64,000 nt of DNA from Candidatus Sulfotelmatobacter sp. (GTDB taxonomy: Bacteria > Vulcanimicrobiota > Vulcanimicrobiia > Vulcanimicrobiales > Vulcanimicrobiaceae). Under the pieces are notes generated by a model, which did not search any database, was not told the DNA's origin, and was given only the letters and a program-made list of their open reading frames with translations. The position numbers and the translations under genes are program-made. Shown here one piece after another: positions 1 through 64,000 of this stretch. How positions within the stretch are numbered: the stretch's first letter is position 1; the number at the start of each line of letters is the position of its first letter. The stretch spans positions 1-64,000 of the forward strand of contig DATJRY010000013.1 of the NCBI GenBank assembly GCA_035504415.1, given 5' to 3'.

Positions 1-1
1 G

Positions 2-145
2 GAGGTGGTGCGCGCCGCCGACCACGCGCTGCTCCAGCCGATGTTCGTGGCCAAGCTCGAGCCGGCCGGGACCGGCTTCGAGCCCAAGCTGCTGCGCACG
101 ATCCCGCGCGAGGCGGTCGCACCGCCGGTGCGTCCCTTCAAATAG
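2..145 (+). CDS. C-terminal end of ABC substrate-binding protein (partial)
   Basis: The window opens inside a reading frame that runs 47 codons to a TAG at 143-145. The visible tail (residues reading DHALLQPMFVAKLE, then a basic, proline-rich end) resembles the C-terminus of periplasmic Leu/Ile/Val-type binding proteins, where a conserved DH pair sits about 40 residues from the end. It lies 7 bases ahead of livG on the same strand, as expected for the binding protein of that importer. The upstream part is outside the window, so the family call rests mainly on context. Confidence 0.6.
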   Translation, partial: EVVRAADHALLQPMFVAKLEPAGTGFEPKLLRTIPREAVAPPVRPFK

Positions 146-155
146 CACCCAGGTG

Positions 156-920
156 ATGGCCGCGGACGGCCCGCCGGTGCTGCGCACGGCGGGCCTCGGC
201 TTGCGTATCGGCGGCGTCGCGATCGTCGACGACGTCTCGCTGGACGTGCGGGAAGGCGAGTTCCTCGTCATCATCGGCCCCAACGGCGCGGGGAAGACGA
301 CGCTCTTCAACCTGCTCTCCGGCGTCACGCAGCCGACGTCGGGTACGATCGACTTCGCCGGTCACGACGTGACCCACGCGCCGACCTACGTGCGCGCGCG
401 GCTGGGAATGGGACGCACGTTTCAGACCTCGACCGTGTTCGCCGGCCTCTCGACGCTCGAGAACGCGCGCCTGGCCGCGCAAGCGTACCTGGGCGGAAGC
501 GCGTCGCTGCTGCGGTTGGCCGACCGCGAGCGCGCACCGCTGGCGCGGGCGCGCGAAGCGCTGGCGAAAGTCGGTTTGAGCGCTCGCGAGAACGTGCACG
601 CGGCTTCGCTCTCGCACGGTGAGAAGCGCAAGCTCGACCTGGCGATCCTGCTGTGCGGCGATCCGCGCGTCGTGCTGCTCGACGAGCCGACGGCGGGGAT
701 GGCGGTCGAGGACGTCCCCGAGATGATGGAGCTGATCGACCGCATCCACCGCGACGAGAACAAGACCGTGCTGATGGTCGAGCACCGCATGGACTTGATC
801 ATGGGGCTGGCCGATCGCATGGCGGTGATGCACCACGGCTCGCTGCTCGCCGTCGACACGCCGGAGGCGATCGTCGCCAACGAGACCGTCCAGTCGGCCT
901 ACCTGGGAGACCCGCTGTGA
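156..920 (+). CDS. livG: Branched-chain amino acid-type ABC transporter ATPase LivG
   Basis: One of the two cytoplasmic ATPases of a HAAT-family importer. The Walker A motif GPNGAGKT lies near residue 42, the signature is the LSHGEKRKLDLA variant typical of LivG, and Walker B reads VVLLDEPTAGM, followed by the switch histidine in MVEHRMD. Length (254 aa) is normal. The start may be GTG 153 or ATG 156, which are in phase; I prefer ATG. The stop TGA is embedded in the GTG start of livF, which indicates translational coupling. The substrate cannot be told from sequence: members carry amino acids, amides, urea or aromatic acids. Confidence 0.93.
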   Translation: MAADGPPVLRTAGLGLRIGGVAIVDDVSLDVREGEFLVIIGPNGAGKTTLFNLLSGVTQPTSGTIDFAGHDVTHAPTYVRARLGMGRTFQTSTVFAGLSTLENARLAAQAYLGGSASLLRLADRERAPLARAREALAKVGLSARENVHAASLSHGEKRKLDLAILLCGDPRVVLLDEPTAGMAVEDVPEMMELIDRIHRDENKTVLMVEHRMDLIMGLADRMAVMHHGSLLAVDTPEAIVANETVQSAYLGDPL

Positions 921-1630
921 GCGCGTTGCTGAGCGTGCGCGACCTCAACGTGCACATCGGCGAGTCGCACATCCTGCAGGGCGTCTCGTTCGACGTGCGC
1001 GAGGGCGGCATCACCGGACTGCTGGGACGTAACGGCGTGGGCAAGACGACCACGCTGCGCGGGATCCTCGGCTTGGTGCCACGGACCGGCAGCGTCACGC
1101 TGGCCGGCGAAGAGCTGATCCACGCGCGTACGCACGACATCGTGCGGCGCGGCGTCGGCTACGTCCCGGAGGACCGCGACGTCTTCGCCGGCCTGACCGT
1201 CGAAGAGAACTTGCGGCTGGCCGAGCGCGCCGGCTCGCCGCTGCGCTACGACCTGGTCTACGAGCTCTTCCCGGAGCTCAAGGAGCGTGCAAGCCAGCGG
1301 GCCGGCACGCTTTCGGGCGGCCAGCAGCAGATGGTCTCGCTGGCGCGCGCGCTGCTCAACGCACAAAACCGGCTGCTGCTGATCGACGAGCCGACCAAGG
1401 GACTCTCGCCGCTGTACGTGCGCAACGTCGCCGACGCGCTGCGCCGCGCCACCGAGGTCGCGACGATCCTGCTCGTCGAGCAGAACCTGCGGGTCGCGCA
1501 GGCGCTGGTCGGCGACGTCGTCGTGCTCGACCAGGGCCGGGTCGCGTTCACCGGCCACGTCGAGCAGCTGCTCGAGGATCCGGCGCTGGCGCGCCAACAT
1601 CTCGGTCTCGCGACCGCGGGGAGTCACTGA
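917..1630 (+). CDS. livF: Branched-chain amino acid-type ABC transporter ATPase LivF
   Basis: Second ATPase of the importer. Walker A is GRNGVGKTT, the signature is LSGGQQQMVSLARAL and Walker B is LLLIDEPTKGLSP, all standard for LivF. The start is the GTG at 917, which overlaps the livG stop (GTGA), giving 237 aa, the usual LivF length. An open frame extends upstream but that part only shadows livG. It works as a heterodimer with LivG beneath the LivH/LivM permeases. Confidence 0.93.
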   Translation: MSALLSVRDLNVHIGESHILQGVSFDVREGGITGLLGRNGVGKTTTLRGILGLVPRTGSVTLAGEELIHARTHDIVRRGVGYVPEDRDVFAGLTVEENLRLAERAGSPLRYDLVYELFPELKERASQRAGTLSGGQQQMVSLARALLNAQNRLLLIDEPTKGLSPLYVRNVADALRRATEVATILLVEQNLRVAQALVGDVVVLDQGRVAFTGHVEQLLEDPALARQHLGLATAGSH

Positions 1631-1636
1631 CCAGCG

Positions 1637-2515
1637 TTGAGTACGATCGCGTTGCTCGCCATCACCGGCATCGGGTTGGGAGCGCTCTACTTTCTCATCG
1701 CCGCCGGCCTCTCGTTGATCTGGGGCCTGATGCGGGTGCTGAACTTCGCGCACGGCGCGTTCTTCACGGTCGCCGCGTACGCCGGCTGGGTCGCCGGAAG
1801 CGCCGTCCCGGGTGGCCCGTGGCTGCAATGGCTGGTCGGTCTGGTGGCGGCGATCGTCGCCGGCGGCGTGTTCGCGACGCTGACCGAAGTCGTGCTGATC
1901 CGCCCGCTCTACGCGCGCCACGTGGGTCAGGTGCTGGTGACGGTCGGCCTCGCGCTGGCGACCGTCGCGCTCGTGCAAGGCGGCTTCGGCAGCGATCCCA
2001 AGCAGCTGACGCTGCCCGACTGGATGGGCGGCACGACGCCGGTGCTCGGCGCCGACATTCCGAACACGCGCTGGATCACGATCGGCGCCGCGCTGCTGGT
2101 GCTGGCGCTGCTGCTGTTCTTCCTGCGGCGTACGCGCTACGGTTTGATCGTGCGCGCGGGCGTCGAGAACCGCGCGATGGTCGAAGCGCTCGGCATCGAC
2201 GTCCAGCGCGCCTTCACGCTGGTCTTCGCGATCGGCGGCATGGCCGCGGGTTTGGCCGGCTGGCTGGCCGGCGCATACTACGGCACGATCGATCCGGTGC
2301 GCGGCAGCGCGATGCTGATCTTCGCTTTCATCGTGGTCGTCATCGGCGGATTGGGCTCGGTCGTCGGCTCGGCGATCGCGGCGGTGGTGGTCGGTGTCCT
2401 GCAGCAATTCCTCAACTTCTACGGCGCCGCCGGCGTCGGCGATTTCGCGGTCGTGCTGCTGCTGGCGGGCGTCTTGCTGATTCGACCGGGCGGCTTCGCC
2501 GGAGCGGCGGCGTGA
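1637..2515 (+). CDS. livH: Branched-chain amino acid-type ABC permease LivH
   Basis: Polytopic inner-membrane permease of about 292 aa with eight or so hydrophobic segments. The family motif GLSLIWGLMRVLNFAHGAFF is near the N-terminus and the permease loop reading RAGVENRAMVEALGID, which contacts the ATPases, is near residue 175. The start is a TTG six bases after the livF stop. The stop TGA overlaps the GTG start of livM. Substrate specificity is set by the binding protein, mostly outside the window. Confidence 0.92.
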   Translation: MSTIALLAITGIGLGALYFLIAAGLSLIWGLMRVLNFAHGAFFTVAAYAGWVAGSAVPGGPWLQWLVGLVAAIVAGGVFATLTEVVLIRPLYARHVGQVLVTVGLALATVALVQGGFGSDPKQLTLPDWMGGTTPVLGADIPNTRWITIGAALLVLALLLFFLRRTRYGLIVRAGVENRAMVEALGIDVQRAFTLVFAIGGMAAGLAGWLAGAYYGTIDPVRGSAMLIFAFIVVVIGGLGSVVGSAIAAVVVGVLQQFLNFYGAAGVGDFAVVLLLAGVLLIRPGGFAGAAA

Positions 2516-3531
2516 ACCGCGTCGCGCGCATCGTGGTGCTGGCGCTGATCGGCGTCGTGCTGATCGCGCTGCCCTGGATCGGCGTGTCGATTCCGGCGAT
2601 CTTCGACGCGCCGCTCGACGCGCCGGGAACGCTCAACCTGCTCGGCCTGTGCTTCGTGTTCGGCGCGCTGGCGCTCACCTACGACCTCGTCTTCGGCTAC
2701 GTCGGCCTGCTCTCGTTCGGGCACGCGCTCTACTTCACCGCCGGCGTCTACGTCACGGCGATCGCGCTCAACCGCTGGCACTTGCCGCTGGGCGGCGCGA
2801 TCGCGGTGAGCGCGGTGGTCGGGATCCTCTTGCCGCTGGTGCTAGGCGCGATCTGCCTGCGCATGCGCGACATCCCGTTCGCGATGGTGACGCTCGCCTT
2901 CGCCGAAGCCGGCTCGATCCTGGTGATGCAGAATCCCGGCGGCCTGACCGGCGGTGAGGAAGGCTTGGCGCTCGGACCGGACGTGCTGCCGTCCGCGCTG
3001 GTCGGCGTCGCCAACACGCACAACCTCTACTGGATCGCGCTGGCCGCGCTGATCGTCACCTACGCCGTCGCCTGGTGGGCGGTGAACTCGCCGGCCGGGC
3101 ACGTCTGGCAGGCGATTCGCGAGAACGAGCGCCGGGTCGGCGTGCTCGGCCTCAACCCGTATCTCTACAAGCTCGGCGCGTTCGTGCTGGCCGGCTTTCT
3201 CGCGTCGTGCGCGGGGATCGTGTACCTGCTGCTGCAGGGCGGCGCGAATCCCGAAGTGACCACCTCGAGCTTCACGCTGGCGCTGCTGGTGATGGTCGTC
3301 TTGGGCGGTGTCGGAACGCTATGGGGCGCGGTGCTGGGCGGGATCGTTTACGAGTATCTCGACTTCCGCCTCGTCGGCCTCTCCAACAGCGGCGCCGTCG
3401 CCTCGCTGCCGGCGTTGCTGCGCGTCCCGCTCTCCGAGCCGCTGTTCTTGCTCGGCGTGCTCTTCATCGTGCTGGTGCTGTTCGTCCCCGGCGGCCTCGC
3501 CGGCGCGGTCCGACGGCTACGGCCCGCCTAG
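2512..3531 (+). CDS. livM: Branched-chain amino acid-type ABC permease LivM
   Basis: Second permease, 339 aa, with the LivM hallmarks YDLVFGYVGLLSFGHALYF near residue 60 and the cytoplasmic loop IRENERRVGVLGLNP. The start is the GTG at 2512 inside the livH stop (GTGA), so all four importer genes are translationally coupled or nearly so. It is the last gene of the operon. It converges on the G1 peptidase gene with 14 bases between stops and no obvious hairpin there. Confidence 0.92.
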   Translation: MNRVARIVVLALIGVVLIALPWIGVSIPAIFDAPLDAPGTLNLLGLCFVFGALALTYDLVFGYVGLLSFGHALYFTAGVYVTAIALNRWHLPLGGAIAVSAVVGILLPLVLGAICLRMRDIPFAMVTLAFAEAGSILVMQNPGGLTGGEEGLALGPDVLPSALVGVANTHNLYWIALAALIVTYAVAWWAVNSPAGHVWQAIRENERRVGVLGLNPYLYKLGAFVLAGFLASCAGIVYLLLQGGANPEVTTSSFTLALLVMVVLGGVGTLWGAVLGGIVYEYLDFRLVGLSNSGAVASLPALLRVPLSEPLFLLGVLFIVLVLFVPGGLAGAVRRLRPA

Positions 3532-3545
3532 CGAGGCCGCAAAGC

Positions 3546-4877
3546 CTAGTAGTAATTGACCCAGTTCAGGTAGAGCTCGGAGTCGGAAGACGTCGCCGTC
3601 CCGGTCGCCAGCGTATCGCCGCTAACGCCGAGCATCGTGTCGTTCTCGAGGTTCCAATAGGTCGCCGTTTGACCATAGTCAAGGTACGTGCCGCCGCTCT
3701 CCACCTCGGCGCCGTATATCAGGACGCTTCCGACATCGGTCAGGTCGTACTCGTCGCTGCCGTTGAGCGTCGGGCGCTCGAGGATCCATTCGGCCGAGTC
3801 CATCGCGAACGCCGAACCGACGTTGCTCCAGTTCCCCGATGACGCCGTCCCCGACGTCAGGTCTTCGCAATAGTGACGGACGCTGACGCCGCTTCCGGTC
3901 ACCTGGGCGGTGGAGCAAAAGACCGTGTCGCCGGGCGCGACGTTGAAGTCGTTCTCGTCGCTCGGCTCGACGGGGTAGTACTCGTGCCACATCACAAAAT
4001 CCCAAAACTGCGGCAGCCAGATGCCGAACTCGTCCTTCTCGTGGGTCGCGTTGATATCGACGCCCTCTTGGAACACGTTCGCGTGCTCGACGGGTCCATT
4101 GCCGTCGATTCCGACCCAGATCGCCGACTCGCAAAACGTCGTCGCGCAGACCGGATCGGCCGGGATTGTCCAATACCCTTGCACGTATTGAAACGTGCCC
4201 TGCGGACCTTGACTAGTGTAGCCCGACCAATTCGGGTACCCGACGAAGGTGGTGGTATGCTGAACGTTCGGATCCGCGGTCGAGGTAGTGACGAAATGCT
4301 GAATCGGCGTTACGGCTGCCTTCAACCAGGCGTTGTAGGACGCGGTCCCCGTGGTCGCCGGCGGCCGTGTCGGCAGGTGCGCCGCGATCAGTTGCTCCGG
4401 TGTGGCGGACCGCGGGTCAAACCCGAGTCTCGCAATCGCCTGCTGGACGTCGCTGTCGCTTGCGATCGGCGCGATCGGAGCCGCAGCCGTCACGGGTCGC
4501 GCGGTCTTGGGATCGATGGTGATCGTTCGTTGACCCGCTCCGGAACCGCAAGATGCGGTCACGGGATCCAGCTTGCTGGTCGCCATCGCGCTGACGTAGA
4601 GCGTGCCGTCCCCGTTCTGATCGGTATAGAATGCCAATGGCGCTGAAGCGCCCGTAGACGACGACAGCGTGCAGCGAACGTTCGGCGCAGCTGCAATTCG
4701 AATCGCGCTGAACTGCTGCGGCGGGTTCGACGGCAGTGAGGCCGTTCGCCGAACGACGGACGCCGGGGCGTCCGCGTGACCAGGATCAACGAACGAACCA
4801 GCTCCTCCTGAGCACGCGTTCAGCACGAACACAGCAAAGGGCAAAGAAGCCGCAGCAAAGCCAGCGAAGAGCCGCAT
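3546..4877 (-). CDS. G1-family glutamic peptidase (eqolisin), putative lipoprotein
   Basis: Secreted acid-type protease of 443 aa. From the ATG at 4877 (preceded by GGAAGAA) the protein starts with a hydrophobic signal ending LNAC, a plausible lipobox with Cys22, then a roughly 190-residue prodomain-like region. The catalytic domain follows: NWSGY at about 216-220, WVGIDG at about 254-259, the presumed catalytic Gln270 in VFQEGVD and Glu299 in MWHEYYP. The same Gln/Glu pair defines fungal scytalidoglutamic peptidase. Four or more cysteines in the domain suggest disulfides. The gene looks lower in GC than its neighbours, which may reflect transfer. An ATG 14 codons upstream has no SD and is disfavoured. 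The family call is strong; activity and lipidation are inferred. Confidence 0.85.
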   Translation of the reverse strand: MRLFAGFAAASLPFAVFVLNACSGGAGSFVDPGHADAPASVVRRTASLPSNPPQQFSAIRIAAAPNVRCTLSSSTGASAPLAFYTDQNGDGTLYVSAMATSKLDPVTASCGSGAGQRTITIDPKTARPVTAAAPIAPIASDSDVQQAIARLGFDPRSATPEQLIAAHLPTRPPATTGTASYNAWLKAAVTPIQHFVTTSTADPNVQHTTTFVGYPNWSGYTSQGPQGTFQYVQGYWTIPADPVCATTFCESAIWVGIDGNGPVEHANVFQEGVDINATHEKDEFGIWLPQFWDFVMWHEYYPVEPSDENDFNVAPGDTVFCSTAQVTGSGVSVRHYCEDLTSGTASSGNWSNVGSAFAMDSAEWILERPTLNGSDEYDLTDVGSVLIYGAEVESGGTYLDYGQTATYWNLENDTMLGVSGDTLATGTATSSDSELYLNWVNYY

Positions 4878-4930
4878 CGGTTCTTCCTTTCTCAACACCC
4901 TAAGAAGGCAAAGTGTCAAGTTGCTTTACG

Positions 4931-4959
4931 ATCGTATGGTGACGCAACCGGATCGTCAA
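4931..4959 (-). promoter_or_regulatory. Predicted sigma-70-like promoter of the G1 peptidase gene
   Basis: On the minus strand TTGACG (4954-4959) is followed, after exactly 17 bases, by TACGAT (4931-4936). Transcription would begin near 4924, leaving a 47-base leader before the ATG at 4877. The surrounding 4880-4980 is clearly more AT-rich than the genome. A six-base inverted repeat, CTTATC/GATAAG (4960-4977), lies just upstream. Confidence 0.5.
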
Positions 4960-4978
4960 CTTATCAAAACAGATAAGA

Positions 4979-5009
4979 AAAAGCGACCCGGCGTAGCCGG
5001 GCCGCTTTT
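4979..5009 (-). terminator. Rho-independent terminator of the outer-membrane barrel gene
   Basis: A long hairpin: AAAAGCG-A-CCCGGC (4979-4992), loop GTA, then GCCGGG-C-CGCTTTT (4996-5009). Read on the minus strand the stem is followed by a run of T residues, and it lies about 45 bases after the stop of the gene ending at 5054. The A/T-flanked stem could also work in the plus direction, but no plus-strand gene ends here. Confidence 0.8.
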
Positions 5010-5053
5010 CGTTGTACGGGGGTTCTGGACTTCGTTCGTTGTCTCTTCGGCGG

Positions 5054-6037
5054 CTAACCGCGGAAGTGGAAGTCCAGGCCGATGTTGACGGTGGTCAGAC
5101 GGACCCAATCGTTGGTCGCGCCGGCCGGGTTGGGCAACCCGTCGCGGATCGTGCCGAACGGGTAGTTGAGGCTCGTCTCTTCCTTCAGGTTGACGATCGC
5201 GGCGTGGAACACCAGCCACGGCGCGAACACCTTGACCAGACCGGCGACCGTCACGTTGTAGTATTCCGGACCCGGGTCGGAGGCGAAGTAGTCCGCCAGG
5301 CGTCCGAACTGGAAGAACGGGATGATCGTGTGGTTGTGGTCGATCGGAACGTGCACGGCAATCGACGCCGGATAGATGAAGCCACTGCCGCCATAGGGTT
5401 GATAGACGGGGTTCGACTGCGGCAGACCGGTGAACGCGTTGATGATCGTCGGCGTCTGCCACGGCGCGGCCAATGCGGCGTTGTACGGGTGGTCGACGTA
5501 CTGAGCCTGCAGGTCGAAGTCGAAGATCGGCCCGATCGAACTCAGCGGCCCGAAGGCGTAGTTCACGCCGACGAACGGACCGTGGTAGCCGATCCAGCCG
5601 GGGTTCTGGGCGTCGGCCGGGCAGCATTCGCGGCTGCGGTTCTTGTAACCGGCGGTGATCGAGACGCCCGAGCCGGCGTTCCATTTCAGACCTTCGGTGT
5701 CGAAGCGGTCGCGCAATTGCCCGATCGGGACGCGTGCCGGACCGATCTGGAGCGTGTCCAGGGTGAAGTCGGCGTTGTCGTGCGAGTAATAGATGCTCAG
5801 CGCCTTGTTGATCGTGATGTTGGCGCCGTAGTCGAGGAACGTTTCGTTGGTGTCGCCGGCCGCCGTCTGATTCTGTTCGGGCTGACCGCCGTTCGTCGAC
5901 ACGACGTAGAGCGGGGTCACGGTGAGAACGACGCGGCTGAATGGGTCGTCGGCGAAGGCGGGAGCGGCTGTCGTTGCCGCCAGCACTACGCCGAACGCGG
6001 CGGCGGCCGCCTTGGCGAAGAGAGTGCGTCCTGTCAT
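5054..6037 (-). CDS. Putative outer-membrane beta-barrel protein
   Basis: Exported protein of 327 aa. The ATG at 6037 has a strong AGGAGAG SD and gives a classical signal peptide ending APAFA before DD. The mature part lacks hydrophobic helices and alternates polar and aromatic residues; it ends LDFHFRG, a beta-signal-like terminus with alternating aromatics. This fits a porin-like barrel in the outer membrane, but I recognise no named family. Two adjacent cysteines (RECCPAD) are unusual for a barrel. It is monocistronic, with its own terminator at 4979-5009 and a long upstream region. An upstream in-frame extension of 52 codons is not needed. Confidence 0.65.
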   Translation of the reverse strand: MTGRTLFAKAAAAAFGVVLAATTAAPAFADDPFSRVVLTVTPLYVVSTNGGQPEQNQTAAGDTNETFLDYGANITINKALSIYYSHDNADFTLDTLQIGPARVPIGQLRDRFDTEGLKWNAGSGVSITAGYKNRSRECCPADAQNPGWIGYHGPFVGVNYAFGPLSSIGPIFDFDLQAQYVDHPYNAALAAPWQTPTIINAFTGLPQSNPVYQPYGGSGFIYPASIAVHVPIDHNHTIIPFFQFGRLADYFASDPGPEYYNVTVAGLVKVFAPWLVFHAAIVNLKEETSLNYPFGTIRDGLPNPAGATNDWVRLTTVNIGLDFHFRG

Positions 6038-6230
6038 CGGCTCTCCTGAAAGAGATGAGGAGTGGTGAGACGCTCTCGCTGCAGGTTCCGAGGCCCGGAC
6101 GTGGGGAGCCGCTCCGAAACGACGCGCCCCATGAAGAAAGTCCCGTGCGTCTACGCCGACGCCCGAAACTCCTTTGTGCCCTTGATCGTGCAAAAAGAAC
6201 GTTTTTCCGTTAAGCAGCCCTGTGAGGCAA

Positions 6231-6260
6231 TACTTAACACCCCAACGACCTGCTCGTCAA
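6231..6260 (-). promoter_or_regulatory. Possible promoter in the region upstream of the barrel gene
   Basis: The 6038-6306 gap holds no gene. Its 6180-6280 part is AT-rich against the genome. On the minus strand TTGACG (6255-6260) lies 18 bases from TAAGTA (6231-6236), a good -35 with a weak -10. Use would give a leader of about 190 bases, long enough for post-transcriptional control, though I see no recognisable riboswitch. Confidence 0.3.
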
Positions 6261-6306
6261 ATAAGTTCCTGAAAAGGGTGCCGCTAGGCCTGCCGGGGAC
6301 CGCGGC

Positions 6307-6822
6307 CTATTCGTCGCTCGACGTGCTCGAATGGGCCGCCCAGGGGCGGTGCGTGACCGTCTCGGTGGCGGCGGAGGCCAGCGCCACGGAGCAGCGCTGC
6401 AGCGCGCTCATGAGCGTGTCGAACTGCTCGGGGCCGAGCTCGTCGCGCAAATAGTTCTCGATCGCGGCGGCCCGCGTCTCGGCGCGCGCGAGGAGATCCT
6501 CGCCGGCCGGCGTCAGCCGCGTCTCCAACGTGCGCCCGCCGGTCGGGCACGGAACCCGCCGGATCAGGCCGCGGGCCTCGAGCCGCGCGACGGTCGCGCT
6601 CATCGCCTGGGGGGTCACGAAGCTCGCCCGGGCGAGCTCGGCGGCGGAAATGTCGGCGTTCATCGCGATGAGCGCCATCGCCAGGAACTGTTGACCGGTC
6701 AGGCCCAGCTCGTCGAGCTCGCGCTCGAGGGCCGCTTTCGAGACGCCTTGGGCGTACTTCAGGACGGCGAGCAGGTGGCCACTGTAGCAGTAGAGGGCGG
6801 CGTCGGGGAGGAGATTTTCCAT
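6307..6822 (-). CDS. MarR-family transcriptional regulator
   Basis: Winged-helix regulator of about 171 aa. The DNA-binding core reads ISAAELARASFVTPQAMS, the recognition helix region, followed by the wing GLIRRVPCPTGGRTLETRLT and the helix LTPAGEDLLA. The start is uncertain: ATG 6822 or ATG 6840, neither with a clear SD; the TTG further upstream (6879) falls inside a hairpin and is unlikely. It lies downstream of a small exported protein whose promoter carries a MarR-like palindrome, so the two may be co-transcribed and autoregulated. A ligand cannot be predicted; Cys115 in the wing might allow redox sensing. Confidence 0.85.
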   Translation of the reverse strand: MENLLPDAALYCYSGHLLAVLKYAQGVSKAALERELDELGLTGQQFLAMALIAMNADISAAELARASFVTPQAMSATVARLEARGLIRRVPCPTGGRTLETRLTPAGEDLLARAETRAAAIENYLRDELGPEQFDTLMSALQRCSVALASAATETVTHRPWAAHSSTSSDE

Positions 6823-6840
6823 GGGGCGGGGTCCGGCCAT

Positions 6841-6863
6841 GGCCGTCCCACTTCGGGACGGCC
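6841..6863. promoter_or_regulatory. 9-bp inverted repeat ahead of the MarR gene
   Basis: GGCCGTCCC, a five-base spacer, then GGGACGGCC: a perfect nine-base inverted repeat immediately upstream of the candidate ATG at 6840. It has no T-tract, so it is not a classical terminator. It could be a protein-binding site or an RNA hairpin limiting marR translation. Confidence 0.35.
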
Positions 6864-6875
6864 ACGACGGGTCTT

Positions 6876-6892
6876 GCAAGAAACCTTCTTGC
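6876..6892. other. Short hairpin between exported protein and MarR genes
   Basis: GCAAGAA, loop ACC, TTCTTGC: a perfect seven-base inverted repeat starting seven bases after the stop of the exported-protein gene on the minus strand. There is no U-tract, so it may be a weak attenuator or a processing or stability element between the two genes. Confidence 0.3.
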
Positions 6893-6898
6893 GCGGGG

Positions 6899-7291
6899 CT
6901 AGGCGTGCCAGGTGGTGCCGTCGCTGAACGTGACGGCCTCGACGTCGCACGAGGTCGGGGCGGCGACGGTCGGGACGAAGTCGTTCGTGATCTCGGTGCC
7001 GGGGGCGAAGCTGCCCTGGGCGACGATGGTCTGCGTCTGGCCGCCGGCGTGGACGGCGAACTCGACGGCGGTCGCCGGGCGGTCGCCGTTGTTGACGAAC
7101 GAGATGCTCAGGTCGCCGGAGCTGAACGTCGGGGACGCGCCTTCGTTGTAGGCGCCGTTCTCCTGCACGTTGACCGCGCAGCCGACGACGGAGACCGGAG
7201 AGACGCCCTGTTGTGCGCTGGCGGGGAGGGCCGCGGCCGACACGCCCAGGGTGGCAGCGGCGAAGGAGGCGAGGAGAAGCTTGCTGGTCAT
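6899..7291 (-). CDS. Small exported protein of unknown function
   Basis: 130 aa with a clear signal peptide ending PASA before QQ. The mature protein (about 103 aa) has two cysteines, near residues 38 and 115, that could form one disulfide, and is beta-rich by appearance (repeated polar/hydrophobic alternation, NGD and GT turns). I recognise no family. No good SD precedes the ATG at 7291; AAAGGAC lies too far upstream. The promoter region 7349-7378 carries an AT-rich palindrome and the next gene encodes MarR, so expression is probably MarR-controlled. Confidence 0.7.
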   Translation of the reverse strand: MTSKLLLASFAAATLGVSAAALPASAQQGVSPVSVVGCAVNVQENGAYNEGASPTFSSGDLSISFVNNGDRPATAVEFAVHAGGQTQTIVAQGSFAPGTEITNDFVPTVAAPTSCDVEAVTFSDGTTWHA

Positions 7292-7348
7292 GGTGTGTCC
7301 GTTGGTGTCCTTTGGCGGCCGAGCCGCCGGTAGTTCTTGAACACACCC

Positions 7349-7373
7349 TTTATATCATATTGATTGATATAAA
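7349..7373. promoter_or_regulatory. AT-rich palindromic operator overlapping a promoter
   Basis: TTTATATCA, seven bases, TGATATAAA: a perfect nine-base half-site palindrome. On the minus strand a promoter reads TTGTCT (7373-7378 region) then, 18 bases on, TATAAA (7349-7354), so the palindrome covers the spacer and -10. Such AT-rich palindromes are typical MarR sites. A bound repressor would block transcription of the exported protein and, by read-through, of marR. Confidence 0.65.
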
Positions 7374-7384
7374 GACAACAGACT

Positions 7385-9133
7385 TTAGTCGGAGAGCTCC
7401 TTCGTTTCGCTCAGACCCTCGCTGGACTCGTAGCCGATGCGCACGCAGCCGAAGCGGTCCTCACCCAGGTAGACCGGGACGGCCAGATCGTTGAGGATGA
7501 CGCCGGTGTCCCGGGCGTACGTCTGCAGCGCGAAACCGCGCGGGCCGGCGGGCCGGCGCAGGTCGATCCCGTGCCGGGCGAAGTCGGCCCGCCGGGCGCG
7601 CTTGGGGACGCCCGTCGCGCCCAGCCCGGCCCGCGCGGCGCCCAGGCCGATCGGGTCCTCGAAGATCCGTTTGACCCGGTTGCCGGCCAGGTCCAGCGCG
7701 CGTTCACCCGTCCAGTCGCACCGCAGCGCGCGCGAGGTCATCACCGCGAAGCCGTTGAGGTCGGTGACGCTGGCGAAGACCAGGCGCGGATCGCACGCGG
7801 CCCAGGCGTCGCAGACCGGCGCCAGCGCTTCGTCGACGAGCTGGTCGCCGGCGGTGCGGTACTTGGGCGGATCGAAGCCCGCGCCGGCGCGCGTGACGTC
7901 GAACAGGCGCGCGAGGGTGCGCACCAGCGCGCCGGTCAGCGGCTCGTAGGTGTCGTCGAGCAGCTGCGCGCGTTGCGCGTGCCCGCGCGCGAGGGCGTCG
8001 GCGAGCACGTGCTCGACCTCGGCGGCGAAGGCGTCGCCCCAGCCGCGCACGCGGTCGAAGAAGGTGCCCAGCGCGAAGCCGCCGGCCAACCCGAAGATCG
8101 CGGCGTTGATCTCCCCGAGCACCAGACCGCGCGCCCGCGCGGCGTGCGCGGCCGACTCCTCGCCGTGCTGATTCAGCGTGGCGACGTTGCGCGAGACTTG
8201 GTGCAGCGTCGCCGACTGCTCGTCGACCGCGGCCGCGATCGCCGCGATCTGACTGCTCGCCTCCAGCACGACGCTGCCCATGCGGGTGAGGTCCTCGCGC
8301 ACGGCGGCGGAGTCGCTGGTCACGGCGGCGGTCTCGCCCGCGCTGTGCGTCGTCGCCTCGTGCGCGGAGCCGACGGCGGCGCGCACGTCGCGCACCAGCT
8401 GCGCGATCGCGCGCGTCGAGCTGCGGGTCGAGTCGGCCAGCTTCTTGATCTCGTCGGCGACGACGGAGAAGCCGCGCCCGTGCTCGCCGGCGTGCGCCGC
8501 CTCGATCGCGGCGTTGATCGCCAACAAGTTGGTGCGCACCGAGACGTCGTCGATGACGTCGAGCATCAACTCGATCTGCCCGGCGTGCTCGACCACGACG
8601 GCGACGTCGGCGACGGCCTGCTGCGCGTGCGCGCGCAGCTCGCCCAGCCGCTCCAACGAGCGGTCCATCGTTTCGAACGAGGTCGCCGCAAAGCGCTGCA
8701 GCTCGTCGGTCAGCGAACGGGTCGCGTCGCTCGACTCGGCGACGACGGCGGCGGCTTGCGCGGTCTGATGGACCGCCGTCGCCAACTGCGCGGTCTCGTC
8801 GGCTTGCCGTTCGGTGACCTCGGCGATCCGGCGCAGCAGGAACGCGTTCTCGGCGGCGGCGCGCGAAGCGTCGTTCGAGCTGCGGCAGATCGCGGCCAAG
8901 ACGCCGTGCACGCGCGCGACGAACGCGTCGAGCGCGGCGAACGCCTCCGCTTCGAGCGGACCGGCGCCCGGCGGCGGTGCGAAGGTGCGGGTCAGATCGA
9001 CGACGTGCTGCGGGTTGGCCAGCTCGCGCAGATGCGCGGCCAGAAGCGCGAGCGCCGGCGCAGCGACTTCGCCGCGCACGCTGGAGTCGAGTTCCATGCG
9101 GACCACCGGGACGAGGGCTATGGTTCCCATCAT
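7385..9133 (-). CDS. Soluble methyl-accepting chemotaxis-type receptor with C-terminal sensor
   Basis: 582 aa with no signal peptide or membrane helix, so cytoplasmic. The central coiled coil carries the MCP signalling hairpin at about 200-235 ([20 protein letters not shown], then [12 protein letters not shown]). The region after about 350 is a separate domain. Its [21 protein letters not shown] and [18 protein letters not shown] motifs match a PAS/Cache-like module found at the C-terminus of some cytoplasmic MCPs. Receptor and sensor are therefore in reversed order compared with classical receptors. It stands alone, with no che genes nearby. The signal is unknown; adjacent ATGs at 9133 and 9130 are equivalent starts. 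Confidence 0.85.
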
Positions 9134-9178
9134 CGGCAGTTCGGTTCGCTCCCGGCTACCCCCGAAAGGCTAGGTGCG

Positions 9179-9955
9179 CTACATCCCCGCGTCGATCGTC
9201 AACCCGCCGTCGACGACGATGGTCTGGCCGGTCACGTACGCGCTGGCGCGCGAAGCCAAGTAGAGCGCGGTCCCCGCGACGTCGTCGGGATCGGCCAGCC
9301 GCCGCAGCGGCGCGCGCGCGACGGCCGGGTCGGCGACGGCGGGATCGTCCCACAGCGCCTTGGCGAAGTCGGTCCGCACGATGCCCGGTGCGATGCAGTT
9401 GACGCGGACGCCGCGCGGGCCCCACTCGACGGCCAAGCTGCGTGCCAAGCCGATCAGCGCGGTCTTCGAGACCGCGTAGGCGCCGATGTTGCGCGTCCCG
9501 GTCAAGCCGACGATGCTGCTCAAGAAGATCGCCGCGCCGCCGCCGCGCGCGGCGATGTGCGGAAAGCTCGCCTGTGCCAGCCACAGCGTGCCGCGCACGT
9601 TGCTCTGCAGGATACGATCCCAAGCGTCGTCGCCGATCTCGGCCAACGGCCCGTAGTAGGGGTTGACGGCGGCATTGGCGACGACGACGTCGAGCCCGCC
9701 CCAGTGCGCGACGGTGCCGGCGACGAGCGCCGCGAGCTGCTCCTTCTTGCCGACGTGCGCCGGAATCGCGAGGGCCGCGTGGCCGGCGGCGGCGAGCTCC
9801 GCGACGACCTGCGCGCAGGCCTCCGCGTCGCGGCTGGAGATGACGACCCGCGCGCCGCGCTGCGCGAACCGGGTCGCGATCGCGCGCCCGATCCCGCGCG
9901 AGGAGCCGGTCACGATCGCGACCTTCCCGCGCAGGTCGAAGAGATCGTCGCTCAC
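9179..9955 (-). CDS. Short-chain dehydrogenase/reductase, DHRS4-like
   Basis: 258-aa classical SDR. The cofactor motif TGSSRGIG is at 16-23, the NAAVNPYYG segment near 94 resembles the DHRS4 group, the catalytic serine is S146/S147, and Y160 and K164 are in YAVSK. Arg40-type residues after the second strand (ISSRDA) suggest NADP(H). It is the last gene of the TetR/acyl-CoA dehydrogenase operon, starting a few bases past the kinase stop. In that setting it probably oxidises or reduces a hydroxy- or ketoacyl substrate. DHRS4-like enzymes reduce carbonyls and retinal, but the exact substrate is unknown. Confidence 0.88.
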   Translation of the reverse strand: MSDDLFDLRGKVAIVTGSSRGIGRAIATRFAQRGARVVISSRDAEACAQVVAELAAAGHAALAIPAHVGKKEQLAALVAGTVAHWGGLDVVVANAAVNPYYGPLAEIGDDAWDRILQSNVRGTLWLAQASFPHIAARGGGAAIFLSSIVGLTGTRNIGAYAVSKTALIGLARSLAVEWGPRGVRVNCIAPGIVRTDFAKALWDDPAVADPAVARAPLRRLADPDDVAGTALYLASRASAYVTGQTIVVDGGLTIDAGM

Positions 9956-9956
9956 C

Positions 9957-11021
9957 TCAGAGCGAACCGCGTTCGAGCAGCTCCATCCCGCGCTCGGTGA
10001 CGACGTTCACCGCCGCGCCGAGATTCTTGAAGCGCTCGTCGTGCGTCTGCCCGCGCACGTAGCGCACGTAGATCTGCTGCAGGATCACCGCATAGCGGAA
10101 GGTGTTGAAGACGACGTACCAGTGCAGGTCGGAGAGGTCGGCGCCGGAGACCTGCGCGTACCGTTCGGCCGCTTCGCGCCGCGTGTAGAAGCCGGGGTGA
10201 TCGGTCGGCATCCGGCCGTGCTGCCCGGCGGCGCCGTCGCCGCGTTCGCCCCACAGGCACAGCAGCGCGCCCAAGTCCATCAGCGGCTCGCCCCGGGTGG
10301 ACATGTCCCAGTCGAGCACCGCGACGGTGCGGTCGGGATGCTCGGCGTCGAGCAACGTGTTGTCGAGCTTGTAGTCGTTGTGCAGCAGCGTCGCGCGGCG
10401 CGCGGCGGGGACCGTTTGGCGCAGCCACCCGACGTACGGCTCGACCGGCGCGACGTCGGGCGTGAGCGCGTTGTTCCAGCGCTCGATCCAGCCGTCGACC
10501 TGGCGCTGCACGTAGCCGTCGGGCTTGCCCAGCTCGCCCAGCCCGACCGACGCCGGATCGACGGCGTGCAGCGCGGCCAGGTTGTCGATCAGGCTCTTGC
10601 CGACGCCGTGCATGATCTCCGGACGCGACGCCCACTGCACCGGGATCTCGCGCCGGAACGCGATGCCGTGCCGGCGCTCCATGACGAAGAAGTCGGCGCC
10701 GATGATCGCGTGGTCGGTGCACAGCAGGTAGCTGCGCGGCGCGAGCGGATAGCTGGCGTTGAGGACCGAGAGGACGCGGTGCTCCCGGCGCATGTCGTGC
10801 GAGCCCGGCGCGACCGGGCCGAGCGGCGGCCGGCGCAGCACCCACTCGCGCTCGCCGAAGCGGATCAGATAGGTCAGGTTGGCGTGACCGCCGCCGAACT
10901 GCCGCAGCTCGAGCGGGCCGCGCGCGCCCTCGAGGTGCTCGTGCAAATAGGTTTCGAGCCGCCCGACGTCCAGCCGTTCTTCCTCGCGGACGTCCATCGT
11001 ATCGGCGTCGCGCTGGATCAC
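9957..11021 (-). CDS. APH-like kinase, ACAD10/ACAD11 N-domain type
   Basis: 354-aa aminoglycoside-phosphotransferase-fold kinase. The catalytic loop HNDYKLDN is at 214-221 and the metal-binding DWD at 237-239. GEPLMDLGALL downstream is characteristic of the acyl-CoA-dehydrogenase-associated group rather than antibiotic kinases. The start is GTG 11021, overlapping the upstream stop (GTGA) with GGAG six bases ahead; ATG 10997 is an alternative. In animals this domain is fused to an acyl-CoA dehydrogenase in ACAD10/11, where it phosphorylates 4-hydroxyacyl-CoA. Pseudomonas LvaA does the same on 4-hydroxyvaleryl-CoA. Here the dehydrogenase is two genes upstream, supporting that role over drug resistance. 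Confidence 0.82.
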   Translation of the reverse strand: MIQRDADTMDVREEERLDVGRLETYLHEHLEGARGPLELRQFGGGHANLTYLIRFGEREWVLRRPPLGPVAPGSHDMRREHRVLSVLNASYPLAPRSYLLCTDHAIIGADFFVMERRHGIAFRREIPVQWASRPEIMHGVGKSLIDNLAALHAVDPASVGLGELGKPDGYVQRQVDGWIERWNNALTPDVAPVEPYVGWLRQTVPAARRATLLHNDYKLDNTLLDAEHPDRTVAVLDWDMSTRGEPLMDLGALLCLWGERGDGAAGQHGRMPTDHPGFYTRREAAERYAQVSGADLSDLHWYVVFNTFRYAVILQQIYVRYVRGQTHDERFKNLGAAVNVVTERGMELLERGSL

Positions 11022-11694
11022 GGCGTGCTCCGCGCCGGCGCGGCCGTCAGGTGCGCCGTCTCGTTCGCGCTCATCAGCAGCCGCCGGCCGCCGCCGATGC
11101 GCACCACGCAGATCGACGTGTTGGCCAGCGGAAACAAGAAGTCGTGCGCGGTGCCGGCGATCGCACCCACGGCGGCGTTGATCGCGCCGGCGTGCGAGAC
11201 GACGGCGACCCGCTCGCCGCGATGGCGCGCGGCGATCCCGTCGAGCGCGCGCAGCATGCGCTCGCGCACCCGCGCGCCGTCCTCCGTACCGGGAATCCCG
11301 CGCCACGAGCCGTCGCGCATCGCGACCATCGCCAGCCACGCCAGCCGCGCGCGCAGCGGCATCCCCTCTTCGACCGGCCCGATGGTGATCTCGGTGACGT
11401 CCGGCTCGAGCTGCACGGGCAGTCCGCTCGCCGCCGCGATCGCCTCGGCGGTCTCGCGCGCGCGGCGCACCGGGCTCGCGTAGATCGCGGTCAGCCCGAC
11501 CTCGCGCAGCCGCTGCGCGGTGCGCTCGGCTTGATCGCGTCCGCGCGCGCTGAGCGGGTGCTGCTCGTAGTCGTCGTAGACGGTGAACGCGTCGTCGGAT
11601 TCCGGGACCGCGTCGGCGTGCCGCACCACGTACAGCTCCGCCGCGCCCGACCCCAGGCTCAGGCCCAGTTCCTCGAGCGGGTCGACGCGCGCCA

Positions 11695-11695
<1 letters not shown>
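11018..11695 (-). CDS. Histidine phosphatase superfamily protein
   Basis: 225 aa. The phosphoenzyme histidine is in VVRHADAV near residue 25; further family landmarks are YASPVRRARETAEAI and the second histidine in VVSHAGAI. The start is GTG 11695, sharing bases with the dehydrogenase stop (TAGTG). It lies between a kinase and an acyl-CoA dehydrogenase, an arrangement that invites a role in removing phosphate from a pathway intermediate, or in housekeeping repair. It belongs to the broad phosphoglycerate-mutase-like group, whose substrates cannot be read from motifs. Confidence 0.82.
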
Positions 11696-12890
<1,195 letters not shown>

Positions 12891-12894
<4 letters not shown>

Positions 12895-13643
12895 GATGTG
12901 ACTATCTTTCGCGTCGGATCGGGGAATACTGCGCGGTCGAGCACGTCCGCCGCGGCGGCGAGACGCGCCTCGTCGGGGCCGACGCCTTCGACGATCGCTT
13001 CGCGGGCCATCCCCTGCAGCAAGTTCAGCACCACCCCCGCGGTTGCATCGGGATCGCGCACGTCGGCCAGCCCGCGCGCGCCCAGGGCCCGCAGATGCTC
13101 GGCCAGCCGGCGCGTCGCCGCCCGCTGGAACGCGCGGCGCTCTTCGATCAGCACCTCGTCGCGCAGCGCCAGCACCTGGGTAGCCCGCAACAGTCCCGGG
13201 TGCTGCAGCGGTTTGCGCAAGCCGTCGACCAGACCGCGAATCTGCGCGCGCGCCTCCGCCAGGCCGGCGACCGCGTCGTCGAGCCGGTCGAAGCTGACCC
13301 GGTTCTCCTCGCGGACCCGGCCCAGCGCTCCCCGCAGGGCATCGCGCTTGTCGCGGAAGTGCCGGTAGAAGGTCCCGTGGGCCAGGCCGGCCTCCGCCGC
13401 GATGGCGTCGGCGGTGACCTGTTCGTAGTCGCGGTCGGCGAGCAAACGCTCGAACGCGTCGAGCAGCCGCTCCCGTGCGTTCCCGCGGGGTGCCCGCGGG
13501 CGCGCGACCCCGTCGGGGTCGGGGGATGCCCGGCCCAGATAGGTCCAGCGGTTGCGGCGCTTCCCGCTGGTCTCGTCGCGGACGCTCTCGACCCGGTAGC
13601 GGTAGGCGCGACCGGCGATCGTCTTGGTGACCTCATACGCCAT
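12891..13643 (-). CDS. TetR-family regulator with N-terminal extension
   Basis: 250 aa. Residues 1-45 form an unusual basic, aromatic-rich extension ([13 protein letters not shown], then NRWTYLG). The TetR helix-turn-helix follows at about 55-105 ([20 protein letters not shown], then [19 protein letters not shown]), with a variable ligand domain after it. It is the first gene of the dehydrogenase/phosphatase/kinase/SDR operon and is divergent from a DHA2 efflux pump, so it may control both sides through the 13644-13711 gap. No SD precedes the ATG. The ligand is likely an acyl-CoA or a pump substrate, but this is inference. Confidence 0.85.
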
Positions 13644-13653
13644 GTGTGGTAAG

Positions 13654-13669
13654 ATGACTTGAACGTCAT
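13654..13669. promoter_or_regulatory. Candidate TetR operator between tetR and the efflux gene
   Basis: ATGAC, six bases, GTCAT, in the 68-base gap between the divergent starts at 13643 and 13712. It overlaps TTGAAC and follows TAAGAT (13650-13655), possible promoter elements for the plus strand. The half-sites are short, so this is only a candidate. Confidence 0.4.
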
Positions 13670-13711
13670 GCGCGATTTACCTACAAGGAGACGGACCGAG
13701 GGCGGCGCGTC

Positions 13712-15277
13712 ATGAGCGCGTCCCTCGCCGCCCGCCCGGCTGCCCAGGCGGCGGCCGCTCCGGCGCGCGCCGCCGAGCCGCCGCTGGGGATGATCACGCT
13801 GACGGTCATGCTCGGCCTGATCATGGCGATCATCGACACCTCGATCGTCAACGTCGCGCTCAACGACATGGCCGGCAACCTGGGCGCCTCGCTCGACGAG
13901 ATCGGCTGGGTCGCGACCGGCTACATCCTGGCCAACGTCATCATCATGCCGCTCAACGGCTGGCTGACCGCGCGCTTCGGCCGGCGCAACTATTACGCCA
14001 CGTGTCTGGCGGTGTTCACGCTGGCCTCGCTGCTGTGCGGTACCGCCACCAGCGTCGGTCAGCTGGTGTTCTATCGCGTCATCCAAGGCTTCGGCGGCGG
14101 CGCGCTGCAGCCGACCGCGCAGGCGATCTTGTTCGAGTCCTACCCACCGGCCAAGCGCGCCGGCGCGATGGCGATCTTCGGTCTGGGCGCGATGGTCGGG
14201 CCCGCGATCGGGCCGACGCTGGGCGGCATCATCGTCGACAACTACAACTGGCCGCTGATCTTCTTCATCAACATCCCGATCGGCATCGTCGCCTTCATGA
14301 TGACGCTGACGTACATCAAGGACCCGGTCTACGTGAAGCGCGATCGCTCGCCGATCGACTTCATCGGGCTGGGCTTGCTGACGGCCGGCGTCGCCTCGGT
14401 GCAGTACGTGCTCGAGCGCGGACAGCGCGAGGACTGGTTCTCTTCCTCGACGATCGACATCCTCACCGTCGTCGCCGTCGTGGCGCTGACGCTGTTCGTC
14501 GTGCGCGAGCTGCGCGACCGCCTGCCGCTGGTCGACCTGCGCGTGTTCAAGTCGCGCGCCTTCAGCGCCGGCAGCGGCTTGGGCGTCATCACCGGCTTCG
14601 GCCTCTACGGCACGGCGCTGATCTTGCCGTTGTTCTTCCAGAACGTCATGGGCTTCACGGCGACCGACACGGGCCTGGCGCTCTTGCCCGGTGCGATCGC
14701 GACGGCGGTGAGCATGCCGATCGCCTCGCGACTGGTCGCCAAGGCGGACGGCCGCTGGCTGATCGCGAGCGGCTTGGTGATCTTCGCCATCGGGGCATGG
14801 TGGATGGGCGGCCTCACCCAAGAAGCCGGCTATTGGGACGTGTTCTGGCCACGCGCGGTGCAGGGCTTCGCGCTGGGCTTCCTGTTCGTGCCGCTCTCGA
14901 CGGCGACGCTGGGCGAAGTCTCGCGCGAGAAGATGGCCAACGCGACCGGCATCTACACGCTGGTGCGTCAGCTGGGCGGCTCGCTCGGCATCGCGATCCT
15001 GCAGTTCTTGCAGACGCGCGATCAGGACAACGACTACGCGGCGCTGGCCTCAGGCGTCACCGCCGCGAACCCCGCCGATCAGAACTACCTGCAATCGATG
15101 CACGGCACCGCGACCGGCTTGTGGAGCATGGTGATGACCAACGCCACCGTCATCTCGTACGACCAGGTGCTGCGGCTGTGCGCCGTCATCTTCATCGCCT
15201 CGATCCCGCTGGTGCCGCTGCTGAACTGGAAGCGCGTCGGCGCCGCACCGGCCGAAGCAGCGGCGGTCGCCGACTAG
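13712..15277 (+). CDS. DHA2-family (EmrB/QacA) 14-TM drug/H+ antiporter
   Basis: 521-aa polytopic inner-membrane exporter. After an Ala/Pro-rich N-terminus the first helix carries LGLIMAIIDTSIVNVAL, the DHA2 motif D1. Motif A reads NGWLTARFGRRNYY and motif C is in LGAMVGPAIGPTLGGIIVD. About 14 hydrophobic segments follow to a short cytoplasmic tail. An AAGGAG SD lies ahead of the ATG. No membrane-fusion partner gene is adjacent, so in a diderm it may work alone or with a distant EmrA. It is divergent from TetR, which probably represses it. Confidence 0.9.
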   Translation: MSASLAARPAAQAAAAPARAAEPPLGMITLTVMLGLIMAIIDTSIVNVALNDMAGNLGASLDEIGWVATGYILANVIIMPLNGWLTARFGRRNYYATCLAVFTLASLLCGTATSVGQLVFYRVIQGFGGGALQPTAQAILFESYPPAKRAGAMAIFGLGAMVGPAIGPTLGGIIVDNYNWPLIFFINIPIGIVAFMMTLTYIKDPVYVKRDRSPIDFIGLGLLTAGVASVQYVLERGQREDWFSSSTIDILTVVAVVALTLFVVRELRDRLPLVDLRVFKSRAFSAGSGLGVITGFGLYGTALILPLFFQNVMGFTATDTGLALLPGAIATAVSMPIASRLVAKADGRWLIASGLVIFAIGAWWMGGLTQEAGYWDVFWPRAVQGFALGFLFVPLSTATLGEVSREKMANATGIYTLVRQLGGSLGIAILQFLQTRDQDNDYAALASGVTAANPADQNYLQSMHGTATGLWSMVMTNATVISYDQVLRLCAVIFIASIPLVPLLNWKRVGAAPAEAAAVAD

Positions 15278-15300
15278 GGCGCCACGGTCCTGGGGCGCCC
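15277..15300. terminator. GC hairpin between convergent genes, possible terminator
   Basis: GGGCGCC (15277-15283) and GGCGCCC (15294-15300) form a seven-base stem with a ten-base loop in the 41-base gap between the efflux stop and the dehydrogenase stop. There is no T-run, so termination by this hairpin is uncertain. Confidence 0.35.
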
Positions 15301-15318
15301 CGCTCTTCGAACGGATCC

Positions 15319-16398
15319 TTAGCGCGCGACCGGCGCGAGCGTGAGTTGTTCGCAGACCGCGGCGGTGACTTCGGCGGTGCGGGCCGTGCCGCCCAGATCG
15401 GGCGTGCGCACGCCGGACGCGGTCACCGCTTCGATGGCCTCCATCAGGTGCGCGGCGTGCGCGCGTTCGCCGAGGTGATCGAGCATCATGACCGCCGACC
15501 AGAACGCGCCGATCGGGTTGGCGACGCCTTTGCCGGTGATGTCGAACGCCGATCCGTGGATCGGCTCGAACATCGAGGGGTAGCGGCGCGATGGATCGAG
15601 GTTCGCGGTCGGCGCGATCCCCAGGCTACCGGCACACGCGGCAGCCAGGTCGCTGAGGATGTCGGCATGCAGGTTGGTCGCGACCACGACGTCGATCGAC
15701 TTCGGTTTCATCACCATGCGCGCGCTCATCGCGTCGACCAGCTCGCGCTCCATGGTGACGTCCGGGAAGTCGCGCGCGACCTCGGCGGCGACTTCATCCC
15801 AGAGCACCATGCCGTGACGCTGCGCGTTCGATTTCGTCACGACGGTGAGCAGCTTGCGCGGCCGCGTGCGCGCCAGCTCGAACGCAAAACGGATGATGCG
15901 CTCGACGCCGACGCGCGTGAAGACCGCGACCTCGGTGCCGACCTCGATCGGTTGGCCGCGATGCGCGCGCCCGCCCATCCCGGCGTACTCGCCCTCGGTG
16001 TTCTCGCGCACGATCACCCAGTCGAGATCGCCGGGCTCGGCACCGCGCAGCGGGCTCTGCAGGCCGCGTAGGATGCGCGTCGGGCGCACGTTGGCGTACT
16101 GATCGAACCCCTGGCAGATCGCCAGGCGCAAGCCCCACAGCGTGACGTGATCGGGTACCTGTTGGCTGCCGACCGCGCCGAAGTAGATCGCGTCGAACGG
16201 TCGCAGCCGCTCGACGCCGTCGGCCGGCATCATGACGCCGTGCCGCGCATAGTAGGTCGAGCCCCAATCGAAGCGCTCGACCGCCAGCCGCAAGGCCGGA
16301 TCGCGTCGCTGCAACGCGTCCAGCACCGTCAGGCCCGCCTCGATCACCTCGGGCCCGATCCCGTCCCCACCGATCGCCGCGATCTTGTAGCTGCCCAT
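15319..16398 (-). CDS. Tartrate dehydrogenase/D-malate-type beta-decarboxylating dehydrogenase
   Basis: 359 aa of the isocitrate/isopropylmalate dehydrogenase superfamily. GGDGIGPEV is the N-terminal loop, VPDHVTLWGLRLAI and FDQYANVRPTR distinguish the tartrate/D-malate branch from LeuB and Icd, VRENTEGEYAGMGGR carries substrate contacts, TKSNAQRHGM contains the Lys, and D residues in NLHADILSDLAAA bind the metal. MFEPIHGSAFDITGK is the NAD-binding region. ATG 16398 is chosen by the family N-terminus. It stands alone and is divergent from a broken Uma2 gene. D-malate, tartrate or 3-isopropylmalate could be the physiological substrate. Confidence 0.85.
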   Translation of the reverse strand: MGSYKIAAIGGDGIGPEVIEAGLTVLDALQRRDPALRLAVERFDWGSTYYARHGVMMPADGVERLRPFDAIYFGAVGSQQVPDHVTLWGLRLAICQGFDQYANVRPTRILRGLQSPLRGAEPGDLDWVIVRENTEGEYAGMGGRAHRGQPIEVGTEVAVFTRVGVERIIRFAFELARTRPRKLLTVVTKSNAQRHGMVLWDEVAAEVARDFPDVTMERELVDAMSARMVMKPKSIDVVVATNLHADILSDLAAACAGSLGIAPTANLDPSRRYPSMFEPIHGSAFDITGKGVANPIGAFWSAVMMLDHLGERAHAAHLMEAIEAVTASGVRTPDLGGTARTAEVTAAVCEQLTLAPVAR

Positions 16399-16482
16399 AG
16401 CCCCGCCGTCTACGCCGACGGGCGTCCGCACCCCCTCGTCAGTCTGCGCGACCGCGTGATAGAGTGGCGAAGGAAGACGCAC

Positions 16483-17006
16483 ATGATCGTACCGCCTCGG
16501 CCTCTTACCGACGACGAGTTGATGGCTCTGAGCGCGGCCAACCCTGGCTGGCACATCGAGCGCGAGCCTGACGGCTCGCTGCACGTGAGCCGCCGGCTTC
16601 GTACCGTAACAGCATTCGGGCGGCTGAGGCGACCCGTCAGTTGCAGGGCTGGGGCGGCGAGCGCGGCTGGGCCGCCTCGGCCGACGGTGGCGTGAAGCTG
16701 CCGGACGAGTCGGTCCGCGCCCCGGACGCCTCGTGGATGTCGTTCGAGCGGTGGGGCGCGCTGAGCGAAGACGACCGCTCCAACTATCCGCCGATCGTAC
16801 CCGACGTCGTCATCGAGATCGTGTCGGAGTATGATTCTTACGCCGCGCAGCGGCGCAAGACACAGCGCTACGTCGAATACGGCGCACGTTTCGCCGTTGT
16901 GATCGATCCCGAGCGACGCATGGTGGAGACGTTCGGAGAGCCGCCGGCGGGACTCGTACTCGACGTCGACCGAATCATCGACGCCGGAGCGTGGCCGAAG
17001 CGCTAA
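16483..17006 (+). pseudogene. Uma2-family endonuclease-like gene disrupted by a 1-base frameshift
   Basis: The frame opens at ATG 16483 with AAGGAAG ahead and reads PPRPLTDDELMALSAANPGW, a typical Uma2 N-terminus. At about 16589-16592 the frame breaks: removing the effect of one missing C restores PPASYRNSIRAAEATRQLQG and joins the downstream frame, which carries LPDESVRAPDASWMSFERW and VPDVVIEIVSEYDSYA with the PD-(D/E)XK-like acidic residues of the family. The repaired protein would be about 174 aa, the normal size. Either a recent pseudogene or a sequencing error. Uma2 proteins are abundant in such genomes; their role is poorly known. Confidence 0.8.
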
Positions 17007-17899
17007 CGCCCGGTCGGCGTGGCGTCGACGAGCGCGACGAAGTGGGTGGCGTCGAGTGCTTCGAGGGTCAGCAGCGTGACGTAGGCTTGGCCGTCGACGG
17101 TTTTGGTGAAGCGCTGTGCGCGCAGCGTCGCCGAATGCGCCTGGTCGCCCGGCGCCCAGCCGGCACCCTGCAGCTGCGCGGCCAGGCCGGCGAAGACGCC
17201 GTCGAGGCCGAGCGAGGAAACGATGCTCGCGCCGCTCGTCGAGCCGTCCGTGGCGGGGCCGGACGCGATGAACGTGACGCCCGCCGGCGCGGTGAACGAC
17301 GGGAGGGGCGAAGCGAACGGGCTCGCGTTCCCGGCCGGCGGCGTGCACAACGAGATCGGACCGGCTAGGGCCGTGCCGATGCCGATGTCGAGCGCGCGCG
17401 GATCGCCGGCGGGCTGCGTCACCGTCACGGTCGTCGCGTGCGCGCCGGGCGAGCACCAGATGCGATTCCCGCTATCGGGCAACTGCAGCGGGAAGCCGCC
17501 GCGCGGGAGCAGCTGCGCGAACGCCGCGAAGCCCGGCGAGCGCGACCAGCCGGCGCTGGTCAACGCTCCCTCGAACGCGGCGACGACTGCCGCCCGGTCG
17601 GGGGCGTCGTAGAACAGCGTCGTGTCGTCGCCGCGCGCGCCGAAGGTGAAACCGCCGAACGGGCTCGTCTCGTTCGCCGGCGGTTCGGTGACCACGCTCG
17701 CCAGCAGCGGCGCCGCGGGCAGCGGCAGTCCCGCCGGCAGACCGGGCGGCAGCGCGTGCAGCCGCACGTGCGCCGTGCGCATGCCGCGCTCGGCGAGCCG
17801 TTGCGCGAGGCGCAGGGCGTCGTCCGCATCGTTCGCGCGCACCGCCAGGGGCGCGACCGCGACGACCAGCGCGAGCACCCCTGCGACGCGCGCGCGCAT
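17003..17899 (-). CDS. Exported protein of unknown function with two related halves
   Basis: 298 aa with a signal peptide ending in AVRA before NDADD. The mature part is acidic and Gly/Pro/Ala-rich. Two segments look related: AAFEGALTSAGWS with a following VTVTQPAGDPRALDIGI, and GLAAQLQGAGWA with VTLLTLEALDATHFVALVDA; each resembles a helix then two strands. Cysteines sit near residues 150 and 186. I recognise no family. ATG 17899 overlaps the Ku stop (TGATG; GTG 17902 is in phase), so it is coupled to the end-joining operon, though an envelope protein is not expected to act in repair. Its last stop overlaps the Uma2 remnant by four bases. Confidence 0.65.
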   Translation of the reverse strand: MRARVAGVLALVVAVAPLAVRANDADDALRLAQRLAERGMRTAHVRLHALPPGLPAGLPLPAAPLLASVVTEPPANETSPFGGFTFGARGDDTTLFYDAPDRAAVVAAFEGALTSAGWSRSPGFAAFAQLLPRGGFPLQLPDSGNRIWCSPGAHATTVTVTQPAGDPRALDIGIGTALAGPISLCTPPAGNASPFASPLPSFTAPAGVTFIASGPATDGSTSGASIVSSLGLDGVFAGLAAQLQGAGWAPGDQAHSATLRAQRFTKTVDGQAYVTLLTLEALDATHFVALVDATPTGR

Positions 17900-18822
17900 C
17901 ACGCGGCCGGCTTCTTTCGCTTGGGTTTGGCGGCGCCGTTGGCGGCCGACTTCTTCTTGGCGGCGGCCGGCGCTTTGGCGGCCGACTTCTTGGCGGGCGC
18001 GGCGGCTTGCGCGGCGCGGGCGGGTTTGGCGGCGCCCTTACGCGCCTGCGACTGCTCGAGCGAACGCTGCAGCACGTCCATCAGGTTGACGACGTTGGTC
18101 GCGGCCGGGCGATGGACTTCCTCGACCTCGACCGTCTCGCCGTTGGCGCGGGCCTCGATCATCGCCAGCACGGCTTCCTTGTAGTTGTCGTGGAACTCGG
18201 CGGGGTCGAACTGGTCGACGCTCATCGTGTCGATCAGCATCTGCGCGACCTTCTTCTCGGCCGGCGCGACGTGCTCGTTGGCGGCCGGGAAATCGAAGCT
18301 GCCGGCCTCGACCAGCTCGTCGTTGAAGTGCATCAGCTCGAGCACCAGCGCCTCGCCGTTCGGTTTGACCGCGGCCAGATGCTCGCGCGAGCGGATGACG
18401 ACGGTCGCGATCGCGACCTTGCCCGACTCGATCAGCGCGTCGCGCAGCAGCGCGTAGGCGTGGCGGCCCTTCTTCTCGGGTTCCAGGAAGTAGGGCGTGT
18501 CGAAGAACATCGGGTTGATCTGATCGAGCGCGACGAACTGCTGGATCTGCACCGACTGCGTCGCCTCCGGCCGCACCGACTTGAGGTCGTCCTCGGTGAT
18601 GACGACGTAGCGGCCCTTCTCGTACTCGAAGCCGCGCACCAGGTCGCCGTACTCGACCTTCTCGCCGCAGACGCTGCAGTGGCGCTCGTTGTAGATGCGC
18701 CCGTCGTCTTCTTTGTGCAAGAAGTTGAAGCGGATCTCGTCGGTGCGGACGGCCGTGTAGAGCTTGACCGGGATCGTGACGAGTCCGAAGTTGATGGCGC
18801 CGGACCAGATCGCGTGTGGCAT
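17899..18822 (-). CDS. ku: Ku, non-homologous end-joining DNA-binding protein
   Basis: 307 aa. The bacterial Ku core starts HAIWSGAINFGLVTIPVKLY and includes a CSVCGEKV zinc-knuckle-like pair, YFLEPEKKGRHAYALLRDAL and HFNDELVEAGSFDF. After about residue 255 the tail is almost pure Lys/Ala/Pro, a basic extension that in bacterial Kus aids DNA binding and threading. It forms a ring homodimer on DNA ends and recruits LigD. The ligase and polymerase genes lie directly upstream on the same strand with seven bases between. Confidence 0.95.
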   Translation of the reverse strand: MPHAIWSGAINFGLVTIPVKLYTAVRTDEIRFNFLHKEDDGRIYNERHCSVCGEKVEYGDLVRGFEYEKGRYVVITEDDLKSVRPEATQSVQIQQFVALDQINPMFFDTPYFLEPEKKGRHAYALLRDALIESGKVAIATVVIRSREHLAAVKPNGEALVLELMHFNDELVEAGSFDFPAANEHVAPAEKKVAQMLIDTMSVDQFDPAEFHDNYKEAVLAMIEARANGETVEVEEVHRPAATNVVNLMDVLQRSLEQSQARKGAAKPARAAQAAAPAKKSAAKAPAAAKKKSAANGAAKPKRKKPAA

Positions 18823-18829
18823 GCGAAGT

Positions 18830-19792
18830 CTATTCCCAAAGCGAGCGAGCGCGTTTCAGGGCGCTTTCGAGCGGCTGGGTCTTCCAGCCCTCGTTTTTCC
18901 ACGGGTCGCCGCCCGTGGCCAGCAGCTTCGGCACGGAGGCCATCGTCCACCGCCGCATCTCGGCGGTCGTCTCACGGGCCCGTTTGCGCCGCATCGCCTC
19001 GACCTCGTCCCACACCAGCGGCATCGAGACGGGGGCGCCGTCCCGCGGCCGCACGCTGAAGGGCGCGACGTACGTCTTGCCTTTGCCGACCTGCACCCAG
19101 TCCAAGTAGACTAGGTCCTCCGGCCGCTTCTTGATGGTGCGTTCGAGGGTGGTGTCGTCCGGCAGCACGCCGTGCACGCGACGGGCCACCAGCTCGGCGA
19201 TCCCCTTGGCCTGCTCGTAGTCGTACTTGGGCGCCAGCGGCAGCACCACGTGCAGTCCCATCCCGCCCGTCGTCTTGACCAGCGGATGCAGGCCGATCGC
19301 GGCCAGCTCGTCGCGGAAGGCGAGCGCGACCTTGGCCAGCCGCGCCAGCGGGCACCGCTCGCCGGGGTCGAGGTCGAACAGCACCAGGTCCGGGCGGTCG
19401 AGGTTCGGCTCGCGCGAGGTCCACACGTGCAGCGCGATCGCGGCCAGGTTCGCGACCCACGCCAGCGTCGCTTCGTCCTCGCACACGACGAAGGTGACCT
19501 TGCGTTTCTCGCCGGTGCTGGGCTCGGTCTCGACGCGGTGCACCCAGTCCGGCGTGAAGCGCGGCATCTGCTTCTCCCAGAACGCGCGCGTCGCGTCGAT
19601 GCCGTCGGGATAGCGCTCCATCGTCAGCGGCGCGCCGTGCAAGTACGGCAAGATCGCCGGTGCCACGGCGCGATAGTACGCGACCAGGTCGCCTTTGGTG
19701 TAGCCGTCGCGCGGGAAGAGCACCTTGTCCTGGTTGGTCAGCGCGACCGCGTGGCCGTCGATCGTCGCGCTCTGCGGCGCTGCTTTGGGCAT
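18830..19792 (-). CDS. LigD-type polymerase/primase (stand-alone)
   Basis: 320-aa archaeo-eukaryotic primase-fold polymerase. TNQDKVLFPRDGYTKGDL opens the domain, the catalytic acidic pair is in VLFDLDPGE, GGMGLHVVLPL and LVYLDWVQVGKGKT are conserved nucleotide/template motifs, and WDEV closes it. In mycobacteria it is fused to PE and ligase domains; here it is a separate gene. ATG 19792 overlaps the ligase stop by one base (TGATG). It adds ribo- or deoxynucleotides at breaks before sealing. Confidence 0.92.
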   Translation of the reverse strand: MPKAAPQSATIDGHAVALTNQDKVLFPRDGYTKGDLVAYYRAVAPAILPYLHGAPLTMERYPDGIDATRAFWEKQMPRFTPDWVHRVETEPSTGEKRKVTFVVCEDEATLAWVANLAAIALHVWTSREPNLDRPDLVLFDLDPGERCPLARLAKVALAFRDELAAIGLHPLVKTTGGMGLHVVLPLAPKYDYEQAKGIAELVARRVHGVLPDDTTLERTIKKRPEDLVYLDWVQVGKGKTYVAPFSVRPRDGAPVSMPLVWDEVEAMRRKRARETTAEMRRWTMASVPKLLATGGDPWKNEGWKTQPLESALKRARSLWE

Positions 19793-21432
19793 CAGGCGTC
19801 GGGATCGGCGTGCTGCTCGCGCTCGCGCACGACGTCCTTGGCGTCCTTGTCGCTGCGCAGCGCCACGAACGCGGGCTGACGCAGGATGCCGTCGCGGGTC
19901 CACTCGGCGAAGACGACCTCGCAGACCAGCTGCGGGCGCACCCAGTGCGCCGGCGTGTTCGTCTTCGGCGCGTCGACGAACGGCGAGGTCTTGCGCTCGA
20001 GCGGTTCCATGCGCTTGGCGATGTCGCTCAGCCGCGCTTCGTCGAAGCCCGTGCCGACGTGCCCGGCGTAGCGGAACGCGCCCTGGTCGTAGTAGCCCAG
20101 CAGCAGCGCGCCGAACTTCTTGCGGCTGCCGCGCGGCTCGGTCCAGCCGCCGATGACGAACTCTTGGCGCCGCCGCACCTTGATCTTCACCCACTCGCGC
20201 GAACGCATCGAGCGATACGGGGAAGTGCGCACCTTCCCGACGATGCCTTCCAACCCGCGGCGTGTCGCCAGCGCGTACAGCTCCTTGCCGCGCCCGATCC
20301 AGTGCTTGGAGAAGAGCACGTTGCGATCGGGGACGATCAGCTCCTCGAGCAAACGTTTGCGCTCCTCGAGCGGCTGCTCGCGCAGATCGCGGCCATCGGC
20401 GTAGAGCAGGTCGAACACGACGTAGGTGACGACGGTCGCCTTCTTCTTGAGGCCCTTGACCGGTTTTTCGCGCGCTTGCAGCGCTTGGAAATCCGGCCGC
20501 CCGTCGGCGTCGAGGACGCACAGCTCGCCGTCGACGACGATCGGCAGCGAGCGAAACGCGTGCGGCAGCTCCTTCATCTCGCGGAACTGCTCGCCGAAAT
20601 CCTTGCCGGTGCGCGAGGTGAGCGTGACCGCGTCCTTCTCGATCGTACCGATGGCGCGGTAACCGTCCCACTTGAGCTCGAACAGCCAGCGGTCGTCGTC
20701 GAACGGCTCGTCGACCAGCGTCGTGAGCATCGGCGAAACGTCGCGCGGCAGCGGGTCCTTGCGCGCCTTGGCGCGCGCCGCGGCGCGCCGCACCAGCGTG
20801 CCGTCGGGCGAGGCGGCACGGTTGCTGCGCCAGATCGGCGCGTCCTTGCGCTCCGCCTGCAGCTCGGCCAGCGTGCGCCCCGTCTTCACGCTCTCGGCGT
20901 GATCTTCGATCTTCCAGTCCGGCTCGTCGTACTCGTCGCGGTCCTTGAAGAGCAGCCACGGTTCGCCGTGCTCGCCGGCGCGCGGCTTGATCTTGACCAG
21001 CGTGAAGAGCCCCTTGAGCTTCTTGCCGTTGAGAACGAACTTCAGCTTGCCCTTGGCGATCTCGGCGGCGGGATCGTCGCCTTCGTAGAGCGCGTAGGTG
21101 CCCTCGTCCCACACGATGACCTCGCCGGCGCCGTAGTTTCCCTCCGGGATGACGCCCTCGAAGGTCCGGTAGTCCATCGGGTGGTCTTCCGTCTTCATCG
21201 CCAGCCGCTTCTCGAGCGGCACCAGGGTCGGGCCTTTGGCGACGGCCCACGACGGCATCACGCCGTCGGCCTCGAGCCGGAAGTCCCAGTGCAGCCGCGT
21301 CGCGCGGTGCTCCTGCACGACGAAGCGGAGCCCTTTCTTCGAAGTGCTCCGCTTGCCCCCGCTGGGTTCGGGCGTCGCCGAGAAGTCGCGCTTACGGACG
21401 TACTCGGCGAGCTTTTTCTTCGGTGTGCTCAG
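19792..21432 (-). CDS. ligD: LigD-type phosphoesterase plus ATP-dependent DNA ligase
   Basis: 546 aa if started at CTG 21432. Residues 1-40 include LAEYVRKRDFSATPEP, the conserved start of the LigD phosphoesterase (PE) domain; the PE core follows (ATRLHWDFRLEADGV, WAVAKGPTL). The ligase domain begins near 215 with the adenylated lysine in ELKWDGYRA, then VVDGELC, RGLEGIVGKV and EWVKIKVRR. No ATG, GTG or TTG exists between the in-frame TAG upstream and GTG 21318, and that GTG would remove the first 38 residues. CTG 21432 has GGAG eight bases ahead, so I favour it. The PE domain heals 3' ends. Confidence 0.88.
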   Translation of the reverse strand: MSTPKKKLAEYVRKRDFSATPEPSGGKRSTSKKGLRFVVQEHRATRLHWDFRLEADGVMPSWAVAKGPTLVPLEKRLAMKTEDHPMDYRTFEGVIPEGNYGAGEVIVWDEGTYALYEGDDPAAEIAKGKLKFVLNGKKLKGLFTLVKIKPRAGEHGEPWLLFKDRDEYDEPDWKIEDHAESVKTGRTLAELQAERKDAPIWRSNRAASPDGTLVRRAAARAKARKDPLPRDVSPMLTTLVDEPFDDDRWLFELKWDGYRAIGTIEKDAVTLTSRTGKDFGEQFREMKELPHAFRSLPIVVDGELCVLDADGRPDFQALQAREKPVKGLKKKATVVTYVVFDLLYADGRDLREQPLEERKRLLEELIVPDRNVLFSKHWIGRGKELYALATRRGLEGIVGKVRTSPYRSMRSREWVKIKVRRRQEFVIGGWTEPRGSRKKFGALLLGYYDQGAFRYAGHVGTGFDEARLSDIAKRMEPLERKTSPFVDAPKTNTPAHWVRPQLVCEVVFAEWTRDGILRQPAFVALRSDKDAKDVVREREQHADPDA

Positions 21433-21459
21433 ACGCGGTGCTCCGGCACGCGGCCGACT

Positions 21460-21705
21460 CTACGGCTCGCGCTCGATCTCGTCGCGCGTCTCCCGCGCGC
21501 CCTTGTCGATGTTCGCCTTGACGTCGTGCCCCAACTCCTTGGCGTGCGAAACGACGTGCTCGCCCGGCGACATCGACCCGCCCGCGACGGCGCGCTTCGC
21601 GCGCTCGCCTGTCGCCAGCGTCCGTTCCTTGGCCTCGTCGACCAGGTCGCGCGTGTCGGCCTTCACGGTCTCGACCTTCTCGCGGTTGCGATCAGTGCGG
21701 TCCAT
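21460..21705 (-). CDS. Small hydrophilic, helix-prone protein
   Basis: 81 aa, about half charged residues, no cysteine or hydrophobic segment. It reads as an amphipathic helix with repeated DTRDLVDEAKER and ETRDEIERE units, resembling CsbD or LEA-like stress proteins without matching one clearly. ATG overlaps the previous stop (ATGA at 21703-21708), so it is translated together with the membrane protein upstream. Lying just ahead of the end-joining genes it may be part of the same stress-related transcript. Function unknown. Confidence 0.6.
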   Translation of the reverse strand: MDRTDRNREKVETVKADTRDLVDEAKERTLATGERAKRAVAGGSMSPGEHVVSHAKELGHDVKANIDKGARETRDEIEREP

Positions 21706-21953
21706 CAGTGCGATCCTCCGTTGGTGCTCGAGGAGCCGCCGGCACCGGACGTGCCGCCCGCGGCGGTGCCGCTGTTCGCGCCACCGGCCGGCGTGGTGAC
21801 CGTGGTGGTCGTCGAGCTACTGGTGCGCGTGGTCCACGGCTGCCAGACGAACAGGCCGATGAGCGCCGCGACGACGACGACGGCGATCAGGCTGAACATT
21901 GCCAGCGAGCTGCCGTTGTCGGTCGAGTCGGTGATCACGTTACGTCGTTCCAT
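21705..21953 (-). CDS. Single-pass membrane protein with Ser/Thr/Gly-rich tail
   Basis: 82 aa. A short polar N-terminus, one strongly hydrophobic helix (LAMFSLIAVVVVAALIGLFV, residues 17-36), WQPW at its end, then a low-complexity Thr/Ser/Gly tail. Likely anchored in the inner membrane with the tail in the periplasm. No family recognised. It is the first gene ahead of the small hydrophilic protein and the ligD/ku set. Confidence 0.6.
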   Translation of the reverse strand: MERRNVITDSTDNGSSLAMFSLIAVVVVAALIGLFVWQPWTTRTSSSTTTTVTTPAGGANSGTAAGGTSGAGGSSSTNGGSH

Positions 21954-22030
21954 TAGGGCTCCTCACGGTCGATGATTGCGACTGAAGGTCTACCCATGTA
22001 GAACGCGCCGTAACGGAACGTGGCAAACGT

Positions 22031-23203
22031 TCAGTAGACGCCGAGCTTGGCGCGCATGACGTCCCAGTACCAGCAGCCCCACAGGCCGACCGCGACGCTC
22101 CACACGATCGCCGCCTGGCCGATCCGCCACGGAGCGCCCGTCTGGTCGCGCACGCCCAGCGCCATCAGCAGCACCAGGAACGGTTCGAAGTCGAGCGCAT
22201 GCCGCATCCCGAACTGCGAGCCGCCGTTCGCATAGTAGAGCAGCGACGGGGCGGCGACCAACAGCGTCGCGACCCACAGCGAGACGACCAGCGCGCGCGG
22301 ACGGCGCGCGAACAGTGCCAGCACCAGCGCGGGACTGGTGAACCACAGCGCCGTTCCGCTCAGCGCGAACTCGACCCAATGGCCGTCGGCGTGCCAGATC
22401 GGCGGCTGGATGAGGAACGACCACAGCTCGACCGGGACGTTGGCGAGCCCGAACGGCGACCCCGTCGGCGCGCCCATGAACGGATCCTGGTGAAAGAAGA
22501 TCGTGTGCCCGCTGTCCCACGGCACGCCCCAGCGCACTTCGTTGTAGCCGATCCAGGCGAGGAAGAACGGCACGAGCGTCAACGCGAACGCGCGCGCCGC
22601 GCGCGGCCGCCGCTCCGGCGCGAGAAAGCCGTTCCAGCACCACCAGAACAGGACCGGCAGCGCCATCACCAAGGTGAAGCGCGAACCCAGCGCGAGCCCC
22701 GTCCACAGCCCGACCAACCAGCCGCGGCGCTTACCGGCCAGCTCGCACATCGCGAGCAGCGTGAACGCGACCGCACAGGTCTGCGCGAAGAACCAGACGT
22801 CGCCCAGCATCGAGCACCACAGCAGATCGGTTCCGGCCAGCAGAAACGCGACCATCCAGATGCTCTTCACGGTGGTAAGGCCGAGCCGTTCGAGCAGATG
22901 CCACGCGGCGCCGATCGCGATGCCGCACATCAGGCACGCGACCAGCGTCTCGTTCGCCGCCAGGCCGAAGACCGCGACCAGCGGCAGCATCAACAGACCC
23001 GGGATCGGATCGTTGACGATGTAGCGATGACCGTGCCAGAGCACGGCGTCGATCGCCGGGCCGGGCCAGGTGGCGTCGATCCACACTTGGCCGTGCAGCA
23101 GCGCGTACGCGAAGAGCACGTAGTTGTCGTACGGCGTCGCATGGCCGCGCGAGACGGCCAGGGCGACGATCGCGCCGAGGATTCCGGCCAGGGCGGCGTT
23201 CAC
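22031..23203 (-). CDS. Polytopic membrane protein, glycosyltransferase (GT-C)-like
   Basis: About 390 aa with some ten hydrophobic segments. The first periplasmic loop reads GQVWIDATWPGPAIDAVLWHG and the following NDPIPGLLMLPLVAVFG matches the pattern of GT-C mannosyl/arabinosyltransferase-like proteins (acidic residue in loop 1, then a P-rich helix start). GTG 23203 overlaps the stop of the upstream membrane protein (GTGA), so the two act together. Sugar donor and acceptor unknown; other polyprenyl-phosphate glycosyltransferase families are possible. Confidence 0.65.
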   Translation of the reverse strand: MNAALAGILGAIVALAVSRGHATPYDNYVLFAYALLHGQVWIDATWPGPAIDAVLWHGHRYIVNDPIPGLLMLPLVAVFGLAANETLVACLMCGIAIGAAWHLLERLGLTTVKSIWMVAFLLAGTDLLWCSMLGDVWFFAQTCAVAFTLLAMCELAGKRRGWLVGLWTGLALGSRFTLVMALPVLFWWCWNGFLAPERRPRAARAFALTLVPFFLAWIGYNEVRWGVPWDSGHTIFFHQDPFMGAPTGSPFGLANVPVELWSFLIQPPIWHADGHWVEFALSGTALWFTSPALVLALFARRPRALVVSLWVATLLVAAPSLLYYANGGSQFGMRHALDFEPFLVLLMALGVRDQTGAPWRIGQAAIVWSVAVGLWGCWYWDVMRAKLGVY

Positions 23204-24675
23204 GGAAGCACCTCGACGATGACGTTGCGATCGGCGGCGGCGAGCAGTCTGGTGTGCAGGTCCGGCAAGTCCGGATCGTTGGCGTCGACGATGGCGACCT
23301 GACGCGTGCGCAGCCAGGTGCGGTATTCGTGCTCGTGCTCGTCGGGCAGCGCGCACAGCAGAATGCGATGCCCGAACGCGTGCTGCACGTACGCGCGGTA
23401 CGCCAGCGGAGCGGCCAGGTTCCACGGCGCGACGACGATCGCGTCGTCGCGCGTCGCCGCGACCACCGCGGCGCCCAGGTCCGCGGCCGTCCGGTCGTGG
23501 CGCACGTCCCAAATGGCGCCCGAGACGAGCGCGTCGTGCAGCAGCGCCAACGCCAGGATGCCGGCGACCACGAACTGCGCGAGCGCCGGGAGCTCGCGGC
23601 CGAACGCGCGCGCCGTGCGGTCGGCGGCGACCGCGATGCCCAGCGCCGAGACGACGTACAGCGCCAACACATAGCGCTCGGGGTCGGCTTCGGCCTGGTA
23701 CGACGCGCCGAACAGCGCCGGCAGCAGGGCGGTCGCGATGAGACCGACGCCCACCAGCGGGACGTCGCCGAGCACGAAGCAGACGCCGATCAGCGCGGCG
23801 ACCAGCAGCCCCTGCGGCTCGGCGTCGGCCAGCGCGTCGCCGTAGCGGGCCTGCGCGTTGGCGAACTCGTCGGGGCTGATCAACCGCGCCAGCGTGTACT
23901 GCGGGCTCCACTCGTCGCCGGTCACCAGCGAGCGCAAACCGTCGAGCGAGCGCGGATCGTGATCGTCCCAGTACGGGCGGCCGGGCGGCACGCCGAGCGC
24001 GAGGGTCGGGTCGAGGCGATGGGCGACGACGTAGGCGCTGCGCAGCGGCAAGTAGGCGTAGGTCGCGAGCACCAGCACCGCGCCGGCCAGCAGCGCCAGC
24101 GCCGGGGCACGCAGCGGCCAGCGGCGGCCCAGGGCGATCAGCACCGCGCCCGGCAGGACCAGCACGACCGTGTCGTCGACCGCGACGGCCGCCGCCGCGG
24201 CCAGAACGGCGGCGGTCAGCGCGCGCACCTCACCGCGGCGCATCCAGCGCACCGCGCAGACCAGCGCGGCCAACGCGAGCGCCAGTCCCAGCGGGTGGAC
24301 GTCGGCGTAGGTTCCGCGCTCCCAGACGACCTTGGCGAAGGCGAACAGCCAGGCGCCCAGCACCGCGAAGAGCGGAGCGACCTCCAGCTCGAGCGCCAGC
24401 GCGGCGACCAGCGCGGCGCAGGCCGACACCGCCGCCGCCGAGAGCGCGTTCAGCCGCGCGGCGACTTCGCCGATGGCAAAGATGTGCGTCCACAGCCAGC
24501 CGGCGAGGACGTAGCCCGGATAGCCGGTGGGATAGGGGATCCCCGCGATCCAGGCAACCGTCTGGAGGTCTCCGGTGTCCCAAAATCCTACCGACGTCCG
24601 AATCGACGCGAGCAGCACGGCGAGTGGGACTGCGAACGCGATCGCGACGACGATCCCACGAGAGCGGAGGACCAA
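23200..24675 (-). CDS. DUF2723-type polytopic membrane protein
   Basis: About 491 aa, ten or more hydrophobic segments and a soluble C-terminal region (about 370-491). The DUF2723 signature is near the N-terminus: FWDTGDLQTVAWIAGIPYPT, then GYPGYVLAGWLW, with the Asp and tyrosines expected for the GT-C-like fold; related proteins O-mannosylate surface proteins in Bacteroidetes. The start is weakly defined: TTG 24675 has no SD and lies five bases from the divergent serA start. It is coupled to the second GT-C-like protein downstream, so a two-protein glycosylation system is plausible. Confidence 0.7.
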   Translation of the reverse strand: MVLRSRGIVVAIAFAVPLAVLLASIRTSVGFWDTGDLQTVAWIAGIPYPTGYPGYVLAGWLWTHIFAIGEVAARLNALSAAAVSACAALVAALALELEVAPLFAVLGAWLFAFAKVVWERGTYADVHPLGLALALAALVCAVRWMRRGEVRALTAAVLAAAAAVAVDDTVVLVLPGAVLIALGRRWPLRAPALALLAGAVLVLATYAYLPLRSAYVVAHRLDPTLALGVPPGRPYWDDHDPRSLDGLRSLVTGDEWSPQYTLARLISPDEFANAQARYGDALADAEPQGLLVAALIGVCFVLGDVPLVGVGLIATALLPALFGASYQAEADPERYVLALYVVSALGIAVAADRTARAFGRELPALAQFVVAGILALALLHDALVSGAIWDVRHDRTAADLGAAVVAATRDDAIVVAPWNLAAPLAYRAYVQHAFGHRILLCALPDEHEHEYRTWLRTRQVAIVDANDPDLPDLHTRLLAAADRNVIVEVLP

Positions 24676-24679
24676 GCAC

Positions 24680-26296
24680 GTGCAAGTACGCCTGACGACG
24701 GTGAGCGGCCTCTCACGGCCGCGCGTCGTCGTCGCCGAGCCGTTCGCGGAAGCGGGGCTGGCCGTGCTGCGCGATGCCGGGATCGAGGTCGACTCCCAGG
24801 TCGGCGGCTCGCGCGCGGACCTGGTCAGCGCGCTCGCGCTGGCGGACGGCCTGATCGTGCGCTCCGAGACGCGCGTCGATCGTGACCTGTTGGCCGCCGG
24901 GCCGAAGCTGACCGTGGTCGCCCGCGCCGGCGTCGGCGTCGACGCCATCGACGTCGGCGCGGCGACCGACGCCGGTATCCTCGTCCTCAACACGCCGGGC
25001 GCCAACACCATCGCCGCCACCGAGCAGACCTTCGCGCTCATGCTCTCGCTGGCACGCCGTACGCCGGCCGCCGTGCAACAGCTGCGCGAGGGGATCTGGG
25101 ACCGCAAGCAGCTGATCGGGTCCGAGCTGTTCGGCAAGACGCTCGGCATCATCGGGCTGGGCCGCATCGGCGGCAACGTCGCGACCCGCGCCCGCGCGTT
25201 CGGGATGACCCTGCTGGCGTACGACCCCTACATCACGACCGCGCGCGCCGACGCGTTCGGGGTCAAGCTGGTCGAGCTCGAGACGCTGCTGCGCGAGAGC
25301 GACATCGTCACCTTGCACGTGCCGCTCAACCGGCAGACGCGCGGGATGATCGACGCTGCGCACTTGCGGCTGCTGCAGCCGCACGCCTTTCTCGTCAACT
25401 GCGCGCGCGGCGGCGTCATCGTCGAACGCGACTTGCTGGCCGCACTCGACGCGAACGTGCTGGCCGGCGCCGCCATCGACGTCGTCGCCGAAGAGCCGCC
25501 GCCGCCCGGCGGCACCGGCGCGCAGCTGCACCGCCATCCGAAGGTGTTCGCGACGCCGCACTTGGGCGGCTCGACCCACGAAGCGCTGGCGCGCATCGCC
25601 ACCGAGCTGGCGCAAGACGTCGCGCGCGTGCTGCTGGGCGCGCCGGCCAGCGGCGCCGTCAACGCGCCGGTGCCCTCGGGCCCGGGCGCCGAGCGCGCGC
25701 TGCCGTTCCTCGAGGTCGCCTACCGGATCGGCCGCTTCTATCCGCAGTACGCGCGGACCGAAAGGCTGCCGCGCTTCGCGCTGGTCCTGGGCGGCGCGCT
25801 GGCCGAGACCGATACCGCGCCGGTCGTGCGCGCGTTCCTCAGCGGCCTGTTGCAGACGACGACCGACCGGCGGGTCTCGGTCGTGAACGCCGAGGCGATC
25901 GCGCAGGAGCTGGGAATCGTCGTCGACGCGCGCGCCGACGCGACCGCGTCGGCCTACGGTGCGTCGCTGCAGCTGCAGGCCGAGGGGACCTCGATCACCG
26001 GCACGTCGATCGGCGGCGCGCCGCGCATCGTCGAGCTGGACGGTTACGAGATCGACGCCACGCCGGTCGGCGGGATGCTGATCACGCAACACGCCGACGT
26101 GCCCGGGATGATCGGGCGGGTCGGAACGATCTTGGGCAACGCGCAGGTCAACATCTCGACGATGCAGGTCTCGCGCAACACCGTCGGCGGCGACGCGATC
26201 ATGGTGCTCTCGATCGACCGTCCGGCCGACGAGGCGACGCTGGCCGCGCTGCGCGCCGTCAACGGCGTCGGTTCGGTTCGCAGCCTGGACCTGTGA
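24680..26296 (+). CDS. serA: D-3-phosphoglycerate dehydrogenase
   Basis: 538 aa, first step of serine biosynthesis (3-phosphoglycerate to 3-phosphohydroxypyruvate, NAD). The Rossmann motif GLGRIGGNVATRARAFGM is near 155, with Arg in NCARGGVIVERD, Glu in DVVAEEPPPP and His in TPHLGGSTHEA as catalytic residues. An allosteric-substrate-binding domain (about 320-455) and a C-terminal ACT domain (DVPGMIGRVGTILGNAQVNI) make it the long, regulated form, likely serine-sensitive. GTG 24680 has GGAGG nine bases ahead. The opposing gene starts five bases away, leaving almost no room for promoters between them. Confidence 0.95.
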   Translation: MQVRLTTVSGLSRPRVVVAEPFAEAGLAVLRDAGIEVDSQVGGSRADLVSALALADGLIVRSETRVDRDLLAAGPKLTVVARAGVGVDAIDVGAATDAGILVLNTPGANTIAATEQTFALMLSLARRTPAAVQQLREGIWDRKQLIGSELFGKTLGIIGLGRIGGNVATRARAFGMTLLAYDPYITTARADAFGVKLVELETLLRESDIVTLHVPLNRQTRGMIDAAHLRLLQPHAFLVNCARGGVIVERDLLAALDANVLAGAAIDVVAEEPPPPGGTGAQLHRHPKVFATPHLGGSTHEALARIATELAQDVARVLLGAPASGAVNAPVPSGPGAERALPFLEVAYRIGRFYPQYARTERLPRFALVLGGALAETDTAPVVRAFLSGLLQTTTDRRVSVVNAEAIAQELGIVVDARADATASAYGASLQLQAEGTSITGTSIGGAPRIVELDGYEIDATPVGGMLITQHADVPGMIGRVGTILGNAQVNISTMQVSRNTVGGDAIMVLSIDRPADEATLAALRAVNGVGSVRSLDL

Positions 26297-27153
26297 TGGT
26301 CGGCGTGCGCCGCTGGCGGACGTTCGCGTTCGCGCTCGTGCTCCTGACGCCGCTCGCGGCGTTCGCCCAACCCGCGCCCGACCAGCCGCGTCCGGAATAT
26401 GCGTTCGATCCGCCCGAGGGCTGGGCCGTCTCCTCGCGCGACGCACACGCGACGGTGTACCGCATCGGCGGCGGCGAGCAGCGCCACGTCATCGTGATCG
26501 CGACGGCGGCGTCGAGCGACGAGGCGGCCGTCGCCGAGGCGATGATGCAAACGCTTCATGCCGACACGAAGGACGTCGTCGACGAAGGCGCGGCGACGGT
26601 CTGCGGCGGCCAAGCCGCGCACCGCTGGTCGGCGATCGGACGGATCGAGGACCGTCCCGTGCGAGTCCATCTCGTCCTGGCACCCGTCACCGGCGGCCTC
26701 GCCGGCGTCGAGTACCTGCACGCGCCCGGCGTCGCCGACCGGGCGGACGCGATGGCGGCACTCGACACGATCTGCCCGGCGCCGTTCGCATTCCCGGCCA
26801 TCGCGGGATGGGCGGCGTCGACGAGCAGCCCGGCGGGGATCTTCGTGCTGCGCGCGCCCGACGGGGCCTCGTCGCTCTACGGCAGCTATCGCCGCCTGCG
26901 GGCCGACCGTTTCCCGTCCGTGTTTCACACCGACCCGCGGGCCGTCGTCGTGCGCAGTTGGTCCGAACCGTGCGGCGTCGGTCAGTTGCTGCGTTTCTCG
27001 CTGCGCCGCGACTCCACCTTACTCGAGGTCGCGCAAGGCTACGAGCGCGGCTACGCCTACGCGTTCACCTACGAGCGAACGGCACCGGCGGCCGATCCGG
27101 CGGCGATGGCCGTCTTGACGTCGATTTGCCAACCCACCACGGTACACGACTGA
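26296..27153 (+). CDS. Exported protein of unknown function
   Basis: 285 aa with a signal peptide ending AAFA before QPAPDQ. The mature protein starts YAFDPPEGWAVSSRD, a pattern common in small beta-rich lipoprotein or LpqN-like folds, and has four or five cysteines (near CGGQ, TICPAP, PCGVG, SICQP) spaced as two pairs. The ATG overlaps the serA stop (TGATG), so it is co-translated with serA. No family recognised. No obvious link to serine synthesis. Confidence 0.6.
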   Translation: MVGVRRWRTFAFALVLLTPLAAFAQPAPDQPRPEYAFDPPEGWAVSSRDAHATVYRIGGGEQRHVIVIATAASSDEAAVAEAMMQTLHADTKDVVDEGAATVCGGQAAHRWSAIGRIEDRPVRVHLVLAPVTGGLAGVEYLHAPGVADRADAMAALDTICPAPFAFPAIAGWAASTSSPAGIFVLRAPDGASSLYGSYRRLRADRFPSVFHTDPRAVVVRSWSEPCGVGQLLRFSLRRDSTLLEVAQGYERGYAYAFTYERTAPAADPAAMAVLTSICQPTTVHD

Positions 27154-27256
27154 CTCAATCGTTCGCGAACTCGACGGTGAACAAGGAATCGGCGGCGACG
27201 GGCTTGCAGTCGGCGCGCGGCAAAGGTTCGCGCACGGCGGCCCGAAGGAGAAGCGC

Positions 27257-27883
27257 ATGCGCGTGTACGTCGCACGGCACGGCGAGACGACGTGGAATCT
27301 CGCCGGCCGCTATCAGGGACGCCGCGAGTCGGCGCTGACGGCGCTCGGGATGCGGCAGGCGTTCGCGCTGGCCGGCGCGATGGACGCGCTCGCGATCGGC
27401 CGCGTCGTCGCCTCCCCGCTGCTGCGCTGCACCGCGACGGCGAAGCCGACGGCGGAGCGGCTCAACCTGCGCGTCGAGACCGACGACCGGCTGTTGGAGA
27501 TCGCGCACGGCACCTGGGAAGGCCGCATGCGTGACGAGATCGCTGCCAACGACGGTGCGCGCTACCGCGCCTGGCGCGAAAATCCCGATCAGGTCGCGTT
27601 CGACGGCGGCGAGACGCCGCACGCCGTGCTCGCGCGCTGGCGCGACTTCGCCGGTACGCTGCGGCCGGCGATGCCGACGCTGGTGGTGACGCACGACGCC
27701 GTCGTGCGCGTCGCGCTACTGGACGGCTTGGGCGCGGACGTGCCCGCCTTCTGGCGCACCCGCGTCGAGAACGGCGCCTACGCGGTCTTCGAGGTCGAGG
27801 CCGAACGGTGGACGCTGCTCGAGGAACGGGTCGACGCGCACCTGACCGGGCTGCGCGCCGACACCGGCACCCAGGCGCTTTAA
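27257..27883 (+). CDS. Phosphoglycerate-mutase-like histidine phosphatase
   Basis: 208 aa. The catalytic motif is [18 protein letters not shown] at 5-22 with His8, the acid/base Glu lies in [12 protein letters not shown], and the second histidine is in VVTHDAVVR. An AAGGAG SD precedes the ATG. It belongs to the cofactor-dependent PGM branch that includes phosphatases for alpha-ribazole phosphate, sugar phosphates and, in Hydrogenobacter and some cyanobacteria, phosphoserine. Being two genes downstream of serA it may be a phosphoserine phosphatase. Cobalamin CobC-type activity is another possibility. Confidence 0.8.
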
Positions 27884-30300
27884 GCGGCCGCGATCGCGGG
27901 CGCCCGCGCGCCCCCTTCGCCACGCACCCGCTGCAGCAGCGCTTCGAGCTCGGCGCGCTGCACGCGGTGCGCCTCGGCGGCCGCGGTCAAGCCGCGCACG
28001 GACTCGATGTAGCTCGCGACCAGTGCCTGCTGGGCCGTGTTGTGCGCAAGGATCGCAGTGCCTTCGGCGCGGATCTGCGCGATCACCGTGAGCAGCCGGT
28101 CGTTCGACGCGGTCTGCTCGTGGAGCGACCGCGAGCCGTCGCGCATGACCGCGGTCATCTGGCCGAGCGAGCCGCTGATGGCGCCGATCGCCGTCGCTTG
28201 TTCGCCGGTGGCCCGGGCGATGTGCGCGATCTCGCGGTTGACGCCGCCGACGGCGGCCGACACCTCACCGATCGACGCCGCCGCGACGTCCGCGAGCGCC
28301 AGCGCGCTGGTCGCGCTCGCTCCCGATGCCGACGCCGCCGCCACCACGCCGGCGATGTCCTCGCGAATCGCCGCCACCAGCTCGCGAATCTGCCGCGTCG
28401 CGGCGGCCGATCGTTCGGCGAGATTGCGCACCTCGGCCGCGACGACGGCGAACGCGCGGCCGTCGGCACCGGCACGCGCCGCTTCGATCGCGGCGTTGAG
28501 TGCCAGCAAGTTCGTCTGCTCCGCGATCCGCTCGATCGCTTCGATGATGGTGCCGATCTCGGTCGAGGTCACTTCCAGCTCGCGCATCCGATCGCTGACG
28601 GTCGCGACGTCGCCGACGATCTCGCGCGTCGCGCGAATCAGCTCGTCGACGGCGGCCGCACCCTCGCGCGTCTTCTCGTCGGCCGATCGCGCACGCTCGG
28701 CGGCGTCGCCGGCGCCCTGAGCGACGGTGCGAATCGAGCCGCCGAAGGTCGTCACCGCGTCGCTGACGACGGTGACGTTTTGCGCCAGCGCGACGCTATT
28801 GGCCGACACGCTGGCCACGGACGCCACCATTTCCTCGACGCCCGCGCTCGCGACCGCGGCGTCGTTGGCCAGCTTCGTGCTCGACTCGTTGACGGCAGCC
28901 AACTGCTCGACGACCACGCGAAACGGTTTGCGCGCTTCGGCGCCGGCCGCGTCGCGCCGGCGCTGCAGGCCTTCGATGACGGCGTATTGCTGGTCGAACG
29001 CGCCGAGCGCGCCCTGCAGCGCGGGCGTCGATCGCGCGTCGGCCAGCGCATCGACGGCCTGGTCGGCGCGATTGGTCGTGCCGTCGAGCTCTTCACGAAC
29101 GCGGATCATGACCGCGGAGGTGCCGAGCCAGATCTCTTCGGCATTCCGCTCGGCCGCGATCGCCTCGTGCAGCGCGCGGCCGTACCCTTCGATCGCGTGC
29201 ACGACCTGCGAGAGGTGTTCGCCGGTGCGCGCCTGCTCCTCGAGCGCCGCGGCGGCTTGCCCGAGCAGCTGCGCCATCGAGTCGACCGACGCCAGTACCG
29301 CCGGCGCGGCTCGGACGTGCTCGGCCGCCGCTGCCGCGATGCCGTCGATCGCCACCGTGGCCTCGCCGACGGCGGCGGTGATCGCGGCAACGATCTCGGC
29401 CGACACGTCGGCGGCGTGCAGGCCGTGCTCGGCGCGTTCGATCGACGAACGGGTCGAGGTGGCGACGCTGCGCGTCTTGGCGCGTACTTCCTCGACCCGC
29501 GCGCCGATGTCGCGCGCAGACACGGCCGAGTACTCGGCCAGCGCGCGCACCTGCTCGGCGACGATGCTGAAGCCGCGGCCCGTCTCGCCCGAGCGTGCCG
29601 CCTCGATCGCGGCGTTGAGCGCCAGCAGGTTGGTCTGATAGGACAGGCTCGCGATCGTCGCCACGATCTCGGCTACCCGCTCCGAACCGGCGTCGAGCGC
29701 GCGCATCTTCTCGTCGACCAGCGCGACTTCGCCGGCGATGGCGCGGGTCGCACCGATCAGCTGCGCGACGGCCTGCGCGCTCTCGCGTGCTTTGCGTTCA
29801 CCCTCGCGCGCGCGTTCGAGACCCTCGCGACTGCGTTCCGCCGCGTGTCCGAGCGAGACTTCCATCTCGCTGACGGCCGAGTTGACGTCGGAGACGCCGC
29901 CGGCGAGCGAGGATACCGCGGCGTTCAGCTCGCTCAGCGTCGCGATCGCCACCTCGACTGCGTCGCCGGCCGCGCCGATGCTCGAGGCGAGCGAAGCGGC
30001 CGCGGTGACCCCGGTGCTGGCCGAGTCGCGGAAGCCGCGCTGCAAGCGGATCCCCTCGGAGCCCGCCTCGTCGCGCACGACCGACGCTGCGCGGACGCGA
30101 GCATAGACGTCCGCGATCTCGCCGGCCAACGCGACGAGTGCGGGCTCGGCGGCCGGCGCGACGACCAGCGCCGGCGCATCTGCGCCGGCCGTCTCGGGAC
30201 GCGAGCGCCGCCTGCGCCGCCGCGCGACCGCGACGAGACCGAGCAAGCCTAGCAGCACGGCCGACGCCGCGACGATCACCGGCGCGACGGTCGCTATCAC
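27880..30300 (-). CDS. Membrane-anchored receptor with two tandem MCP signalling domains
   Basis: 806 aa. One N-terminal membrane helix (about 5-27) is followed by a basic stop-transfer stretch RRRRRR. Nearly everything after is alpha-helical coiled coil. Two complete MCP hairpin tips are present: [20 protein letters not shown] then [15 protein letters not shown] (about 222-255), and [20 protein letters not shown] then [15 protein letters not shown] (about 595-628). They are 373 residues apart. No periplasmic sensor or HAMP domain is evident. Standard receptors have one tip per chain. The start is GTG 30300 without clear SD. The gene converges on the histidine phosphatase gene, overlapping by four bases. 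No che genes nearby. Confidence 0.85.
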
Positions 30301-30378
30301 ATTGGCTAGATCGGCGGCCCTGCGGCGCGCTTTATGGCCACGTGACGCGCTTCACCGAAGCATTACCGACGCACGCGG

Positions 30379-30993
30379 TCAGTATCCCGGTATGCCGCTG
30401 GCCTCGACGGTCGTGCCGGCGACGATGGCGAACTCGGAGACCCGGCCGGGACGGCGGACGAACAGCGTCGCCGGCCGCGTCCCCGCGAGCGCGCCGAGGT
30501 CGCGTCGCGCGCCGTGCTGCGTGACGACGACGTGCGCGCCGGCCGGAACGCCGTCGGCGACGACGTAGCACCAGGCGCCGTCGCGCGCATAGATGGCCTT
30601 GGCGATCACGCCCGGCCGACCGGCCAGCGTCGTGTGCATGAAGTGCGCCGACGCCATCGCCAACAGCGCGGTGTCGGTCTGCGCGACGTGCGTGCCTAGC
30701 GCGCGCTCGTGGACGACGTCGACGCCGCCGACGACCAGCACGAAGGCCGCGGCGAGGGCGAGCGGCCACCACGCGCGCCCGCCGCGCGGGCGCAGCCGAA
30801 CGACGTTCGACCCGGGAACCGGGGGCAGCGTCGCCGCCAGCAGCGCGCCGACTTCTTCGGCGGCCCGCACGCGATCGGTGCAAGTCGCGCACATGCGCAG
30901 GTGCGCTTCGATCTCCTCGCGGCGATCGGAGAGCATGCCCAGCGCGTAGAGTTCGGCGTCCTCGCCGAGGTGGTCGGTCATGGATTCCTTCAT
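30379..30993 (-). CDS. Anti-sigma factor with zinc-finger-like N-terminus
   Basis: 204 aa. N-terminal ASD-type segment with HLRMCATC (HxxxCxxC, about residues 32-39), the zinc-binding motif of ZAS anti-sigma factors, then one membrane helix (PLALAAAFVLVVGGV, about 77-92) and an extracytoplasmic RskA-like domain of about 110 aa ending GIPGY. ATG overlaps the stop of the sigma-factor gene (ATGA). It should hold the ECF factor at the membrane until a signal in the periplasm, possibly linked to copper or redox state, releases it. Confidence 0.85.
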   Translation of the reverse strand: MKESMTDHLGEDAELYALGMLSDRREEIEAHLRMCATCTDRVRAAEEVGALLAATLPPVPGSNVVRLRPRGGRAWWPLALAAAFVLVVGGVDVVHERALGTHVAQTDTALLAMASAHFMHTTLAGRPGVIAKAIYARDGAWCYVVADGVPAGAHVVVTQHGARRDLGALAGTRPATLFVRRPGRVSEFAIVAGTTVEASGIPGY

Positions 30994-31472
30994 CGAACGA
31001 GCTCCGCGGCGAGGCGGCGCAGTCCCAGCGAGACGCGTCCTTTCACCGTTCCCAGCGGCAGGTCGCACGCCCGCGCGATCTCGCTTTGTGTTTGGTTGCC
31101 GTAGTACGCGCGCACGAGCGCGTCGCGCTGCTCGGGCGGAAGCCGCTGCAGCGCGGCGCGCACGCGCGCCGCCTCGATCGGGTCGACGCTCGGCCCCTCG
31201 TCGATCAGCGGCGCTTCGCGCGCCACCCGCTCCTCGCGCGCGCGCCGCCGCCCTTCGCGCCGCAGCTGATCGAAGGCCTCGTTACGCACGCAGGTGATCA
31301 AGAACGGCAACAGCGCGCCGCGCTCGGGCCGGTAGGCGTCGGGCGCGCCCAACAGGCGCGTGAACACGGCGTGCACGCAGTCGTCGGCCGCGTCGACCTC
31401 ACCGAGCACGTGATACGCGACGGCGCGCAGACGGGCGCGATGCTCGCGATACGTCTGCGCGACCGCGTTCAC
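30990..31472 (-). CDS. ECF-type RNA polymerase sigma factor
   Basis: 160 aa. Region 2 includes HVLGEVDAADDCVHAVFTRL and PFLITCVRNEAFDQLRREGR; region 4 is RLPPEQRDALVRAYYGNQTQ followed by SEIARACDLPLGTVKGRVSL, the DNA-binding helix-turn-helix. GTG 31472 overlaps the phosphoesterase stop (GTGA). It belongs to the SigK/RskA-type groups with a cognate anti-sigma gene directly downstream. It lies at the end of a cupredoxin/phosphoesterase operon it may itself transcribe. Confidence 0.9.
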   Translation of the reverse strand: MNAVAQTYREHRARLRAVAYHVLGEVDAADDCVHAVFTRLLGAPDAYRPERGALLPFLITCVRNEAFDQLRREGRRRAREERVAREAPLIDEGPSVDPIEAARVRAALQRLPPEQRDALVRAYYGNQTQSEIARACDLPLGTVKGRVSLGLRRLAAELVR

Positions 31473-32350
31473 GCCGTGCGCAGGGTGTGGTTCTCCCACG
31501 TCGCCGTCCCGCCGACGAGCTCGACGGTCCGGTACCCGATGACGTCGAGCAGATGATCCGGCGGCACTGCCAGCGGGCCCGGGCCGGGCGCCGTCCCCGG
31601 CGCCGGTTGCGGGTACGCCGTCGCGGCCGCCGTGGCGAAGCGGATCGCGCCCTCGCGATGCTCGATCACCTGATGGATGTGCCCGTTGAGGACCGTCACC
31701 GAGGAGAACCTCCGCAGCAGCGCCAGCGCCTTGGTGCCGTCGTCGGTCGTCCACCCCCACGCCGGATAGAGCGCGTACAGGGGGACGTGTCCGAACACGA
31801 CGATCGGCGTGTCGGCCGAACGCGTCTGCAAGTCGTTCGCGAGCCAGCCCAGCTGCTCCGGCCCGAGCAGCCCCATCGTCTCGCCCGAGAAGACGTTGAC
31901 CAGCGCGACGTAGTGGACGCCGCCGGCGTCCCACGAGAACCAGCCCTTCGGCGCGTCGGCGCGGCCGAACGTCGACCGGAACCGCGCGCCGCCTTCGGCG
32001 TTGATCACGTCGTGCTCGCCGGGAATCACGATCAGCGGCGCCTTGAGCGTCGCCAAGATGTCGTGCGCGGTGGCGAACTCGTCCGCCTTCGCCAAGTGGG
32101 TGACGTCGCCGGTGTGCACGACGAACGCCGGCTGCTGCGGCAGCGCGTTGAGCGCGTCGACCGCCATCTTCAGCGTGTCGGCCGGATGATCGTTGACCTT
32201 GCCGGTGAAGCCGATGTGGCTGTCGCTGATCTGCGCGAACGCGATCCGTTCGCCCGGCGTCGCGGCGCGCGCGACGCCGTCGGCGCTCAGCGCAAAGCTC
32301 AGCCCGAGGCCCGTCCAGCCGACGTGCGAGAGAAACGTGTCGCGCTTCAC
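31469..32350 (-). CDS. Exported calcineurin-like metallophosphoesterase
   Basis: 293 aa. The N-terminus (KRDTFLSH, then a hydrophobic run to AARAA) resembles a degenerate Tat or Sec signal. Metal motifs appear in order: SDSHIG, HTGDVTH, IPGEHD, FGHVP and NGHIHQ. The third motif has Glu where most of the family has Asn (GNHD), so the binuclear site may differ. GTG 32350 overlaps the cupredoxin stop, and its own stop overlaps the sigma start. This gene order suggests a periplasmic phosphoesterase working with the copper protein. Substrate unknown. Confidence 0.85.
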   Translation of the reverse strand: MKRDTFLSHVGWTGLGLSFALSADGVARAATPGERIAFAQISDSHIGFTGKVNDHPADTLKMAVDALNALPQQPAFVVHTGDVTHLAKADEFATAHDILATLKAPLIVIPGEHDVINAEGGARFRSTFGRADAPKGWFSWDAGGVHYVALVNVFSGETMGLLGPEQLGWLANDLQTRSADTPIVVFGHVPLYALYPAWGWTTDDGTKALALLRRFSSVTVLNGHIHQVIEHREGAIRFATAAATAYPQPAPGTAPGPGPLAVPPDHLLDVIGYRTVELVGGTATWENHTLRTA

Positions 32351-32664
32351 GGCTTCACCATCACGATGCCCTTCATGAACGGGTGCATCGTGCAGTGATA
32401 CGCGTAGCTGCCGGCGCTCGTGTAGGCGTGCTTCCAGCTCTCGCCGGTGCCCAACCCGCCGGAGTCGTAGGAACCGTTGTCCGCCGTCGCGGTGTGCGCG
32501 TCGTCGTCGTCGTTGACGAAGACGACGATCGTCCCCGGCTTGACCACGACGCGCGCCGGGACGAACGCGTCGTTGCGAATGTGGACCGTGGCGCTCGGAG
32601 CCGGCGCGGCGACCGGCGCGGCGGTGGCCGCGAGCAGGAGCGCGGCGGCGAAAATCGTCTGCAT
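32347..32664 (-). CDS. Small exported plastocyanin-like cupredoxin
   Basis: 105 aa with a signal peptide ending AAPA. Type-1 copper ligands are visible: His in DDAHTATAD (about residue 58) and Cys, His and Met in YHCTMHPFMKG (about 90-100). FVPARVVVKPGTIVVFVNDD is the typical cupredoxin strand pair. ATG 32664 has AGGGG ahead. A periplasmic electron carrier or copper-holding protein; it leads an operon with phosphoesterase, ECF sigma and anti-sigma genes. Confidence 0.9.
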   Translation of the reverse strand: MQTIFAAALLLAATAAPVAAPAPSATVHIRNDAFVPARVVVKPGTIVVFVNDDDDAHTATADNGSYDSGGLGTGESWKHAYTSAGSYAYHCTMHPFMKGIVMVKP

Positions 32665-32726
32665 GCCCCTGGTACGGCGCTGCCGCGCCGCGCGGATCAA
32701 TCGCCGCCGCGGCGAAGTACGGGCCC

Positions 32727-33443
32727 ATGCTGCCGCCCGCGACGGCCGCCCTGGTCGCCGCTGCCACCGCGCCCGCACCCGTGCTGATCCGGCTGACGGG
32801 AACGGTCGGTTTCGCGCTCTCCTCGACCGACGTGCTGCAAAAGCTCGAGGACCGGCTCGACCTGGGCGCCGGCGGCTACGCGCTTACGCTGGCGAGCAGC
32901 CAGGCCCAGCTCAGCTTCGACGACGGCACCCGCGTCGCGATCGGCGAACGCACCATGCTCGGTTACGCCGCGTCCGACGGCAAGACGGCGACCATCGAGC
33001 TGGCGCGCGGCGCGGTGCACGTGATCGTGCGCCCGACCAGCGTCATCGCGATCCTCACCCCGACCGCCGGCATCGCGCTCTCCGATGCCGACGCGTTCAT
33101 CGTCACCGGTCCGCGCGGAACGCAGATCGCGTGCGTGCGCTGCGCGCCGACGACCGTGCTGCGCACGCCGGCCGGCCATGCACAGCTCGGCAACTGCACG
33201 CTCGGGGACGCCGGCGCGAACGCGCTGCGGGTGCGCAGCTCGATCGCGAGCGAGAACCCGGCGATGGACGCGCTGGTCGGCGGTGCCGACGCGACCGCCG
33301 GCTGTCCGCGCAGCTCGCGCACGCACGTCGATCCGACCGGCTCGGATCCCGGCGCGCGCGATCCCTTGGCCAATGGCTGGGGAACGTTCACGGCCGGGGC
33401 GCTGTTCGCCATCTTGACGATGATCGGTCCGCACGCGGGCTGA
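32727..33443 (+). CDS. Exported FecR-domain-like protein
   Basis: 238 aa. A short hydrophobic N-terminus suggests export. Residues about 20-110 match the FecR beta domain pattern: GTVGF, then LASSQAQLSFDDGTRVAIGE and TIELARGAVHVIV. There is no sigma-binding helix ahead of it, so it resembles stand-alone FecR domain proteins rather than a true anti-sigma. A C-terminal hydrophobic segment (about 222-235) could anchor it. It is divergent from the cupredoxin-sigma operon with 62 bases between starts, so the two may share control. Confidence 0.65.
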   Translation: MLPPATAALVAAATAPAPVLIRLTGTVGFALSSTDVLQKLEDRLDLGAGGYALTLASSQAQLSFDDGTRVAIGERTMLGYAASDGKTATIELARGAVHVIVRPTSVIAILTPTAGIALSDADAFIVTGPRGTQIACVRCAPTTVLRTPAGHAQLGNCTLGDAGANALRVRSSIASENPAMDALVGGADATAGCPRSSRTHVDPTGSDPGARDPLANGWGTFTAGALFAILTMIGPHAG

Positions 33444-33459
33444 CGCGCGCGCGGTGCGC

Positions 33460-34101
33460 TCAGAGCGTGGGCGGGCTCGGCAGCGGTCGCGCCACCGCGA
33501 AGGTCGATCGCGGCAACTCGGTCGGGAAGTGCCAGCCGCTGAACGTCAGCTGCTCGTAGGCGTCGCCGCCGGCTTCGTGCGCCGACGCCTCGGCGCCGCT
33601 CGCCACCCAGTACGAACCGCTCTTCGAGAAGGTGACGCGCCCGCGGCCGCTGTGCCCGCTGGTGAACGCGATCGAGTCCGGCAAGAAGGTCAGACCGTCG
33701 ATGACGACCGCGGTGTGCACGAAGGCGCGCGCGTGCCGCGGCGTGAGGTCGAACGCGTAGTCGGTGTGGTGACCGTCCTTGACGGCGCCCGCGTAGGTGA
33801 AGACGTAGTCGGCCGGGCGCGGTGCGAGGCGCGTAACGGCGTAGCGGTAGGGGCGATTGCGGAAGATGCGCACCTCGGGCTGCGTCGCGCGCGTCCCGTT
33901 GACGGCGATGACCTCGTCGCGTTCGTCCTTGCCGCTGCGGAAGATGCGGTGCGTCTGCTCGACCGAGCGCGTCCCGGTCTGCTCGAGCGTGTACTGCACC
34001 GTGAAGACCTGCGGGTCACGCACCTGCGCCAGCGCCGTCGCGTACTTGGCGACCACCGCCTGCGGCGCGAGCAGGGTGAGCGCGGCGAGGAACGCGATCA
34101 T
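33460..34101 (-). CDS. Exported protein of unknown function
   Basis: 213 aa. Signal-like N-terminus (MIAFLAALTLLAPQAVVA), then a beta-rich body (FTVQYTLEQTGTR, YRYAVTRLAPRPADYVFTYA, GLTFLPDSIAFTSGHSGRGR, FPTELPRSTFAVARPLP). This is the alternating-strand look of periplasmic lipoprotein-carrier (LolA/LppX-like) folds, but I cannot confirm that. ATG overlaps the alaS stop (ATGA), so it is translated after alaS; no functional link is obvious. Confidence 0.6.
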   Translation of the reverse strand: MIAFLAALTLLAPQAVVAKYATALAQVRDPQVFTVQYTLEQTGTRSVEQTHRIFRSGKDERDEVIAVNGTRATQPEVRIFRNRPYRYAVTRLAPRPADYVFTYAGAVKDGHHTDYAFDLTPRHARAFVHTAVVIDGLTFLPDSIAFTSGHSGRGRVTFSKSGSYWVASGAEASAHEAGGDAYEQLTFSGWHFPTELPRSTFAVARPLPSPPTL

Positions 34102-36719
34102 GCCGGCTGTTTGGCCAGCGCGTCGCGCAGCGCCGCCAGCGCCGCCGGCGCACCGGCGGGATCCTTGCCGCCGCCTTGTGCTTGACCCGGCGCGCCGCCG
34201 CCCTTGCCGCCGAGCAGCGGCGCGGCCGCGCGCACGAGGTTGCCGGCGTGCACGCCGGCCCGCACCGCGTCCTCGCTGGCGTTGACGAACACCGACGCCG
34301 TGTCGCCGTCGACGCCGATCAGCGCGATCACGCCGGACGGCATGCGCGAACGGATCGCGTTGCCGAGCGCGCGCAGCGCCTCGGCGTTCGCTTCCCGCAC
34401 GATCGTCGCGACGACGCGCACGCCGCCCAGCTCTTCGGCCTGCGCGAGGTAGCTCGCCGCGTCGCCGGCGGCCAGGCGCGCCTTGATCTCGGCCAGCGCC
34501 TTCTGCAGGTCGCGCACGTCGGACTGCAGCCGTTCGACCCGTTCGACCAGCTCGTCGGGCTTGACGGCCAGCGCCTCGCCGAGCGTGGCCAGCGTGTCCT
34601 GCTGCGCTTCGACGTACGCCTCCGCGGCCTTCGAGACCACCGCTTCGATGCGCCGCACGCCGCTTCCGATCGAGCTCTCGGCGAGCATGACGAACATTCC
34701 CAGCTCGCCGGTCGTGTGCGCGTGCGTGCCGCCGCAGAACTCGACCGACGGGCCGAACTGCACGACCCGCACGCGATCGCCGTACTTCTCGCCGGCCATC
34801 GTGATCGCGCCCGTCTCCTTGGCTTCCGCGATCGGCAGCTCGCGCATCTCCTGGTGGAAGTCGTCGCGGATCAGCTCGTTGACGCGCTGCGTCACCGCGC
34901 GCCGCTGCGCGGGCGTCAACGCGCCGCCCGGGCTGCGGAAGTCGAAGCGCATGCGATCGACGCCGACCCACGAACCGGCCTGGACGATCTCCTCGCCGAG
35001 CACGTCCTTGAGCGCGCGCTGCAAGAGGTGCGCCGAGGTGTGATGGCGCCGAATCTCGCGCCGCCACTCTTCGTACACGCGCGTATGGACCTGATCGCCC
35101 AGGGCCAGCACGCCGTCGACCAGCCGCCCGTGGTGCGCGATCGCCTCGCCGACGAATTGCGTGTCGGTCACCTCGAAGCGCGCGCCGGACGCGGTGGTGA
35201 TGACACCGTGGTCGCCGACCTGGCCGCCCTTCTCGGCGTAGAACGAGGTGCGGTCGAGCAGCAGCTGCGCCTCGGTCTCGGGCTCGATGACGGAGACGAC
35301 GGCGCCGCCGACCAGGATGCCGCGCACCTCGCCATCGGCTTCGAGGCCTTCGTAGCCGGTGAAGTCGGAGCTGAGCGCGGGCGCCTCGCTGACGCTGACG
35401 ACGGCGCGCTTGCGCGCCGCATCGCTGCGCGCGCGTTCGCGCTGCTCGCTCATCCGGTGCTCGAAGCCGAGGCTGTCGACCGCGACGCCGCGCTCGGCCG
35501 CGATCTCGCGCGTCAGCTCGAACGGAAAGCCGTACGTATCGTGCAGCGTGAAGGCGTCTTCGCCCGAGATCAGCATCGTGCAGTCGCGCACCGCGTCGTC
35601 GATCAGCGCCTCGAGCAGCTCGCTGCCGCGATCGAGCGTGCGCGAGAACGCCGCTTCCTCGTTGCGCAGCGCGGTCTGCACGTCGTTCAAGCGCGCCGGC
35701 AGCTCGGGGTAGCCGCTCCGGAGCGAGGTGACGACGGCGGCGGCCAGCTCGGCGAGGAACTCGCGCGGATAGCCCAGCAGTCGTCCGTTGCGGATCGCGC
35801 GCCGGATCAGGAAGCGCAGCACGAAGCCGCGATCGGTGTTCGAGGGGTAGACACCGTCGGCGACCAGGAAGGTCGCCGCGCGCGCGTGGTCGGCGATGAT
35901 GCGCCGGCGCACCAGCTGCTCGGCCGCGGCGAGCGAGGTCTGCCCGATCGACGGCTGCGCCGCGATGAGGTCGGTGAACAAGTCCGTCTCGTACATCGAG
36001 ACCTGACCGTTGGCGACCGCCAGCATCCGCTCGAAGCCGGCGCCGGTGTCGATCGCCTTGCGCGGCAGCTCGGTCATCCCTCCGTCGGCACCGCGGTTGA
36101 ACTGCTGGAAGACGACGTTCCAGATCTCGACGTAGCGGTTGCCCTTGTTGGGGCCGTCGTCGTCGGGACCGAGCGCGTTGGCCGCACCGGTGTCGTAGAA
36201 GATCTCGCTGCACGGTCCGCACGGGCCGGTCGGCCCCATCGTCCAGAAATTGTCCTCGTCCCAACGCGTGATGCGCGAGGACGGCAGCCCGATCTCGCTC
36301 TCCCAGATCCGCTGCGCCTCGTCGTCGCCGGTGTGGACGGTGACGTACAGCTTGGCGGGATCCAGGCGCATGACCGCGGTCATGAACTCCCACGCGAAAC
36401 GGATCGCCTCGCGCTTGTAGTAGTCGCCGAACGAGAAGTTGCCGAGCATCTCGAGGAACGTCCCGTGGCGACCGGTGCGGCCGACGTTCTCGATGTCGGA
36501 CTTGGCGCCGGCCACGCGCAGGCAGCGCTGCACGGTCACGGCGCGCGGTGCCGGCGCCGGCTGTTCGCCCAAGAACACCGGGACGAACTGCTCCATCCCG
36601 GCGATGGTGAAGAGCGTCGTGCTCATCTCGTCGGGGATCAACGAGGCCGACGGCAGATGCGCGTGGCCGTTGCGCACGAAGTAGTCGACGAAGGCTTGGC
36701 GGAGTTCCTGGGACGTCAT
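34098..36719 (-). CDS. alaS: Alanyl-tRNA synthetase
   Basis: 873 aa, full length. Class II core at the N-terminus (RQAFVDYFVRNGHAHLPSAS, TFLEMLGNFSFGDYYKREAI, FWTMGPTGPCGPCSEIFYD, the last with class II motif residues). The editing domain has HHTSAHLLQRAL and the CGGTHAHTTGELG zinc motif; the C-Ala domain ends the protein. ATG 36719 has GAGGGT ahead. It charges tRNA-Ala and hydrolyses mischarged Ser/Gly. Divergent from the radical SAM gene, with 64 bases between starts. Confidence 0.97.
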   Translation of the reverse strand: MTSQELRQAFVDYFVRNGHAHLPSASLIPDEMSTTLFTIAGMEQFVPVFLGEQPAPAPRAVTVQRCLRVAGAKSDIENVGRTGRHGTFLEMLGNFSFGDYYKREAIRFAWEFMTAVMRLDPAKLYVTVHTGDDEAQRIWESEIGLPSSRITRWDEDNFWTMGPTGPCGPCSEIFYDTGAANALGPDDDGPNKGNRYVEIWNVVFQQFNRGADGGMTELPRKAIDTGAGFERMLAVANGQVSMYETDLFTDLIAAQPSIGQTSLAAAEQLVRRRIIADHARAATFLVADGVYPSNTDRGFVLRFLIRRAIRNGRLLGYPREFLAELAAAVVTSLRSGYPELPARLNDVQTALRNEEAAFSRTLDRGSELLEALIDDAVRDCTMLISGEDAFTLHDTYGFPFELTREIAAERGVAVDSLGFEHRMSEQRERARSDAARKRAVVSVSEAPALSSDFTGYEGLEADGEVRGILVGGAVVSVIEPETEAQLLLDRTSFYAEKGGQVGDHGVITTASGARFEVTDTQFVGEAIAHHGRLVDGVLALGDQVHTRVYEEWRREIRRHHTSAHLLQRALKDVLGEEIVQAGSWVGVDRMRFDFRSPGGALTPAQRRAVTQRVNELIRDDFHQEMRELPIAEAKETGAITMAGEKYGDRVRVVQFGPSVEFCGGTHAHTTGELGMFVMLAESSIGSGVRRIEAVVSKAAEAYVEAQQDTLATLGEALAVKPDELVERVERLQSDVRDLQKALAEIKARLAAGDAASYLAQAEELGGVRVVATIVREANAEALRALGNAIRSRMPSGVIALIGVDGDTASVFVNASEDAVRAGVHAGNLVRAAAPLLGGKGGGAPGQAQGGGKDPAGAPAALAALRDALAKQPA

Positions 36720-36783
36720 GGGCGACCCTCGGGGTTCCACACGGCGACCGGGAAACCCGGTTGGTCCGCAGGAAGGGGTGGGC

Positions 36784-38853
36784 GTGCGGGTCGTTCTCGT
36801 CGACAACGTGCTGCTGGAGCAAACGGGCACCGGGTTCACGGCGACGCTCCAGCCGCACTTGGGCTTGATCTCGCTGATCGCGGTGCTGCGGGAGCTGGGT
36901 CACGACGCGCGCCTGCTCGACCCCAAGCTCGACCTGGTGCGCGGCGAGGTCGCGCTCGGGCCCCACTTCTACGGCGCGGTGGCGGAGCGGATTCTGGCCG
37001 GCGATCCGGACGTCGTGGGCTTCACCTCGCTGGGCTGCAACTTCGCCTGCACGGTGCGCATCGCCGCGCGCGTCCGCGCGGCGCGGCCGGCGCTGCCGAT
37101 CCTGTTGGGCGGCCCGCACGCCAGCATCGTCGACGAGCCGATCCTCGCCGCGTACCCGCAGTTCGACGCGATCGTGCGCAACGAGACCGAGGCCGTCATC
37201 GGCGCGGTCCTCGACGCGCTCGGCGGCAACGGCAGCCTGGCCGACGTCCCCGGGGTGACCTACCGGCGCGAGGGCGCGATCGCGCGCACCGCCGGCGCCG
37301 GCCCGCTGCTCGAGCTCGACGCGCTGCCGTTCCCCGCCTATGACGTCTATCCGATCGCGGAGCTGGCGCTGACGACGCTGCGCGTCGATGCCGGGCGCGG
37401 CTGCCCGTTCGGCTGCACGTTCTGCTCGACGGCCAGCTTCTTCGGCCGGCGCTACCGGCTCAAGTCGCCCGAGCGGCTGGTCGGCGAGCTCGACCGCCTG
37501 GCGCAGACCTACGGCGTGCGGCGCTTCAACCTGACCCACGACCTGTTCACCGTCGACGCGCGGCGCGTACGCGCGTTCTGCGAGGAGGTCGCCGGCCGCG
37601 GCTACGCCTGGACGTGCTCGGCGCGCATGGATTGCGTCGACGACGCGCTGCTCGCGCAGATGCGCGACGCCGGCTGCAGCGCGATCTACTACGGCGTCGA
37701 GACCGGTTCGACGCGCTTGCAGCCGCTGGTCGGCAAGCATCTCGACCTGGCGCTCTACCGGCCGATCGTCGAAACCTCGTTGCGGCTGGGGCTCGACACG
37801 ACGGTCTCGTTCATCACCGGGTATCCGAACGAGCTGGCGTCCGACGCGGACGCGACGCTGGAGCTGCTCGGCGAGAGCATCGAGACCTATCCCGACGCGC
37901 TCTCGGTGCAGCTGCATCTGCTCACGCCCGAACCCGGCACCGCGCTGCACCACGAGTACGCGCACGCGCTGGCATACGACGGTCACGTCAGCGACTTCAA
38001 CTTCCCCGCGCTGGTCGACGGCGACGAAGAGCTGATCGCCGCCGACCCGGCGTCGTTCGTCTGCCACCACTACTTCGCCGCCGGTCTGCCGCGCGAGGAG
38101 CACCTGGCCGCGACCGAAGGGTATCGCATCCTCTACGGCCTGGGGCACGCGCTGGTGCGCGCGATCCGGCGCGCCGCCGACATGCCGTTCGCGGCGCTGG
38201 TGCGCGCGGTGGGCCGCTTCGTGCGCGGCTATCCGGGTCCGGCCGACGCCGCGCTGGTCGCGTTCCTCGAGGCGCGTTTCGGCGCCGGTTCGTCGTTCGC
38301 CGAGATCGTGCGCTACGGGCGCGCGGCCGCGAGCCTGCGGCCGGACGACGCGCCGCGCGCCGCGCACGTCGACGCCGGCACGCCGCTGCGCCTGGCGCGC
38401 ACCATCGCGCCGGTCGCGTTCGGACGCGACGGCGCCGAGCTCACCCGCCGTGTGCGCGCGGGGCTGCCGCTCGACGAGCCGGCCCTGCCGTCGTCATGGT
38501 GGCTGACCTTCGGCGACGGGCGCGCGGCCGGAGCGTCGTTCGCCGTCGATCGCGTCACCTACGAGCTGGCGTGCGTCTTGCGCGAGGGGACGACGCGCGC
38601 ACAGCTCGAGCAGCGCTTCGAGACCGCCGACGTCGAGGCGCGCTTGTGGTCGCTGAGCCTGATGAGCGGCCTGTGTTACGCCGACGACGCGACGGCCGGC
38701 TCGTCGTCCGTCAGCCCCAGCCGGCGCAGCATCGCCGGATCGGCGGCCGCCGGCGCCGCCGGCGGGACGTACAGCGTCGACATGGTCGGAATCGCCGCCT
38801 CGGCGAGCCGCGCCAGCGGCACGCGCTCGATCTCGGGATCGCAGATCTCGTAG
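36784..38853 (+). CDS. B12-binding-type radical SAM enzyme, candidate RiPP tailoring enzyme
   Basis: 689 aa. Residues 1-150 form a Rossmann-like cobalamin-binding-type domain (VDNVLLE, DVVGFTSLGCNF, LLGGPHASI) without the DxHxxG base-off motif. The radical SAM core has GCPFGCTFCS with Cys207, Cys211 and Cys214 for the 4Fe-4S cluster, then YYGVETGSTRLQPLV and SFITGYPNE. After about 590, DRVTYELACVLREGTTRAQL resembles a small winged-helix or PqqD-like domain. GTG 36784 has AGGAAGG seven bases ahead. The last 178 bases overlap the methyltransferase gene on the other strand, and the encoded tail there is low-complexity, suggesting a lost earlier stop. Its position argues for modification of the borosin precursor; chemistry is inferred. 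Confidence 0.8.
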   Translation: MRVVLVDNVLLEQTGTGFTATLQPHLGLISLIAVLRELGHDARLLDPKLDLVRGEVALGPHFYGAVAERILAGDPDVVGFTSLGCNFACTVRIAARVRAARPALPILLGGPHASIVDEPILAAYPQFDAIVRNETEAVIGAVLDALGGNGSLADVPGVTYRREGAIARTAGAGPLLELDALPFPAYDVYPIAELALTTLRVDAGRGCPFGCTFCSTASFFGRRYRLKSPERLVGELDRLAQTYGVRRFNLTHDLFTVDARRVRAFCEEVAGRGYAWTCSARMDCVDDALLAQMRDAGCSAIYYGVETGSTRLQPLVGKHLDLALYRPIVETSLRLGLDTTVSFITGYPNELASDADATLELLGESIETYPDALSVQLHLLTPEPGTALHHEYAHALAYDGHVSDFNFPALVDGDEELIAADPASFVCHHYFAAGLPREEHLAATEGYRILYGLGHALVRAIRRAADMPFAALVRAVGRFVRGYPGPADAALVAFLEARFGAGSSFAEIVRYGRAAASLRPDDAPRAAHVDAGTPLRLARTIAPVAFGRDGAELTRRVRAGLPLDEPALPSSWWLTFGDGRAAGASFAVDRVTYELACVLREGTTRAQLEQRFETADVEARLWSLSLMSGLCYADDATAGSSSVSPSRRSIAGSAAAGAAGGTYSVDMVGIAASASRASGTRSISGSQIS

Positions 38854-39482
38854 ACGGCCGCCTTGTAGACGACCACCTCGTGTCCGGCCGGGTAGTGCGG
38901 TGCGAGCACCTCGGCCAGCACCGCCAACCCGTCGCGGTTCCACGGACCACCGCCCTCGCGCATGCCGCGCTCGGCGATCACGCCGATCTGCCAGATGATC
39001 AGCGCGCTGCGTGGATCGAAGACACGCCGGTGCACGAGGAAGTCCGTCGCCTCGAAGCTCTGGCAGCCGCCGTCGCCCGGATCGACGCCCAGGTCGGCGA
39101 ACAGACAATCCTCCGCCGACACCGCCGCGAACATCGTGGCGGGATAGCCTTCGGCGCGCGCGCGGCGGATCGACTCGTGGGTCGGGAACGCGAACACGCC
39201 GGGATGGCCGTAGACCGCCAAACACACGTCGAGGCCGTCGCGCACGGCGCCCAGCACGTGCTCGACGATCTCTTCGTAGGTGCGCCGGCGCGGCTTACCG
39301 ACCTCGTAGTGCGCGTGCAGGGGCTCCGCGCTCGGATTGAGCCCGCGCAGCCAGTGCAGCGTGAGCGAGTCGGCCGACAGAAAGAAGACCTTCTGCGCCC
39401 GCTCGATCGCGACCAGCGTCTCCGCCGTGACCTGGGCGCCGACCCGGATGCCGGTGCCGACGACGCACAACGATCCCGCCAC
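38676..39482 (-). CDS. OphMA/SonM-like peptide alpha-N-methyltransferase (split borosin type)
   Basis: 268 aa of the tetrapyrrole-methylase fold. Landmarks match the borosin enzymes, not cobalamin or siroheme methylases: VVGTGIRVG at 5-13, the R65/Y69 pair in RRRTYEE at the place of OphMA Arg72/Tyr76, YGHPGVF at 91-97, VSAEDCLFADLGVDP then GGCQSFEATDFL (about 121-149), EVVVYKAAVYEICDPE and TLYVPP near the C-terminus. It would use SAM to methylate backbone amides of a peptide. GTG 39482 lies 11 bases after the precursor stop; an ATG inside the precursor gene (39533) is a less likely start. Precursor and enzyme are separate genes, as in Shewanella SonA/SonM. Confidence 0.87.
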   Translation of the reverse strand: MAGSLCVVGTGIRVGAQVTAETLVAIERAQKVFFLSADSLTLHWLRGLNPSAEPLHAHYEVGKPRRRTYEEIVEHVLGAVRDGLDVCLAVYGHPGVFAFPTHESIRRARAEGYPATMFAAVSAEDCLFADLGVDPGDGGCQSFEATDFLVHRRVFDPRSALIIWQIGVIAERGMREGGGPWNRDGLAVLAEVLAPHYPAGHEVVVYKAAVYEICDPEIERVPLARLAEAAIPTMSTLYVPPAAPAAADPAMLRRLGLTDDEPAVASSA

Positions 39483-39493
39483 GGTGCGCCCGC

Positions 39494-39742
39494 CTAGCGC
39501 AAGTCGATCATGAAGACCATCAGCACCGGCCATGACCCGCCGCCCGGGTTGGGTGGGAACTCCGCCTGGATCGCCTTGCTGATGCGATCGGAGTCCTTGC
39601 TCAGGATCGCGTCCTGCTGCGCCGCCGAGAGCCCCGCGGCGCTCATCGCCGCGCGCGCGTCGGCGTCGGATTTCCGATGGGTGGCGGCGGCGGCGGGATC
39701 ACGCGCAAGCGCGAGCAGATAGTCGGCGATGGATGCGGCCAT
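39494..39742 (-). CDS. Split borosin precursor peptide
   Basis: 82 aa. A helical, acidic leader matches the borosin-binding-domain pattern: IADYLLALARDP, then ARAAMSAAGLSAAQQDAILS and KDSDRISKAI. A linker FPPNPGGG follows, then a hydrophobic end SWPVLMVFMIDLR (70-82), the presumed core, rich in Val, Leu, Ile, Met and Phe like known alpha-N-methylated cores. The ATG has a strong GGGGAGGA SD, consistent with high precursor output. The methyltransferase gene follows at 11 bases and the ATPase regulator precedes it by 34 bases. Length, gene order and core type fit SonA-like precursors. The cleavage and methylation sites are inferred. Confidence 0.82.
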   Translation of the reverse strand: MAASIADYLLALARDPAAAATHRKSDADARAAMSAAGLSAAQQDAILSKDSDRISKAIQAEFPPNPGGGSWPVLMVFMIDLR

Positions 39743-39776
39743 GGTCGTCCTCCCCGGTTCAGGTGCGAGCTGGGTG

Positions 39777-42233
39777 CTATCGCCCGTCCGCCTCCTCGGC
39801 CGCTTGTTCCTCGTCGAACAGCGCACCGATGCTGGCGAGTCGGTCGAAATCGGTTCCGCCGAGCCGCTCGATGAGCTCCGCCCGGGTGCGATCGCGCAGC
39901 CGCGGAATCAGGAACACCGAGCGGAACGGCAGCGCGCCGGCGCGCGCTTGCGCGAAGCCGAGCAGTCGCGCCGCGCGCAGGTCGTCGCCCGCCCGGACGT
40001 GGACCGCCGCCGCGACGATGATCGCTTCCAAGAACGCGATCGGGTTCTGCGCCTCGAGCAGGTCGGCGATCGCGCGCGTGACGTGCACGCGCGCCTCGGC
40101 GATACGCCCTTCGGCGAGCAGCGCGTGCGCGAGCCGGTAGTGCGCGGTCGCGATGCGGCGCGCGTCGCGCAGCCGTTCGGTCAGCGCCAGCGAGCGTTGC
40201 GAGAGGTCGACGGCGCGCGGGGCGTCGTCGACCCACAGCGCGGCCTCGGCGAAGCCGCGCAGCACCAGTGCCGCGTCGCGGTCGCGCTTGGTGCGCGCCG
40301 TGACTTCGTCGGCTTCGGCGAACCGTTCGAGCGCCTGCGAGAGCTCGCCGGTGTAGAGGTGCACGAAGCCGAGCAGCGCCAGCATGCGGCCCGCCGCGAT
40401 CGCGTCGAAGGCCGCGCGCGCCAGCGCGATCCCTTCGTGCAGCGCTTCACGCGCATCGCCGTAGCGGCCCAGGTTGATCAGCGCCTGCGCGCGATACGCG
40501 AGCGTCTCGTAGGTGCCGGTCGCGTCCGCGACGTCGCGGAAGCCGGCCAGCGCGCGCTCCGCCAGCGAGAGCGTCTCGTCGGAGAACAGGTGCACGCGCA
40601 CCGACTCGAGCAGCACGCGCGAGGCGAGCTGCGGCGAGAGGCCGTCGGAGGCCGCACGCGCCAGCCCGAGCCAGTACGCGCCTTCCTGGAAACGCCGCGC
40701 GTCCCAGAACGGCCCGAGCAGCGCCGCGATCTGCGCGCCGGACGCGACGTCGGCGCGCTCGCCGAGCGTCCAGGTCAGCGCCGCGCGGACGTGCTCGATC
40801 TCGCGCTCGACTTGCGCCAGCCAGACGTCCTCGGGCAACTGCCGGCTGGTCGTGCGCGCGCGGTGCGCGAACGCCAGCTCCATCGCGACGTGGCGCGCGC
40901 CGACCTCGGCGCGCTCGCCCAGCTCGTCCAGCCGCGAGAGCGCGTACGTGCGGGCCGACTCGAGCAGATGGAAACGGCCTTCGCCGTCGTCGTCGGCCTC
41001 GGCCACGACCAGCGACTTCTCGACCAGCGAGACCAGCAGCTCGGGGACGTCCTTGGCATCGATCGCGCCGCCGCCGCACACCGGGATCGCCGCTTCGAGC
41101 GTCCACGAACCGGCCAGCACGCCGAGACGGCAGAACACCGTCGCCTCGTCGTGAGTGAGTAGCTCGAAGCTCCAATCCATCAGCGCACGCAGCGTCCTTT
41201 GCCGGGGAACGTTCCGTCGGCCGGCGGTGAGCAGTCGCAGTCGTTCGTCCAATCGCGCGGCCACCTGCGCCACGCCCAGAGCGGGAATCGTCGCCGCCGC
41301 CAGCTCGAGCGCCAGCGGGATGCCGTCGAGACGACTGCAGATCGTCGCCACGGCGGCGCCGTTGCGTTCGGTCAACTGGAAGCGTGGGTCGTGTGCGGCG
41401 GCGCGCTCGATGAACAGCTCGACCGCGCCGAAGCGCAGGGCGTCGTCCGGCCCGACGGGGGCGCCTTCGTCGGGAACGGTGAGCGGCGGCAGGCGGTAGA
41501 CGACTTCACCGTCGACGTGCAGCGGCTCGCGGCTGGTCGCCAGCACGTCGACGTACGGACAGCGCGCCGCGATCTCGGCGGTGACGCGCGCGGCCTCCTC
41601 GACGACGTGCTCGCAGTTGTCGAGCACCAGCAGCAGCGAGCGAGCGCGCAAGCCCGCGACGATGATGTCGAGCAGCGGCCGATCGGCCTGCTCCGGGATC
41701 TCGAGCGCGGCGGCGACCTCCTGCGCGACCAGCCGCGCGTCGCTGACGTTGGCCAGCTCGACCACCCACACGCCGTCGCCGTACCGTTCGAGCAGCTCGA
41801 AGCCGAGCTCGAGCGCGACGCGCGTCTTGCCGACGCCGCCGATCCCGGCGACGGTCACGACGCGACCGTCCGCGATCAGCCGGCGCAGCTCGCGCCGTTC
41901 CCCCTCGCGACCGACGAAGCGCGTGAGCGGACGGTTCAGGTTGTGGCGCCGGGCCGGCGCGGCCGGCATCGTCGTCGCGGTGACCAGCGTGAGCGGCGTC
42001 GGCCGCGTCGCCGCCGCTTCCAGACGCGCACGGTTCTCGACGTCGAGCTCGAGCGCTTCGATCAGGAGTGCGAGGGTTTGACGCTGCGGAACCTTGCGGC
42101 TCCCGCGTTCGAGCGTGCTGATCGCGTCCACGCTGAGCGTCGCGCGCTCCGCGAGGGCTTCCTGCGACAGCCCCCGCGCCAGCCGGAGCTGACGCAGGAG
42201 CCTGCCGAACGGCGCCCGCCCGGGTTCGTCCAC
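39777..42233 (-). CDS. XRE-family HTH / STAND-type ATPase / TPR regulator
   Basis: About 818 aa. N-terminal XRE helix-turn-helix (FGRLLRQLRLARGLSQEALA at 9-28, then VDAISTLERGSRKVP), NB-ARC-like ATPase with FVGREGERREL, P-loop GIGGVGKT (130-137), VLDNCEHV Walker B and GIPLALELAAA, then a long alpha-helical TPR region to the end. Such proteins act as ligand- or partner-triggered activators, many near antibiotic clusters. The start is probably GTG 42233 or 42236 behind GGGGGA; GTG 42320 is in phase. The borosin precursor begins 34 bases after the stop on the same strand, so it may regulate or be co-transcribed with it. Confidence 0.82.
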   Translation of the reverse strand: MDEPGRAPFGRLLRQLRLARGLSQEALAERATLSVDAISTLERGSRKVPQRQTLALLIEALELDVENRARLEAAATRPTPLTLVTATTMPAAPARRHNLNRPLTRFVGREGERRELRRLIADGRVVTVAGIGGVGKTRVALELGFELLERYGDGVWVVELANVSDARLVAQEVAAALEIPEQADRPLLDIIVAGLRARSLLLVLDNCEHVVEEAARVTAEIAARCPYVDVLATSREPLHVDGEVVYRLPPLTVPDEGAPVGPDDALRFGAVELFIERAAAHDPRFQLTERNGAAVATICSRLDGIPLALELAAATIPALGVAQVAARLDERLRLLTAGRRNVPRQRTLRALMDWSFELLTHDEATVFCRLGVLAGSWTLEAAIPVCGGGAIDAKDVPELLVSLVEKSLVVAEADDDGEGRFHLLESARTYALSRLDELGERAEVGARHVAMELAFAHRARTTSRQLPEDVWLAQVEREIEHVRAALTWTLGERADVASGAQIAALLGPFWDARRFQEGAYWLGLARAASDGLSPQLASRVLLESVRVHLFSDETLSLAERALAGFRDVADATGTYETLAYRAQALINLGRYGDAREALHEGIALARAAFDAIAAGRMLALLGFVHLYTGELSQALERFAEADEVTARTKRDRDAALVLRGFAEAALWVDDAPRAVDLSQRSLALTERLRDARRIATAHYRLAHALLAEGRIAEARVHVTRAIADLLEAQNPIAFLEAIIVAAAVHVRAGDDLRAARLLGFAQARAGALPFRSVFLIPRLRDRTRAELIERLGGTDFDRLASIGALFDEEQAAEEADGR

Positions 42234-42368
42234 CACCCATCCCCCGATTGAGTCCGCCACACCCAGTGCGGACCCGAAGCGACGGGACGTGTACTCATAC
42301 GAAGGTAGGCTTTCCCCCACCGTTGCCTGCCCCGTACGCCTTTCGGGGGCGACCCGGACCGCGTTGAC

Positions 42369-42422
42369 TTAGAGCGCCTTCGATCGGAGCGCTTTGGAGC
42401 TCGTCGATTGATCGATGGTCAT
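42369..42422 (-). CDS. Possible 17-codon leader ORF upstream of the ATPase regulator
   Basis: ATG at 42422 with GGAGG eight bases ahead, then MTIDQSTSSKALRSKAL and a TAA at 42369-42371. It lies between the palindrome and the regulator start on the regulator strand, where an attenuator-type leader could be. No similar peptide is known to me. Only the SD and clean stop support it. Confidence 0.3.
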   Translation of the reverse strand: MTIDQSTSSKALRSKAL

Positions 42423-42523
42423 GCGGGCGTCCTCCACACTCGAACGGTTGCCATCATGATGCGCGAGGACGAAGGGGCGAACCACCGACAACCCGTTTGT
42501 CCGGGTCGTACGCACGCCGCGCC

Positions 42524-42553
42524 GCATACTTGAAACGATCGTTTCAAGTATGC
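42524..42553. promoter_or_regulatory. 30-bp perfect palindrome, probable TetR operator
   Basis: Half-site GCATACTTGAAACGA followed directly by its exact reverse complement, with no mismatch over 30 bases. It ends 14 bases before the ATG of tetR at 42568. TetR dimers bind such palindromes, and AT-rich sequence here stands out from the genome. It contains TTGAAA and TATGC promoter-like hexamers, so repression by occlusion is likely. It may also affect the divergent regulator. Confidence 0.8.
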
Positions 42554-42567
42554 TACCTTCGGAGCCC

Positions 42568-43170
42568 ATGACCCGGACGGTCGACCTCGCCAACCGGTCC
42601 AAGCTGCTCGAGCGGGTCGCGGCCTATGTCCTCGACCACGGGCTGGCCGATCTCTCGCTGCGCCCGCTGGCCGAGGCCGTCGAGAGCAGCCCGCGCACGC
42701 TGCTCTACCACTTCGGGTCGAAGGAGCGGATCGTCGCGGCGGTGCTGCGCGGGATCCGAGAACGGCAACAGGCGCTGTTCGCGCGGCTGGGCGGCGAGCA
42801 GACCACGCCGGTGGCGATCTGCCGCGCGGCCTGGGCCTACATGAGCGACCCGGCGGTCGGGCCGGCCCTGCGGCTGTTCTTCGAAACCTACGCGCTGGCG
42901 CTGCGCGCGCCCGAGCGCTTTCCCGGCTTTCTCGAGGGCGCCGTCGAGGACTGGCTGCGGTTCCTCGCCGCGCCGCTGTTGGCCCAGGGCATGGAGCCGG
43001 CGCGGGCGCGCGCCTTCGCCACCGTCGTGCTCGGCGGTTACCGCGGCTTCATGCTCGACTACGCCGCGACCGGCGACGCCGAGCGCGTCGGCGCCGCCAT
43101 CGATCTGTGGAGCGCCGCGCTCCACGCGCTCGAACCCGCACAGGAGAACGACGATGCTCACGCGCCGTAG
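42568..43170 (+). CDS. TetR-family regulator of the adjacent MFS pump
   Basis: 200 aa. TetR helix-turn-helix at about 15-60 (DLSLRPLAEAVESSPRTLLY, HFGSKERIVAAVLRG), followed by a C-terminal dimer/ligand domain with aromatic residues. ATG 42568 has GGAG six bases ahead, placing the start just after the 30-bp palindrome. Its end overlaps the MFS start by 17 bases, so the two form an operon; self-repression relieved by a pump substrate is the usual scheme. Confidence 0.88.
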   Translation: MTRTVDLANRSKLLERVAAYVLDHGLADLSLRPLAEAVESSPRTLLYHFGSKERIVAAVLRGIRERQQALFARLGGEQTTPVAICRAAWAYMSDPAVGPALRLFFETYALALRAPERFPGFLEGAVEDWLRFLAAPLLAQGMEPARARAFATVVLGGYRGFMLDYAATGDAERVGAAIDLWSAALHALEPAQENDDAHAP

Positions 43171-44431
43171 CGCCGCCCTCACGTTCATCTTCGTCACCGT
43201 CCTGCTGGACATGATCGCGCTGGGGATCATCATCCCGGTCTTCCAGCCGCTCTTGTTGAGCTTCACCCACGGCGACTACACGAGCGCGTCGATCGCCAGC
43301 GGCGCCTTCTCGGTGCTGTTCGCGCTGGTGCAGTTCTTCGCATCGCCGATCTTGGGGACGCTCTCGGATCGCGTCGGCCGCCGCCCGGTGGTGCTGCTCT
43401 CGAATCTCGGCACCAGCCTGGACTACGTGATCCTCGCGGTCGCGCCGAACCTGGGCTGGCTGCTGGTCAGCCGCGTGCTGGCGGGCGGGACGACGGCCAG
43501 CATCGCCGTCGCAAGCGCCTACATCGCCGACGTCACGCCCGAGGACAAACGCGCCGGCGCATACGGCATGCTCTCGGCGGCGTTCGGTGCCGGCTTCGTG
43601 ATCGGTCCCGCCATCGGCGGCCTGCTCGGCGCGCACGGTCTGCGGCTGCCCTTCTGGGTCGCCGCCGTGCTGAGCCTGATCAACTTCGTCTACGGCCTGC
43701 TGGTACTGCCCGAGTCGCTCGCCCCCGAACATCGCAGCGCGTTCTCGTGGGCGCGCGCCAACCCGCTCGGCTCGCTCAAGCTGCTGCGCCGCCACGCCGA
43801 GCTGGCCGGCCTCTCGCTGGCGAACCTGTTCGGCTTCGTCGCGCACGAAGCGCTGCCGCAGCTGTTCGTGCTCTACGCGCTCTATTCGTACGGCTGGACG
43901 CAGAGCACCATCGGGCTCTCGCTGGCGGTGGTCGGCGTGTTGACGATCGTGATCTCGGCGCTGGTCGTGCAGCGCGTGGTCAACCGGTTCGGCGAGCGCC
44001 GCGCGGTCGTGATCGGGCTGTTCCTCGGGGCGCTCGGCTACGCGCTCTTCGCCGGCAACCAGATCGTGTTCTGGGCCGGCATCGTGATCAGCATGTTCTG
44101 GACGGTCGGCACGTCGGCGTCGCAAGCGCTGATGACGCGCCGGGTGGAAAAGCACGAGCAGGGCGAGCTGCAAGGTGCGATCAACCTGCTGCGCAGCGCC
44201 GGGACGCTGGTCGGACCGCTGCTGTTCGCCGGCATCTTCTCGTACTCGGTCAGCGGCGCGCACGGGTGGAAAGCACCCGGCGCCGCCTGGTTCGCCGGCA
44301 GCGCCCTGCTGCTGATCTCGCTCGTCATCGCCTGGCGGGTGACGACCGCCGACGACGACGTGCGCGCGATCGTCGACACCGCCGCGGCGCTCGAGTCCTC
44401 ACTCCCCGCCGAGACGCCGCTGGTGGACTAG
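43154..44431 (+). CDS. MFS transporter, TetA-like (DHA1) 12-TM efflux pump
   Basis: 425 aa with about 12 hydrophobic helices. FVTVLLDMIALGIIIPVFQP in TM1 is the TetA/DHA1 motif, motif A reads GTLSDRVGRRPVVLLSN, and AAFGAGFVIGPAIGGLLG is motif C of H+ antiporters. An AGGAG SD precedes the ATG, which lies inside the end of tetR. It probably exports a drug-like compound. Converges on sigB with a few bases between stops. Confidence 0.9.
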   Translation: MLTRRSAALTFIFVTVLLDMIALGIIIPVFQPLLLSFTHGDYTSASIASGAFSVLFALVQFFASPILGTLSDRVGRRPVVLLSNLGTSLDYVILAVAPNLGWLLVSRVLAGGTTASIAVASAYIADVTPEDKRAGAYGMLSAAFGAGFVIGPAIGGLLGAHGLRLPFWVAAVLSLINFVYGLLVLPESLAPEHRSAFSWARANPLGSLKLLRRHAELAGLSLANLFGFVAHEALPQLFVLYALYSYGWTQSTIGLSLAVVGVLTIVISALVVQRVVNRFGERRAVVIGLFLGALGYALFAGNQIVFWAGIVISMFWTVGTSASQALMTRRVEKHEQGELQGAINLLRSAGTLVGPLLFAGIFSYSVSGAHGWKAPGAAWFAGSALLLISLVIAWRVTTADDDVRAIVDTAAALESSLPAETPLVD

Positions 44432-44438
44432 CGCGGCG

Positions 44439-45266
44439 TCATTTCTCTTGCAGGAAGTTCTTGAGCTTCTCGAGCGCTTTTTGCTGCAGGCGGGAGACGT
44501 GCATCTGCGAGACGTTGAGGCGCTTGGCGATCTCGGTCTGCGAGACGCTCTCGTAGAACCGCAGGTATAGGATCACGCGTTCGCGGCCGGTCAGGACCTG
44601 GAAGGCGCGTTCGAGGTTGGCGCGGTCTTCGAGCAGCTCGAGCCCGGCGTCGTTCTGACCGACGTAGTCCGCCAGCGTCTGCGACTTCTTGTCGCCCTCG
44701 CCGTTGAGCTCGGTGTCGAGCGAGAGCAGGTTGTAGGCTTGCCCGAGCTCCTGCGCTTCGAGGATGTCTTCCTCGGAGGCACCCAGGTGCGAGGCCAGCT
44801 CGGCGACGGTCGGCGAGTGGCCGAGCTTCACCGTCAGCTTCTCGATCGCGCGGTTGACGCTCAGGTTGAGCTCTTGCAGCCGGCGCGGCACCTTGACCGC
44901 CCAGCCCTTGTCGCGGAAATAGCGCTTGATCTCGCCGACGATGGTGGGCGTCGCGTAGGTGGTGAACTCGACGCCGCGCTCGAGGTCGAACCGATCGATC
45001 GCTTTGAGCAAGCCGACGGTGCCGACTTGAATCAGGTCGTCGAGCGCCTCGCCGCGATTGGCGAATTTGACCGCCAGGTAGCGGACCAAGTTGAGGTGCG
45101 CGACGACGAGCTCGTTGCGCAGCCGGTCGAACTCGTCCACGCCGGTCGAGTCGGGGCCGCTGTCGAGGCTACGGTCGGCGCGGAGCTCGGCGAACCGCGC
45201 GAACGCTTTGCGTGCCCGGTTGCGGTCCCAGCGCTCCTCGTCGACGTGTGGGGCCGATGAAGACAT
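44439..45266 (-). CDS. sigB: SigB/SigF-type alternative sigma factor
   Basis: 275 aa. Region 2 (HLNLVRYLAVKFANRGEALD, DLIQVGTVGLLKAIDRFDLE, GVEFTTYATPTIVGEIKRYF), region 3 (VPRRLQELNLSVNRAIEKL) and region 4 with its helix-turn-helix (SQTEIAKRLNVSQMHVSRLQ) match the SigB/F/G group. It directs general-stress or differentiation genes and is held by RsbW. It follows rsbW by three bases, in the order rsbV, rsbW, sigB seen in Bacillus. Confidence 0.92.
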   Translation of the reverse strand: MSSSAPHVDEERWDRNRARKAFARFAELRADRSLDSGPDSTGVDEFDRLRNELVVAHLNLVRYLAVKFANRGEALDDLIQVGTVGLLKAIDRFDLERGVEFTTYATPTIVGEIKRYFRDKGWAVKVPRRLQELNLSVNRAIEKLTVKLGHSPTVAELASHLGASEEDILEAQELGQAYNLLSLDTELNGEGDKKSQTLADYVGQNDAGLELLEDRANLERAFQVLTGRERVILYLRFYESVSQTEIAKRLNVSQMHVSRLQQKALEKLKNFLQEK

Positions 45267-45269
45267 CTG

Positions 45270-45710
45270 CTAGGCGAGAACGCGCTTCGTCATGATGAGT
45301 TCCGTTCCGCGCCCGTTGTCGGCCGTGTATTCCACGGAATCCATGAGCGCTCGGATCAGGAACACGCCCAGCTCTTCGGTCCGTCCTTCGGTCAAGCTTT
45401 GGGCGCGCGCTCCCTCGAGCTTGTGGCCGGTCGAGTGGTCGCGGACGACCACGCGCAGCTCGTCGTCGAGGGCGTCGCAGACGATCTCGATCACGCCGGC
45501 GTCGACGCCGCCCGCGCTCTGGATCGAGTTCGTGCAGGCCTCGGCGATGGCGAGCTTGATGTCCTCGATCTCGTCGACCGAGAACCGCAGCCGGCTGGCG
45601 ACCGCGGCGACCGCGAGCCGCGCGACGGCGACCCACTCGGCGCGACCGGGAATCTTGACCTCGACGGTACCGTGCGAGGTGCGTTCGGCGGACTGTGCGA
45701 TCGGGCTCAC
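45270..45710 (-). CDS. rsbW: RsbW-like anti-sigma factor / serine kinase
   Basis: 146 aa GHKL-fold kinase. The N-box is EIEDIKLAIAEACTNSIQSA, with Asn chelating Mg-ATP; the G1-box region is less clear (VVVRDHSTGH), followed by EGRTEELGVFLIRALMDSVE and GRGTELIMTKR. It binds and inhibits the sigma factor and phosphorylates the STAS antagonist. GTG 45710 overlaps the rsbV stop. Confidence 0.88.
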   Translation of the reverse strand: MSPIAQSAERTSHGTVEVKIPGRAEWVAVARLAVAAVASRLRFSVDEIEDIKLAIAEACTNSIQSAGGVDAGVIEIVCDALDDELRVVVRDHSTGHKLEGARAQSLTEGRTEELGVFLIRALMDSVEYTADNGRGTELIMTKRVLA

Positions 45711-46051
45711 ACCAGCGCCTTCATGGCGCTCTGCTCGTCGTCGAAGATCCCGAAGATCTTGACCAGCCCGGTGATGTCGAAGATCTTCTTGATCTGCGGG
45801 TTGGTGCAGACCAGATTGACCGAACCGCCGTGCTCGCGCACGCGCTTGAGGCCGCCGATGAGCACGCCCAAGCCGGTCGAGTCGATGTAACGCACCTTCT
45901 CGAGGTTGATGACCAGGTTGTAGTGCTCTTGGTCGATCAGCTCGGTGATCGCGTCCTTCACCTTCGGCGACGTGTACACATCGATCTCGCCGGTCAGGTC
46001 GACGACGTACGCGTCTCCCTCCGACTCCCGAACGTTGACTTTGATATCCAC
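45707..46051 (-). CDS. rsbV: RsbV-like STAS-domain anti-sigma antagonist
   Basis: 114-aa single STAS domain. The phosphorylation site serine is in VRYIDSTGLGVL (about residues 53-64); VDLTGEIDVYTSPKVKD is the N-terminal strand/helix. Unphosphorylated protein displaces the sigma factor from RsbW. Start is GTG 46051 behind AGGAG. First of the partner-switch trio and downstream of the ytxH-like gene by eight bases. Confidence 0.92.
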   Translation of the reverse strand: MDIKVNVRESEGDAYVVDLTGEIDVYTSPKVKDAITELIDQEHYNLVINLEKVRYIDSTGLGVLIGGLKRVREHGGSVNLVCTNPQIKKIFDITGLVKIFGIFDDEQSAMKALV

Positions 46052-46059
46052 CTTGTCTC

Positions 46060-46353
46060 CTAGCTTTCGTTCTCGAGGGTGCTGCGTTGCCGCGCGGCGG
46101 CATCCTTGCCTTCGGCGATGGCGTCGTCCAGGCGCGCCCGCGCGTCGGCGACGATCTTGCGGCCGCGCGCCAACAGGTCGTTCGCGTCTTCCGCGACATC
46201 GCGCGCGCGCTCGCCCGCTTCGCGCGCTTTGGCGACCATCAGGTCGCGGGTGTCTTCGCCGGTCTGCGGCGCGAGGATCATCGCGAGCGTCGCGCCGGCC
46301 AGCGCGCCGATGGCCAAGCCGGTCACGAAACCGGCACCGCCGCGATCAGCCAT
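46060..46353 (-). CDS. YtxH-like membrane-associated protein
   Basis: 97 aa. An N-terminal glycine/alanine-rich hydrophobic segment (GFVTGLAIGALAGATLAMIL, about 8-27), then APQTGEDTRDLMVAKAREAG and a long charged helix, the standard YtxH organisation. YtxH is a general-stress protein in Bacillus subtilis, made from the ytxGHJ operon under sigma-B control. It overlaps the DUF948 gene by eight bases and precedes rsbV. Confidence 0.85.
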   Translation of the reverse strand: MADRGGAGFVTGLAIGALAGATLAMILAPQTGEDTRDLMVAKAREAGERARDVAEDANDLLARGRKIVADARARLDDAIAEGKDAAARQRSTLENES

Positions 46354-46798
46354 GATACGCCGACTCCGTTTCCCCGTGAGCAGGCGGGGCCGGCGGACCG
46401 GAGCGCCCGCCCAGGACGAGGCGGCGAAGGCCGGCCGTGAGGCCCGCCAAGATCGCCCCGAGGTTGACCACGGCGGGGGCGACGGCGTCCGATGCGAGCT
46501 TGGCCGTGCTGCCCACCCCGTCCGCGACGATTTCGAGCGTCCCCACCACCGTGCCGAGCTTGGCGACGGCGGCGTCGGCGCTGTCGGCGATCCCGCCGAC
46601 GTGGCCGAGCGTCTCGACCACGGGGGTAGAGAGCGCGCCGATCTGACGGTCGAGCTCATCGAGCGTGCCGCTCATCCGCCGGACGAGCCGCGCCAGGGCG
46701 AGGCATACCACCAGGATACCGATCCCGACCAACAGCACGCCGATGCCGACAAGGACGTCGCGAATCAACGCGCCGTCGAGCCCCGAAGTCAAAACCAT
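46346..46798 (-). CDS. DUF948 (YtxG-like) membrane protein
   Basis: 150 aa. One strong transmembrane helix (about 14-37, VLVGIGVLLVGIGILVVCLA), then LARLVRRMSGTLDELDRQIG and a long helical domain with repeated VV.TLG and IVADGVG turns typical of DUF948. A Pro/Ala-rich tail ends the protein. The ATG has GGAGGA unusually close to it. With the YtxH gene it mirrors the ytxGH pair and begins the stress operon. Confidence 0.82.
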   Translation of the reverse strand: MVLTSGLDGALIRDVLVGIGVLLVGIGILVVCLALARLVRRMSGTLDELDRQIGALSTPVVETLGHVGGIADSADAAVAKLGTVVGTLEIVADGVGSTAKLASDAVAPAVVNLGAILAGLTAGLRRLVLGGRSGPPAPPAHGETESAYHG

Positions 46799-46852
46799 TC
46801 CTCCGCGTGCTCATGCGAGCCACGGTTGGTCGTTTCCCACATTTGGCACCCG

Positions 46853-48001
46853 TTACACGGCAAGAGGGGTCCGAACCCCTACTAGGAGAGCTGGCAACCG
46901 GGCCAACACCGTCTCGATCTCCTCGGCGGTGGTCGTCCGACCGAGCGAAAACCGGATCACCCCCAGCCGGAAGCGCGGGTCGAGTCCCAGCGCCAGGGCG
47001 ACGTGGCTGGGTTCGAGCGATCCGGCGGCGCAGGCGCTGCCGGCCGAAGCCGCGATCCCCTCGAGGTCCAGCCGGATCAAGAGCGCGTCGCCCGGCGCGT
47101 CGGCGAAGGCCGCGGAGAGGATCGAGGGCAGCCGCGGCGCGCCGGTGCCGTTGACCCGCACGTCCGGGATCGTGGCCAGCACCCCGGCTTCCAGCCGATC
47201 GCGCAGCGCGGCGACCCGCTCGGCGACGGCGGGCCGCTCGGCCTCGGCGAGCGCCAGCGCCGCGGCGAAACCGGCGATGCCGGCGACGTTCTCGGTCCCC
47301 GACCGCAAGCCGTGCTCTTGGCCGCCGCCCACGATCTGCGCCTCGACCGGCGTCCCGCCGCGCACATACAGGACGCCGACGCCCTTGGGGCCGTTGAACT
47401 TGTGGGCGGAGAGCGAGAGCAGGTCGACGCCCAGCGCGCCGGCGTCGAGCGGCAGCCATCCCGCGGCCTGCACGGCGTCGGTGTGGAAGCGCACGCCGCG
47501 CGCGCGCGCCAGCGCCGCCAACTCCGCGATCGGCTCGATCACGCCCAGCTCGTTGTTGGCGAGCATGATGCTGGCGACCGTCGTCCGGTCGGTCAGCGCC
47601 GCCGCGAAGGCCGCCGGATCGACCAGCCCGCGCGCGTCGACGGGCAGCCGCGTGACCGTCCAGCCGTCGCGCTCGAGCACGTCGACGGCGTGCAGCACCG
47701 CGTGGTGCTCGATCGCCGAGGTGACCACGTGCCGGCCGCGCTCGCGCAGGGCACGCGCGGTGCCGACGATCGCGAGCACGTCGGCCTCGGAGCCGCCGCC
47801 GGTGAACACGATCTCGCGCGGCGCCGCGCCGAGGATGCGCGCGACGGTCGCGCGCGCCTCGTCGACGACCGCGCGCGCGGCGCGTCCTTCGGCGTGCAGC
47901 GAGCTCGGGTTGTAGCCGCCGCCCAACAGCGGCGTCATCGTCGCAACGACCTCCGGCCGGACCGTCGTCGTCGCCGCGTTGTCGAGATAGATGCGCGTCA
48001 C
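46853..48001 (-). CDS. Cysteine desulfurase (IscS/NifS family)
   Basis: 382-aa PLP enzyme. YLDNAATTTVRPEVV opens the fold, SAIEHHAVLH carries the PLP-stacking histidine, SLSAHKFNGPKGVGVLYV the Schiff-base lysine, LRSGTENVAGIAGF the anchor, and SACAAG the catalytic persulfide cysteine. It supplies sulfur for Fe-S clusters or tRNA thiolation. GTG 48001 has GAGGAAG ahead and immediately follows the rarA stop. IscS versus MnmA-partner type cannot be separated from motifs. Confidence 0.93.
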   Translation of the reverse strand: MTRIYLDNAATTTVRPEVVATMTPLLGGGYNPSSLHAEGRAARAVVDEARATVARILGAAPREIVFTGGGSEADVLAIVGTARALRERGRHVVTSAIEHHAVLHAVDVLERDGWTVTRLPVDARGLVDPAAFAAALTDRTTVASIMLANNELGVIEPIAELAALARARGVRFHTDAVQAAGWLPLDAGALGVDLLSLSAHKFNGPKGVGVLYVRGGTPVEAQIVGGGQEHGLRSGTENVAGIAGFAAALALAEAERPAVAERVAALRDRLEAGVLATIPDVRVNGTGAPRLPSILSAAFADAPGDALLIRLDLEGIAASAGSACAAGSLEPSHVALALGLDPRFRLGVIRFSLGRTTTAEEIETVLARLPALLVGVRTPLAV

Positions 48002-48002
48002 G

Positions 48003-49403
48003 CTACTCTTCCTCGTCGTCCTCGCCGAACGGGTCGTCCTCGGCCGCCGCGTGCGCGCTGCCCCGGCGCGCGTCGATCCAGGCACGCAGCCGCGCTTCGG
48101 CGCCTTGGCTGCCCGGATCGAAGTAGTGCCGGCCTTCGAGCGCCTCGGGCAGGTTCGACTGCAGCGCGATCGCCGGCGGCAGATCGCCTTCGGCCTGCAT
48201 CGCGGCGTAGTCGTCGTGCGCGTAGCGATAGCCTTCGCCGTAACCGAGCTGCTTCATCAAACGGGTCGGCGCGTTGCGCAGGTGCAGCGGAACCGGATCG
48301 TTGCGCGAAGACTGCACGTCGGCCTCGGCGGCGCCGAAGGCGCGCCCGACCGTGTTCGACTTGGGCGCGGTCGCCAGGTACAGCGTCGCCTGCGCCAGCG
48401 GAAACTTCGCCTCGGGCAAGCCGATGAAGTGCGCGGCCTGCTGCGCGGCCACGGCCACCGCCAGCGCCTGCGGGTCGGCCAAGCCGATGTCCTCGCTGGC
48501 CAGGATGACCAGCCGGCGCGCGATGAACCCGATGTCCTCGCCGGAGTCGATCATGCGCATCAGCCAGTAGACGGCCGCGTCGGGATCGCTGCCCCGCACG
48601 GTCTTGATGAAGGCGCTGATCGTGTCGTAGTGCGCATCGCCGCCCTTGTCGTAGCTGAGCGCGCGGCGCTGCAGCGCGTCGGCGACGGTCTGCTCGTCGA
48701 TCTCGCGCACGTCCTCGGCGTTGCGCGGCGGGGCCGACGCCGCGAACTCGAGCGTGTTGAGGGCGATGCGCGCGTCGCCGTTGGCCAGGTTGACCAGCGC
48801 GTCGAGCGCGGCCGGCGTGATCGCGACGTGCTGCTTGCCCAAGCCGCGCTCTTCGTCGTGCAGCGCGCGCTCGATCAGGGCGCGGATGTCGTCGTCGCCC
48901 AGCGCGCGCAGCACGAACACCCGCGAGCGCGAGAGCAGCGCCGAGTTGACCTCGAACGAGGGGTTCTCAGTGGTGGCGCCGATCAGCGTGACGGTGCCGT
49001 CCTCGACGTACGGCAGCACCGCGTCTTGCTGCGCCTTGTTGAAGCGGTGGATCTCGTCGATGAACAGCACGGTGCGCTTGCCGGCCGCGCGCAGCTTCTG
49101 CGCGTCGGCGACGACGCGCCGCAAGTCGGCGACGCCGGCGCTGACGGCCGAGAGCGCGGCGAAGTGCGCGCCGGTGGTGTGCGCGATGATCTGCGCGAGG
49201 GTCGTCTTGCCGGTCCCCGGCGGCCCCCACAGGATCATCGAGGGAATCTGGTCGCTCTCGATCGCGCGGCGCAGCGCGCGCCCCGACCCAACGACCTGTT
49301 CCTGGCCGACGAACTCGTCGAGCGTGCGCGGCCGCATCCGCGCCGCGAGCGGCTGACGAACCGTCCTCCCGCCGGATTCGCCGGCGTCGAACAGTCCCAG
49401 CAT
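48003..49403 (-). CDS. rarA: Replication-associated recombination protein A (RarA/MgsA)
   Basis: 466-aa AAA+ ATPase. RPRTLDEFVGQEQVVG, Walker A GPPGTGKTTLAQ, Walker B VLFIDEIHRFNKAQQDAVLP, sensor 1 GATTENPSFEVNSALLSRSRVF and the C-terminal ILASEDIGLADPQAL and EGYRYAHDD motifs are all RarA/WRNIP1 hallmarks. It acts at stalled forks with single-strand binding protein. GTG 49406 or ATG 49403. An acidic tail (DDPFGEDDEEE) ends it. Confidence 0.95.
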   Translation of the reverse strand: MLGLFDAGESGGRTVRQPLAARMRPRTLDEFVGQEQVVGSGRALRRAIESDQIPSMILWGPPGTGKTTLAQIIAHTTGAHFAALSAVSAGVADLRRVVADAQKLRAAGKRTVLFIDEIHRFNKAQQDAVLPYVEDGTVTLIGATTENPSFEVNSALLSRSRVFVLRALGDDDIRALIERALHDEERGLGKQHVAITPAALDALVNLANGDARIALNTLEFAASAPPRNAEDVREIDEQTVADALQRRALSYDKGGDAHYDTISAFIKTVRGSDPDAAVYWLMRMIDSGEDIGFIARRLVILASEDIGLADPQALAVAVAAQQAAHFIGLPEAKFPLAQATLYLATAPKSNTVGRAFGAAEADVQSSRNDPVPLHLRNAPTRLMKQLGYGEGYRYAHDDYAAMQAEGDLPPAIALQSNLPEALEGRHYFDPGSQGAEARLRAWIDARRGSAHAAAEDDPFGEDDEEE

Positions 49404-49408
49404 CACGC

Positions 49409-50155
49409 TCAGAAGGGGAAGTGCTTCTTTTTCTTCTTGGGCGCCGGTGTGGCGGCCGAAGGCGCGTGCGTCGGTACCGGCTGCCGGATGATCAGCGGTG
49501 CGCCGGTGACGTCGACGTCCTTGGTGTTGAGGTTGTAGTTGACGTCCTTGGCCGAGAGCGACGAGTCGCCGTCGTGCAGGACGACCGCGCCTTCGAGGTG
49601 CAGCAGCCCGGTGCCGCGATCGAGGATCCCCTTGTCGGCGACGCCGTTGCGCGAGCCTTGCTTGAAGTGCACGTGGCCGATCGCGGTGTAGAGCTTCGCC
49701 TTCGAGTCGATCTGCAGCTCGTCGCAGGTCAGCGTGGCCGGACCGTTGCCGTGATAAGCGTGCTCCGAGCCCGCCTCGGGTGCGTCGCCGCTGTCGTGCA
49801 CGACCACGTTGCCGGTCAGGATCGCGGTGCCTTGCTTCGAGTTCCCCTTCGCCTTGTCGCTGGTCGCGTCGGTGCCGGGCCGGAAGAACTTCACCCGATG
49901 CGGCATGGTGAACTCGCCGGTGTTGAAGTTCCAGTGCGTCTCGTCGGTCTCGATCTTGTAGTCGCTGGTCGTCAGTCCCGACGCGCCGGCGTCGCCGAGT
50001 CCCGCCGACGTGCTCTGCGCCGCGGGTGAAGGATTGGGCGAAGGCGCCGGCTTCGTCGAGGGCGCGGGCGAGGCCGCGAGCACGAGCAGCCCGCCGACCA
50101 GTGCGAGGGTCGACAGGCAGGCTGAGCGTCGGAGCGAGGTGCCCGGGGGCATCAT
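49409..50155 (-). CDS. LptA/OstA-domain exported protein
   Basis: About 248 aa. A hydrophobic signal (STLALVGGLLVLAASPAPS) is followed by a Pro/Ser linker, then the LptA/LptC-like beta-jellyroll (DYKIETDETHWNFNTGEFTM, ATLTCDELQIDSKAKLYTAI, LHLEGAVVLHDGDSSLSAKD). A KKKKK tail ends it. LptA-type domains bridge lipopolysaccharide to the outer membrane, which implies a diderm envelope. ATG 50155 or 50152 without strong SD. Confidence 0.75.
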   Translation of the reverse strand: MMPPGTSLRRSACLSTLALVGGLLVLAASPAPSTKPAPSPNPSPAAQSTSAGLGDAGASGLTTSDYKIETDETHWNFNTGEFTMPHRVKFFRPGTDATSDKAKGNSKQGTAILTGNVVVHDSGDAPEAGSEHAYHGNGPATLTCDELQIDSKAKLYTAIGHVHFKQGSRNGVADKGILDRGTGLLHLEGAVVLHDGDSSLSAKDVNYNLNTKDVDVTGAPLIIRQPVPTHAPSAATPAPKKKKKHFPF

Positions 50156-50190
50156 TCCACTAGTACCGGCGATGCGCGAAAAACGTTCCG

Positions 50191-51248
<1,058 letters not shown>

Positions 51249-51335
51249 ATGAAGCGGCCTCCGGGCTTTCGGCCCCGGCCTGGGGATTCCTCAGCGGCGA
51301 CGCCTAGAGGAAGCGAGCGGCTGGCGAATTCGGCG

Positions 51336-52682
51336 TCAGACGCTGGGGTATTCGGCGGTCTCGAAGACGCCGGCGGGCTCGGCGAAGGGGATGATGCCGC
51401 TGGCGCGCTGGACCTGGCCGCCCAACGACGAGAGCATCTCCTCGAGCCGCTCGTAGCCGCGGTCGATGTACTCCAGACCGATGATCTCGGTCTCGCCCAA
51501 GCCGGCTAGGCCCGCCAGCACCAGCGCGGCGCCGGCGCGGATGTCGGGCGCTTCGACCGGCGCGCCGGAGAGCTGGTTCACGCCTTTGACCAGCGCGGTG
51601 TTGTTGTCCATCGCGACGCGCACGTCGGCGCCCATGCGCACCAGCTCGTTGACGTACGAGAAGCGCGCGTTGAAGATCGACTCCTCGACGACGCTCACGC
51701 CGGGCGTCGTGCACAGGAAGGTCAGCATCTGCGGCTGCAGGTCGGTCGGGAAGCCAGGATGCGGCGCGGTGACGACGTCGGTCCCGCCTTTGATCTTGGT
51801 TCCCTGCGCGCGCACCCAGTCGTCGCCCGAGGTGACGGTCACGCCGCACTCGCCCAGCGCGAACTGCAGCGCGGCCAGATCGTCGGGCTTGGTCTGACGC
51901 ACGGTGACGTCGCCGCGGGTGATCGCGCCGGCCAACAGCAGCGTGCCGGTCGTGATGCGGTCGGGGATGATCTCGTACTCGACGCCGTGCAGCTCGCGCA
52001 CGCCGGTGATGCGCAGCGTGTCGCCGCCGGCGCCGTGGATCTTGGCGCCCATCGCGATCAGGAAGTTGGCCAGGTCGACGACCTCGGGCTCCATCGCCGC
52101 GTTGCGCACGATCGTGTCGCCGTCGGCCGTGACCGCCGCCAGCATCGCGTTCTTGGTCGCGCCGACGGACGGCATGCGGAACTCGATCTCGCCGCCGCGC
52201 AGCCGTCCGCCGCGCGCGCTGGCGATCAGGTAGCCGTGGGCGACCGAGACCTCGGCGTCGAGCGCGCGGAAGGCCTGCTCGTGCAAGTCGGTCGCGCGCG
52301 TCCCCAAGACGCAGCCGCCGGGCAGCGGTACCTCGGCGCGGCCGAAGCGCCCCAGCAGCGGCCCGCACAAGTCGAACGAGGCGGCCAGCTTGCGGACCAG
52401 CGTGTAGGGGGCGCGGAACTTGTTGACGTTCGAGGCGTCGATCGTCAGCGTGTTGCGCTGCTCCATCGAGAGCCGCGCACCCAGCGCCTCGAGCAGCGAC
52501 CACATCACCGAGACGTCGGTGATGCGCGGCACGCGGTGCAGGGTGACCTTCCCGCGCGCCAACAGCGCCGCGGCCATGATCGGCAGCGCCGCGTTCTTGG
52601 CGCCTTGCACCTCGACGCTGCCTTCGAGCCGGGCGCCGCCGACGACGCGCAGGGTGGTATCGAGACGATCGAGCACGTTCAT
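51336..52682 (-). CDS. murA: UDP-N-acetylglucosamine 1-carboxyvinyltransferase
   Basis: 448 aa, first committed step of peptidoglycan synthesis. The Lys/Asn pair is in QGAKNAALPIMAAALLA, the PEP-binding catalytic Cys is in PLPGGCVLGTR, so the enzyme is expected to be fosfomycin-sensitive, and the catalytic Asp lies in HPGFPTDLQPQ. FSYVNELVRMGADV and GYERLEEMLSSLGG near the end are conserved. ATG 52682 overlaps the stop of the upstream gene (ATGA). Confidence 0.95.
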   Translation of the reverse strand: MNVLDRLDTTLRVVGGARLEGSVEVQGAKNAALPIMAAALLARGKVTLHRVPRITDVSVMWSLLEALGARLSMEQRNTLTIDASNVNKFRAPYTLVRKLAASFDLCGPLLGRFGRAEVPLPGGCVLGTRATDLHEQAFRALDAEVSVAHGYLIASARGGRLRGGEIEFRMPSVGATKNAMLAAVTADGDTIVRNAAMEPEVVDLANFLIAMGAKIHGAGGDTLRITGVRELHGVEYEIIPDRITTGTLLLAGAITRGDVTVRQTKPDDLAALQFALGECGVTVTSGDDWVRAQGTKIKGGTDVVTAPHPGFPTDLQPQMLTFLCTTPGVSVVEESIFNARFSYVNELVRMGADVRVAMDNNTALVKGVNQLSGAPVEAPDIRAGAALVLAGLAGLGETEIIGLEYIDRGYERLEEMLSSLGGQVQRASGIIPFAEPAGVFETAEYPSV

Positions 52683-53308
52683 GCGACACTCCATCCGACG
52701 AGGGGAACCAAGGCGAGGGTTTCGCCCTCGTGGAGTCCGCCGGTGAACGTGGCCTGTAAACCGCCGTCGATCCCGACGCCGATCTGGACGGTGAAGGCCC
52801 GCGTCCCGCCGACTTCGCGCAGCCGCGCGCGCGCACTCTCCGCCTTACCCGCGTAGCAGCCGCCGTCGACGTCCGCGAACCGGATGCTGCCGTCGGCGTA
52901 GAAGCCGAAGACGAACGCGTCGGCGCCGGTCCCGCGGGCCAGCTGCGCGGTCGGGTCGGCCGCCTCGGCGATGAAGCCCGGCACCCGGTCGGGCGCGGCG
53001 GTGGACGCGGCCGGCACGGATTCCTCGGCGACCGGTTCCGGCGTCCCCGGGCGTTCCGGCGGCGGTCCGAACAAGGGCACGTTCGGCGGAGGCGGGGGCG
53101 CCGGCACGGGGCTCGGCGCCGGCGGCGGCGGTTCGGGGCCGGCGCTCGCCTCGGGCGGCGGCGACGGGGGCGTCTCGTCGGCAACGTGCGGCGCGCGCGC
53201 ACGCGCGGGCACGCCCGAACGTCCGATGGCGTACACCACCAGCACCAGCACCGCCAACGGGAGGCACGCTGCGAGGATCCAGACCCACGGCGGTATGCGG
53301 CGCTTCAT
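52679..53308 (-). CDS. Single-pass membrane protein with proline-rich linker
   Basis: 209 aa. N-terminal membrane helix (VWILAACLPLAVLVLVVYAI, 9-28), a periplasmic Pro/Ala/Glu-rich stretch (about 40-105) and a compact C-terminal domain (about 125-205: FVFGFYADGSIRFADVDGG, TVQIGVGIDGGLQATFTGG). The outline resembles TonB- or GerMN-type architecture but the C-terminal domain matches neither clearly. It is coupled to murA by a stop/start overlap, so an envelope role is plausible. Confidence 0.6.
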   Translation of the reverse strand: MKRRIPPWVWILAACLPLAVLVLVVYAIGRSGVPARARAPHVADETPPSPPPEASAGPEPPPPAPSPVPAPPPPPNVPLFGPPPERPGTPEPVAEESVPAASTAAPDRVPGFIAEAADPTAQLARGTGADAFVFGFYADGSIRFADVDGGCYAGKAESARARLREVGGTRAFTVQIGVGIDGGLQATFTGGLHEGETLALVPLVGWSVA

Positions 53309-53406
53309 CCGCTGACCGGATTCGTCGTCGTCCCCGATGGTTCTTCGGGCTTCTCGGCGTAGACGGCCAAGCCTAGCGCCACCTTGCGAAGGGGGAAACG
53401 ACGACC

Positions 53407-54711
53407 GTGCAACGCAGCATCATCGCACCCGCCGAGCGCGTCACCAACCTGCGATGGGGCATCGGGCTCCTGCTCGGTTTCGGCGTTCTGGTCAATTACA
53501 TCGACCGCAGCGCGCTCAGCGTCGCGCAGCCGTCGTTGCAGACCGACCTCGGATTGACCAAGGCCGACTTCGGCTTGCTCAGCGGTGCATTCTTCTGGAT
53601 CTACGCGCTGGCGCAGGTTCCGATCGGATATCTGCTCGACCGGTTCGGCGTCAAGAACCTCTCGCGGATCGGCGCGTTCTTGTGGAGCTGCGCGTCGGTG
53701 CTGACCGCGATCGCGCCCAACTTCGGTTCGATCTTCGCCGCGCGCTCGTTCCTGGGTATCGCCGAAGCGCCGACCTTCCCCGCCAACGCGAAGGCCGTCG
53801 GCTATTGGTTCCCGCGCAGCGAGCGGGGTCTGGCGACCTCGCTGTTCGACGCCGCGGCGAAGCTCTCGAGCGGCATCGGCGTCTTGTTCGCCGCGTACCT
53901 GCTGGTGCGGTTCGGCTGGCGCGGGATGTTCTGGTCGACCGCGATCCTCAGCTTCGTCTTCTTCCTGCTGTTCTACGTCTTCTACCGCAACCCGAGCGAA
54001 GACAAGCGGCTCACGCACGCCGAGGCGGAGTACATTCGCGAAGGCGGCGGCGAGCCGGAGAATCCGCCGACGACCGCCGCCGGCAAGCCGGCCAGTCTCG
54101 CATACTTGCTGGCGCAGCCGAAGGTGTGGGGGCTGACGATCGGCTTCACCGCGTACGACTATCTGTTCGGCTTCCTGCTGACGTGGCTGCCCGGCTATCT
54201 GACCTCGACGTTCAAGGTCAACATCATCAGCGCGGGCCTGGACGCGCTGCTGGTGTGGGGAACGGCGACGCTGACCGACCTGATCGTCGGCGGCTGGCTC
54301 GTCGACTATCTGATTCAGCGCGGCTACGATGCGAACCGCGTGCGCAAGACCGTGCTGATCGCCGGACTCATCATCGGCTTCGCCGTCATCGGCGCGGCCT
54401 ACACGACCGACATCCGCGTCGCGCTGTTCTGGATCACCTTGGCGACCGCCGGCATCGCGTTCCACGCGCCGGTCGCGTGGTCGATGCCGGGCCTGATCGC
54501 GCCGCGCAACTCGACCGGCCAGGTCGGGGGCATCATGAACCTGTTCGGCAACCTGGGCAGCTTCGCGGCGCCGGTCGCGACCGGGTTCATCGTGCAGGCG
54601 ACGGGCTCGTTCAGCATCGCGCTGGTGACCGCCGCCGTCATCCTGATCGTCGGCATCGCCTCGTACGTCTGGCTGCTGGGCCGCATCGAACCGATCCCCG
54701 AGCCCGCATAG
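53407..54711 (+). CDS. MFS transporter, ACS family (sugar-acid type)
   Basis: 434 aa with 12 helices. VNYIDRSALSVAQPSLQTDL in TM1, QVPIGYLLDRFGVKNLSR (motif A) and GIAEAPTFPANAKAVGYWFP are signatures of the anion:cation symporter branch that takes up glucarate, galactonate, hexuronates or related acids. Start is GTG 53407 with GGGGG upstream. A kinase of the gluconate type follows after three bases, so uptake and phosphorylation of a sugar acid such as gluconate is the likely job. Confidence 0.85.
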   Translation: MQRSIIAPAERVTNLRWGIGLLLGFGVLVNYIDRSALSVAQPSLQTDLGLTKADFGLLSGAFFWIYALAQVPIGYLLDRFGVKNLSRIGAFLWSCASVLTAIAPNFGSIFAARSFLGIAEAPTFPANAKAVGYWFPRSERGLATSLFDAAAKLSSGIGVLFAAYLLVRFGWRGMFWSTAILSFVFFLLFYVFYRNPSEDKRLTHAEAEYIREGGGEPENPPTTAAGKPASLAYLLAQPKVWGLTIGFTAYDYLFGFLLTWLPGYLTSTFKVNIISAGLDALLVWGTATLTDLIVGGWLVDYLIQRGYDANRVRKTVLIAGLIIGFAVIGAAYTTDIRVALFWITLATAGIAFHAPVAWSMPGLIAPRNSTGQVGGIMNLFGNLGSFAAPVATGFIVQATGSFSIALVTAAVILIVGIASYVWLLGRIEPIPEPA

Positions 54712-54714
54712 TCG

Positions 54715-56226
54715 ATGCGCGCCTCGCCGCCCGCGGTCGTCGGGATCGACCTGGGCACCTCCGCGGTGAAGGTTCTCGCCGTCACCGCGGAGGGCAAAGA
54801 GGTCGCGAGCGGCTCGGAGTTCTACGGGCTCGAAGCGCCGCAGCCCGACTTCGTCGAGCAGGACGCCGACACGGTCTATCGCGCGACGATGCGCGTGCTG
54901 GCGCGCGTGCTGGCCGACGTGCGCATGCGCGGCAACGAGGTCGCCGCCATCGGCTTCTCGAGCGCGATGCACGGCGTGCTGTGCGTCGACGAGGGCGGCG
55001 AGCCGATCTCGCGCGCGATCACCTGGCTCGACCGGCGCGCGCACGCGATCGCCGACGCGTGGCGCGCCGACGGTACGGCGGCCGCGCTCTACGCGCGCAC
55101 CGGCGCGCCGATGCACCCGATGCTCCCCATCGCCAAGCTCCGTTGGCTGGCCGAGCACGATCCGCAGCTGGTCGCGCGCACGCGCCGCTTCGTCGGACTC
55201 AAGGAGCTGGTCGTCTTTCGCTGGACCGGCGAGTGGCTGGTCGACCACGGCATCGCCTCGGCGACCGGGATGTTCGACGCGCGTGCTCGCGGGTGGGATC
55301 CGCCGGCGCTGGCGCTCGCGCACGTCGACGCCGACCACCTCTCGACGCCCGCGCCGCCGTCGACGGCGCTGCGCGCGTTTCGGCCCACCGTCGCGCGCGA
55401 GCTGGGCTTGGGCGGTGACGCCGCCGTCGTGCTGGCGTCGGCCGACGGACCGCTGGCGAACATCGGCGTGGGCGCCTACGGGGCGGGCAACGTCGCGCTC
55501 ACGCTCGGCACGTCGGGCGCCGTGCGCGTGCTGGCCGACCAGCCGCTGCTGGACGCGCAGGGGCGCACCTTCTGCTACTGCGCCGACGACACGCGCTACG
55601 TCGTCGGCGGTCCGACCAGCGCGGCGGGCGCATCGCTCGACTGGATCTTCGCGCTGCTGCTGGCCGAGGTCGCGAAGGACGAGCGGTTCGCGCACGCCGT
55701 CGAGCTGGCCGAACAGATCGCGCCGGGTGCCGGCGGCGTCACCGTGCTGCCGTTCTTCGGCGGCGAGCGCGCGCCGTATTGGAACAGCGAGCTGCGCGGC
55801 TCGTTCGAGGGGCTCGACCTCTCGCACGACCGCCGCGCGATCCTGCGCGCCGGATTCGAAGGCGTCGTCTACGGCGTCTACTCGGTCTATCAGGTGCTGC
55901 GCGAGCTGGTCGGCGCCGCGCAGCGGCTGCTGCTCAGCGGCGGGCTGACGAAAGCACCGCTGGTGCGTCACCTGCTGGCCGACGTGTTCGGCGTCGCGGC
56001 CGTGCAGCCGCATCAGCAAGAAGCCTCGGCGTTCGGCGCCGCGCTGCTGGCCGCGCAAGCGGTCGCGCTGATCGGCGACGCCGGCGCGACGGCGCGCGCG
56101 GTCGGCTACGACGAGCCGACCGCGCCGAACGCCGATCTGGCCGCGACGTACGCCGACGCGTTCGACCGCTACCATACCTTGGCAGCCACGCACCTGGAGC
56201 GGCTGGAACGTCAACACCGACCGTGA
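54715..56226 (+). CDS. FGGY-family carbohydrate kinase, gluconokinase-like
   Basis: 503 aa. VGIDLGTSAVKVLAV is phosphate loop 1; SSAMHGVLCVDEGGEPISRA, ITWLDRRA, GAPMHPMLPIAKLRWL and DHGIASATGMFD are typical of the gluconate kinase branch rather than xylulokinase or glycerol kinase. GTSGAVRVLA and LLLSGGLTKAPLVRHLLADV bind ATP. It converts a sugar acid or sugar to its phosphate. GTG of the next gene overlaps its stop. Confidence 0.85.
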   Translation: MRASPPAVVGIDLGTSAVKVLAVTAEGKEVASGSEFYGLEAPQPDFVEQDADTVYRATMRVLARVLADVRMRGNEVAAIGFSSAMHGVLCVDEGGEPISRAITWLDRRAHAIADAWRADGTAAALYARTGAPMHPMLPIAKLRWLAEHDPQLVARTRRFVGLKELVVFRWTGEWLVDHGIASATGMFDARARGWDPPALALAHVDADHLSTPAPPSTALRAFRPTVARELGLGGDAAVVLASADGPLANIGVGAYGAGNVALTLGTSGAVRVLADQPLLDAQGRTFCYCADDTRYVVGGPTSAAGASLDWIFALLLAEVAKDERFAHAVELAEQIAPGAGGVTVLPFFGGERAPYWNSELRGSFEGLDLSHDRRAILRAGFEGVVYGVYSVYQVLRELVGAAQRLLLSGGLTKAPLVRHLLADVFGVAAVQPHQQEASAFGAALLAAQAVALIGDAGATARAVGYDEPTAPNADLAATYADAFDRYHTLAATHLERLERQHRP

Positions 56227-57116
56227 ACACCAACGGCGCACGGGAGCGCGAAGCCTACGGCGTGATGGCGGTCCTCACGCTGATCTGGGCCTACAACTGG
56301 GTCGTCATCCGCATCGCCACCGCCGACGGCTCGCCGGTCTTCGTGGCCACCCTGCGCACGGCGATCGGCGCGACGTTCTTGCTGCTCATCCTGGCCGTGC
56401 GCCGGCAGGTGCGCCCGACGCCGTTCGTACCGACGCTGATCCTGGGCTTGTTGCAGACGGCCGCGTTCACGCTGCTGCAGACGGTCGCGGTCGCGCTCAG
56501 CGGCGCCGGCAAGGTCGCCGTGCTGGCGTACACGATGCCGTTTTGGGCGACGCTGATCGCCTGGCCCGTGCTGGGTGAGCAGATCGACCGTCTGCGCTGG
56601 TGCGCGCTGCTGCTGGCGGCGATCGGTCTGGGCTTCGTCGCCGCGCCGTTCAGCGCCGCCACGCTGCCCGGCGACGTGCTCGCGGTGCTGGCGGGACTGG
56701 CGTGGGGCGCGAGCGTCGTGTGGGCGCGGCGCATGCAGACCCGCCAGCGGATCGAGCTGCTGCCGCTGACGGCGTGGCAGACGGTGTGGGCGTTCGTTCC
56801 GATGCTCGTCATCGCGCTGTTCGTGCCGACGCACGTGCGCTGGACCGGCACGTTCTTGGGCGCGATGGCGTTCCTGGGGATCGCGCAAGGCGTGGCGTGG
56901 GCGATGTGGCTGTTCATCGTCGGCCGGTTGCCGGCCGGCGTCGCCGGTCTGGCCTCGCTCGCGACGCCGGTGCTCGGCGTGCTCTTCGCCGCGCTGCAGC
57001 TGCACGAGATCCCCTCGCGCGCCGAGATCTTCGGTTTGGCGCTGATCGTCGTCGCGCTGGCGCTCAACCTCCTGCCGGCGCTGGTGGGAACAGCGATGCG
57101 ACGGCAGCCGTCGTGA
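56223..57116 (+). CDS. EamA/DMT-family transporter
   Basis: 297 aa with ten hydrophobic segments arranged as two EamA repeats (LTLIWAYNWVVIRIA near the start and LAGLAWGASVVWARRMQ at the second). PVLGEQIDRLRWCALLLAAI is the conserved glutamate helix. Drug/metabolite exporter of unknown substrate. GTG 56223 lies within the kinase stop. Its end overlaps the opposing lyase gene by 53 bases. Confidence 0.82.
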   Translation: MNTNGAREREAYGVMAVLTLIWAYNWVVIRIATADGSPVFVATLRTAIGATFLLLILAVRRQVRPTPFVPTLILGLLQTAAFTLLQTVAVALSGAGKVAVLAYTMPFWATLIAWPVLGEQIDRLRWCALLLAAIGLGFVAAPFSAATLPGDVLAVLAGLAWGASVVWARRMQTRQRIELLPLTAWQTVWAFVPMLVIALFVPTHVRWTGTFLGAMAFLGIAQGVAWAMWLFIVGRLPAGVAGLASLATPVLGVLFAALQLHEIPSRAEIFGLALIVVALALNLLPALVGTAMRRQPS

Positions 57117-57894
57117 CGGCCGCGCGCACGGGCGTGAAGTCGCCGTTCGCGAGCGCGGTCGCGTCCGCGATCAGGTGCGCCATCGCGCTCTTGTAGAGCG
57201 CGCCGCCGACGCTGACGCGCCGCACGCCGGCCGCGCTCAGCTCGGCCAGCGACGGCGTCGACGCCCGTGGGCCGATCAGCACGTTGACGGGCTTGGGCGC
57301 GACCGCGCGCACCACCGCGACGATCGCGTCCATGTCGGGGAGTGCCGGCGCGTAGAGCACGTCGGCGCCGGCTTCGGCGAACGCGACCAGCCGGCGAATC
57401 GTGTCGTCGAGGTCGGGACGTCCGTTGAGATAGTTGTCGGTGCGCCCGGTCAGCACGATCCGGCCGCGCGCGGCGATCGCCGCGGCGCGCACGCGCGCGA
57501 CCGCGTGGTCGAACTCGTGGATCGGGCGGCTCGGGTCGGCCGTCGTGTCCTCGATGCCGACGCCGCCCAATCCGGCCGCGATCGCGGCCTCGACCGTCGT
57601 CACGCAGTCGGCCGGGGCGGGTCCGTAACCGTCCTCGAGATCGCCGTTGACCGGCAGCCCGGAGACGCGCCCGAGCAGCACGCCGTTCTCGATCGCCTCG
57701 TCACGCGAGACCGCGTGGCGGCCGTCGGGGCGGCCGAGCGCCCAGGCAATGCCGAGCGACGTCGTGCCGAGCGCGAGAAAGCCCGCGCGCTGCAGCAGCA
57801 GCGCCGAGGCGCCGTCCCACGCGTTGGGCATGACGAAGGCGTCCCGGCCCTCGTGCAGCGACCGGAAGCGCTCGTACGCGGTCGTCGTCACCAT
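57064..57894 (-). CDS. PEP mutase/isocitrate lyase superfamily protein
   Basis: 276 aa. FVMPNAWDGASALLLQRAGF, DLEDGYGPAPADCVTTVEAA, VGIEDTTADPSRPI, TGRTDNYLNGR and GADVLYAPALPD follow the PEP mutase/ICL barrel with Mg-binding acids. The family includes oxaloacetate decarboxylase, methylisocitrate lyase and carboxyPEP mutase; the missing KKCGH motif excludes true isocitrate lyase. ATG 57894 has GGAGG ahead. Divergent from the ketopantoate-reductase-like gene. Substrate uncertain. Confidence 0.85.
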   Translation of the reverse strand: MVTTTAYERFRSLHEGRDAFVMPNAWDGASALLLQRAGFLALGTTSLGIAWALGRPDGRHAVSRDEAIENGVLLGRVSGLPVNGDLEDGYGPAPADCVTTVEAAIAAGLGGVGIEDTTADPSRPIHEFDHAVARVRAAAIAARGRIVLTGRTDNYLNGRPDLDDTIRRLVAFAEAGADVLYAPALPDMDAIVAVVRAVAPKPVNVLIGPRASTPSLAELSAAGVRRVSVGGALYKSAMAHLIADATALANGDFTPVRAAVTTAAVASLFPPAPAGG

Positions 57895-57969
57895 CTCTCG
57901 ACCCTCCACCCCACGCAACCCTGGCGAACCGCGAAGGGCTCCACGATTCGCGTGACCCATCTCTCGCCC

Positions 57970-58896
57970 ATGCGAATGCTCGTCGTCGGTGCCGGCGCGG
58001 TCGGCGGCTACTTTGGTACGCTCTTGGCGCAAGCCGGCCGGGACGTTACCTTTCTGGTTCGGCCCCGTCGGGCCGAGGCGTTGCGCGCGTCGGGTCTGCA
58101 GATCGTCAGCCCGCACGGAAACCGCACGCTCCAGCCGCGGCTGATCACCAGCGCCGAGCTGCACGAACCGTACGACGTCGTGCTGTTCGCGGTCAAAGCG
58201 TTCGCGCTCGAGGACGCCATCGCCGACTTCGCGCCCGCGGTCGGCCCGCGGACGATCATCGTCCCGTTCCTCAACGGCATGCGCCACATGGACCTGCTCG
58301 ACGCGCGCTTCGGGAAGCAGTCCGTGTTCGGCGGCGTGTGCTACGTCGCGACGACGCTCGACGACCAGGGACGCATCGTGCAGGTCGACCCCAACCTCCA
58401 GCAGCTGATCTACGGCGAGCGCGACGGCAGCACGTCGGCGCGCGCGGCCGCGCTCGACGCGCAGCTGCAAGGTGCCGGCTTCGAGGCGCGGCTCTCGACC
58501 GACATCATGCAAGAGATGTGGGAGAAGTGGCTGATCCTCGCCTCGCTCGGCGCGATCACGTGCCTGTTGCGCGGAAACGTCGGGCAGATCGAGGCCACGC
58601 CCGGCGGCGCCGCGCTGGCGCTGCGCCTGCTGGCCGAGACGACGGCGATCAACGGCGCGGCCGGCTATCCGCCGCGTGACGCCTATCTCGCCCGCGCCAA
58701 GGCCGTGCTGACCGAGGCCGGTGCGCCGCGCGCGACCTCGATGTACCGCGACCTGTGCGACGGCCGGCCGGTCGAGGTCGAGCAGATCCTGGGCGACCTG
58801 CTCGCACGCGGCCGCGGGTTCGGCCTGGACACGCCGCTGCTCGACGCCGCCACCACGCAGTTGCGCATCTACCAGCGCGGACACCAGAGCGCCTGA
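57970..58896 (+). CDS. Ketopantoate reductase (PanE/ApbA) family protein
   Basis: 308 aa. GAGAVGGYFGTLLAQAGRDV is the NADP-binding loop, KAFALEDA carries the conserved Lys, FLNGMRHMD the Asn, and EMWEKWLILASLGAITCLLRGNVG the C-terminal active-site helix with Lys. PanE makes pantoate for coenzyme A, but many paralogues act elsewhere; in this catabolic neighbourhood a different 2-keto acid may be reduced. Its stop overlaps the next start (TGATG). Confidence 0.85.
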   Translation: MRMLVVGAGAVGGYFGTLLAQAGRDVTFLVRPRRAEALRASGLQIVSPHGNRTLQPRLITSAELHEPYDVVLFAVKAFALEDAIADFAPAVGPRTIIVPFLNGMRHMDLLDARFGKQSVFGGVCYVATTLDDQGRIVQVDPNLQQLIYGERDGSTSARAAALDAQLQGAGFEARLSTDIMQEMWEKWLILASLGAITCLLRGNVGQIEATPGGAALALRLLAETTAINGAAGYPPRDAYLARAKAVLTEAGAPRATSMYRDLCDGRPVEVEQILGDLLARGRGFGLDTPLLDAATTQLRIYQRGHQSA

Positions 58897-59303
58897 TGCC
58901 GTTCGTCCAGATCCACACCAGCCGCCCGGTCGGCGCGCAGACGCGCGACGCACTCGGGCGCGCGCTGGCCGCGGCGTACGGCGAGCACATGCGGACGACG
59001 CAGCGCATCGTCAACGTCGGCTTCGTCCACTACGCGCCCGGCGAGCTGGTGCGTTACGACGCCGACGACGGCGGCTCGCGCGAGATGACGATCGTCACCT
59101 GCGCGGTGCGCGGCGGCCGCACGCCGGCGATGCTCGAAGCGCTCGGCCGCGCGATCACCGACGCCTGCGCCCGCGAGCTCGGCATCGACGCGGCGCGCGT
59201 CGCCGTCTATCTCGACGAACATCCGGCCCACACGATCTATCGCGACGGCGGCGTCGCTCCGGCCTGGTCGGCCGCCGAACGCGACGCCGCCGAGAGGAGC
59301 TGA
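58896..59303 (+). CDS. Tautomerase-superfamily protein
   Basis: 135 aa. Pro2 directly after Met (MPFVQIHTSRP) is the catalytic base of the superfamily. The rest, GRALAAAYGEHMRTTQRIVN and EMTIVTCAVRGGRTPAMLEALG, looks like two beta-alpha-beta units of a larger cis-CaaD-like chain. Paired with a second tautomerase gene one base downstream, so the products might form a heteromer. Confidence 0.75.
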   Translation: MPFVQIHTSRPVGAQTRDALGRALAAAYGEHMRTTQRIVNVGFVHYAPGELVRYDADDGGSREMTIVTCAVRGGRTPAMLEALGRAITDACARELGIDAARVAVYLDEHPAHTIYRDGGVAPAWSAAERDAAERS

Positions 59304-59304
59304 C

Positions 59305-59688
59305 ATGCCGCTGGCCCGCATCGATCTCACCGCCGGAAAGCCGCCGGAGTATCGCGCCGCGCTCGGCGAGGTCGTCTACGATTCGATCGTGAGCACGCTC
59401 AACGCGCCCGAGCACGATCGCTTCCAGATCATCACCGAGCACCCGCCGGGTGGGATCGTCGCCGACCCCTCGTACTTGGGGATCGCGCGCTCACCCGATG
59501 TCGTGTTCGTCTCGGTGACGCTCAACCAAGGCCGCACGCTCGAGCAGAAGAAGGCGTTCTACGCGGCCGTCGCCGACGGGTTCAACGCGCGCGTCGGCCT
59601 GCGGCGCGAGGACGTCGTCATCTCGCTGGTCGAGGTCCCCAAAGAGAACTGGTCGTTCGGGAACGGGATCGCGCAGTACGCGACCTGA
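59305..59688 (+). CDS. Tautomerase-superfamily protein
   Basis: 127 aa, MPLARIDL with Pro2, then TAGKPPEYRAALGEVVYDSI and EQKKAFYAAVADGFNARVGL: the repeated beta-alpha-beta pattern of 4-oxalocrotonate-type tautomerases of double length. VSLVEVPKENWSFGNG near the C-terminus is common in a tautomerase group found beside hydroxyacid genes. Substrate unknown, but FAH and cupin genes nearby fit ring-cleavage or keto-enol chemistry. Confidence 0.85.
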   Translation: MPLARIDLTAGKPPEYRAALGEVVYDSIVSTLNAPEHDRFQIITEHPPGGIVADPSYLGIARSPDVVFVSVTLNQGRTLEQKKAFYAAVADGFNARVGLRREDVVISLVEVPKENWSFGNGIAQYAT

Positions 59689-59700
59689 CCCGCGCGCCCC

Positions 59701-60588
59701 TCAGCCGACCGCGTTGGTCAGCGTGCCGATCCCTTCGATCGCGATGCGCACCACGTCGCCGGGCCGCAAGAACTTGGGCGGCTTGAAGCCGATGCCGACG
59801 CCGGCCGGCGTTCCGGTCGCGATCACGTCGCCCGGGTAGAGCGTGATCCCGGCCGAGATCGTCTCGATGAGGGTCGGCACGTCGAAGATCAGGTCGCGCG
59901 TGTTGGCGCGCTGACGCAGCTGGTCGTTGACCCAGCAGCGCACCTCGAGGCTCGCCACGTCGACCTCGTCGGCGGTGACGATCCAGGGCCCCATCGGACA
60001 GAACGTGTCGAACGACTTGCCCAGGAACCACTGCTTGTGGCGCCCTTGCCAGTCGCGGGCGGTCACGTCGTTGACGATCGTATAGCCGAAGACGTGGTGC
60101 AGCGCGTCGGCCTTGCCGATCCCGCGGCCGCCGCGCCCGATCACCACCGCCAGCTCGGCTTCGTAGTCGAGCGCGTCGCTCACGCCGGCGGGGTAGCGGA
60201 TCGGGATGCCGTCGCCGATGACCGACTCCGGCACCTTGGTGAAGATGATCGGCGCGTCCGGGACCAGCTCGCCGCCCGTCCCGACGCTGCTGTCGAAGCC
60301 GCTGCCGCCGAACTCGCGCGCGTGGTCGTAATAGTTCTTGCCCACGCACATGATGTTGCGCGCGGGCCGTGGGATCGGCGCCAGGAGCGCGCCGCCGGCC
60401 AACTCGACCGGCGCGCCGTCGGCCGCGAGCAGCGTTTCGCGCACCGCGTCGTAGCGCGCGATCAGCGCCAGCATGTCCGCCGGTGCGCGTTCGCCGACGA
60501 GCGCGGCGAGCGGGACGATCCCGCTGCCGTCGGGTTCGATGCGCCCGACGGCCGGCGCGCCGTCGAGCAGAAAGGTCGCGAGCTTCAC
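59701..60588 (-). CDS. Fumarylacetoacetate hydrolase (FAH) family protein
   Basis: 295 aa. The N-terminal small domain is MKLATFLLDG-like; the catalytic domain has GKNYYDHAREF, DYEAELAVVIGRGGRGI with metal-binding Glu, GYTIVNDVTARDWQGRHKQW, FDTFCPMGPWIVTADEV and TGTPAGVGIGFKPPKFLRPG. Members hydrolyse C-C bonds or decarboxylate 3-oxo acids. GTG 60588 overlaps the cupin stop, so the two are co-translated. Confidence 0.9.
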   Translation of the reverse strand: MKLATFLLDGAPAVGRIEPDGSGIVPLAALVGERAPADMLALIARYDAVRETLLAADGAPVELAGGALLAPIPRPARNIMCVGKNYYDHAREFGGSGFDSSVGTGGELVPDAPIIFTKVPESVIGDGIPIRYPAGVSDALDYEAELAVVIGRGGRGIGKADALHHVFGYTIVNDVTARDWQGRHKQWFLGKSFDTFCPMGPWIVTADEVDVASLEVRCWVNDQLRQRANTRDLIFDVPTLIETISAGITLYPGDVIATGTPAGVGIGFKPPKFLRPGDVVRIAIEGIGTLTNAVG

Positions 60589-61046
60589 GCCTTGCGCAAC
60601 GCCTCGCCCCAGCGGGGCTCCCACTCGTTGCCCTGCATGTCGTGCGTGACGCCGTCGACGTCGAAGAACCGGTTGGGGATCTGGAAGATCGCGATGAAGG
60701 TCGCGCCGCGCGGCGTCCAGGCGGCGTGCCGGCTCCCCGGCGGGCGCCAGACGAACTCGCCCGGGCCGACCGCCAAGCCGGCCTCGGGGCCGTCCTTGTC
60801 GACCAGCGAACCTTCCAGCACGTACGTCTGCTCGATCATCACGTGCTCGTGGTCGGGCAGCACGGCGCCGGGATCCATCTTGATCAGCACCGTGGCCATG
60901 CCGGTGGTGGGATCGAACAACAGCGTCTTCCCGTTGACGCCGGGGAAGCGCGTCGGCTCCCACGGCAAGTCGTCGGCGCGGACGGTGCGCGAATCGTACG
61001 GTCCCAGCCCGTCGTGAGCGGTCGCGCGCGGGGTGAGGGCGGTCAT
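60585..61046 (-). CDS. Cupin-domain protein, ChrR-like
   Basis: 153-aa single cupin. Metal ligands appear in LPDHEHVMIEQTYVLEGSL (two His, Glu) and the second motif VWRPPGSRHAAWTP (His). The family includes small dioxygenases and sensory ChrR cupins; there is no zinc-finger or DNA-binding part. ATG 61046. Coupled to FAH, so a dioxygenase ahead of a hydrolase in a ring or diketone pathway is likely. Confidence 0.8.
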   Translation of the reverse strand: MTALTPRATAHDGLGPYDSRTVRADDLPWEPTRFPGVNGKTLLFDPTTGMATVLIKMDPGAVLPDHEHVMIEQTYVLEGSLVDKDGPEAGLAVGPGEFVWRPPGSRHAAWTPRGATFIAIFQIPNRFFDVDGVTHDMQGNEWEPRWGEALRKA

Positions 61047-61097
61047 GGCGGAGCCTTCGGGCGAGGGGCACCGGGGCCCGCTCGCCAAGCGAGGCGC

Positions 61098-62288
61098 ATG
61101 GCCCACGTCAGCGGCATCCACTTCTTGCAGATCCCCGGCCCGACGAACGTCCCCGAACGCGTGTTGCGCGCGATCGACCGGGCGACGATCGATCATCGCG
61201 GCCCCGGCTTCGCCGGCCTCACGCTCGAGATCCAAGAGCTGATCCGCCCGGTGTTCGGCACCACGAGCCCGGTCGTGATCTTTGCCGCCTCGGGTACCGG
61301 TGCGTGGGAAGCGGCGCTCGTCAACACGCTCTCGCCCGGCGATCGCGTGCTGATGGTCGAGACCGGTCAGTTCGCCGCGCTGTGGCAGAAGCTCGCGACA
61401 CGACTCGGGCTCGAGGTCGAGGTGATCCCCGGCGATTGGCGTCACGGCGTCGATCCCGACGCGGTCGCGGAACGGCTGACCGCCGACCGTGCGCACGCGA
61501 TCAAGGCCGTCGCGATCGTGCACAACGAGACGTCGACCGGCGTGACCAGCCGCGTCGGCGCGGTCCGCGCCGCGATCGATCGCACCGGTCATCCGGCGCT
61601 GTTCCTGGTCGACACCATCTCCTCACTGGCGTCGATCGACTACCGCCACGACGAGTGGAAGGTCGATGTCACCGTCGGCGGCTCGCAGAAGGGGCTGATG
61701 CTCCCGCCGGGACTCTCGTTCAACGCGGTGTCGGCGAAGGCGCTGGCCGCCAGCGCGACCGCGAAGCTGCCGCGCTCGTACTGGGCGTGGGACGAGATGC
61801 TGGCCGCCAACCAGACCGGCTATTTCCCGTACACGCCGGCGACCAACTTGCTCTACGGCTTGCGCGAAGCGCTGCACATGCTGCACGAGGAGACGCTGCC
61901 GGCGGTGTTCGCGCGTCACGCGCGGCACGCCGAGGCGACGCGCCGCGCGGTGCGCGGCTGGGGCCTGGAGATCCTGGCGGTCGATCCGCGCGAATACTCC
62001 AACACGCTGACGGCCGTCGTCGTGCCCGACGGCGTCGACGCCGACGCGATCCGCGCCACCATCCTCGAGCGTTTCGACATGTCGCTCGGCACCGGGCTCG
62101 GTAAGGTGAAGGGCAAGGTGTTCCGCATCGGGCACTTGGGCTCGTTCAACGATCTGATGCTGGCCGGCACGCTCTGCGGCGTGCAGATGGGGCTCGAGCT
62201 GACGGGCGTCGCGCACGGTGACGGCGTCACGCCGGCGCTGACCTACCTGGCGGCGCCGGCGGCAGAAAAGCAGCTCGCGGCGGTCTGA
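61098..62288 (+). CDS. Class V aminotransferase, serine/alanine-glyoxylate type
   Basis: 396-aa PLP enzyme. IPGPTNVPERVLRAI, ASGTGAWEAALVNTLSPGDR, VHNETSTGVTSRVGAVRAAI, LVDTISSLASIDYRHDEW and the PLP lysine in GGSQKGLMLPPGLS are those of the AGXT/SGAT group. ATG 61098 has GAGG ahead. Converts serine or alanine plus glyoxylate to glycine and the keto acid. An FAD-linked oxidase of glycolate type starts five bases later, suggesting glycolate-glyoxylate flow. Confidence 0.9.
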   Translation: MAHVSGIHFLQIPGPTNVPERVLRAIDRATIDHRGPGFAGLTLEIQELIRPVFGTTSPVVIFAASGTGAWEAALVNTLSPGDRVLMVETGQFAALWQKLATRLGLEVEVIPGDWRHGVDPDAVAERLTADRAHAIKAVAIVHNETSTGVTSRVGAVRAAIDRTGHPALFLVDTISSLASIDYRHDEWKVDVTVGGSQKGLMLPPGLSFNAVSAKALAASATAKLPRSYWAWDEMLAANQTGYFPYTPATNLLYGLREALHMLHEETLPAVFARHARHAEATRRAVRGWGLEILAVDPREYSNTLTAVVVPDGVDADAIRATILERFDMSLGTGLGKVKGKVFRIGHLGSFNDLMLAGTLCGVQMGLELTGVAHGDGVTPALTYLAAPAAEKQLAAV

Positions 62289-62292
62289 GCAC

Positions 62293-64000
62293 GTGAGCGC
62301 GCAGGCGACCGCGCGCGAGCCGATCCTGACCCGACGCATCGAAGCACGGCTGCGCGCCGCGACCAGCGGCGAGGTCTGGTTCGACCGCACGACGCGCGGC
62401 ATGTACGCGACCGACGCGTCGATCTATCAGATGATGCCGCTCGGCGTCGTCGCCCCGCGCCACGCCGACGAGCTCGACGCGATCCTGACGATCGCGCGCG
62501 AAGAAGGCGTGCCGGTCACCGCGCGCGGCGGCGGGACCTCGCAGTGCGGGCAGACCGTCAACCGCGGACTGATCGTCGACGTCAGCCGCCACCTGCGCGA
62601 GCTGATCGCGCTCGACGTCGCCAACCGGCGCGCGCGCGTCCAGCCGGGCATCGTGCTGGACGTGCTCAACCGGGCGCTCAAACCGCACGGCTTGTTCTTC
62701 CCGGTCGACCCTTCGACGGCCAGTCGCTGCACCATCGGCGGCATGACCGCCAACAACAGCTCGGGTGCGCGCTCGATTCGCTACGGCATCATGGCCGACA
62801 ACGTGCTCGGCATCGACGCGCTGCTGGCCGACGGCACCCGCGCGTGGTTCGGCGAGGTCGGAACGAACGGCGACGTCGGGCCAGCGCGCTACGCCGAGCT
62901 GCTGGCGCGCGTGCGCGCCATCGCCGCGCGCGAGGCGACCGAGCTCGACGCCCGCATTCCCAAGGTGCTGCGCCACGTCGGCGGCTACGCGCTGCACAAG
63001 GTGCGCCCGGAGGCGGCCTTCAACGCGGCGACGCTGCTGGTCGGCTCGGAGGGGACGCTGGCGCTGTTCCGCGAGGTCGAGCTGGCGCTGCAGCCGCTGC
63101 CCGAGCACAAGGTGCTGGGCGTCTGCCACTTCCCGCGCTTCGCCGACGCGATGCGCGCGACGCAAGCGCTGGTCGCGCTCGATCCGGTCGCGGTCGAGCT
63201 GGTCGACCGCACGATGATCGAGCTGGCGCGCGGCATCCCCGCCTTCGCCGCGACGATGGCGAAGTACGTGCGCGGCGAGCCGGACGCGCTGCTGCTGGTC
63301 GAGTTCACCGCCGACGACCCCGAGCCGTTGCGTGACCGGCTGACGGCGCTGGCCGACGCGATGGCGGACCTCGGATTCGGGGGCGGCGTCGTCGGGCTGA
63401 CCGATCCGGCGCAGCAAGCCGAGATGCTCGACGTGCGCTCGCAAGGCCTCAACATCATGACCTCGATGCGCGGCGACGCCAAGCCCGTCTCGATCATCGA
63501 AGACTGCGCCGTCCCGCTCGAGCACCTGGCCGAGTACACCAGCGCGCTGACCGACGTCTTCACCAAGTACGGCACCACCGGCACCTGGTACGCGCACGCG
63601 TCGGTCGGCTGTCTGCACGTGCGGCCGGTGCTCGACATGAAGTCGGACGCCGACGTCGGCAAGCTGCGCGCGATCGCCGAGGAGGCGTTCGCGCTGGTGC
63701 GGCACTACGGCGGCGCGCACTCCGGCGAGCACGGCGACGGCATCGTGCGCTCGGAGTTCCACGCCGAGATGTTCGGGCCGCGCATCGTCGCCGCGTTCGG
63801 CGAGGTCAAGGCGGCCTTCGATCCGGCCAACCTGCTCAACCCCGGCAAGATCGTCGACGCACCCAAGATGGACGACCGCGCCAACTTCCGCTATGGTCCC
63901 GGCTACGCGCCGCTCCCGCTGGCGACAGCGCTGGACTGGTCGGCGTGGGGCGGTTTCACTGGCGCCGTCGAGATGTGCAACAACAACGGCGCCTGCCGCA
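62293..64000 (+). CDS. FAD-linked oxidase of D-lactate/glycolate dehydrogenase type (partial)
   Basis: At least 569 aa, cut by the window end. FAD-binding PCMH domain: LGVVAPRHADELDAILTIAR, PVTARGGGTSQCGQTVNRGL, ASRCTIGGMTANNSSGARSI and VGSEGTLALFREVEL. The cap/C-terminal domain has YAHASVGCLHVRPVLD and EHGDGIVRSEF with metal/substrate histidines, then NLLNPGKIV. The CNNNGACR at the edge looks like the first cysteines of a following 4Fe-4S domain, giving the large GlcD-GlcF-like fused form. Start GTG 62293 without SD. Substrate: glycolate, D-lactate or D-2-hydroxyglutarate. Confidence 0.88.
   Translation, partial: MSAQATAREPILTRRIEARLRAATSGEVWFDRTTRGMYATDASIYQMMPLGVVAPRHADELDAILTIAREEGVPVTARGGGTSQCGQTVNRGLIVDVSRHLRELIALDVANRRARVQPGIVLDVLNRALKPHGLFFPVDPSTASRCTIGGMTANNSSGARSIRYGIMADNVLGIDALLADGTRAWFGEVGTNGDVGPARYAELLARVRAIAAREATELDARIPKVLRHVGGYALHKVRPEAAFNAATLLVGSEGTLALFREVELALQPLPEHKVLGVCHFPRFADAMRATQALVALDPVAVELVDRTMIELARGIPAFAATMAKYVRGEPDALLLVEFTADDPEPLRDRLTALADAMADLGFGGGVVGLTDPAQQAEMLDVRSQGLNIMTSMRGDAKPVSIIEDCAVPLEHLAEYTSALTDVFTKYGTTGTWYAHASVGCLHVRPVLDMKSDADVGKLRAIAEEAFALVRHYGGAHSGEHGDGIVRSEFHAEMFGPRIVAAFGEVKAAFDPANLLNPGKIVDAPKMDDRANFRYGPGYAPLPLATALDWSAWGGFTGAVEMCNNNGACR

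What the first reader, a model, noticed from the sequence alone, without database searches (positions are those of the whole stretch)
27880..30300. Receptor with two complete MCP signalling hairpins in one chain
Two near-identical tips ([15 protein letters not shown]...) occur 373 residues apart. The chain has one membrane helix and no recognisable sensor. Two tips in one polypeptide should change receptor packing: the chain could fold as two stacked hairpins or mimic a receptor dimer covalently. I know of no well-characterised example.
Basis: partly seen in the sequence, partly recalled or inferred. Interest (0 to 1): 0.7.

Follow-up and report, generated by a model that had tools for sequence, protein, structure and literature searches.

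The report
Membrane-anchored chemoreceptor with two signalling hairpins
This bacterium has an intact chemotaxis receptor in which one protein chain carries two full signalling arms, most likely a receptor pair permanently joined into one chain; such double receptors were already known elsewhere, so it is an unusual variant rather than a new kind of system.

Summary
In detail: the minus-strand ORF 27880-30300 (806 aa) has one N-terminal membrane helix and two MCP signalling domains with tips 373 residues apart. It is not an assembly artefact. The halves are 32% identical (53% in DNA), and only the universal tip motif is near-identical. The claim that no well-characterised example exists is wrong: Vibrio cholerae DosM, natural soluble single-chain MCPs and engineered Tsr~Tsr are published.
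Here the hairpins come from a genus-wide single-hairpin receptor (membrane helix, no HAMP). The half-units of this gene and of one homologue in another genome form one clade. The two halves align without gaps, arms are about 185 residues, and a helix break lies at residues 423-425. With the membrane anchor, this favours two parallel hairpins, a covalent receptor dimer feeding the single CheA/CheW system, over DosM's opposed-tip rod; geometry is inferred, not shown. It is not DosM/F9: there is no triple CheW, and it has a membrane helix. The gene is a local insertion: in eight relatives its neighbours adjoin. Each half lost different conserved features, so the halves may be specialised.
In passing: this family is rich in double-tip receptors, including a conserved soluble MCP-DctP-MCP protein.

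The parts
27880..30300 (-). Gene of the double-hairpin receptor, 806 aa, GTG start, stop 27880-27882
   Evidence: ORF and translation; codon-position GC 0.76/0.54/0.89; two PF00015 matches
30223..30279 (-). Single N-terminal membrane helix, residues 8-26, followed by six arginines
   Evidence: hydropathy 2.73; the single-hairpin homologues with complete ends have a membrane helix in the same place
30157..30222 (-). Basic, Ala/Pro-rich, probably flexible tether, residues 27-48
   Evidence: no helix and pLDDT mostly 33-45 in the model
29035..30156 (-). First signalling hairpin, residues 49-422
   Evidence: PF00015 at 29266-29814; predicted helices 49-73, 82-236, 241-358, 361-422
29593..29637 (-). 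Tip 1, [15 protein letters not shown], residues 222-236; E402Q, A389S and Y373 are the rare residues around it (Tsr numbering)
29023..29034 (-). Helix break between the hairpins, residues 423-426 (RSTP)
   Evidence: model break at 423-425 with low confidence; STP helix-cap sequence read directly
27913..29022 (-). Second signalling hairpin, residues 427-796
   Evidence: PF00015 at 28147-28698; predicted helices 426-609 and 611-795
28819..28848 (-). Methylation-type motif [10 protein letters not shown], residues 485-494, kept in half 2; the matching site in half 1 reads [10 protein letters not shown]
   Evidence: motif scan
28474..28518 (-). Tip 2, [15 protein letters not shown], residues 595-609, followed by E391A and G395A (Tsr numbering)

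Best explanation
It is a membrane-tethered, sensorless, single-chain chemoreceptor. An ancestral single-hairpin receptor of this genus (one membrane helix, no HAMP, one hairpin) was duplicated in tandem and fused. The two hairpins, of equal length, most likely fold back at residues 423-426 and lie side by side with both tips pointing away from the membrane. One chain thus forms the four-helix unit that normally needs two chains. It would sit as one 'dimer' in mixed trimers with the cell's other receptors and contact the single CheA and CheW. Lacking a sensor, it would relay or tune array output, as filler, scaffold or cytoplasmic/membrane-state sensor. Shown: the domains, anchor (predicted), divergence, gapless arms and single pathway. 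Inferred: parallel packing, array membership and role.
For: Halves align without gaps from -170 to +149 around the tip, and half 2 aligns without gaps over 360 columns with the genome's own single receptor. The four half-units of this gene and its G093 homologue form a clade inside the single-receptor family (96/94). The model gives arms of about 185 residues with a break at 423-425. A membrane anchor at the start of arm 1 puts the end of arm 2 near the membrane, so a straight rod would have to cross or lie along it (inference). Most other transmembrane receptors of this genome have 267-278 residues from the last membrane helix to the turn; this one has 212 without HAMP, part of it a flexible tether, so reaching the same baseplate is plausible. 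There is one CheA, one single-domain CheW, and CheR and CheB. Engineered Tsr~Tsr fusions work when the joining segment is about 19-22 residues or more (PMC4692393). Both tips stayed conserved while most of the arms diverged (55% against 11-30% identity; one arm segment is 53%).
Against: The structure model is weak (pLDDT 60.6, pTM 0.37, lowest near the join) and single-chain, so it does not decide between parallel and opposed hairpins. The closest double homologue, in G093, shows no membrane helix. Each tip carries changes at usually conserved positions, so one half might be impaired. The long branches of both halves fit relaxed constraint as well as specialisation. No expression or motility data.
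Confidence: 0.5

Rival explanations
1. Domain-wise homodimers: two chains pair N-hairpin with N-hairpin and C-hairpin with C-hairpin, giving two ordinary dimers tied together that fill two of the three places in one trimer of dimers, or tie two trimers together.
For: MCPs are homodimers; subunit swapping of this kind was seen in engineered Tsr~Tsr (PMC4692393). The halves have diverged to 32% identity, which might favour like-with-like pairing.
Against: Locally (-60 to -15) the two halves resemble each other (53%) more than either resembles the single receptor (33-38%), a weak hint of shared constraint or conversion. Intramolecular pairing is favoured by proximity (inference).
Confidence: 0.25
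2. A DosM-like rod: the middle of the chain is straight and one tip sits at each end, bridging two CheA/CheW baseplates.
For: DosM, the best-studied double-signalling-domain receptor, works so (PMC7534058). Equal arms fit this too. The G093 homologue shows no membrane helix.
Against: Membrane anchor with an arginine-rich flank at the start of hairpin 1; helix break at the join; no triple CheW in this genome, the F9 signature partner.
Confidence: 0.13
3. One half is decaying: the protein works, if at all, through one hairpin and the other is a relic.
For: Half 1 lost the family's methylation motif and has E402Q; half 2 has E391A and G395A. Long branches. Lineage-specific insertion.
Against: The frame is intact over 806 codons with normal codon-position GC, and both tips kept the full core motif while most of the arms fell to 11-30% identity.
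Confidence: 0.12

Closest known systems
DosM (VC1403) of Vibrio cholerae, F9 chemosensory class
   Same: Two MCP signalling domains in one chain and no sensor domain (PMC7534058, PMC9321776)
   Different: DosM arrays are purely cytoplasmic with opposed tips and a triple CheW; here there is a membrane helix, one single-domain CheW and one CheA
Engineered single-chain Tsr~Tsr (Mowery et al. 2015)
   Same: Membrane receptor with two full signalling hairpins joined head to tail (PMC4692393)
   Different: Synthetic, near-identical halves with full sensor, HAMP and membrane parts in each; here natural, diverged, one anchor, no HAMP
Natural soluble single-chain MCPs (Rhodospirillum centenum and a handful of others, as cited in PMC4692393)
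   Same: Tandem MCP signalling domains
   Different: Described as soluble; this one is predicted to be membrane-anchored. Their sequences were not compared here
Single-hairpin receptor of the same genome, contig C11 (P0007, 475 aa)
   Same: N-terminal membrane helix, no HAMP, hairpin of the same length; aligns with half 2 without gaps over 360 columns
   Different: One hairpin instead of two

Membership tests
MCP signalling domain family (PF00015) | Profile match above the curated cut-off | tested here: met
   124.3 and 116.7 bits for the two halves against a cut-off of 34.6
MCP signalling domain family (PF00015) | Tip residues for trimer contact and CheA/CheW coupling conserved | tested here: met
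   Core Q374-R388 intact in both halves; E402Q in half 1, E391A and G395A in half 2
MCP signalling domain family (PF00015) | Methylation motif [ASTG]2-x2-[EQ]2-x2-[ASTG]2 | tested here: inconclusive
   Family site at -106 met in half 2, not in half 1; half 1 has one exact match elsewhere at +133, of unknown meaning
DosM / F9 class | Two signalling domains in one chain, no sensor | tested here: met
DosM / F9 class | Partner CheW with three concatenated CheW domains | tested here: not met
   Only one single-domain CheW plus the CheA P5 domain in this genome
DosM / F9 class | Cytoplasmic, no membrane helix | tested here: not met
   Helix at residues 8-26; depends on the start codon
DosM / F9 class | Rod with one tip at each end | not testable with these tools
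   Single-chain model of low confidence
Single-chain (covalent dimer) receptor | Two hairpins of the same length class | tested here: met
   Gapless alignment of halves from -170 to +149
Single-chain (covalent dimer) receptor | Joining segment able to reverse the chain | tested here: inconclusive
   Predicted break at 423-425, low confidence
Single-chain (covalent dimer) receptor | Both hairpins side by side in one receptor unit | not testable with these tools
   Needs crosslinking, a multimer model or cryo-ET

The most novel reading that the evidence does not exclude
A natural, membrane-tethered covalent receptor dimer with fixed asymmetry: half 1 and half 2 have divided the two jobs that identical subunits share in a trimer of dimers (axis contact versus CheA/CheW contact, methylated versus not).
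Probability: 0.2. Interest if true: 0.65.

Novelty: new variant of a known kind. Interest (0 to 1): 0.4.

Why it matters
In ordinary receptors the two identical subunits of a dimer sit in different places in the trimer, and mutations cannot separate the two roles; single-chain receptors were built for just this purpose (PMC4692393). A natural single-chain receptor whose halves have diverged would show which residues evolution keeps in each place. The wider family is unusually rich in double-tip receptors, yet this genome, like its relatives with any CheA match, has one CheA; that makes it a good place to study how such receptors fit an ordinary array.

Tried and rejected
Assembly artefact: rejected, halves 32% identical in protein and 53% in DNA. 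DosM/F9 membership: rejected for lack of a triple CheW and presence of a membrane helix. Antisense ORF 27808-30252 (+, 814 aa): rejected, its codon-position GC is the mirror image of the real frame. Relatives by pattern scan of GTDB contigs: seven distant MCPs only. Structure prediction of the full chain: too weak to decide hairpin geometry; Foldseek only confirmed the MCP fold. Flanking repeats or odd base composition at the insertion: none found. Local excess similarity of the halves at -60 to -15 (53%): noted but not relied on, several segments were compared.

Full report
OBSERVATION. The minus-strand frame 27880-30300 encodes 806 residues without interruption. PF00015 hits it twice, at 9.7e-36 and 2.1e-33. 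The tips [15 protein letters not shown] begin at residues 222 and 595. One hydrophobic helix (8-26) is followed by RRRRRR and a low-complexity stretch, and Pfam sees no sensor or HAMP. Codon-position GC (0.76/0.54/0.89) is that of a real gene.

NOT AN ARTEFACT. The halves share 32% of residues and 53% of bases, with 47% at third positions and a longest shared word of 17 bases, in the tip. A misassembled duplication would be near-identical. The tip likeness is what nearly all MCPs share.

ORIGIN. The genome has a 475-residue receptor on contig C11 with one membrane helix, no HAMP and one hairpin; other genomes of the genus, and one outside it, carry a similar single-hairpin protein, and those with complete ends show the membrane helix. 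Half 2 aligns with C11 over 360 columns without a gap, and half 1 aligns with half 2 without a gap from -170 to +149. In a careful tree the two halves of this gene and the two halves of a double homologue in G093 (770 aa, L071) form one clade inside that family (96/94), with the C-halves together at 82/86. A single ancestral fusion is the simplest reading, but all four are long branches, so the grouping is provisional. In eight relatives the phosphatase gene (27257-27883) and the anti-sigma gene (30379-31068) are neighbours, 16 bases apart where measured in G087 and overlapping by a few bases in G090; here the receptor gene sits between them. So the gene arrived at this spot in this lineage.

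ANATOMY. The model is weak overall (pLDDT 60.6) but puts helices at 49-73, 82-236, 241-422 (kinked at 359), 426-609 and 611-795, that is, arms of about 185 residues, some 26 heptads, with a break at 423-425 (sequence RSTP). Foldseek finds MCP cytoplasmic domains (2ch7, 1qu7, 3zx6) as expected. Tip residues: half 1 has Y373, A389S and E402Q; half 2 has E391A and G395A; the rest of the contact core is intact (Tsr numbering from general knowledge). The family's methylation-type motif at -106 is kept in half 2 ([10 protein letters not shown]) and lost in half 1 ([10 protein letters not shown]). These differences invite, but do not prove, a division of labour.

PARTNERS. The genome has one CheA (P1, P3, P4, P5) and one single-domain CheW side by side, and a strong CheR match close to CheB plus a second, weaker CheR match. 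Genes just upstream of CheA look like flagellar export genes from size and membrane helices, an annotation that was not tested. There is no triple CheW.

GEOMETRY. With the anchor at the start of arm 1, the end of the first hairpin returns to the membrane, and the second hairpin must then turn back (inference). Most transmembrane receptors of this genome have 267-278 residues from the last membrane helix to the turn, HAMP region included (HAMP recognised in four of ten scanned). The 212 residues here, part of them a flexible tether, can reach a similar height without HAMP. This favours parallel hairpins, the natural counterpart of the working Tsr~Tsr fusions (PMC4692393). It does not exclude the swapped arrangement also seen there, nor a rod.

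KNOWN KINDS. DosM (PMC7534058, PMC9321776) shows that double-signalling-domain receptors are established; this protein fails two of its defining features. The natural soluble single-chain MCPs cited in PMC4692393 are the nearest kind. What is new is the membrane anchor and the diverged halves; I did not survey all published MCPs for other anchored doubles.

WIDER CONTEXT. In the genus, counting pairs of PF00015 matches that share an open frame, I find 20 double receptors in nine of the ten genomes with any match; five are in this genome. In the class sample eight more lie in seven genomes of the same family and none in the other two families. The most conserved type is a soluble protein MCP-DctP-MCP; its model shows two hairpins with arms of about 135 residues flanking the binding domain (pLDDT 71.1).

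VERDICT. New variant of a known kind, interest 0.4.

Noticed in passing
L069:5463-8165 (own genome contig C15), L076:5637-8339, L103-L108: A soluble double-tip receptor, MCPsignal-DctP-MCPsignal, with a TRAP-type solute-binding domain between two hairpins and no clear membrane helix, conserved at 52-78% identity in eight genomes of the family. No published description was found in one search.
   Followed up: partly
L067:5314-7971 and L068:5559-7904 (own genome contigs C19 and C14): Two further soluble double-tip receptors (885 and 781 aa) with diverged tips and a shared C-terminal region that Pfam does not recognise; N-tips group with N-tips and C-tips with C-tips across the genus, so they are old.
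   Followed up: partly
L068:7908-8723: A 271-aa protein with two MCP tips only 132 residues apart, directly downstream of the 781-aa double receptor.
   Followed up: no
L015:286-3216 (contig C15) and L067:13685-15454 (contig C19): Receptors with solute-binding-protein domains after the hairpin: Bmp/PnrA-like (PF02608) and DctP (PF03480).
   Followed up: no
G087:C1:1310199-1310429, 2820370-2820906, 1282678-1283114: In this one-contig relative the CheA and single-receptor matches each hold an in-frame TAG and another MCP match is split, which suggests decaying chemotaxis genes.
   Followed up: no
window 24575-27883: A gene whose product looks like a SerA-type dehydrogenase and a histidine-phosphatase gene whose best NCBIfam match is phosphoserine phosphatase PspA (below cut-off) lie close together, suggesting a serine-synthesis pair.
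   Followed up: no
G088 (2 double receptors among 8 PF00015 matches): This relative has receptor genes but no CheA, CheW or CheR match; it is 86% complete, so the absence may be incompleteness.
   Followed up: no

Follow-up and report, generated by a model that had tools for sequence, protein, structure and literature searches.

The window, i.e., the whole stretch of 64,000 nucleotides analyzed here, harbors the following genes and features of a predicted RiPP locus:

36784..38853, plus strand: gene of a B12-binding radical SAM enzyme, ApyD-like, 689 aa, GTG start, convergent with the methyltransferase gene (PF02310 and PF04055, CPFGCTFC motif)
38341..38688, plus strand: RRE-like C-terminal domain of the radical SAM enzyme (AlphaFold2 pLDDT 85)
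38676..38853, no strand: overlap of the 3′-ends of the convergent radical SAM and methyltransferase genes, 178 bp according to the stop positions
38676..39482, minus strand: gene of an alpha-N-methyltransferase (MT) with SonM-type tetrapyrrole-methylase fold, 268 aa, GTG at 39482 (phmmer, PF00590)
39494..39742, minus strand: precursor gene, 82 aa by translation, ATG at 39742, stop at 39494-39496
39560..39730, minus strand: borosin binding domain (BBD), precursor residues 5-61, predicted five-helix bundle (AlphaFold2 pLDDT 78)
39497..39559, minus strand: putative core, precursor residues 62-82, FPPNPGGGSWPVLMVFMIDLR, C-terminal to the BBD and disordered in the model
39777..42236, minus strand: gene of an HTH-STAND-TPR protein, 819 aa (Pfam HTH_31, AAA_22/NB-ARC, TPR), 34 bases upstream of the precursor gene on the same strand

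In an earlier note on this DNA, the precursor and MT genes had been read as a split borosin pair. The coordinates given there for the pair and the gap of 11 bases, with the MT gene lying downstream on the minus strand, hold. Compared with the PDB by phmmer, the MT matched SonM over residues 3-259 (E 6.6e-60) and OphMA (E about 1e-50). The landmarks already pointed out in the protein (YGHPGVF, SAEDCLFADLGVDP, GCQSFEATDFL and YVPP) were all recovered, and the Arg/Tyr pair proposed for the catalytic site corresponds to R65 and Y69, aligned with R67 and Y71 of SonM; the SonM counterparts of Y59 and Y91 are Y58 and Y93. In 16 MT homologues from the same phylum, Y59, R65 and Y69 occur without exception. 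In SonM, Y58, R67 and Y71 are catalytic: kcat/KM of mutants is reduced by a factor of 14 to 98, and the R67A variant is inactive (PMC8429565). Judged by its sequence, the MT very probably methylates the peptide backbone. Of 148 related genomes, 23 contain such an MT; their phylum is presumably Vulcanimicrobiota (Eremiobacterota).

Besides this assignment, we considered that the protein is a tetrapyrrole methylase of the CobA/CysG type lying next to an unrelated small ORF, as it shares Pfam TP_methylase. However, its best curated score on the tetrapyrrole side was that of YabN with 50.8 bits, compared with a cut-off of 525 bits, while the matches to SonM and OphMA were far stronger and cobalamin or siroheme methylases were missing from its PDB matches obtained with phmmer. 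Moreover, a BBD precursor adjoins the MT. A CobA/CysG-type assignment fails with scores far under the cut-offs, and we regard its probability as virtually negligible.

For the precursor, AlphaFold2 predicted five helices (residues 5-14, 16-24, 26-35, 40-47 and 51-61), in line with the helical leader ascribed to the 82-aa gene before, and a disordered tail. The putative core reached pLDDT values of 46-63. The peptide possesses no Cys and ends with Arg. Searched alone against the PDB with phmmer, it yielded nothing useful; SonA was reached only by a profile built from 12 small ORFs located directly upstream of MTs of the phylum (E 2e-7, one continuous stretch). TAL-effector repeats occupied the top rows of this profile search and were discarded, since their scores added up from many weak repeats, none of which passed the threshold as a single stretch. 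The best Foldseek match of the precursor model was the SonA BBD (7ltr_I; rmsd 1.4 Å, TM 0.82 by target, E 3.7), and the remaining two matches were LigA and dbOphMA. The weak E-values are due to the small size of the domain. As E-values were weak for both small models (3.7 with the BBD and no better than 0.03 with the RRE-like domain), our statements on folds are based on rmsd, TM-score, Z and the families recovered.

A small ORF exhibiting a conserved helical pattern at its start and a variable core at its end lies directly upstream of most MTs of the phylum, and nearly all matches of the BBD profile in the 148 genomes adjoin an MT. Because of these associations and the strong matches to SonM and OphMA, the pairing in the window is not a matter of chance. 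The earlier reading finds support in the sequence, the conservation of catalytic residues, the match of the BBD profile and the fold prediction, all of which agree; precursor and MT almost certainly constitute a split borosin. The pair is a further case of this already known class. Like the type IV split borosin SonM/SonA of Shewanella oneidensis (PMC8429565), it comprises a separately encoded precursor (about 80 aa, five-helix BBD), conserved equivalents of Y58, R67 and Y71 in the MT, and adjacent genes. Unlike SonM/SonA, it is accompanied by a STAND gene before the precursor and a linked B12 radical SAM enzyme and has another core sequence, and the activity of the window pair is predicted from sequence and models. 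The fused borosins OphMA and dbOphMA contain a homologous MT domain, but there the precursor is fused to the enzyme.

The radical SAM enzyme gave its best curated match with ApyD (NF050148, 573 bits). Since the equivalog cut-off of 750 bits was missed, we call the enzyme ApyD-like and not ApyD. Both proteins have B12-binding and radical SAM domains and an RRE-like domain at the C-terminus. When folded alone, this domain of the window enzyme matched the RREs of TigE (Z 9.2), MccB (8.9), TbiB1 (8.0) and ThcOx (7.7). On account of these fold matches, the modeled domain suggests that the radical SAM enzyme probably binds a RiPP precursor. ApyD makes beta-methyl-Tyr in aminopyruvatide biosynthesis, and an MNIO is present in 100% of apy clusters (PMC10635010). 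The precursor of that pathway, ApyA, is characterized by a CBX2-3G motif and a C-terminal Asp; a profile search of the window genome (G000) disclosed no ApyA-like precursor, nor did a search with NF050151 disclose a homologue of the MNIO ApyH. In contrast to ApyD, the window enzyme is paired with a BBD precursor and occurs without MNIO. As an MNIO was reported for every homologous apy cluster (PMC10635010), an ApyD-like enzyme without it is unusual by itself. Since the window genome lacks both an ApyH homologue and an ApyA-like precursor, the strongest substrate candidate for the radical SAM enzyme is the BBD precursor.

Enzymes of this ApyD-like type are present in four genomes of the phylum. 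Those of the window, of a genome of the same genus (G005) and of a genome of another genus (G017) form one clade with a support of 100/100, and all three are encoded at BBD loci. Among these three genomes, which share the arrangement, that of the window is the only one in which every part is intact. In G005, intact radical SAM and STAND genes flank an in-frame deletion affecting precursor and MT. The resulting open frame of 153 aa (L055:10007-10500) joins precursor residues ~1-18 to MT residue ~139, so that the precursor core and the catalytic half of the MT were removed; the overlap of the convergent genes is kept. In G017, the locus extends over two contigs (C128 and C119) sharing an exact 24-bp end, and the frame and homology of the radical SAM gene are continuous across this join. 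Here, the STAND gene is followed after 18 bp by an intact BBD precursor gene and a convergent, intact radical SAM gene, which shares 81 bp with the precursor gene. This precursor consists of 86 aa, and its leader is 50% identical to that of the window. No MT lies between the two genes; a broken remnant of another borosin MT resides on a different G017 contig (L185:3620-3965).

The deletion in G005 and the lack of an MT at the G017 locus, along with the broken MT remnant elsewhere, could mean that this lineage is losing the cluster through decay and that even the window copy may have stopped making a product. Against this, the window genes are all open and their catalytic residues intact, and a comparison of the three genomes gave dN/dS values of about 0.4-0.46 for the radical SAM gene, which is a rough indication of constraint. 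We therefore consider such a decay of the window copy very unlikely.

Based on homology, conserved catalytic residues, predicted folds and the gene order in three genomes, we propose that the split borosin pathway is joined to the B12 radical SAM enzyme and that both enzymes probably modify one precursor. The five-helix leader would dock on the SonM-type MT, which would methylate backbone amides within the hydrophobic C-terminal core. The RRE-like C-terminal domain may recruit the ApyD-like radical SAM enzyme to the same precursor, where it would introduce a second change into the core, most likely a C-methylation at an unactivated (beta) carbon, similar to the action of ApyD on Tyr. The most likely outcome would be a peptide bearing N-methyls on its backbone and, from the radical reaction, a C-methyl or a similar modification.

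Several observations speak against a joint pathway. The radical SAM gene lies on the strand opposite to precursor and MT, and in G005 it remained intact though precursor and MT were destroyed. In known systems, the RRE fold binds an extended leader strand, whereas the leader in the window is a helical bundle. In addition, the arrangement was found in three genomes only, and the ApyD equivalog cut-off was missed. Together with the fact that most split borosin loci of the phylum do not possess such a radical SAM enzyme, the opposite strand and the G005 locus would also fit a plain type IV-like split borosin whose radical SAM neighbor acts on another substrate. What makes us regard this explanation as rather unlikely is the RRE-like domain of the enzyme, the adjacency of BBD precursor and radical SAM gene in G017 with no MT between them, the occurrence of every member of the radical SAM clade at such loci, and the window genome, in which neither an ApyH homologue nor an ApyA-like precursor was found. 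The note had included the radical SAM enzyme in the system. Its linkage is affirmed by the RRE-like domain and by the neighborhood kept in two related genomes, but the gene is convergent and belongs to a separate operon.

Within the joint pathway that we prefer, the BBD leader could be a docking module shared by the N-methyltransferase and the B12 radical SAM enzyme rather than one restricted to borosins, and that of G017 may serve the radical SAM enzyme alone; we put this forward tentatively. If the latter were true, G017 would encode a BBD-led RiPP without backbone N-methylation.

A pairing of a borosin MT with a radical SAM enzyme was not found in the open literature searched; a mention in specialist borosin mining papers is possible. 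In a borosin structure paper, radical SAM mentions were confined to the reference list, and one review covers borosins and radical SAM enzymes separately. With respect to this literature, the radical SAM enzyme linked to a split borosin pair and the MT-less locus of G017 are new. Pythonamide, reported from Eremiobacterota (PMC9259500), also combines N-methylation of the backbone with C-methylation of the same RiPP core, but this compound has a proteusin leader, and its FkbM-type backbone N-methyltransferase EreM belongs to a family unrelated to the window MT. Should the joint pathway be true, two unrelated enzymes would furnish a single peptide with N-methyls on the backbone and a radical C-methyl, and nature would thereby offer a compact model of how two drug-like modifications can be combined. 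It would also illustrate the passage of a modifying enzyme from one RiPP class to another. Other RiPP classes reportedly lack the BBD leader as far as observed (PMC8429565); its use would be extended to a second enzyme class.

A scan of genome contigs with the radical SAM alignment revealed neither a BBD precursor nor a borosin MT near the best 80 radical SAM loci, one of which (L058) is the G017 contig itself, placed by the genome search in the same family as the window. The loci of Streptomyces and Nitrospira among these 80 that contained ApyH and ApyI homologues are apy-like. An apy-like cluster was also detected in G007 (L053:4865-10937), the fourth genome of the phylum with this type of radical SAM enzyme. 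It encodes homologues of ApyH, ApyI and ApyD and an ApyA-like precursor of 61 aa ending with QRID, and a SPASM-type radical SAM gene is located nearby. Three verrucomicrobial ApyD-like radical SAM genes (L060, L061 and L062) had no ApyH/ApyI match in the DNA searched. MT homologues were moreover present in 13 plasmid records, of which five neighborhoods were examined, three with and two without annotation; the three annotated ones list no radical SAM gene.

The note had also assigned a dedicated regulator to the system. Large STAND/TPR genes are indeed strongly enriched beside MTs: a tblastn search of 315 kb around 18 MT loci yielded eight large regulators, every one of them within 700 bp of an MT, and two more divergent ones (L032 and L041) were added by Pfam. 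The G005 locus contains a syntenic homologue (56%) of the window protein. The association of STAND-TPR genes with MTs is thereby supported, and the window protein may have a regulatory role. That it is dedicated to this system is borne out only in part, as STAND/TPR regulators form a large paralogous family in the phylum and their type varies by locus (HTH-STAND in the window, LuxR-type elsewhere, cyclase-STAND at L025 in G078). Beside the cluster, the window encodes a TetR-type regulator and an MFS transporter (42568-44431). Since these genes are missing from the matching place in G005, they probably lie outside the cluster.

Some MT loci of other genomes showed further gene arrangements. At six of them (L027, L028, L029, L030, L031 and L034), the MT is adjoined by a conserved protein of ~580 aa with a hydrophobic N-terminal segment; two of these proteins were tested and gave no Pfam match. 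In the family f13 (L043 and L044), the MT homologues reside in frames of 540-640 aa with extra sequence C-terminal to the MT domain. In G054 (L037:10560-11582), the MT apparently has a BBD joined in frame to its N-terminus, giving a protein of 340 aa, while the precursors of its relatives are separate.

Follow-up and report, generated by a model that had tools for sequence, protein, structure and literature searches.

An ApyD-like, B12-binding radical SAM protein carrying an RRE-type domain, encoded tail-to-tail with a split-borosin locus

The window, the whole 64,000-nucleotide stretch of DNA that was analysed, encodes at positions 36784..38853 of the forward strand an ApyD-type radical SAM protein (689 codons) that has a B12-binding domain and a C-terminal RRE, and the gene converges on a borosin-type methyltransferase and a BBD-led precursor. 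This neighbourhood of radical SAM gene and BBD precursor or precursor remnant, found in every member of the clade to which the protein belongs, is newly described here relative to the part of the borosin surveys that was covered. We consider it fairly probable that the protein is an RRE-bearing, cobalamin-dependent RiPP maturase that C-methylates the neighbouring precursor, with N-methylation added where the methyltransferase exists.

The radical SAM protein and its C-terminal domain

The reading frame opens with a GTG at 36784, alaS lying divergently 64 bp away, and stays uninterrupted up to the stop at 38853; its start residue is shared with orthologues (MRIVFADN, MRVVFVDN). Two Pfam domains were found above cut-off, B12-binding at residues 24-142 (E 7e-14) and Radical_SAM at residues 204-362 (E 2e-17), together with a single CxxxCxxC, the [4Fe-4S] motif CPFGCTFC at residues 207-214 (37402..37425, forward strand), which is invariant in 13 homologues. 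In an AlphaFold2 model with a mean pLDDT of 83, the first ~500 residues match the solved B12-dependent radical SAM enzymes AprD4 (Z 24.9), OxsB (24.5), MgmA (23.6), CysS (23.5), TsrM (23.1) and TokK (22.0). The B12-binding domain, the cysteine motif and the matching fold, the last taken from a predicted model, place the protein in class B, the B12-dependent radical SAM enzymes, in agreement with the sequence-only reading of a B12-type enzyme with an N-terminal cobalamin-like domain.

Residues 533-634 (38380..38685, forward strand), modelled alone from an 11-member alignment (pLDDT 75), matched the RREs of TigE (Z 9.1), MccB (9.0), LynD (8.7) and TbiB1 (8.4; 78/88 residues), followed by ThcOx (7.7), NGO1945 (7.3), CteB (7.2) and TglI (7.0). 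Nearly all matches at Z 7-9 are RREs, the unrelated ones at similar Z being mainly carbamoyltransferases (GdmN, NovN), and the best Foldseek match, a chain of the TglHI complex, had a probability of 1.00 but an E of 0.019. By sequence, the window's own domain gave zero matches in Pfam, and among the C-terminal domains of 11 family members PqqD matched two and NGO1945_C three. Its identity is visible only from structure and from the domains of some relatives, and on the strength of the model we assign it to the RREs with a confidence that is good though short of complete. A small helical peptide-recognition or PqqD-like module had been predicted at residues 590-650; the module itself is real, a winged helix of RRE type by its predicted fold, but begins somewhat earlier, residues 590-650 covering its second half. 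The profile search proposed for it left the window's own domain unmatched and found PqqD and NGO1945_C in some relatives.

The radical SAM and methyltransferase genes overlap tail-to-tail by 178 bp, which corresponds to the last ~55 codons of the former. This tail (residues 635-689; 38686..38850, forward strand) is predicted to be disordered, with pLDDT below 50, and is shorter or unlike in orthologues, a clear equivalent being missing in relatives. Since it is also antisense to the 3′ end of the methyltransferase gene, we read it as a run-on rather than a domain, and the functional part probably extends no further than about residue 634. Among the window's genome (G000) and two relatives (G005 and G017), dN/dS is 0.33-0.42 for the core, in which the cysteine motif is retained, and 0.68-0.80 for the RRE region. 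These rates indicate purifying selection on the core, and the contrast between the two regions suggests a conserved catalyst joined to a fast-changing recognition domain.

Family placement

The best NCBIfam match of the protein was ApyD (NF050148), with 574 bits over residues 2-557; this lies below the equivalog cut-off of 750 bits, and the C-terminal part of the profile (562-645) was unmatched. The sequence-only reading had allowed that the protein might instead fall in a lipid or hopanoid methylase clade, and here the profiles scored far lower, at 130 bits for BchE, 121 for HpnJ and 73 for HpnR, none reaching its cut-off (481, 578 and 650). By these scores the protein is of RiPP type, neither a lipid nor a hopanoid enzyme. 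In a tree it forms a clade with its homologues from G005 and G017 (support 100/100), nested within an ApyD clade (100/100) that holds the radical SAM enzymes of apy-like clusters from G007, Streptomyces and Nitrospira. Such clusters comprise an MNIO, an ApyI-like RRE protein and an ApyS-like methyltransferase; that of G007, a congener (L061:7044-11735), encodes an MNIO, an RRE protein, the ApyD-like enzyme and an ApyS-like methyltransferase, and next to it lies another radical SAM gene (5865-7040).

The whole genome of the window gave zero matches to the MNIO family (PF05114) and so lacks a standard apy cluster. The window's precursor is likewise without the apy motifs, having no Cys (and so no CBX2-3G), ending in MIDLR and lacking a C-terminal Asp. 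On both grounds the enzyme is ApyD-like without belonging to the aminopyruvatide pathway, for which an MNIO in the cluster is class-defining (PMC11117315). Elsewhere, three Verrucomicrobia loci (L079, L080 and L081) encode ApyD-like B12-dependent radical SAM proteins with a C-terminal RRE-like domain outside any recognised RiPP cluster, and in L080 and L081 the gene converges with a kinase-TPR gene.

The borosin-type locus and its conservation

On the reverse strand, opposite the radical SAM gene and adjoining it as had been noted from the sequence, lie a SonM-like split-borosin alpha-N-methyltransferase (38676..39482; 268 aa from GTG 39482) and an 82-aa BBD-led precursor (39494..39742; core near ...NPGGGSWPVLMVFMIDLR). 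The methyltransferase matches SonM with an E of 8e-60, with Tyr, Arg and Tyr counterparts of SonM Y58, R67 and Y71 in the alignment. Its start is most likely GTG 39482, 11 bp past the precursor stop, rather than ATG 39533, because the resulting VAGSLCVV aligns with the SonM N-terminus. A discrete SonM-type N-methyltransferase and a separate BBD-leader precursor, the latter recognised by a profile of precursors directly upstream of such methyltransferases, make this a split-borosin pair; when the precursor was used as a phmmer query, SonA was not among the PDB chains matched. The precursor core, SWPVLMVFMIDLR, contains Trp and Phe and no Tyr, and a second precursor-like small gene was not found beside the radical SAM gene.

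Upstream of the precursor is an XRE/STAND (AAA, NB-ARC)/TPR regulator (39777..42236, reverse strand). The same island carries a TetR regulator and an MFS transporter (42568..44431, forward strand), weak candidates for possible export or immunity genes that were not found at the G005 locus. The cassette (36720-44438) sits between alaS and a sigma-factor operon and behaves as an island, since the conserved gene that follows the sigma factor in four congeners is alaS. In six borosin loci of the phylum (L066, L067, L175, L176, L177 and L065) the methyltransferase adjoins a gene for a large membrane-anchored protein, which may be a conserved borosin partner; the L066 protein, the only one scanned, has weak PDZ and GAF matches. 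In G110 (L179:8560-9576), an N-terminal BBD and the methyltransferase are apparently fused in one 338-codon frame.

Of 149 genomes searched in the phylum, four (the three clade members and G007) encode a full-length homologue of the radical SAM protein, and 23 a borosin methyltransferase of the window's kind. The BBD-precursor profile gave strong matches (E <= 1e-24) in 10 genomes, with the methyltransferase directly downstream in nine, G017 being the sole exception. A precursor of the window's kind, or its remnant, is present in 11 genomes that include all three clade members, a co-occurrence with a hypergeometric probability of 3e-4 when genomes are taken as independent, though they are not entirely so. 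In each of the three, the radical SAM gene lies tail-to-tail with the precursor or remnant, behind a STAND-type regulator, and this synteny spans related genomes of two genera, G017 belonging to the other genus.

The order in the window is regulator, precursor, methyltransferase and convergent radical SAM gene. G005 has a homologous regulator (56%), a precursor-methyltransferase fusion and a convergent radical SAM gene (62%) that is still open. The fusion (L060:10007-10432) is an open frame of 141 codons joining the first ~19 residues of the precursor to the C-terminal half of the methyltransferase (MALIAEYLLLLARDSDAAG-LQSYEATDF...), the deletion having removed the precursor core and the SAM-binding part of the methyltransferase. 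The G017 gene extends past the end of contig C119 onto C128; the contig ends overlap in frame by 24 bp, a sequence unique to this junction within the genome. The part on C128 converges on a BBD precursor (E 3e-16), overlapping it by 81 bp, with no methyltransferase between the two; the STAND regulator upstream of the precursor is 40% identical to the window's, with a cyclase domain in place of XRE, and the core, ERLSVPLNFIICSPPKP, has one aromatic residue only and no Tyr. An intact borosin methyltransferase was not found in G017 (99% complete), the sole match being a relic with a broken frame at a different locus. Contig C145 of G017 (L064:3385-3990) carries a second borosin-type locus, in decay, where a BBD-like frame precedes pieces of a methyltransferase that lie in different frames and have lost an internal stretch. 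Both relatives had initially counted as cases of the radical SAM gene without a borosin, and were dropped as such on finding the fusion remnant in G005 and the precursor on the abutting contig in G017.

At 80 further ApyD-like loci drawn from a broad collection, with flanks of up to 10 kb, neither a borosin methyltransferase nor a noteworthy BBD profile match was present, and within 5 kb of 15 additional borosin loci in the phylum zero CxxxCxxC proteins were called. G007 has its ApyD-type enzyme in the apy-like cluster and its borosin pair at a separate place. The pairing is therefore not widespread; it is real and, among the loci searched, confined to the window's bacterial family. The sequence-only reading, in which the enzyme accompanies borosin methyltransferases, survives in altered form, as a link to the borosin-type precursor in three of three clade members and not to the N-methyltransferase, and its proviso that homologues might lie away from borosin genes describes the distant ApyD homologues and not the clade. 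Since an intact methyltransferase was not found in G017 and half of that in G005 is deleted, the radical SAM gene tracks the precursor rather than the methyltransferase.

Proposed function and relation to known systems

The presence of the gene beside such a precursor or its remnant in three genomes, even in one without the methyltransferase, points to the same peptide as its probable substrate. By analogy with ApyD, the nearest characterised relative, the reaction would be a C-modification, most likely C-methylation, of the BBD-led core. The C-terminal RRE would hold the precursor by its leader, its linker or both, the [4Fe-4S] cluster would cleave SAM to a 5′-deoxyadenosyl radical, and methylcobalamin would methylate an unactivated carbon in one of the core residues, in the way that ApyD methylates the C-beta of Tyr. 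The cores of the window and G017 have no Tyr, so the target residue would differ from that of ApyD. The SonM-like enzyme of the window's organism would add backbone N-methyl groups to the same core, and the radical enzyme of G017 would operate with no N-methyltransferase. A doubly N- and C-modified product could thus arise only in the window's own genome, given the state of the methyltransferase in the other two.

Several observations count against this assignment. It draws on three related genomes, in one of which (G005) the precursor core is destroyed; the genes are convergent, not co-directional; G007 keeps the two systems at separate loci; and the Tyr used by ApyD is missing from the window core. 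BBD leaders are folded bundles, and RREs usually take an extended leader strand, which also weighs against it. BBDs are not counted as RREs, and by published description they had not been observed in RiPPs of any other class (PMC8429565, PMC12710340), so a pairing of RRE and BBD would be a surprise.

The enzyme might instead share the island and its regulator while modifying a peptide encoded elsewhere (an ApyA-like one, for example), the BBD precursor being a co-inherited neighbour. The intact G005 gene beside a deleted core, the non-BBD precursors of distant ApyD relatives and the island setting between alaS and the sigma-factor operon would fit such an arrangement, which we nevertheless consider unlikely given the tail-to-tail placement in all clade members, a different genus included, the failure to find another candidate precursor beside the gene, and the MNIO-free genome. 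That a lipid or hopanoid B12-dependent methylase stands beside borosin genes by chance is extremely improbable: the weak HpnJ, HpnR and BchE matches that would speak for it are exceeded more than fourfold by the ApyD score, which together with the RRE structure matches already contradicts it, and each clade member adjoins a BBD precursor or remnant.

The enzyme could also act on the BBD precursor by crosslinking (C-C or other), epimerising or hydroxylating rather than methylating. In RiPP clusters, the B12-dependent radical SAM enzyme PbsB joins one aromatic side chain to another (PMC12257519), and the window core offers Trp and Phe; the single aromatic residue of the G017 core, however, means that an aromatic-aromatic link could not be common to both cores, and ApyD methylates. 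We regard this alternative as rather improbable.

If the enzyme C-methylates the BBD-led precursor, a BBD leader would be shown to work for an enzyme that has no relation to the N-methyltransferase, and two RiPP logics regarded as distinct would come together: a leader folded for borosin binding, and a radical enzyme guided by an RRE. The chances are about even that BBD leaders serve more than the borosin N-methyltransferases and that an RRE-bearing B12-dependent radical SAM enzyme was recruited to BBD-led precursors, giving N- and C-modified peptides in some species and, as in G017, a BBD-led RiPP without a borosin methyltransferase in others. The two-gene system of G017, precursor and radical SAM enzyme, makes the question directly approachable. 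Backbone N-methyl and side-chain C-methyl groups improve the stability and uptake of peptide drugs, and the window would provide a ready enzyme pair for peptides carrying both.

Among known systems, ApyD, an RRE-containing B12-dependent radical SAM enzyme that beta-methylates Tyr to beta-methyltyrosine in aminopyruvatide (PMC11117315), shares with the window protein the N-terminal B12 domain, the CxxxCxxC motif, the C-terminal RRE, the best profile and the clade; it differs in the sub-cut-off score of the window protein, the MNIO-free genome and a BBD-led precursor without Tyr, Cys motif or C-terminal Asp. The split (type IV-like) SonM/SonA borosins (PMC8429565) likewise have a discrete N-methyltransferase immediately following a BBD-led precursor whose C-terminal core is hydrophobic, unlike the window in lacking a convergent RRE-bearing radical SAM gene and unlike G017, where precursor and radical SAM gene stand without an intact methyltransferase. 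PbsB of the biphenomycin-like RiPPs, compared by description, is also a B12-dependent radical SAM maturase of RRE/MNIO clusters, but is an aromatic crosslinker that acts after the MNIO (PMC12257519). Pythonamide sets a precedent for a single RiPP that is both C-methylated, by the B12-dependent radical SAM enzyme EreB, and N-methylated on its backbone, by the FkbM enzyme EreM (PMC9259500); its proteusin leader and its FkbM-type enzyme are, unlike the window's pair, not of borosin type.

Follow-up and report, generated by a model that had tools for sequence, protein, structure and literature searches.

The locus examined here raises the question of whether a small gene, whose product ends in a bulky hydrophobic tail, and the methyltransferase gene beside it encode a borosin pathway in which that tail is the methylated core. 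Backbone N-methylation makes peptides resistant to proteases and able to cross membranes, and among ribosomal routes to such peptides the borosins are the main one known. We analyzed a 64,000-nucleotide stretch of DNA, here called the window, from Candidatus Sulfotelmatobacter sp. The features relevant to the question, with their basis in parentheses, are as follows.

36718..38853, plus strand: B12-dependent radical SAM (rSAM) protein, ApyD-like, convergent with the methyltransferase gene and overlapping its 3' end; connection with the borosin uncertain (Pfam, NCBIfam)
38676..39479, minus strand: borosin alpha-N-methyltransferase, 267 aa from GTG (MAGSLCVVGTG...) (matches to SonM, OphMA and TP_methylase; GTG start in L125)
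39497..39742, stop codon 39494-39496, minus strand: putative split-borosin precursor peptide, 82 aa (translation; binding-domain profile matching SonA; homologues adjoining methyltransferase genes)
39557..39742, minus strand: borosin-binding domain (BBD) or leader, residues 1-62, predicted five-helix bundle (AlphaFold2 model; superposition on the SonA BBD)
39527..39556, minus strand: linker PPNPGGGSWP, residues 63-72 (pLDDT 50-66 past residue 61; partly common to the nearest relatives)
39497..39526, minus strand: predicted core VLMVFMIDLR, residues 73-82 (rare hydrophobic run; lineage-variable; SonA-like placement after BBD and linker)
39749..39753, minus strand: strong Shine-Dalgarno GGAGG of the precursor gene (sequence)
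39777..42320, minus strand: HTH-STAND (NB-ARC)-TPR regulator preceding the precursor gene, start codon uncertain (Pfam; syntenic homologue in genome G001)

A small gene with a hydrophobic tail precedes a methyltransferase gene

The minus-strand ORF from 39742 to 39494 (ATG to TAG) encodes 82 amino acids, MAASIADYLLALARDPAAAATHRKSDADARAAMSAAGLSAAQQDAILSKDSDRISKAIQAEFPPNPGGGSWPVLMVFMIDLR, with the C-terminal end ...PPNPGGGSWPVLMVFMIDLR. A preliminary description had singled out the C-terminal peptide as a borosin core behind a GGG spacer. Translation bore out its sequence, its GGG and its numbering of Pro72, and the peptide is indeed in frame on the minus strand; the range given for it, 39494-39532, had slipped by 3 nt, so that it starts at Trp71 and takes in the stop codon. 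The peptide SWPVLMVFMIDLR corresponds to residues 70-82 (Ser70-Arg82) at 39535-39497, followed by the stop codon at 39496-39494.

With VLMVFMI at residues 73-79, this is the sole ORF with at least seven consecutive V/I/L/M/F residues in its last 13 among the 296 window ORFs of at least 60 aa, and no such run ends any of 116 ORFs of at least 200 aa, the window and related loci serving as background for the comparison. A phmmer search returned precursor homologues whose best three (E 2e-11 to 3e-11) each lie directly upstream of a methyltransferase gene, the position that homologous small ORFs occupy in Eremiobacterota relatives. Because the leader is kept in these relatives, the ORF is not a chance reading frame.

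The neighboring gene encodes a borosin methyltransferase

The best PDB matches of the methyltransferase were all borosin methyltransferases, with SonM at 8e-60, OphMA and dbOphMA at about 1e-51 to 1e-50 and MroMA at 3e-39, and it also matched the Pfam model TP_methylase (60 bits, cut-off 27.8). Together with a leader profile that finds SonA (see below), this supports the earlier proposal of a borosin-type precursor, which adjoins a genuine borosin N-methyltransferase. Mutation of SonM residues Y58, R67, Y71 and Y93 slowed the enzyme (PMC8429565); they align with Y76, R82, Y86 and Y108 here, which are invariant or at least 90% conserved among ten homologues. SonM-SonA of Shewanella oneidensis, a type IV split borosin (PDB 7LTC and others, PMC8429565), likewise has a separate methyltransferase of about 265 aa with the same active-site residues, to which the enzyme here is clearly homologous yet divergent.

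The methyltransferase ORF (285 aa, 267 from the GTG) carries no fused clasp or core, and the SonM match spans query residues 20-276. The GTG at 39479, 14 nt past the precursor stop, is the likely start, since homology begins there and, in another genome (G118, locus L125), the equivalent GTG comes immediately after the stop of the precursor. It was preferred to an ATG-started ORF from 39533, which was set aside, so the 40 nt that this longer ORF shares with the core are probably not a real overlap. A separate precursor with a predicted binding domain lies 14 nt from the start of its methyltransferase gene. In the fungal borosin OphMA/omphalotin, the methyltransferase domain is homologous (E 1e-51), the clasp region is homologous to the BBD and the core is likewise bulky and hydrophobic, but enzyme and core form one protein, whereas here they are split.

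The first part of the precursor resembles the borosin-binding domain of SonA

Searched alone against the PDB, the precursor gave neither SonA nor any other relevant match, so a profile was needed. A leader profile built from Eremiobacterota sequences only matched SonA at E about 2e-5, and a wider profile of 19 diverse sequences matched it at E 5e-15 and also matched the OphMA clasp region; the former is the cleaner test, because the wider profile takes in members found by iteration. Short weak matches of the leader profiles to TALE repeats, added up over many repeats, were dismissed, as was a match of the precursor to the IniB N-terminal model (NCBIfam, 16.9 bits, cut-off 40). NCBIfam gave no borosin precursor match.

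AlphaFold2 modeled helices at residues 5-14, 16-24, 26-35, 40-47 and 51-61, followed by a low-confidence segment at residues 62-82 (pLDDT 50-66 after residue 61). The model superposed on the SonA BBD with a Z of 7.9 and 1.4 Å over 52 of 52 residues, ahead of the dbOphMA clasp (Z 6.7) and LigA (Z 5.2, 4.1 Å), although a Z below 13 for a small helical bundle is not strong taken alone. Foldseek E-values for so small a helical model were weak (5.2), and weight was put on the VIA-align rmsd and on the sequence profiles. The same relationship between the SonA BBD, the OphMA clasp and LigA was previously described for SonA. Judged from profiles and predicted fold, the first ~61 residues of the precursor are a borosin-binding domain.

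Both this protein and SonA are about 70-80 aa long, with an N-terminal five-helix BBD (a modeled one in the precursor here), a linker and a C-terminal core, actual or predicted, and with the methyltransferase gene adjacent. The BBD here has an insertion of about 4 residues relative to SonA, the Pro/Gly linker is longer, and so is the continuous hydrophobic run (VLMVFMI); the two cores show no evident sequence similarity.

The tail varies between lineages and is constrained within one genus

The preliminary description had suggested asking whether variation among homologous precursors is confined to the tail. We compared leaders and tails of eight Eremiobacterota precursors in 28 pairs. Leader similarity was high in all 28 (z 6-39), while tail similarity stayed below z 3 in 23 of them, rising within the sub-lineages L032/L033/L035, G051/G052 and window/G052; the window and G052 tails share 8 of 19 residues (z 5.2). 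All invariant columns of the alignment fall within the leader. Across lineages, therefore, the C-terminal segment is more variable than the leader, as in a type IV core. Not so in the same-genus pair L032/L033, where leader and tail are equally constrained (leader pN 0.113, pS 0.58; tail pN 0.126, pS 0.62, the tail being 25 codons long and of low power). A tail as conserved as its leader, the pattern that would speak against a core, was thus absent across lineages and would appear to be present within that genus. Constraint within a genus and turnover between lineages suggest that selection acts on the tail inside a lineage and that one tail is exchanged for another from lineage to lineage, which is what a functional product would be expected to show.

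In keeping with the preliminary description, the tail is a hydrophobic segment past a SonA-like binding domain, lineage-variable and modeled with low confidence. The GGG hinge proposed to precede it is repeated only in the closest relatives (G052, PNPAGG; G051, SRGG). Others lack it (ALQGAL, GDLLDAIYW), and the hinge is therefore no requirement; linker lengths also vary among precursors.

A probable split borosin pathway and its alternatives

The methyltransferase homology with its conserved active site, the homology and modeled fold of the BBD, the adjacency of the two genes, and a conserved leader joined to a variable tail indicate that these genes would make up a borosin RiPP operon of the split, type IV-like kind, in which docking of the BBD precedes N-methylation of the core (probability about 0.88), and that the tail is likely its core. 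By analogy with SonM-SonA, the methyltransferase very probably places backbone methyl groups on the precursor tail. The N-terminal five-helix domain (residues ~1-61) would dock on the separate methyltransferase. The flexible linker 63-72 would then thread the hydrophobic core 73-82 into the active site, and SAM would supply methyl groups for several of the V73-I79 backbone amides, proceeding in the N- to C-terminal direction. The run 73-79 is most likely the methylated stretch, and since Pro72 allows no backbone N-methylation, Val73 would be the earliest target in it. A protease from beyond the neighboring genes would free the product; no dedicated protease gene was recognized next to the precursor and methyltransferase genes, and no macrocyclization peptidase like that for omphalotin was seen near the locus.

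Methyl groups might instead fall in the linker, on W71/S70 or G67-G69, the tail being a conserved docking or regulatory segment. SonA has its linker at 54-61 and its core at 62-71, with methyls placed on L63 and then I65 (PMC8429565). Counting from D50, which corresponds to SonA D46, would put the counterparts of these positions at residues 67 and 69, ahead of the hydrophobic run, and the tail is conserved in the pair L032/L033. We nevertheless consider methylation of the linker quite unlikely: its length differs from precursor to precursor, and at the position that is methylated SonM forms a large hydrophobic pocket (PMC8429565), favoring V/L/M/F/I over Gly. This preference, taken with the long linker, makes V73-I79 the likelier target than G67-G69. 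A role of the small protein as an accessory subunit like LigA, beside an ordinary tetrapyrrole (precorrin-type) methylase, is highly improbable. This reading would account for the TP_methylase match, for a weak Pfam LigA match (E 0.0075; 16.8 bits, below the curated cut-off of 25.3) and for the 'LigA domain-containing' titles of SonA homologues in the PDB. It sits badly with the best PDB matches of the enzyme, which are peptide N-methyltransferases, with the weak scores of precorrin methylase models on it (NCBIfam, 19 bits, cut-off 391) and with a model that fits the SonA BBD far better than LigA; moreover, no dioxygenase gene is adjacent.

The adjacent rSAM gene suggests a further reading, in which the borosin core is a substrate of its product as well and is C-methylated or altered in some other way, giving a hybrid RiPP with N- and C-methyls. 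ApyD of the Burkholderia Apy pathway is a RiPP C-beta-methyltransferase (PMC10635010), and the rSAM matches the ApyD model NF050148 over most of its length at 574 bits (NCBIfam), which falls under the cut-off of 750. Its gene touches the methyltransferase gene, in a layout repeated in G001 (61% identity). A PF05114 search of the window's genome, which is 95.7% complete, found no MNIO, the class-defining enzyme encoded with the B12-dependent rSAM in Apy-type loci; the locus is therefore not an apy pathway, which counts for the hybrid, the tie of the rSAM to the borosin peptide being putative. An antisense ORF beside a BBD precursor in G068 is also weakly similar to the rSAM (E 1e-3, single pairwise comparison). 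On the other side, the other borosin loci examined have no comparable rSAM apart from one weak match (L059, E 1e-14, 24% identity), G001 keeps its rSAM intact with the borosin genes deleted, and a homologue in G005 lies near a DUF692/MNIO-like gene (named by eye) on a different contig. Given this lack of co-occurrence, we rejected an obligate partnership of the rSAM with the borosin. A hybrid pathway is not favored, and it seems unlikely that the rSAM, with the STAND regulator perhaps in control, adds C-methyls to side chains of the N-methylated core. In G005, the rSAM homologue and DUF692/MNIO-like ORF (L111, about 6357-9735) resemble an apy-like pathway apart from that genome's borosin locus.

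Distribution of borosin loci and related architectures

A scan of a genome collection with the methyltransferase alignment gave 79 loci, in Eremiobacterota, Acidobacteria, Cyanobacteria, myxobacteria, Chloroflexi, archaea and others. With the iterated leader profile, a BBD ORF was found within 300 nt upstream of the methyltransferase in 45 of them, spread over many phyla; in another 17, mostly cyanobacterial, it lay 1-3 kb downstream. Viral contigs held no relatives of the methyltransferase, and plasmids only distant ones (under 60% identity). The literature searched contained no report of borosins in Eremiobacterota, an uncultivated phylum from which the operon described here would be a new split-borosin member.

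Within one family, the methyltransferase or what remains of it occurs in 13 of 99 genomes. Their diverse cores, each following a conserved docking domain, would offer natural enzyme-core pairs for probing which sequences the enzyme accepts. The precursor was detected at E <= 0.01 in one of the 11 genomes of the genus, among which no closely related intact copy was found. In G001 (99% complete, single contig), an internal deletion has joined the precursor N-terminus and the C-terminal half of the methyltransferase in a single reading frame (L028, about 9492-9917). The operon is therefore dispensable. A syntenic homologue of the STAND regulator adjoins this remnant. STAND/NB-ARC-TPR regulators also adjoin borosin methyltransferases in L032, L033, L044, L060, L064, L072, L084 and L100; such loci, given here as raw occurrences, are found in Eremiobacterota, Chloroflexota and Corallococcus. 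In G068 (99% complete), a BBD precursor follows a STAND regulator (L124, 5497-5757), with no methyltransferase in the last 340 nt of the contig and no match to one in the genome at 1e-20.

Other architectures were also observed. The BBD is N-terminally fused to the methyltransferase as a single ORF in L025 (11560-12582, G069), L102, L107 and L109 (3036-3995), resembling type 0-like architectures. In a genome of the same genus as the window (G009), SGFVRA occurs twice in a precursor tail (L024, 11386-11706), which suggests multiple cores. Long precursor tails of repeated PQIFPQ/HPQ-type units follow the binding domain in L089 (3044-3865) and L099 (3123-3980), and precursors with poly-valine ends (VVVVVL, TVTVVVVVVVVV) lie just upstream of a methyltransferase in L055 (952-1443), L058 (3359-3865) and L090 (3561-3788).
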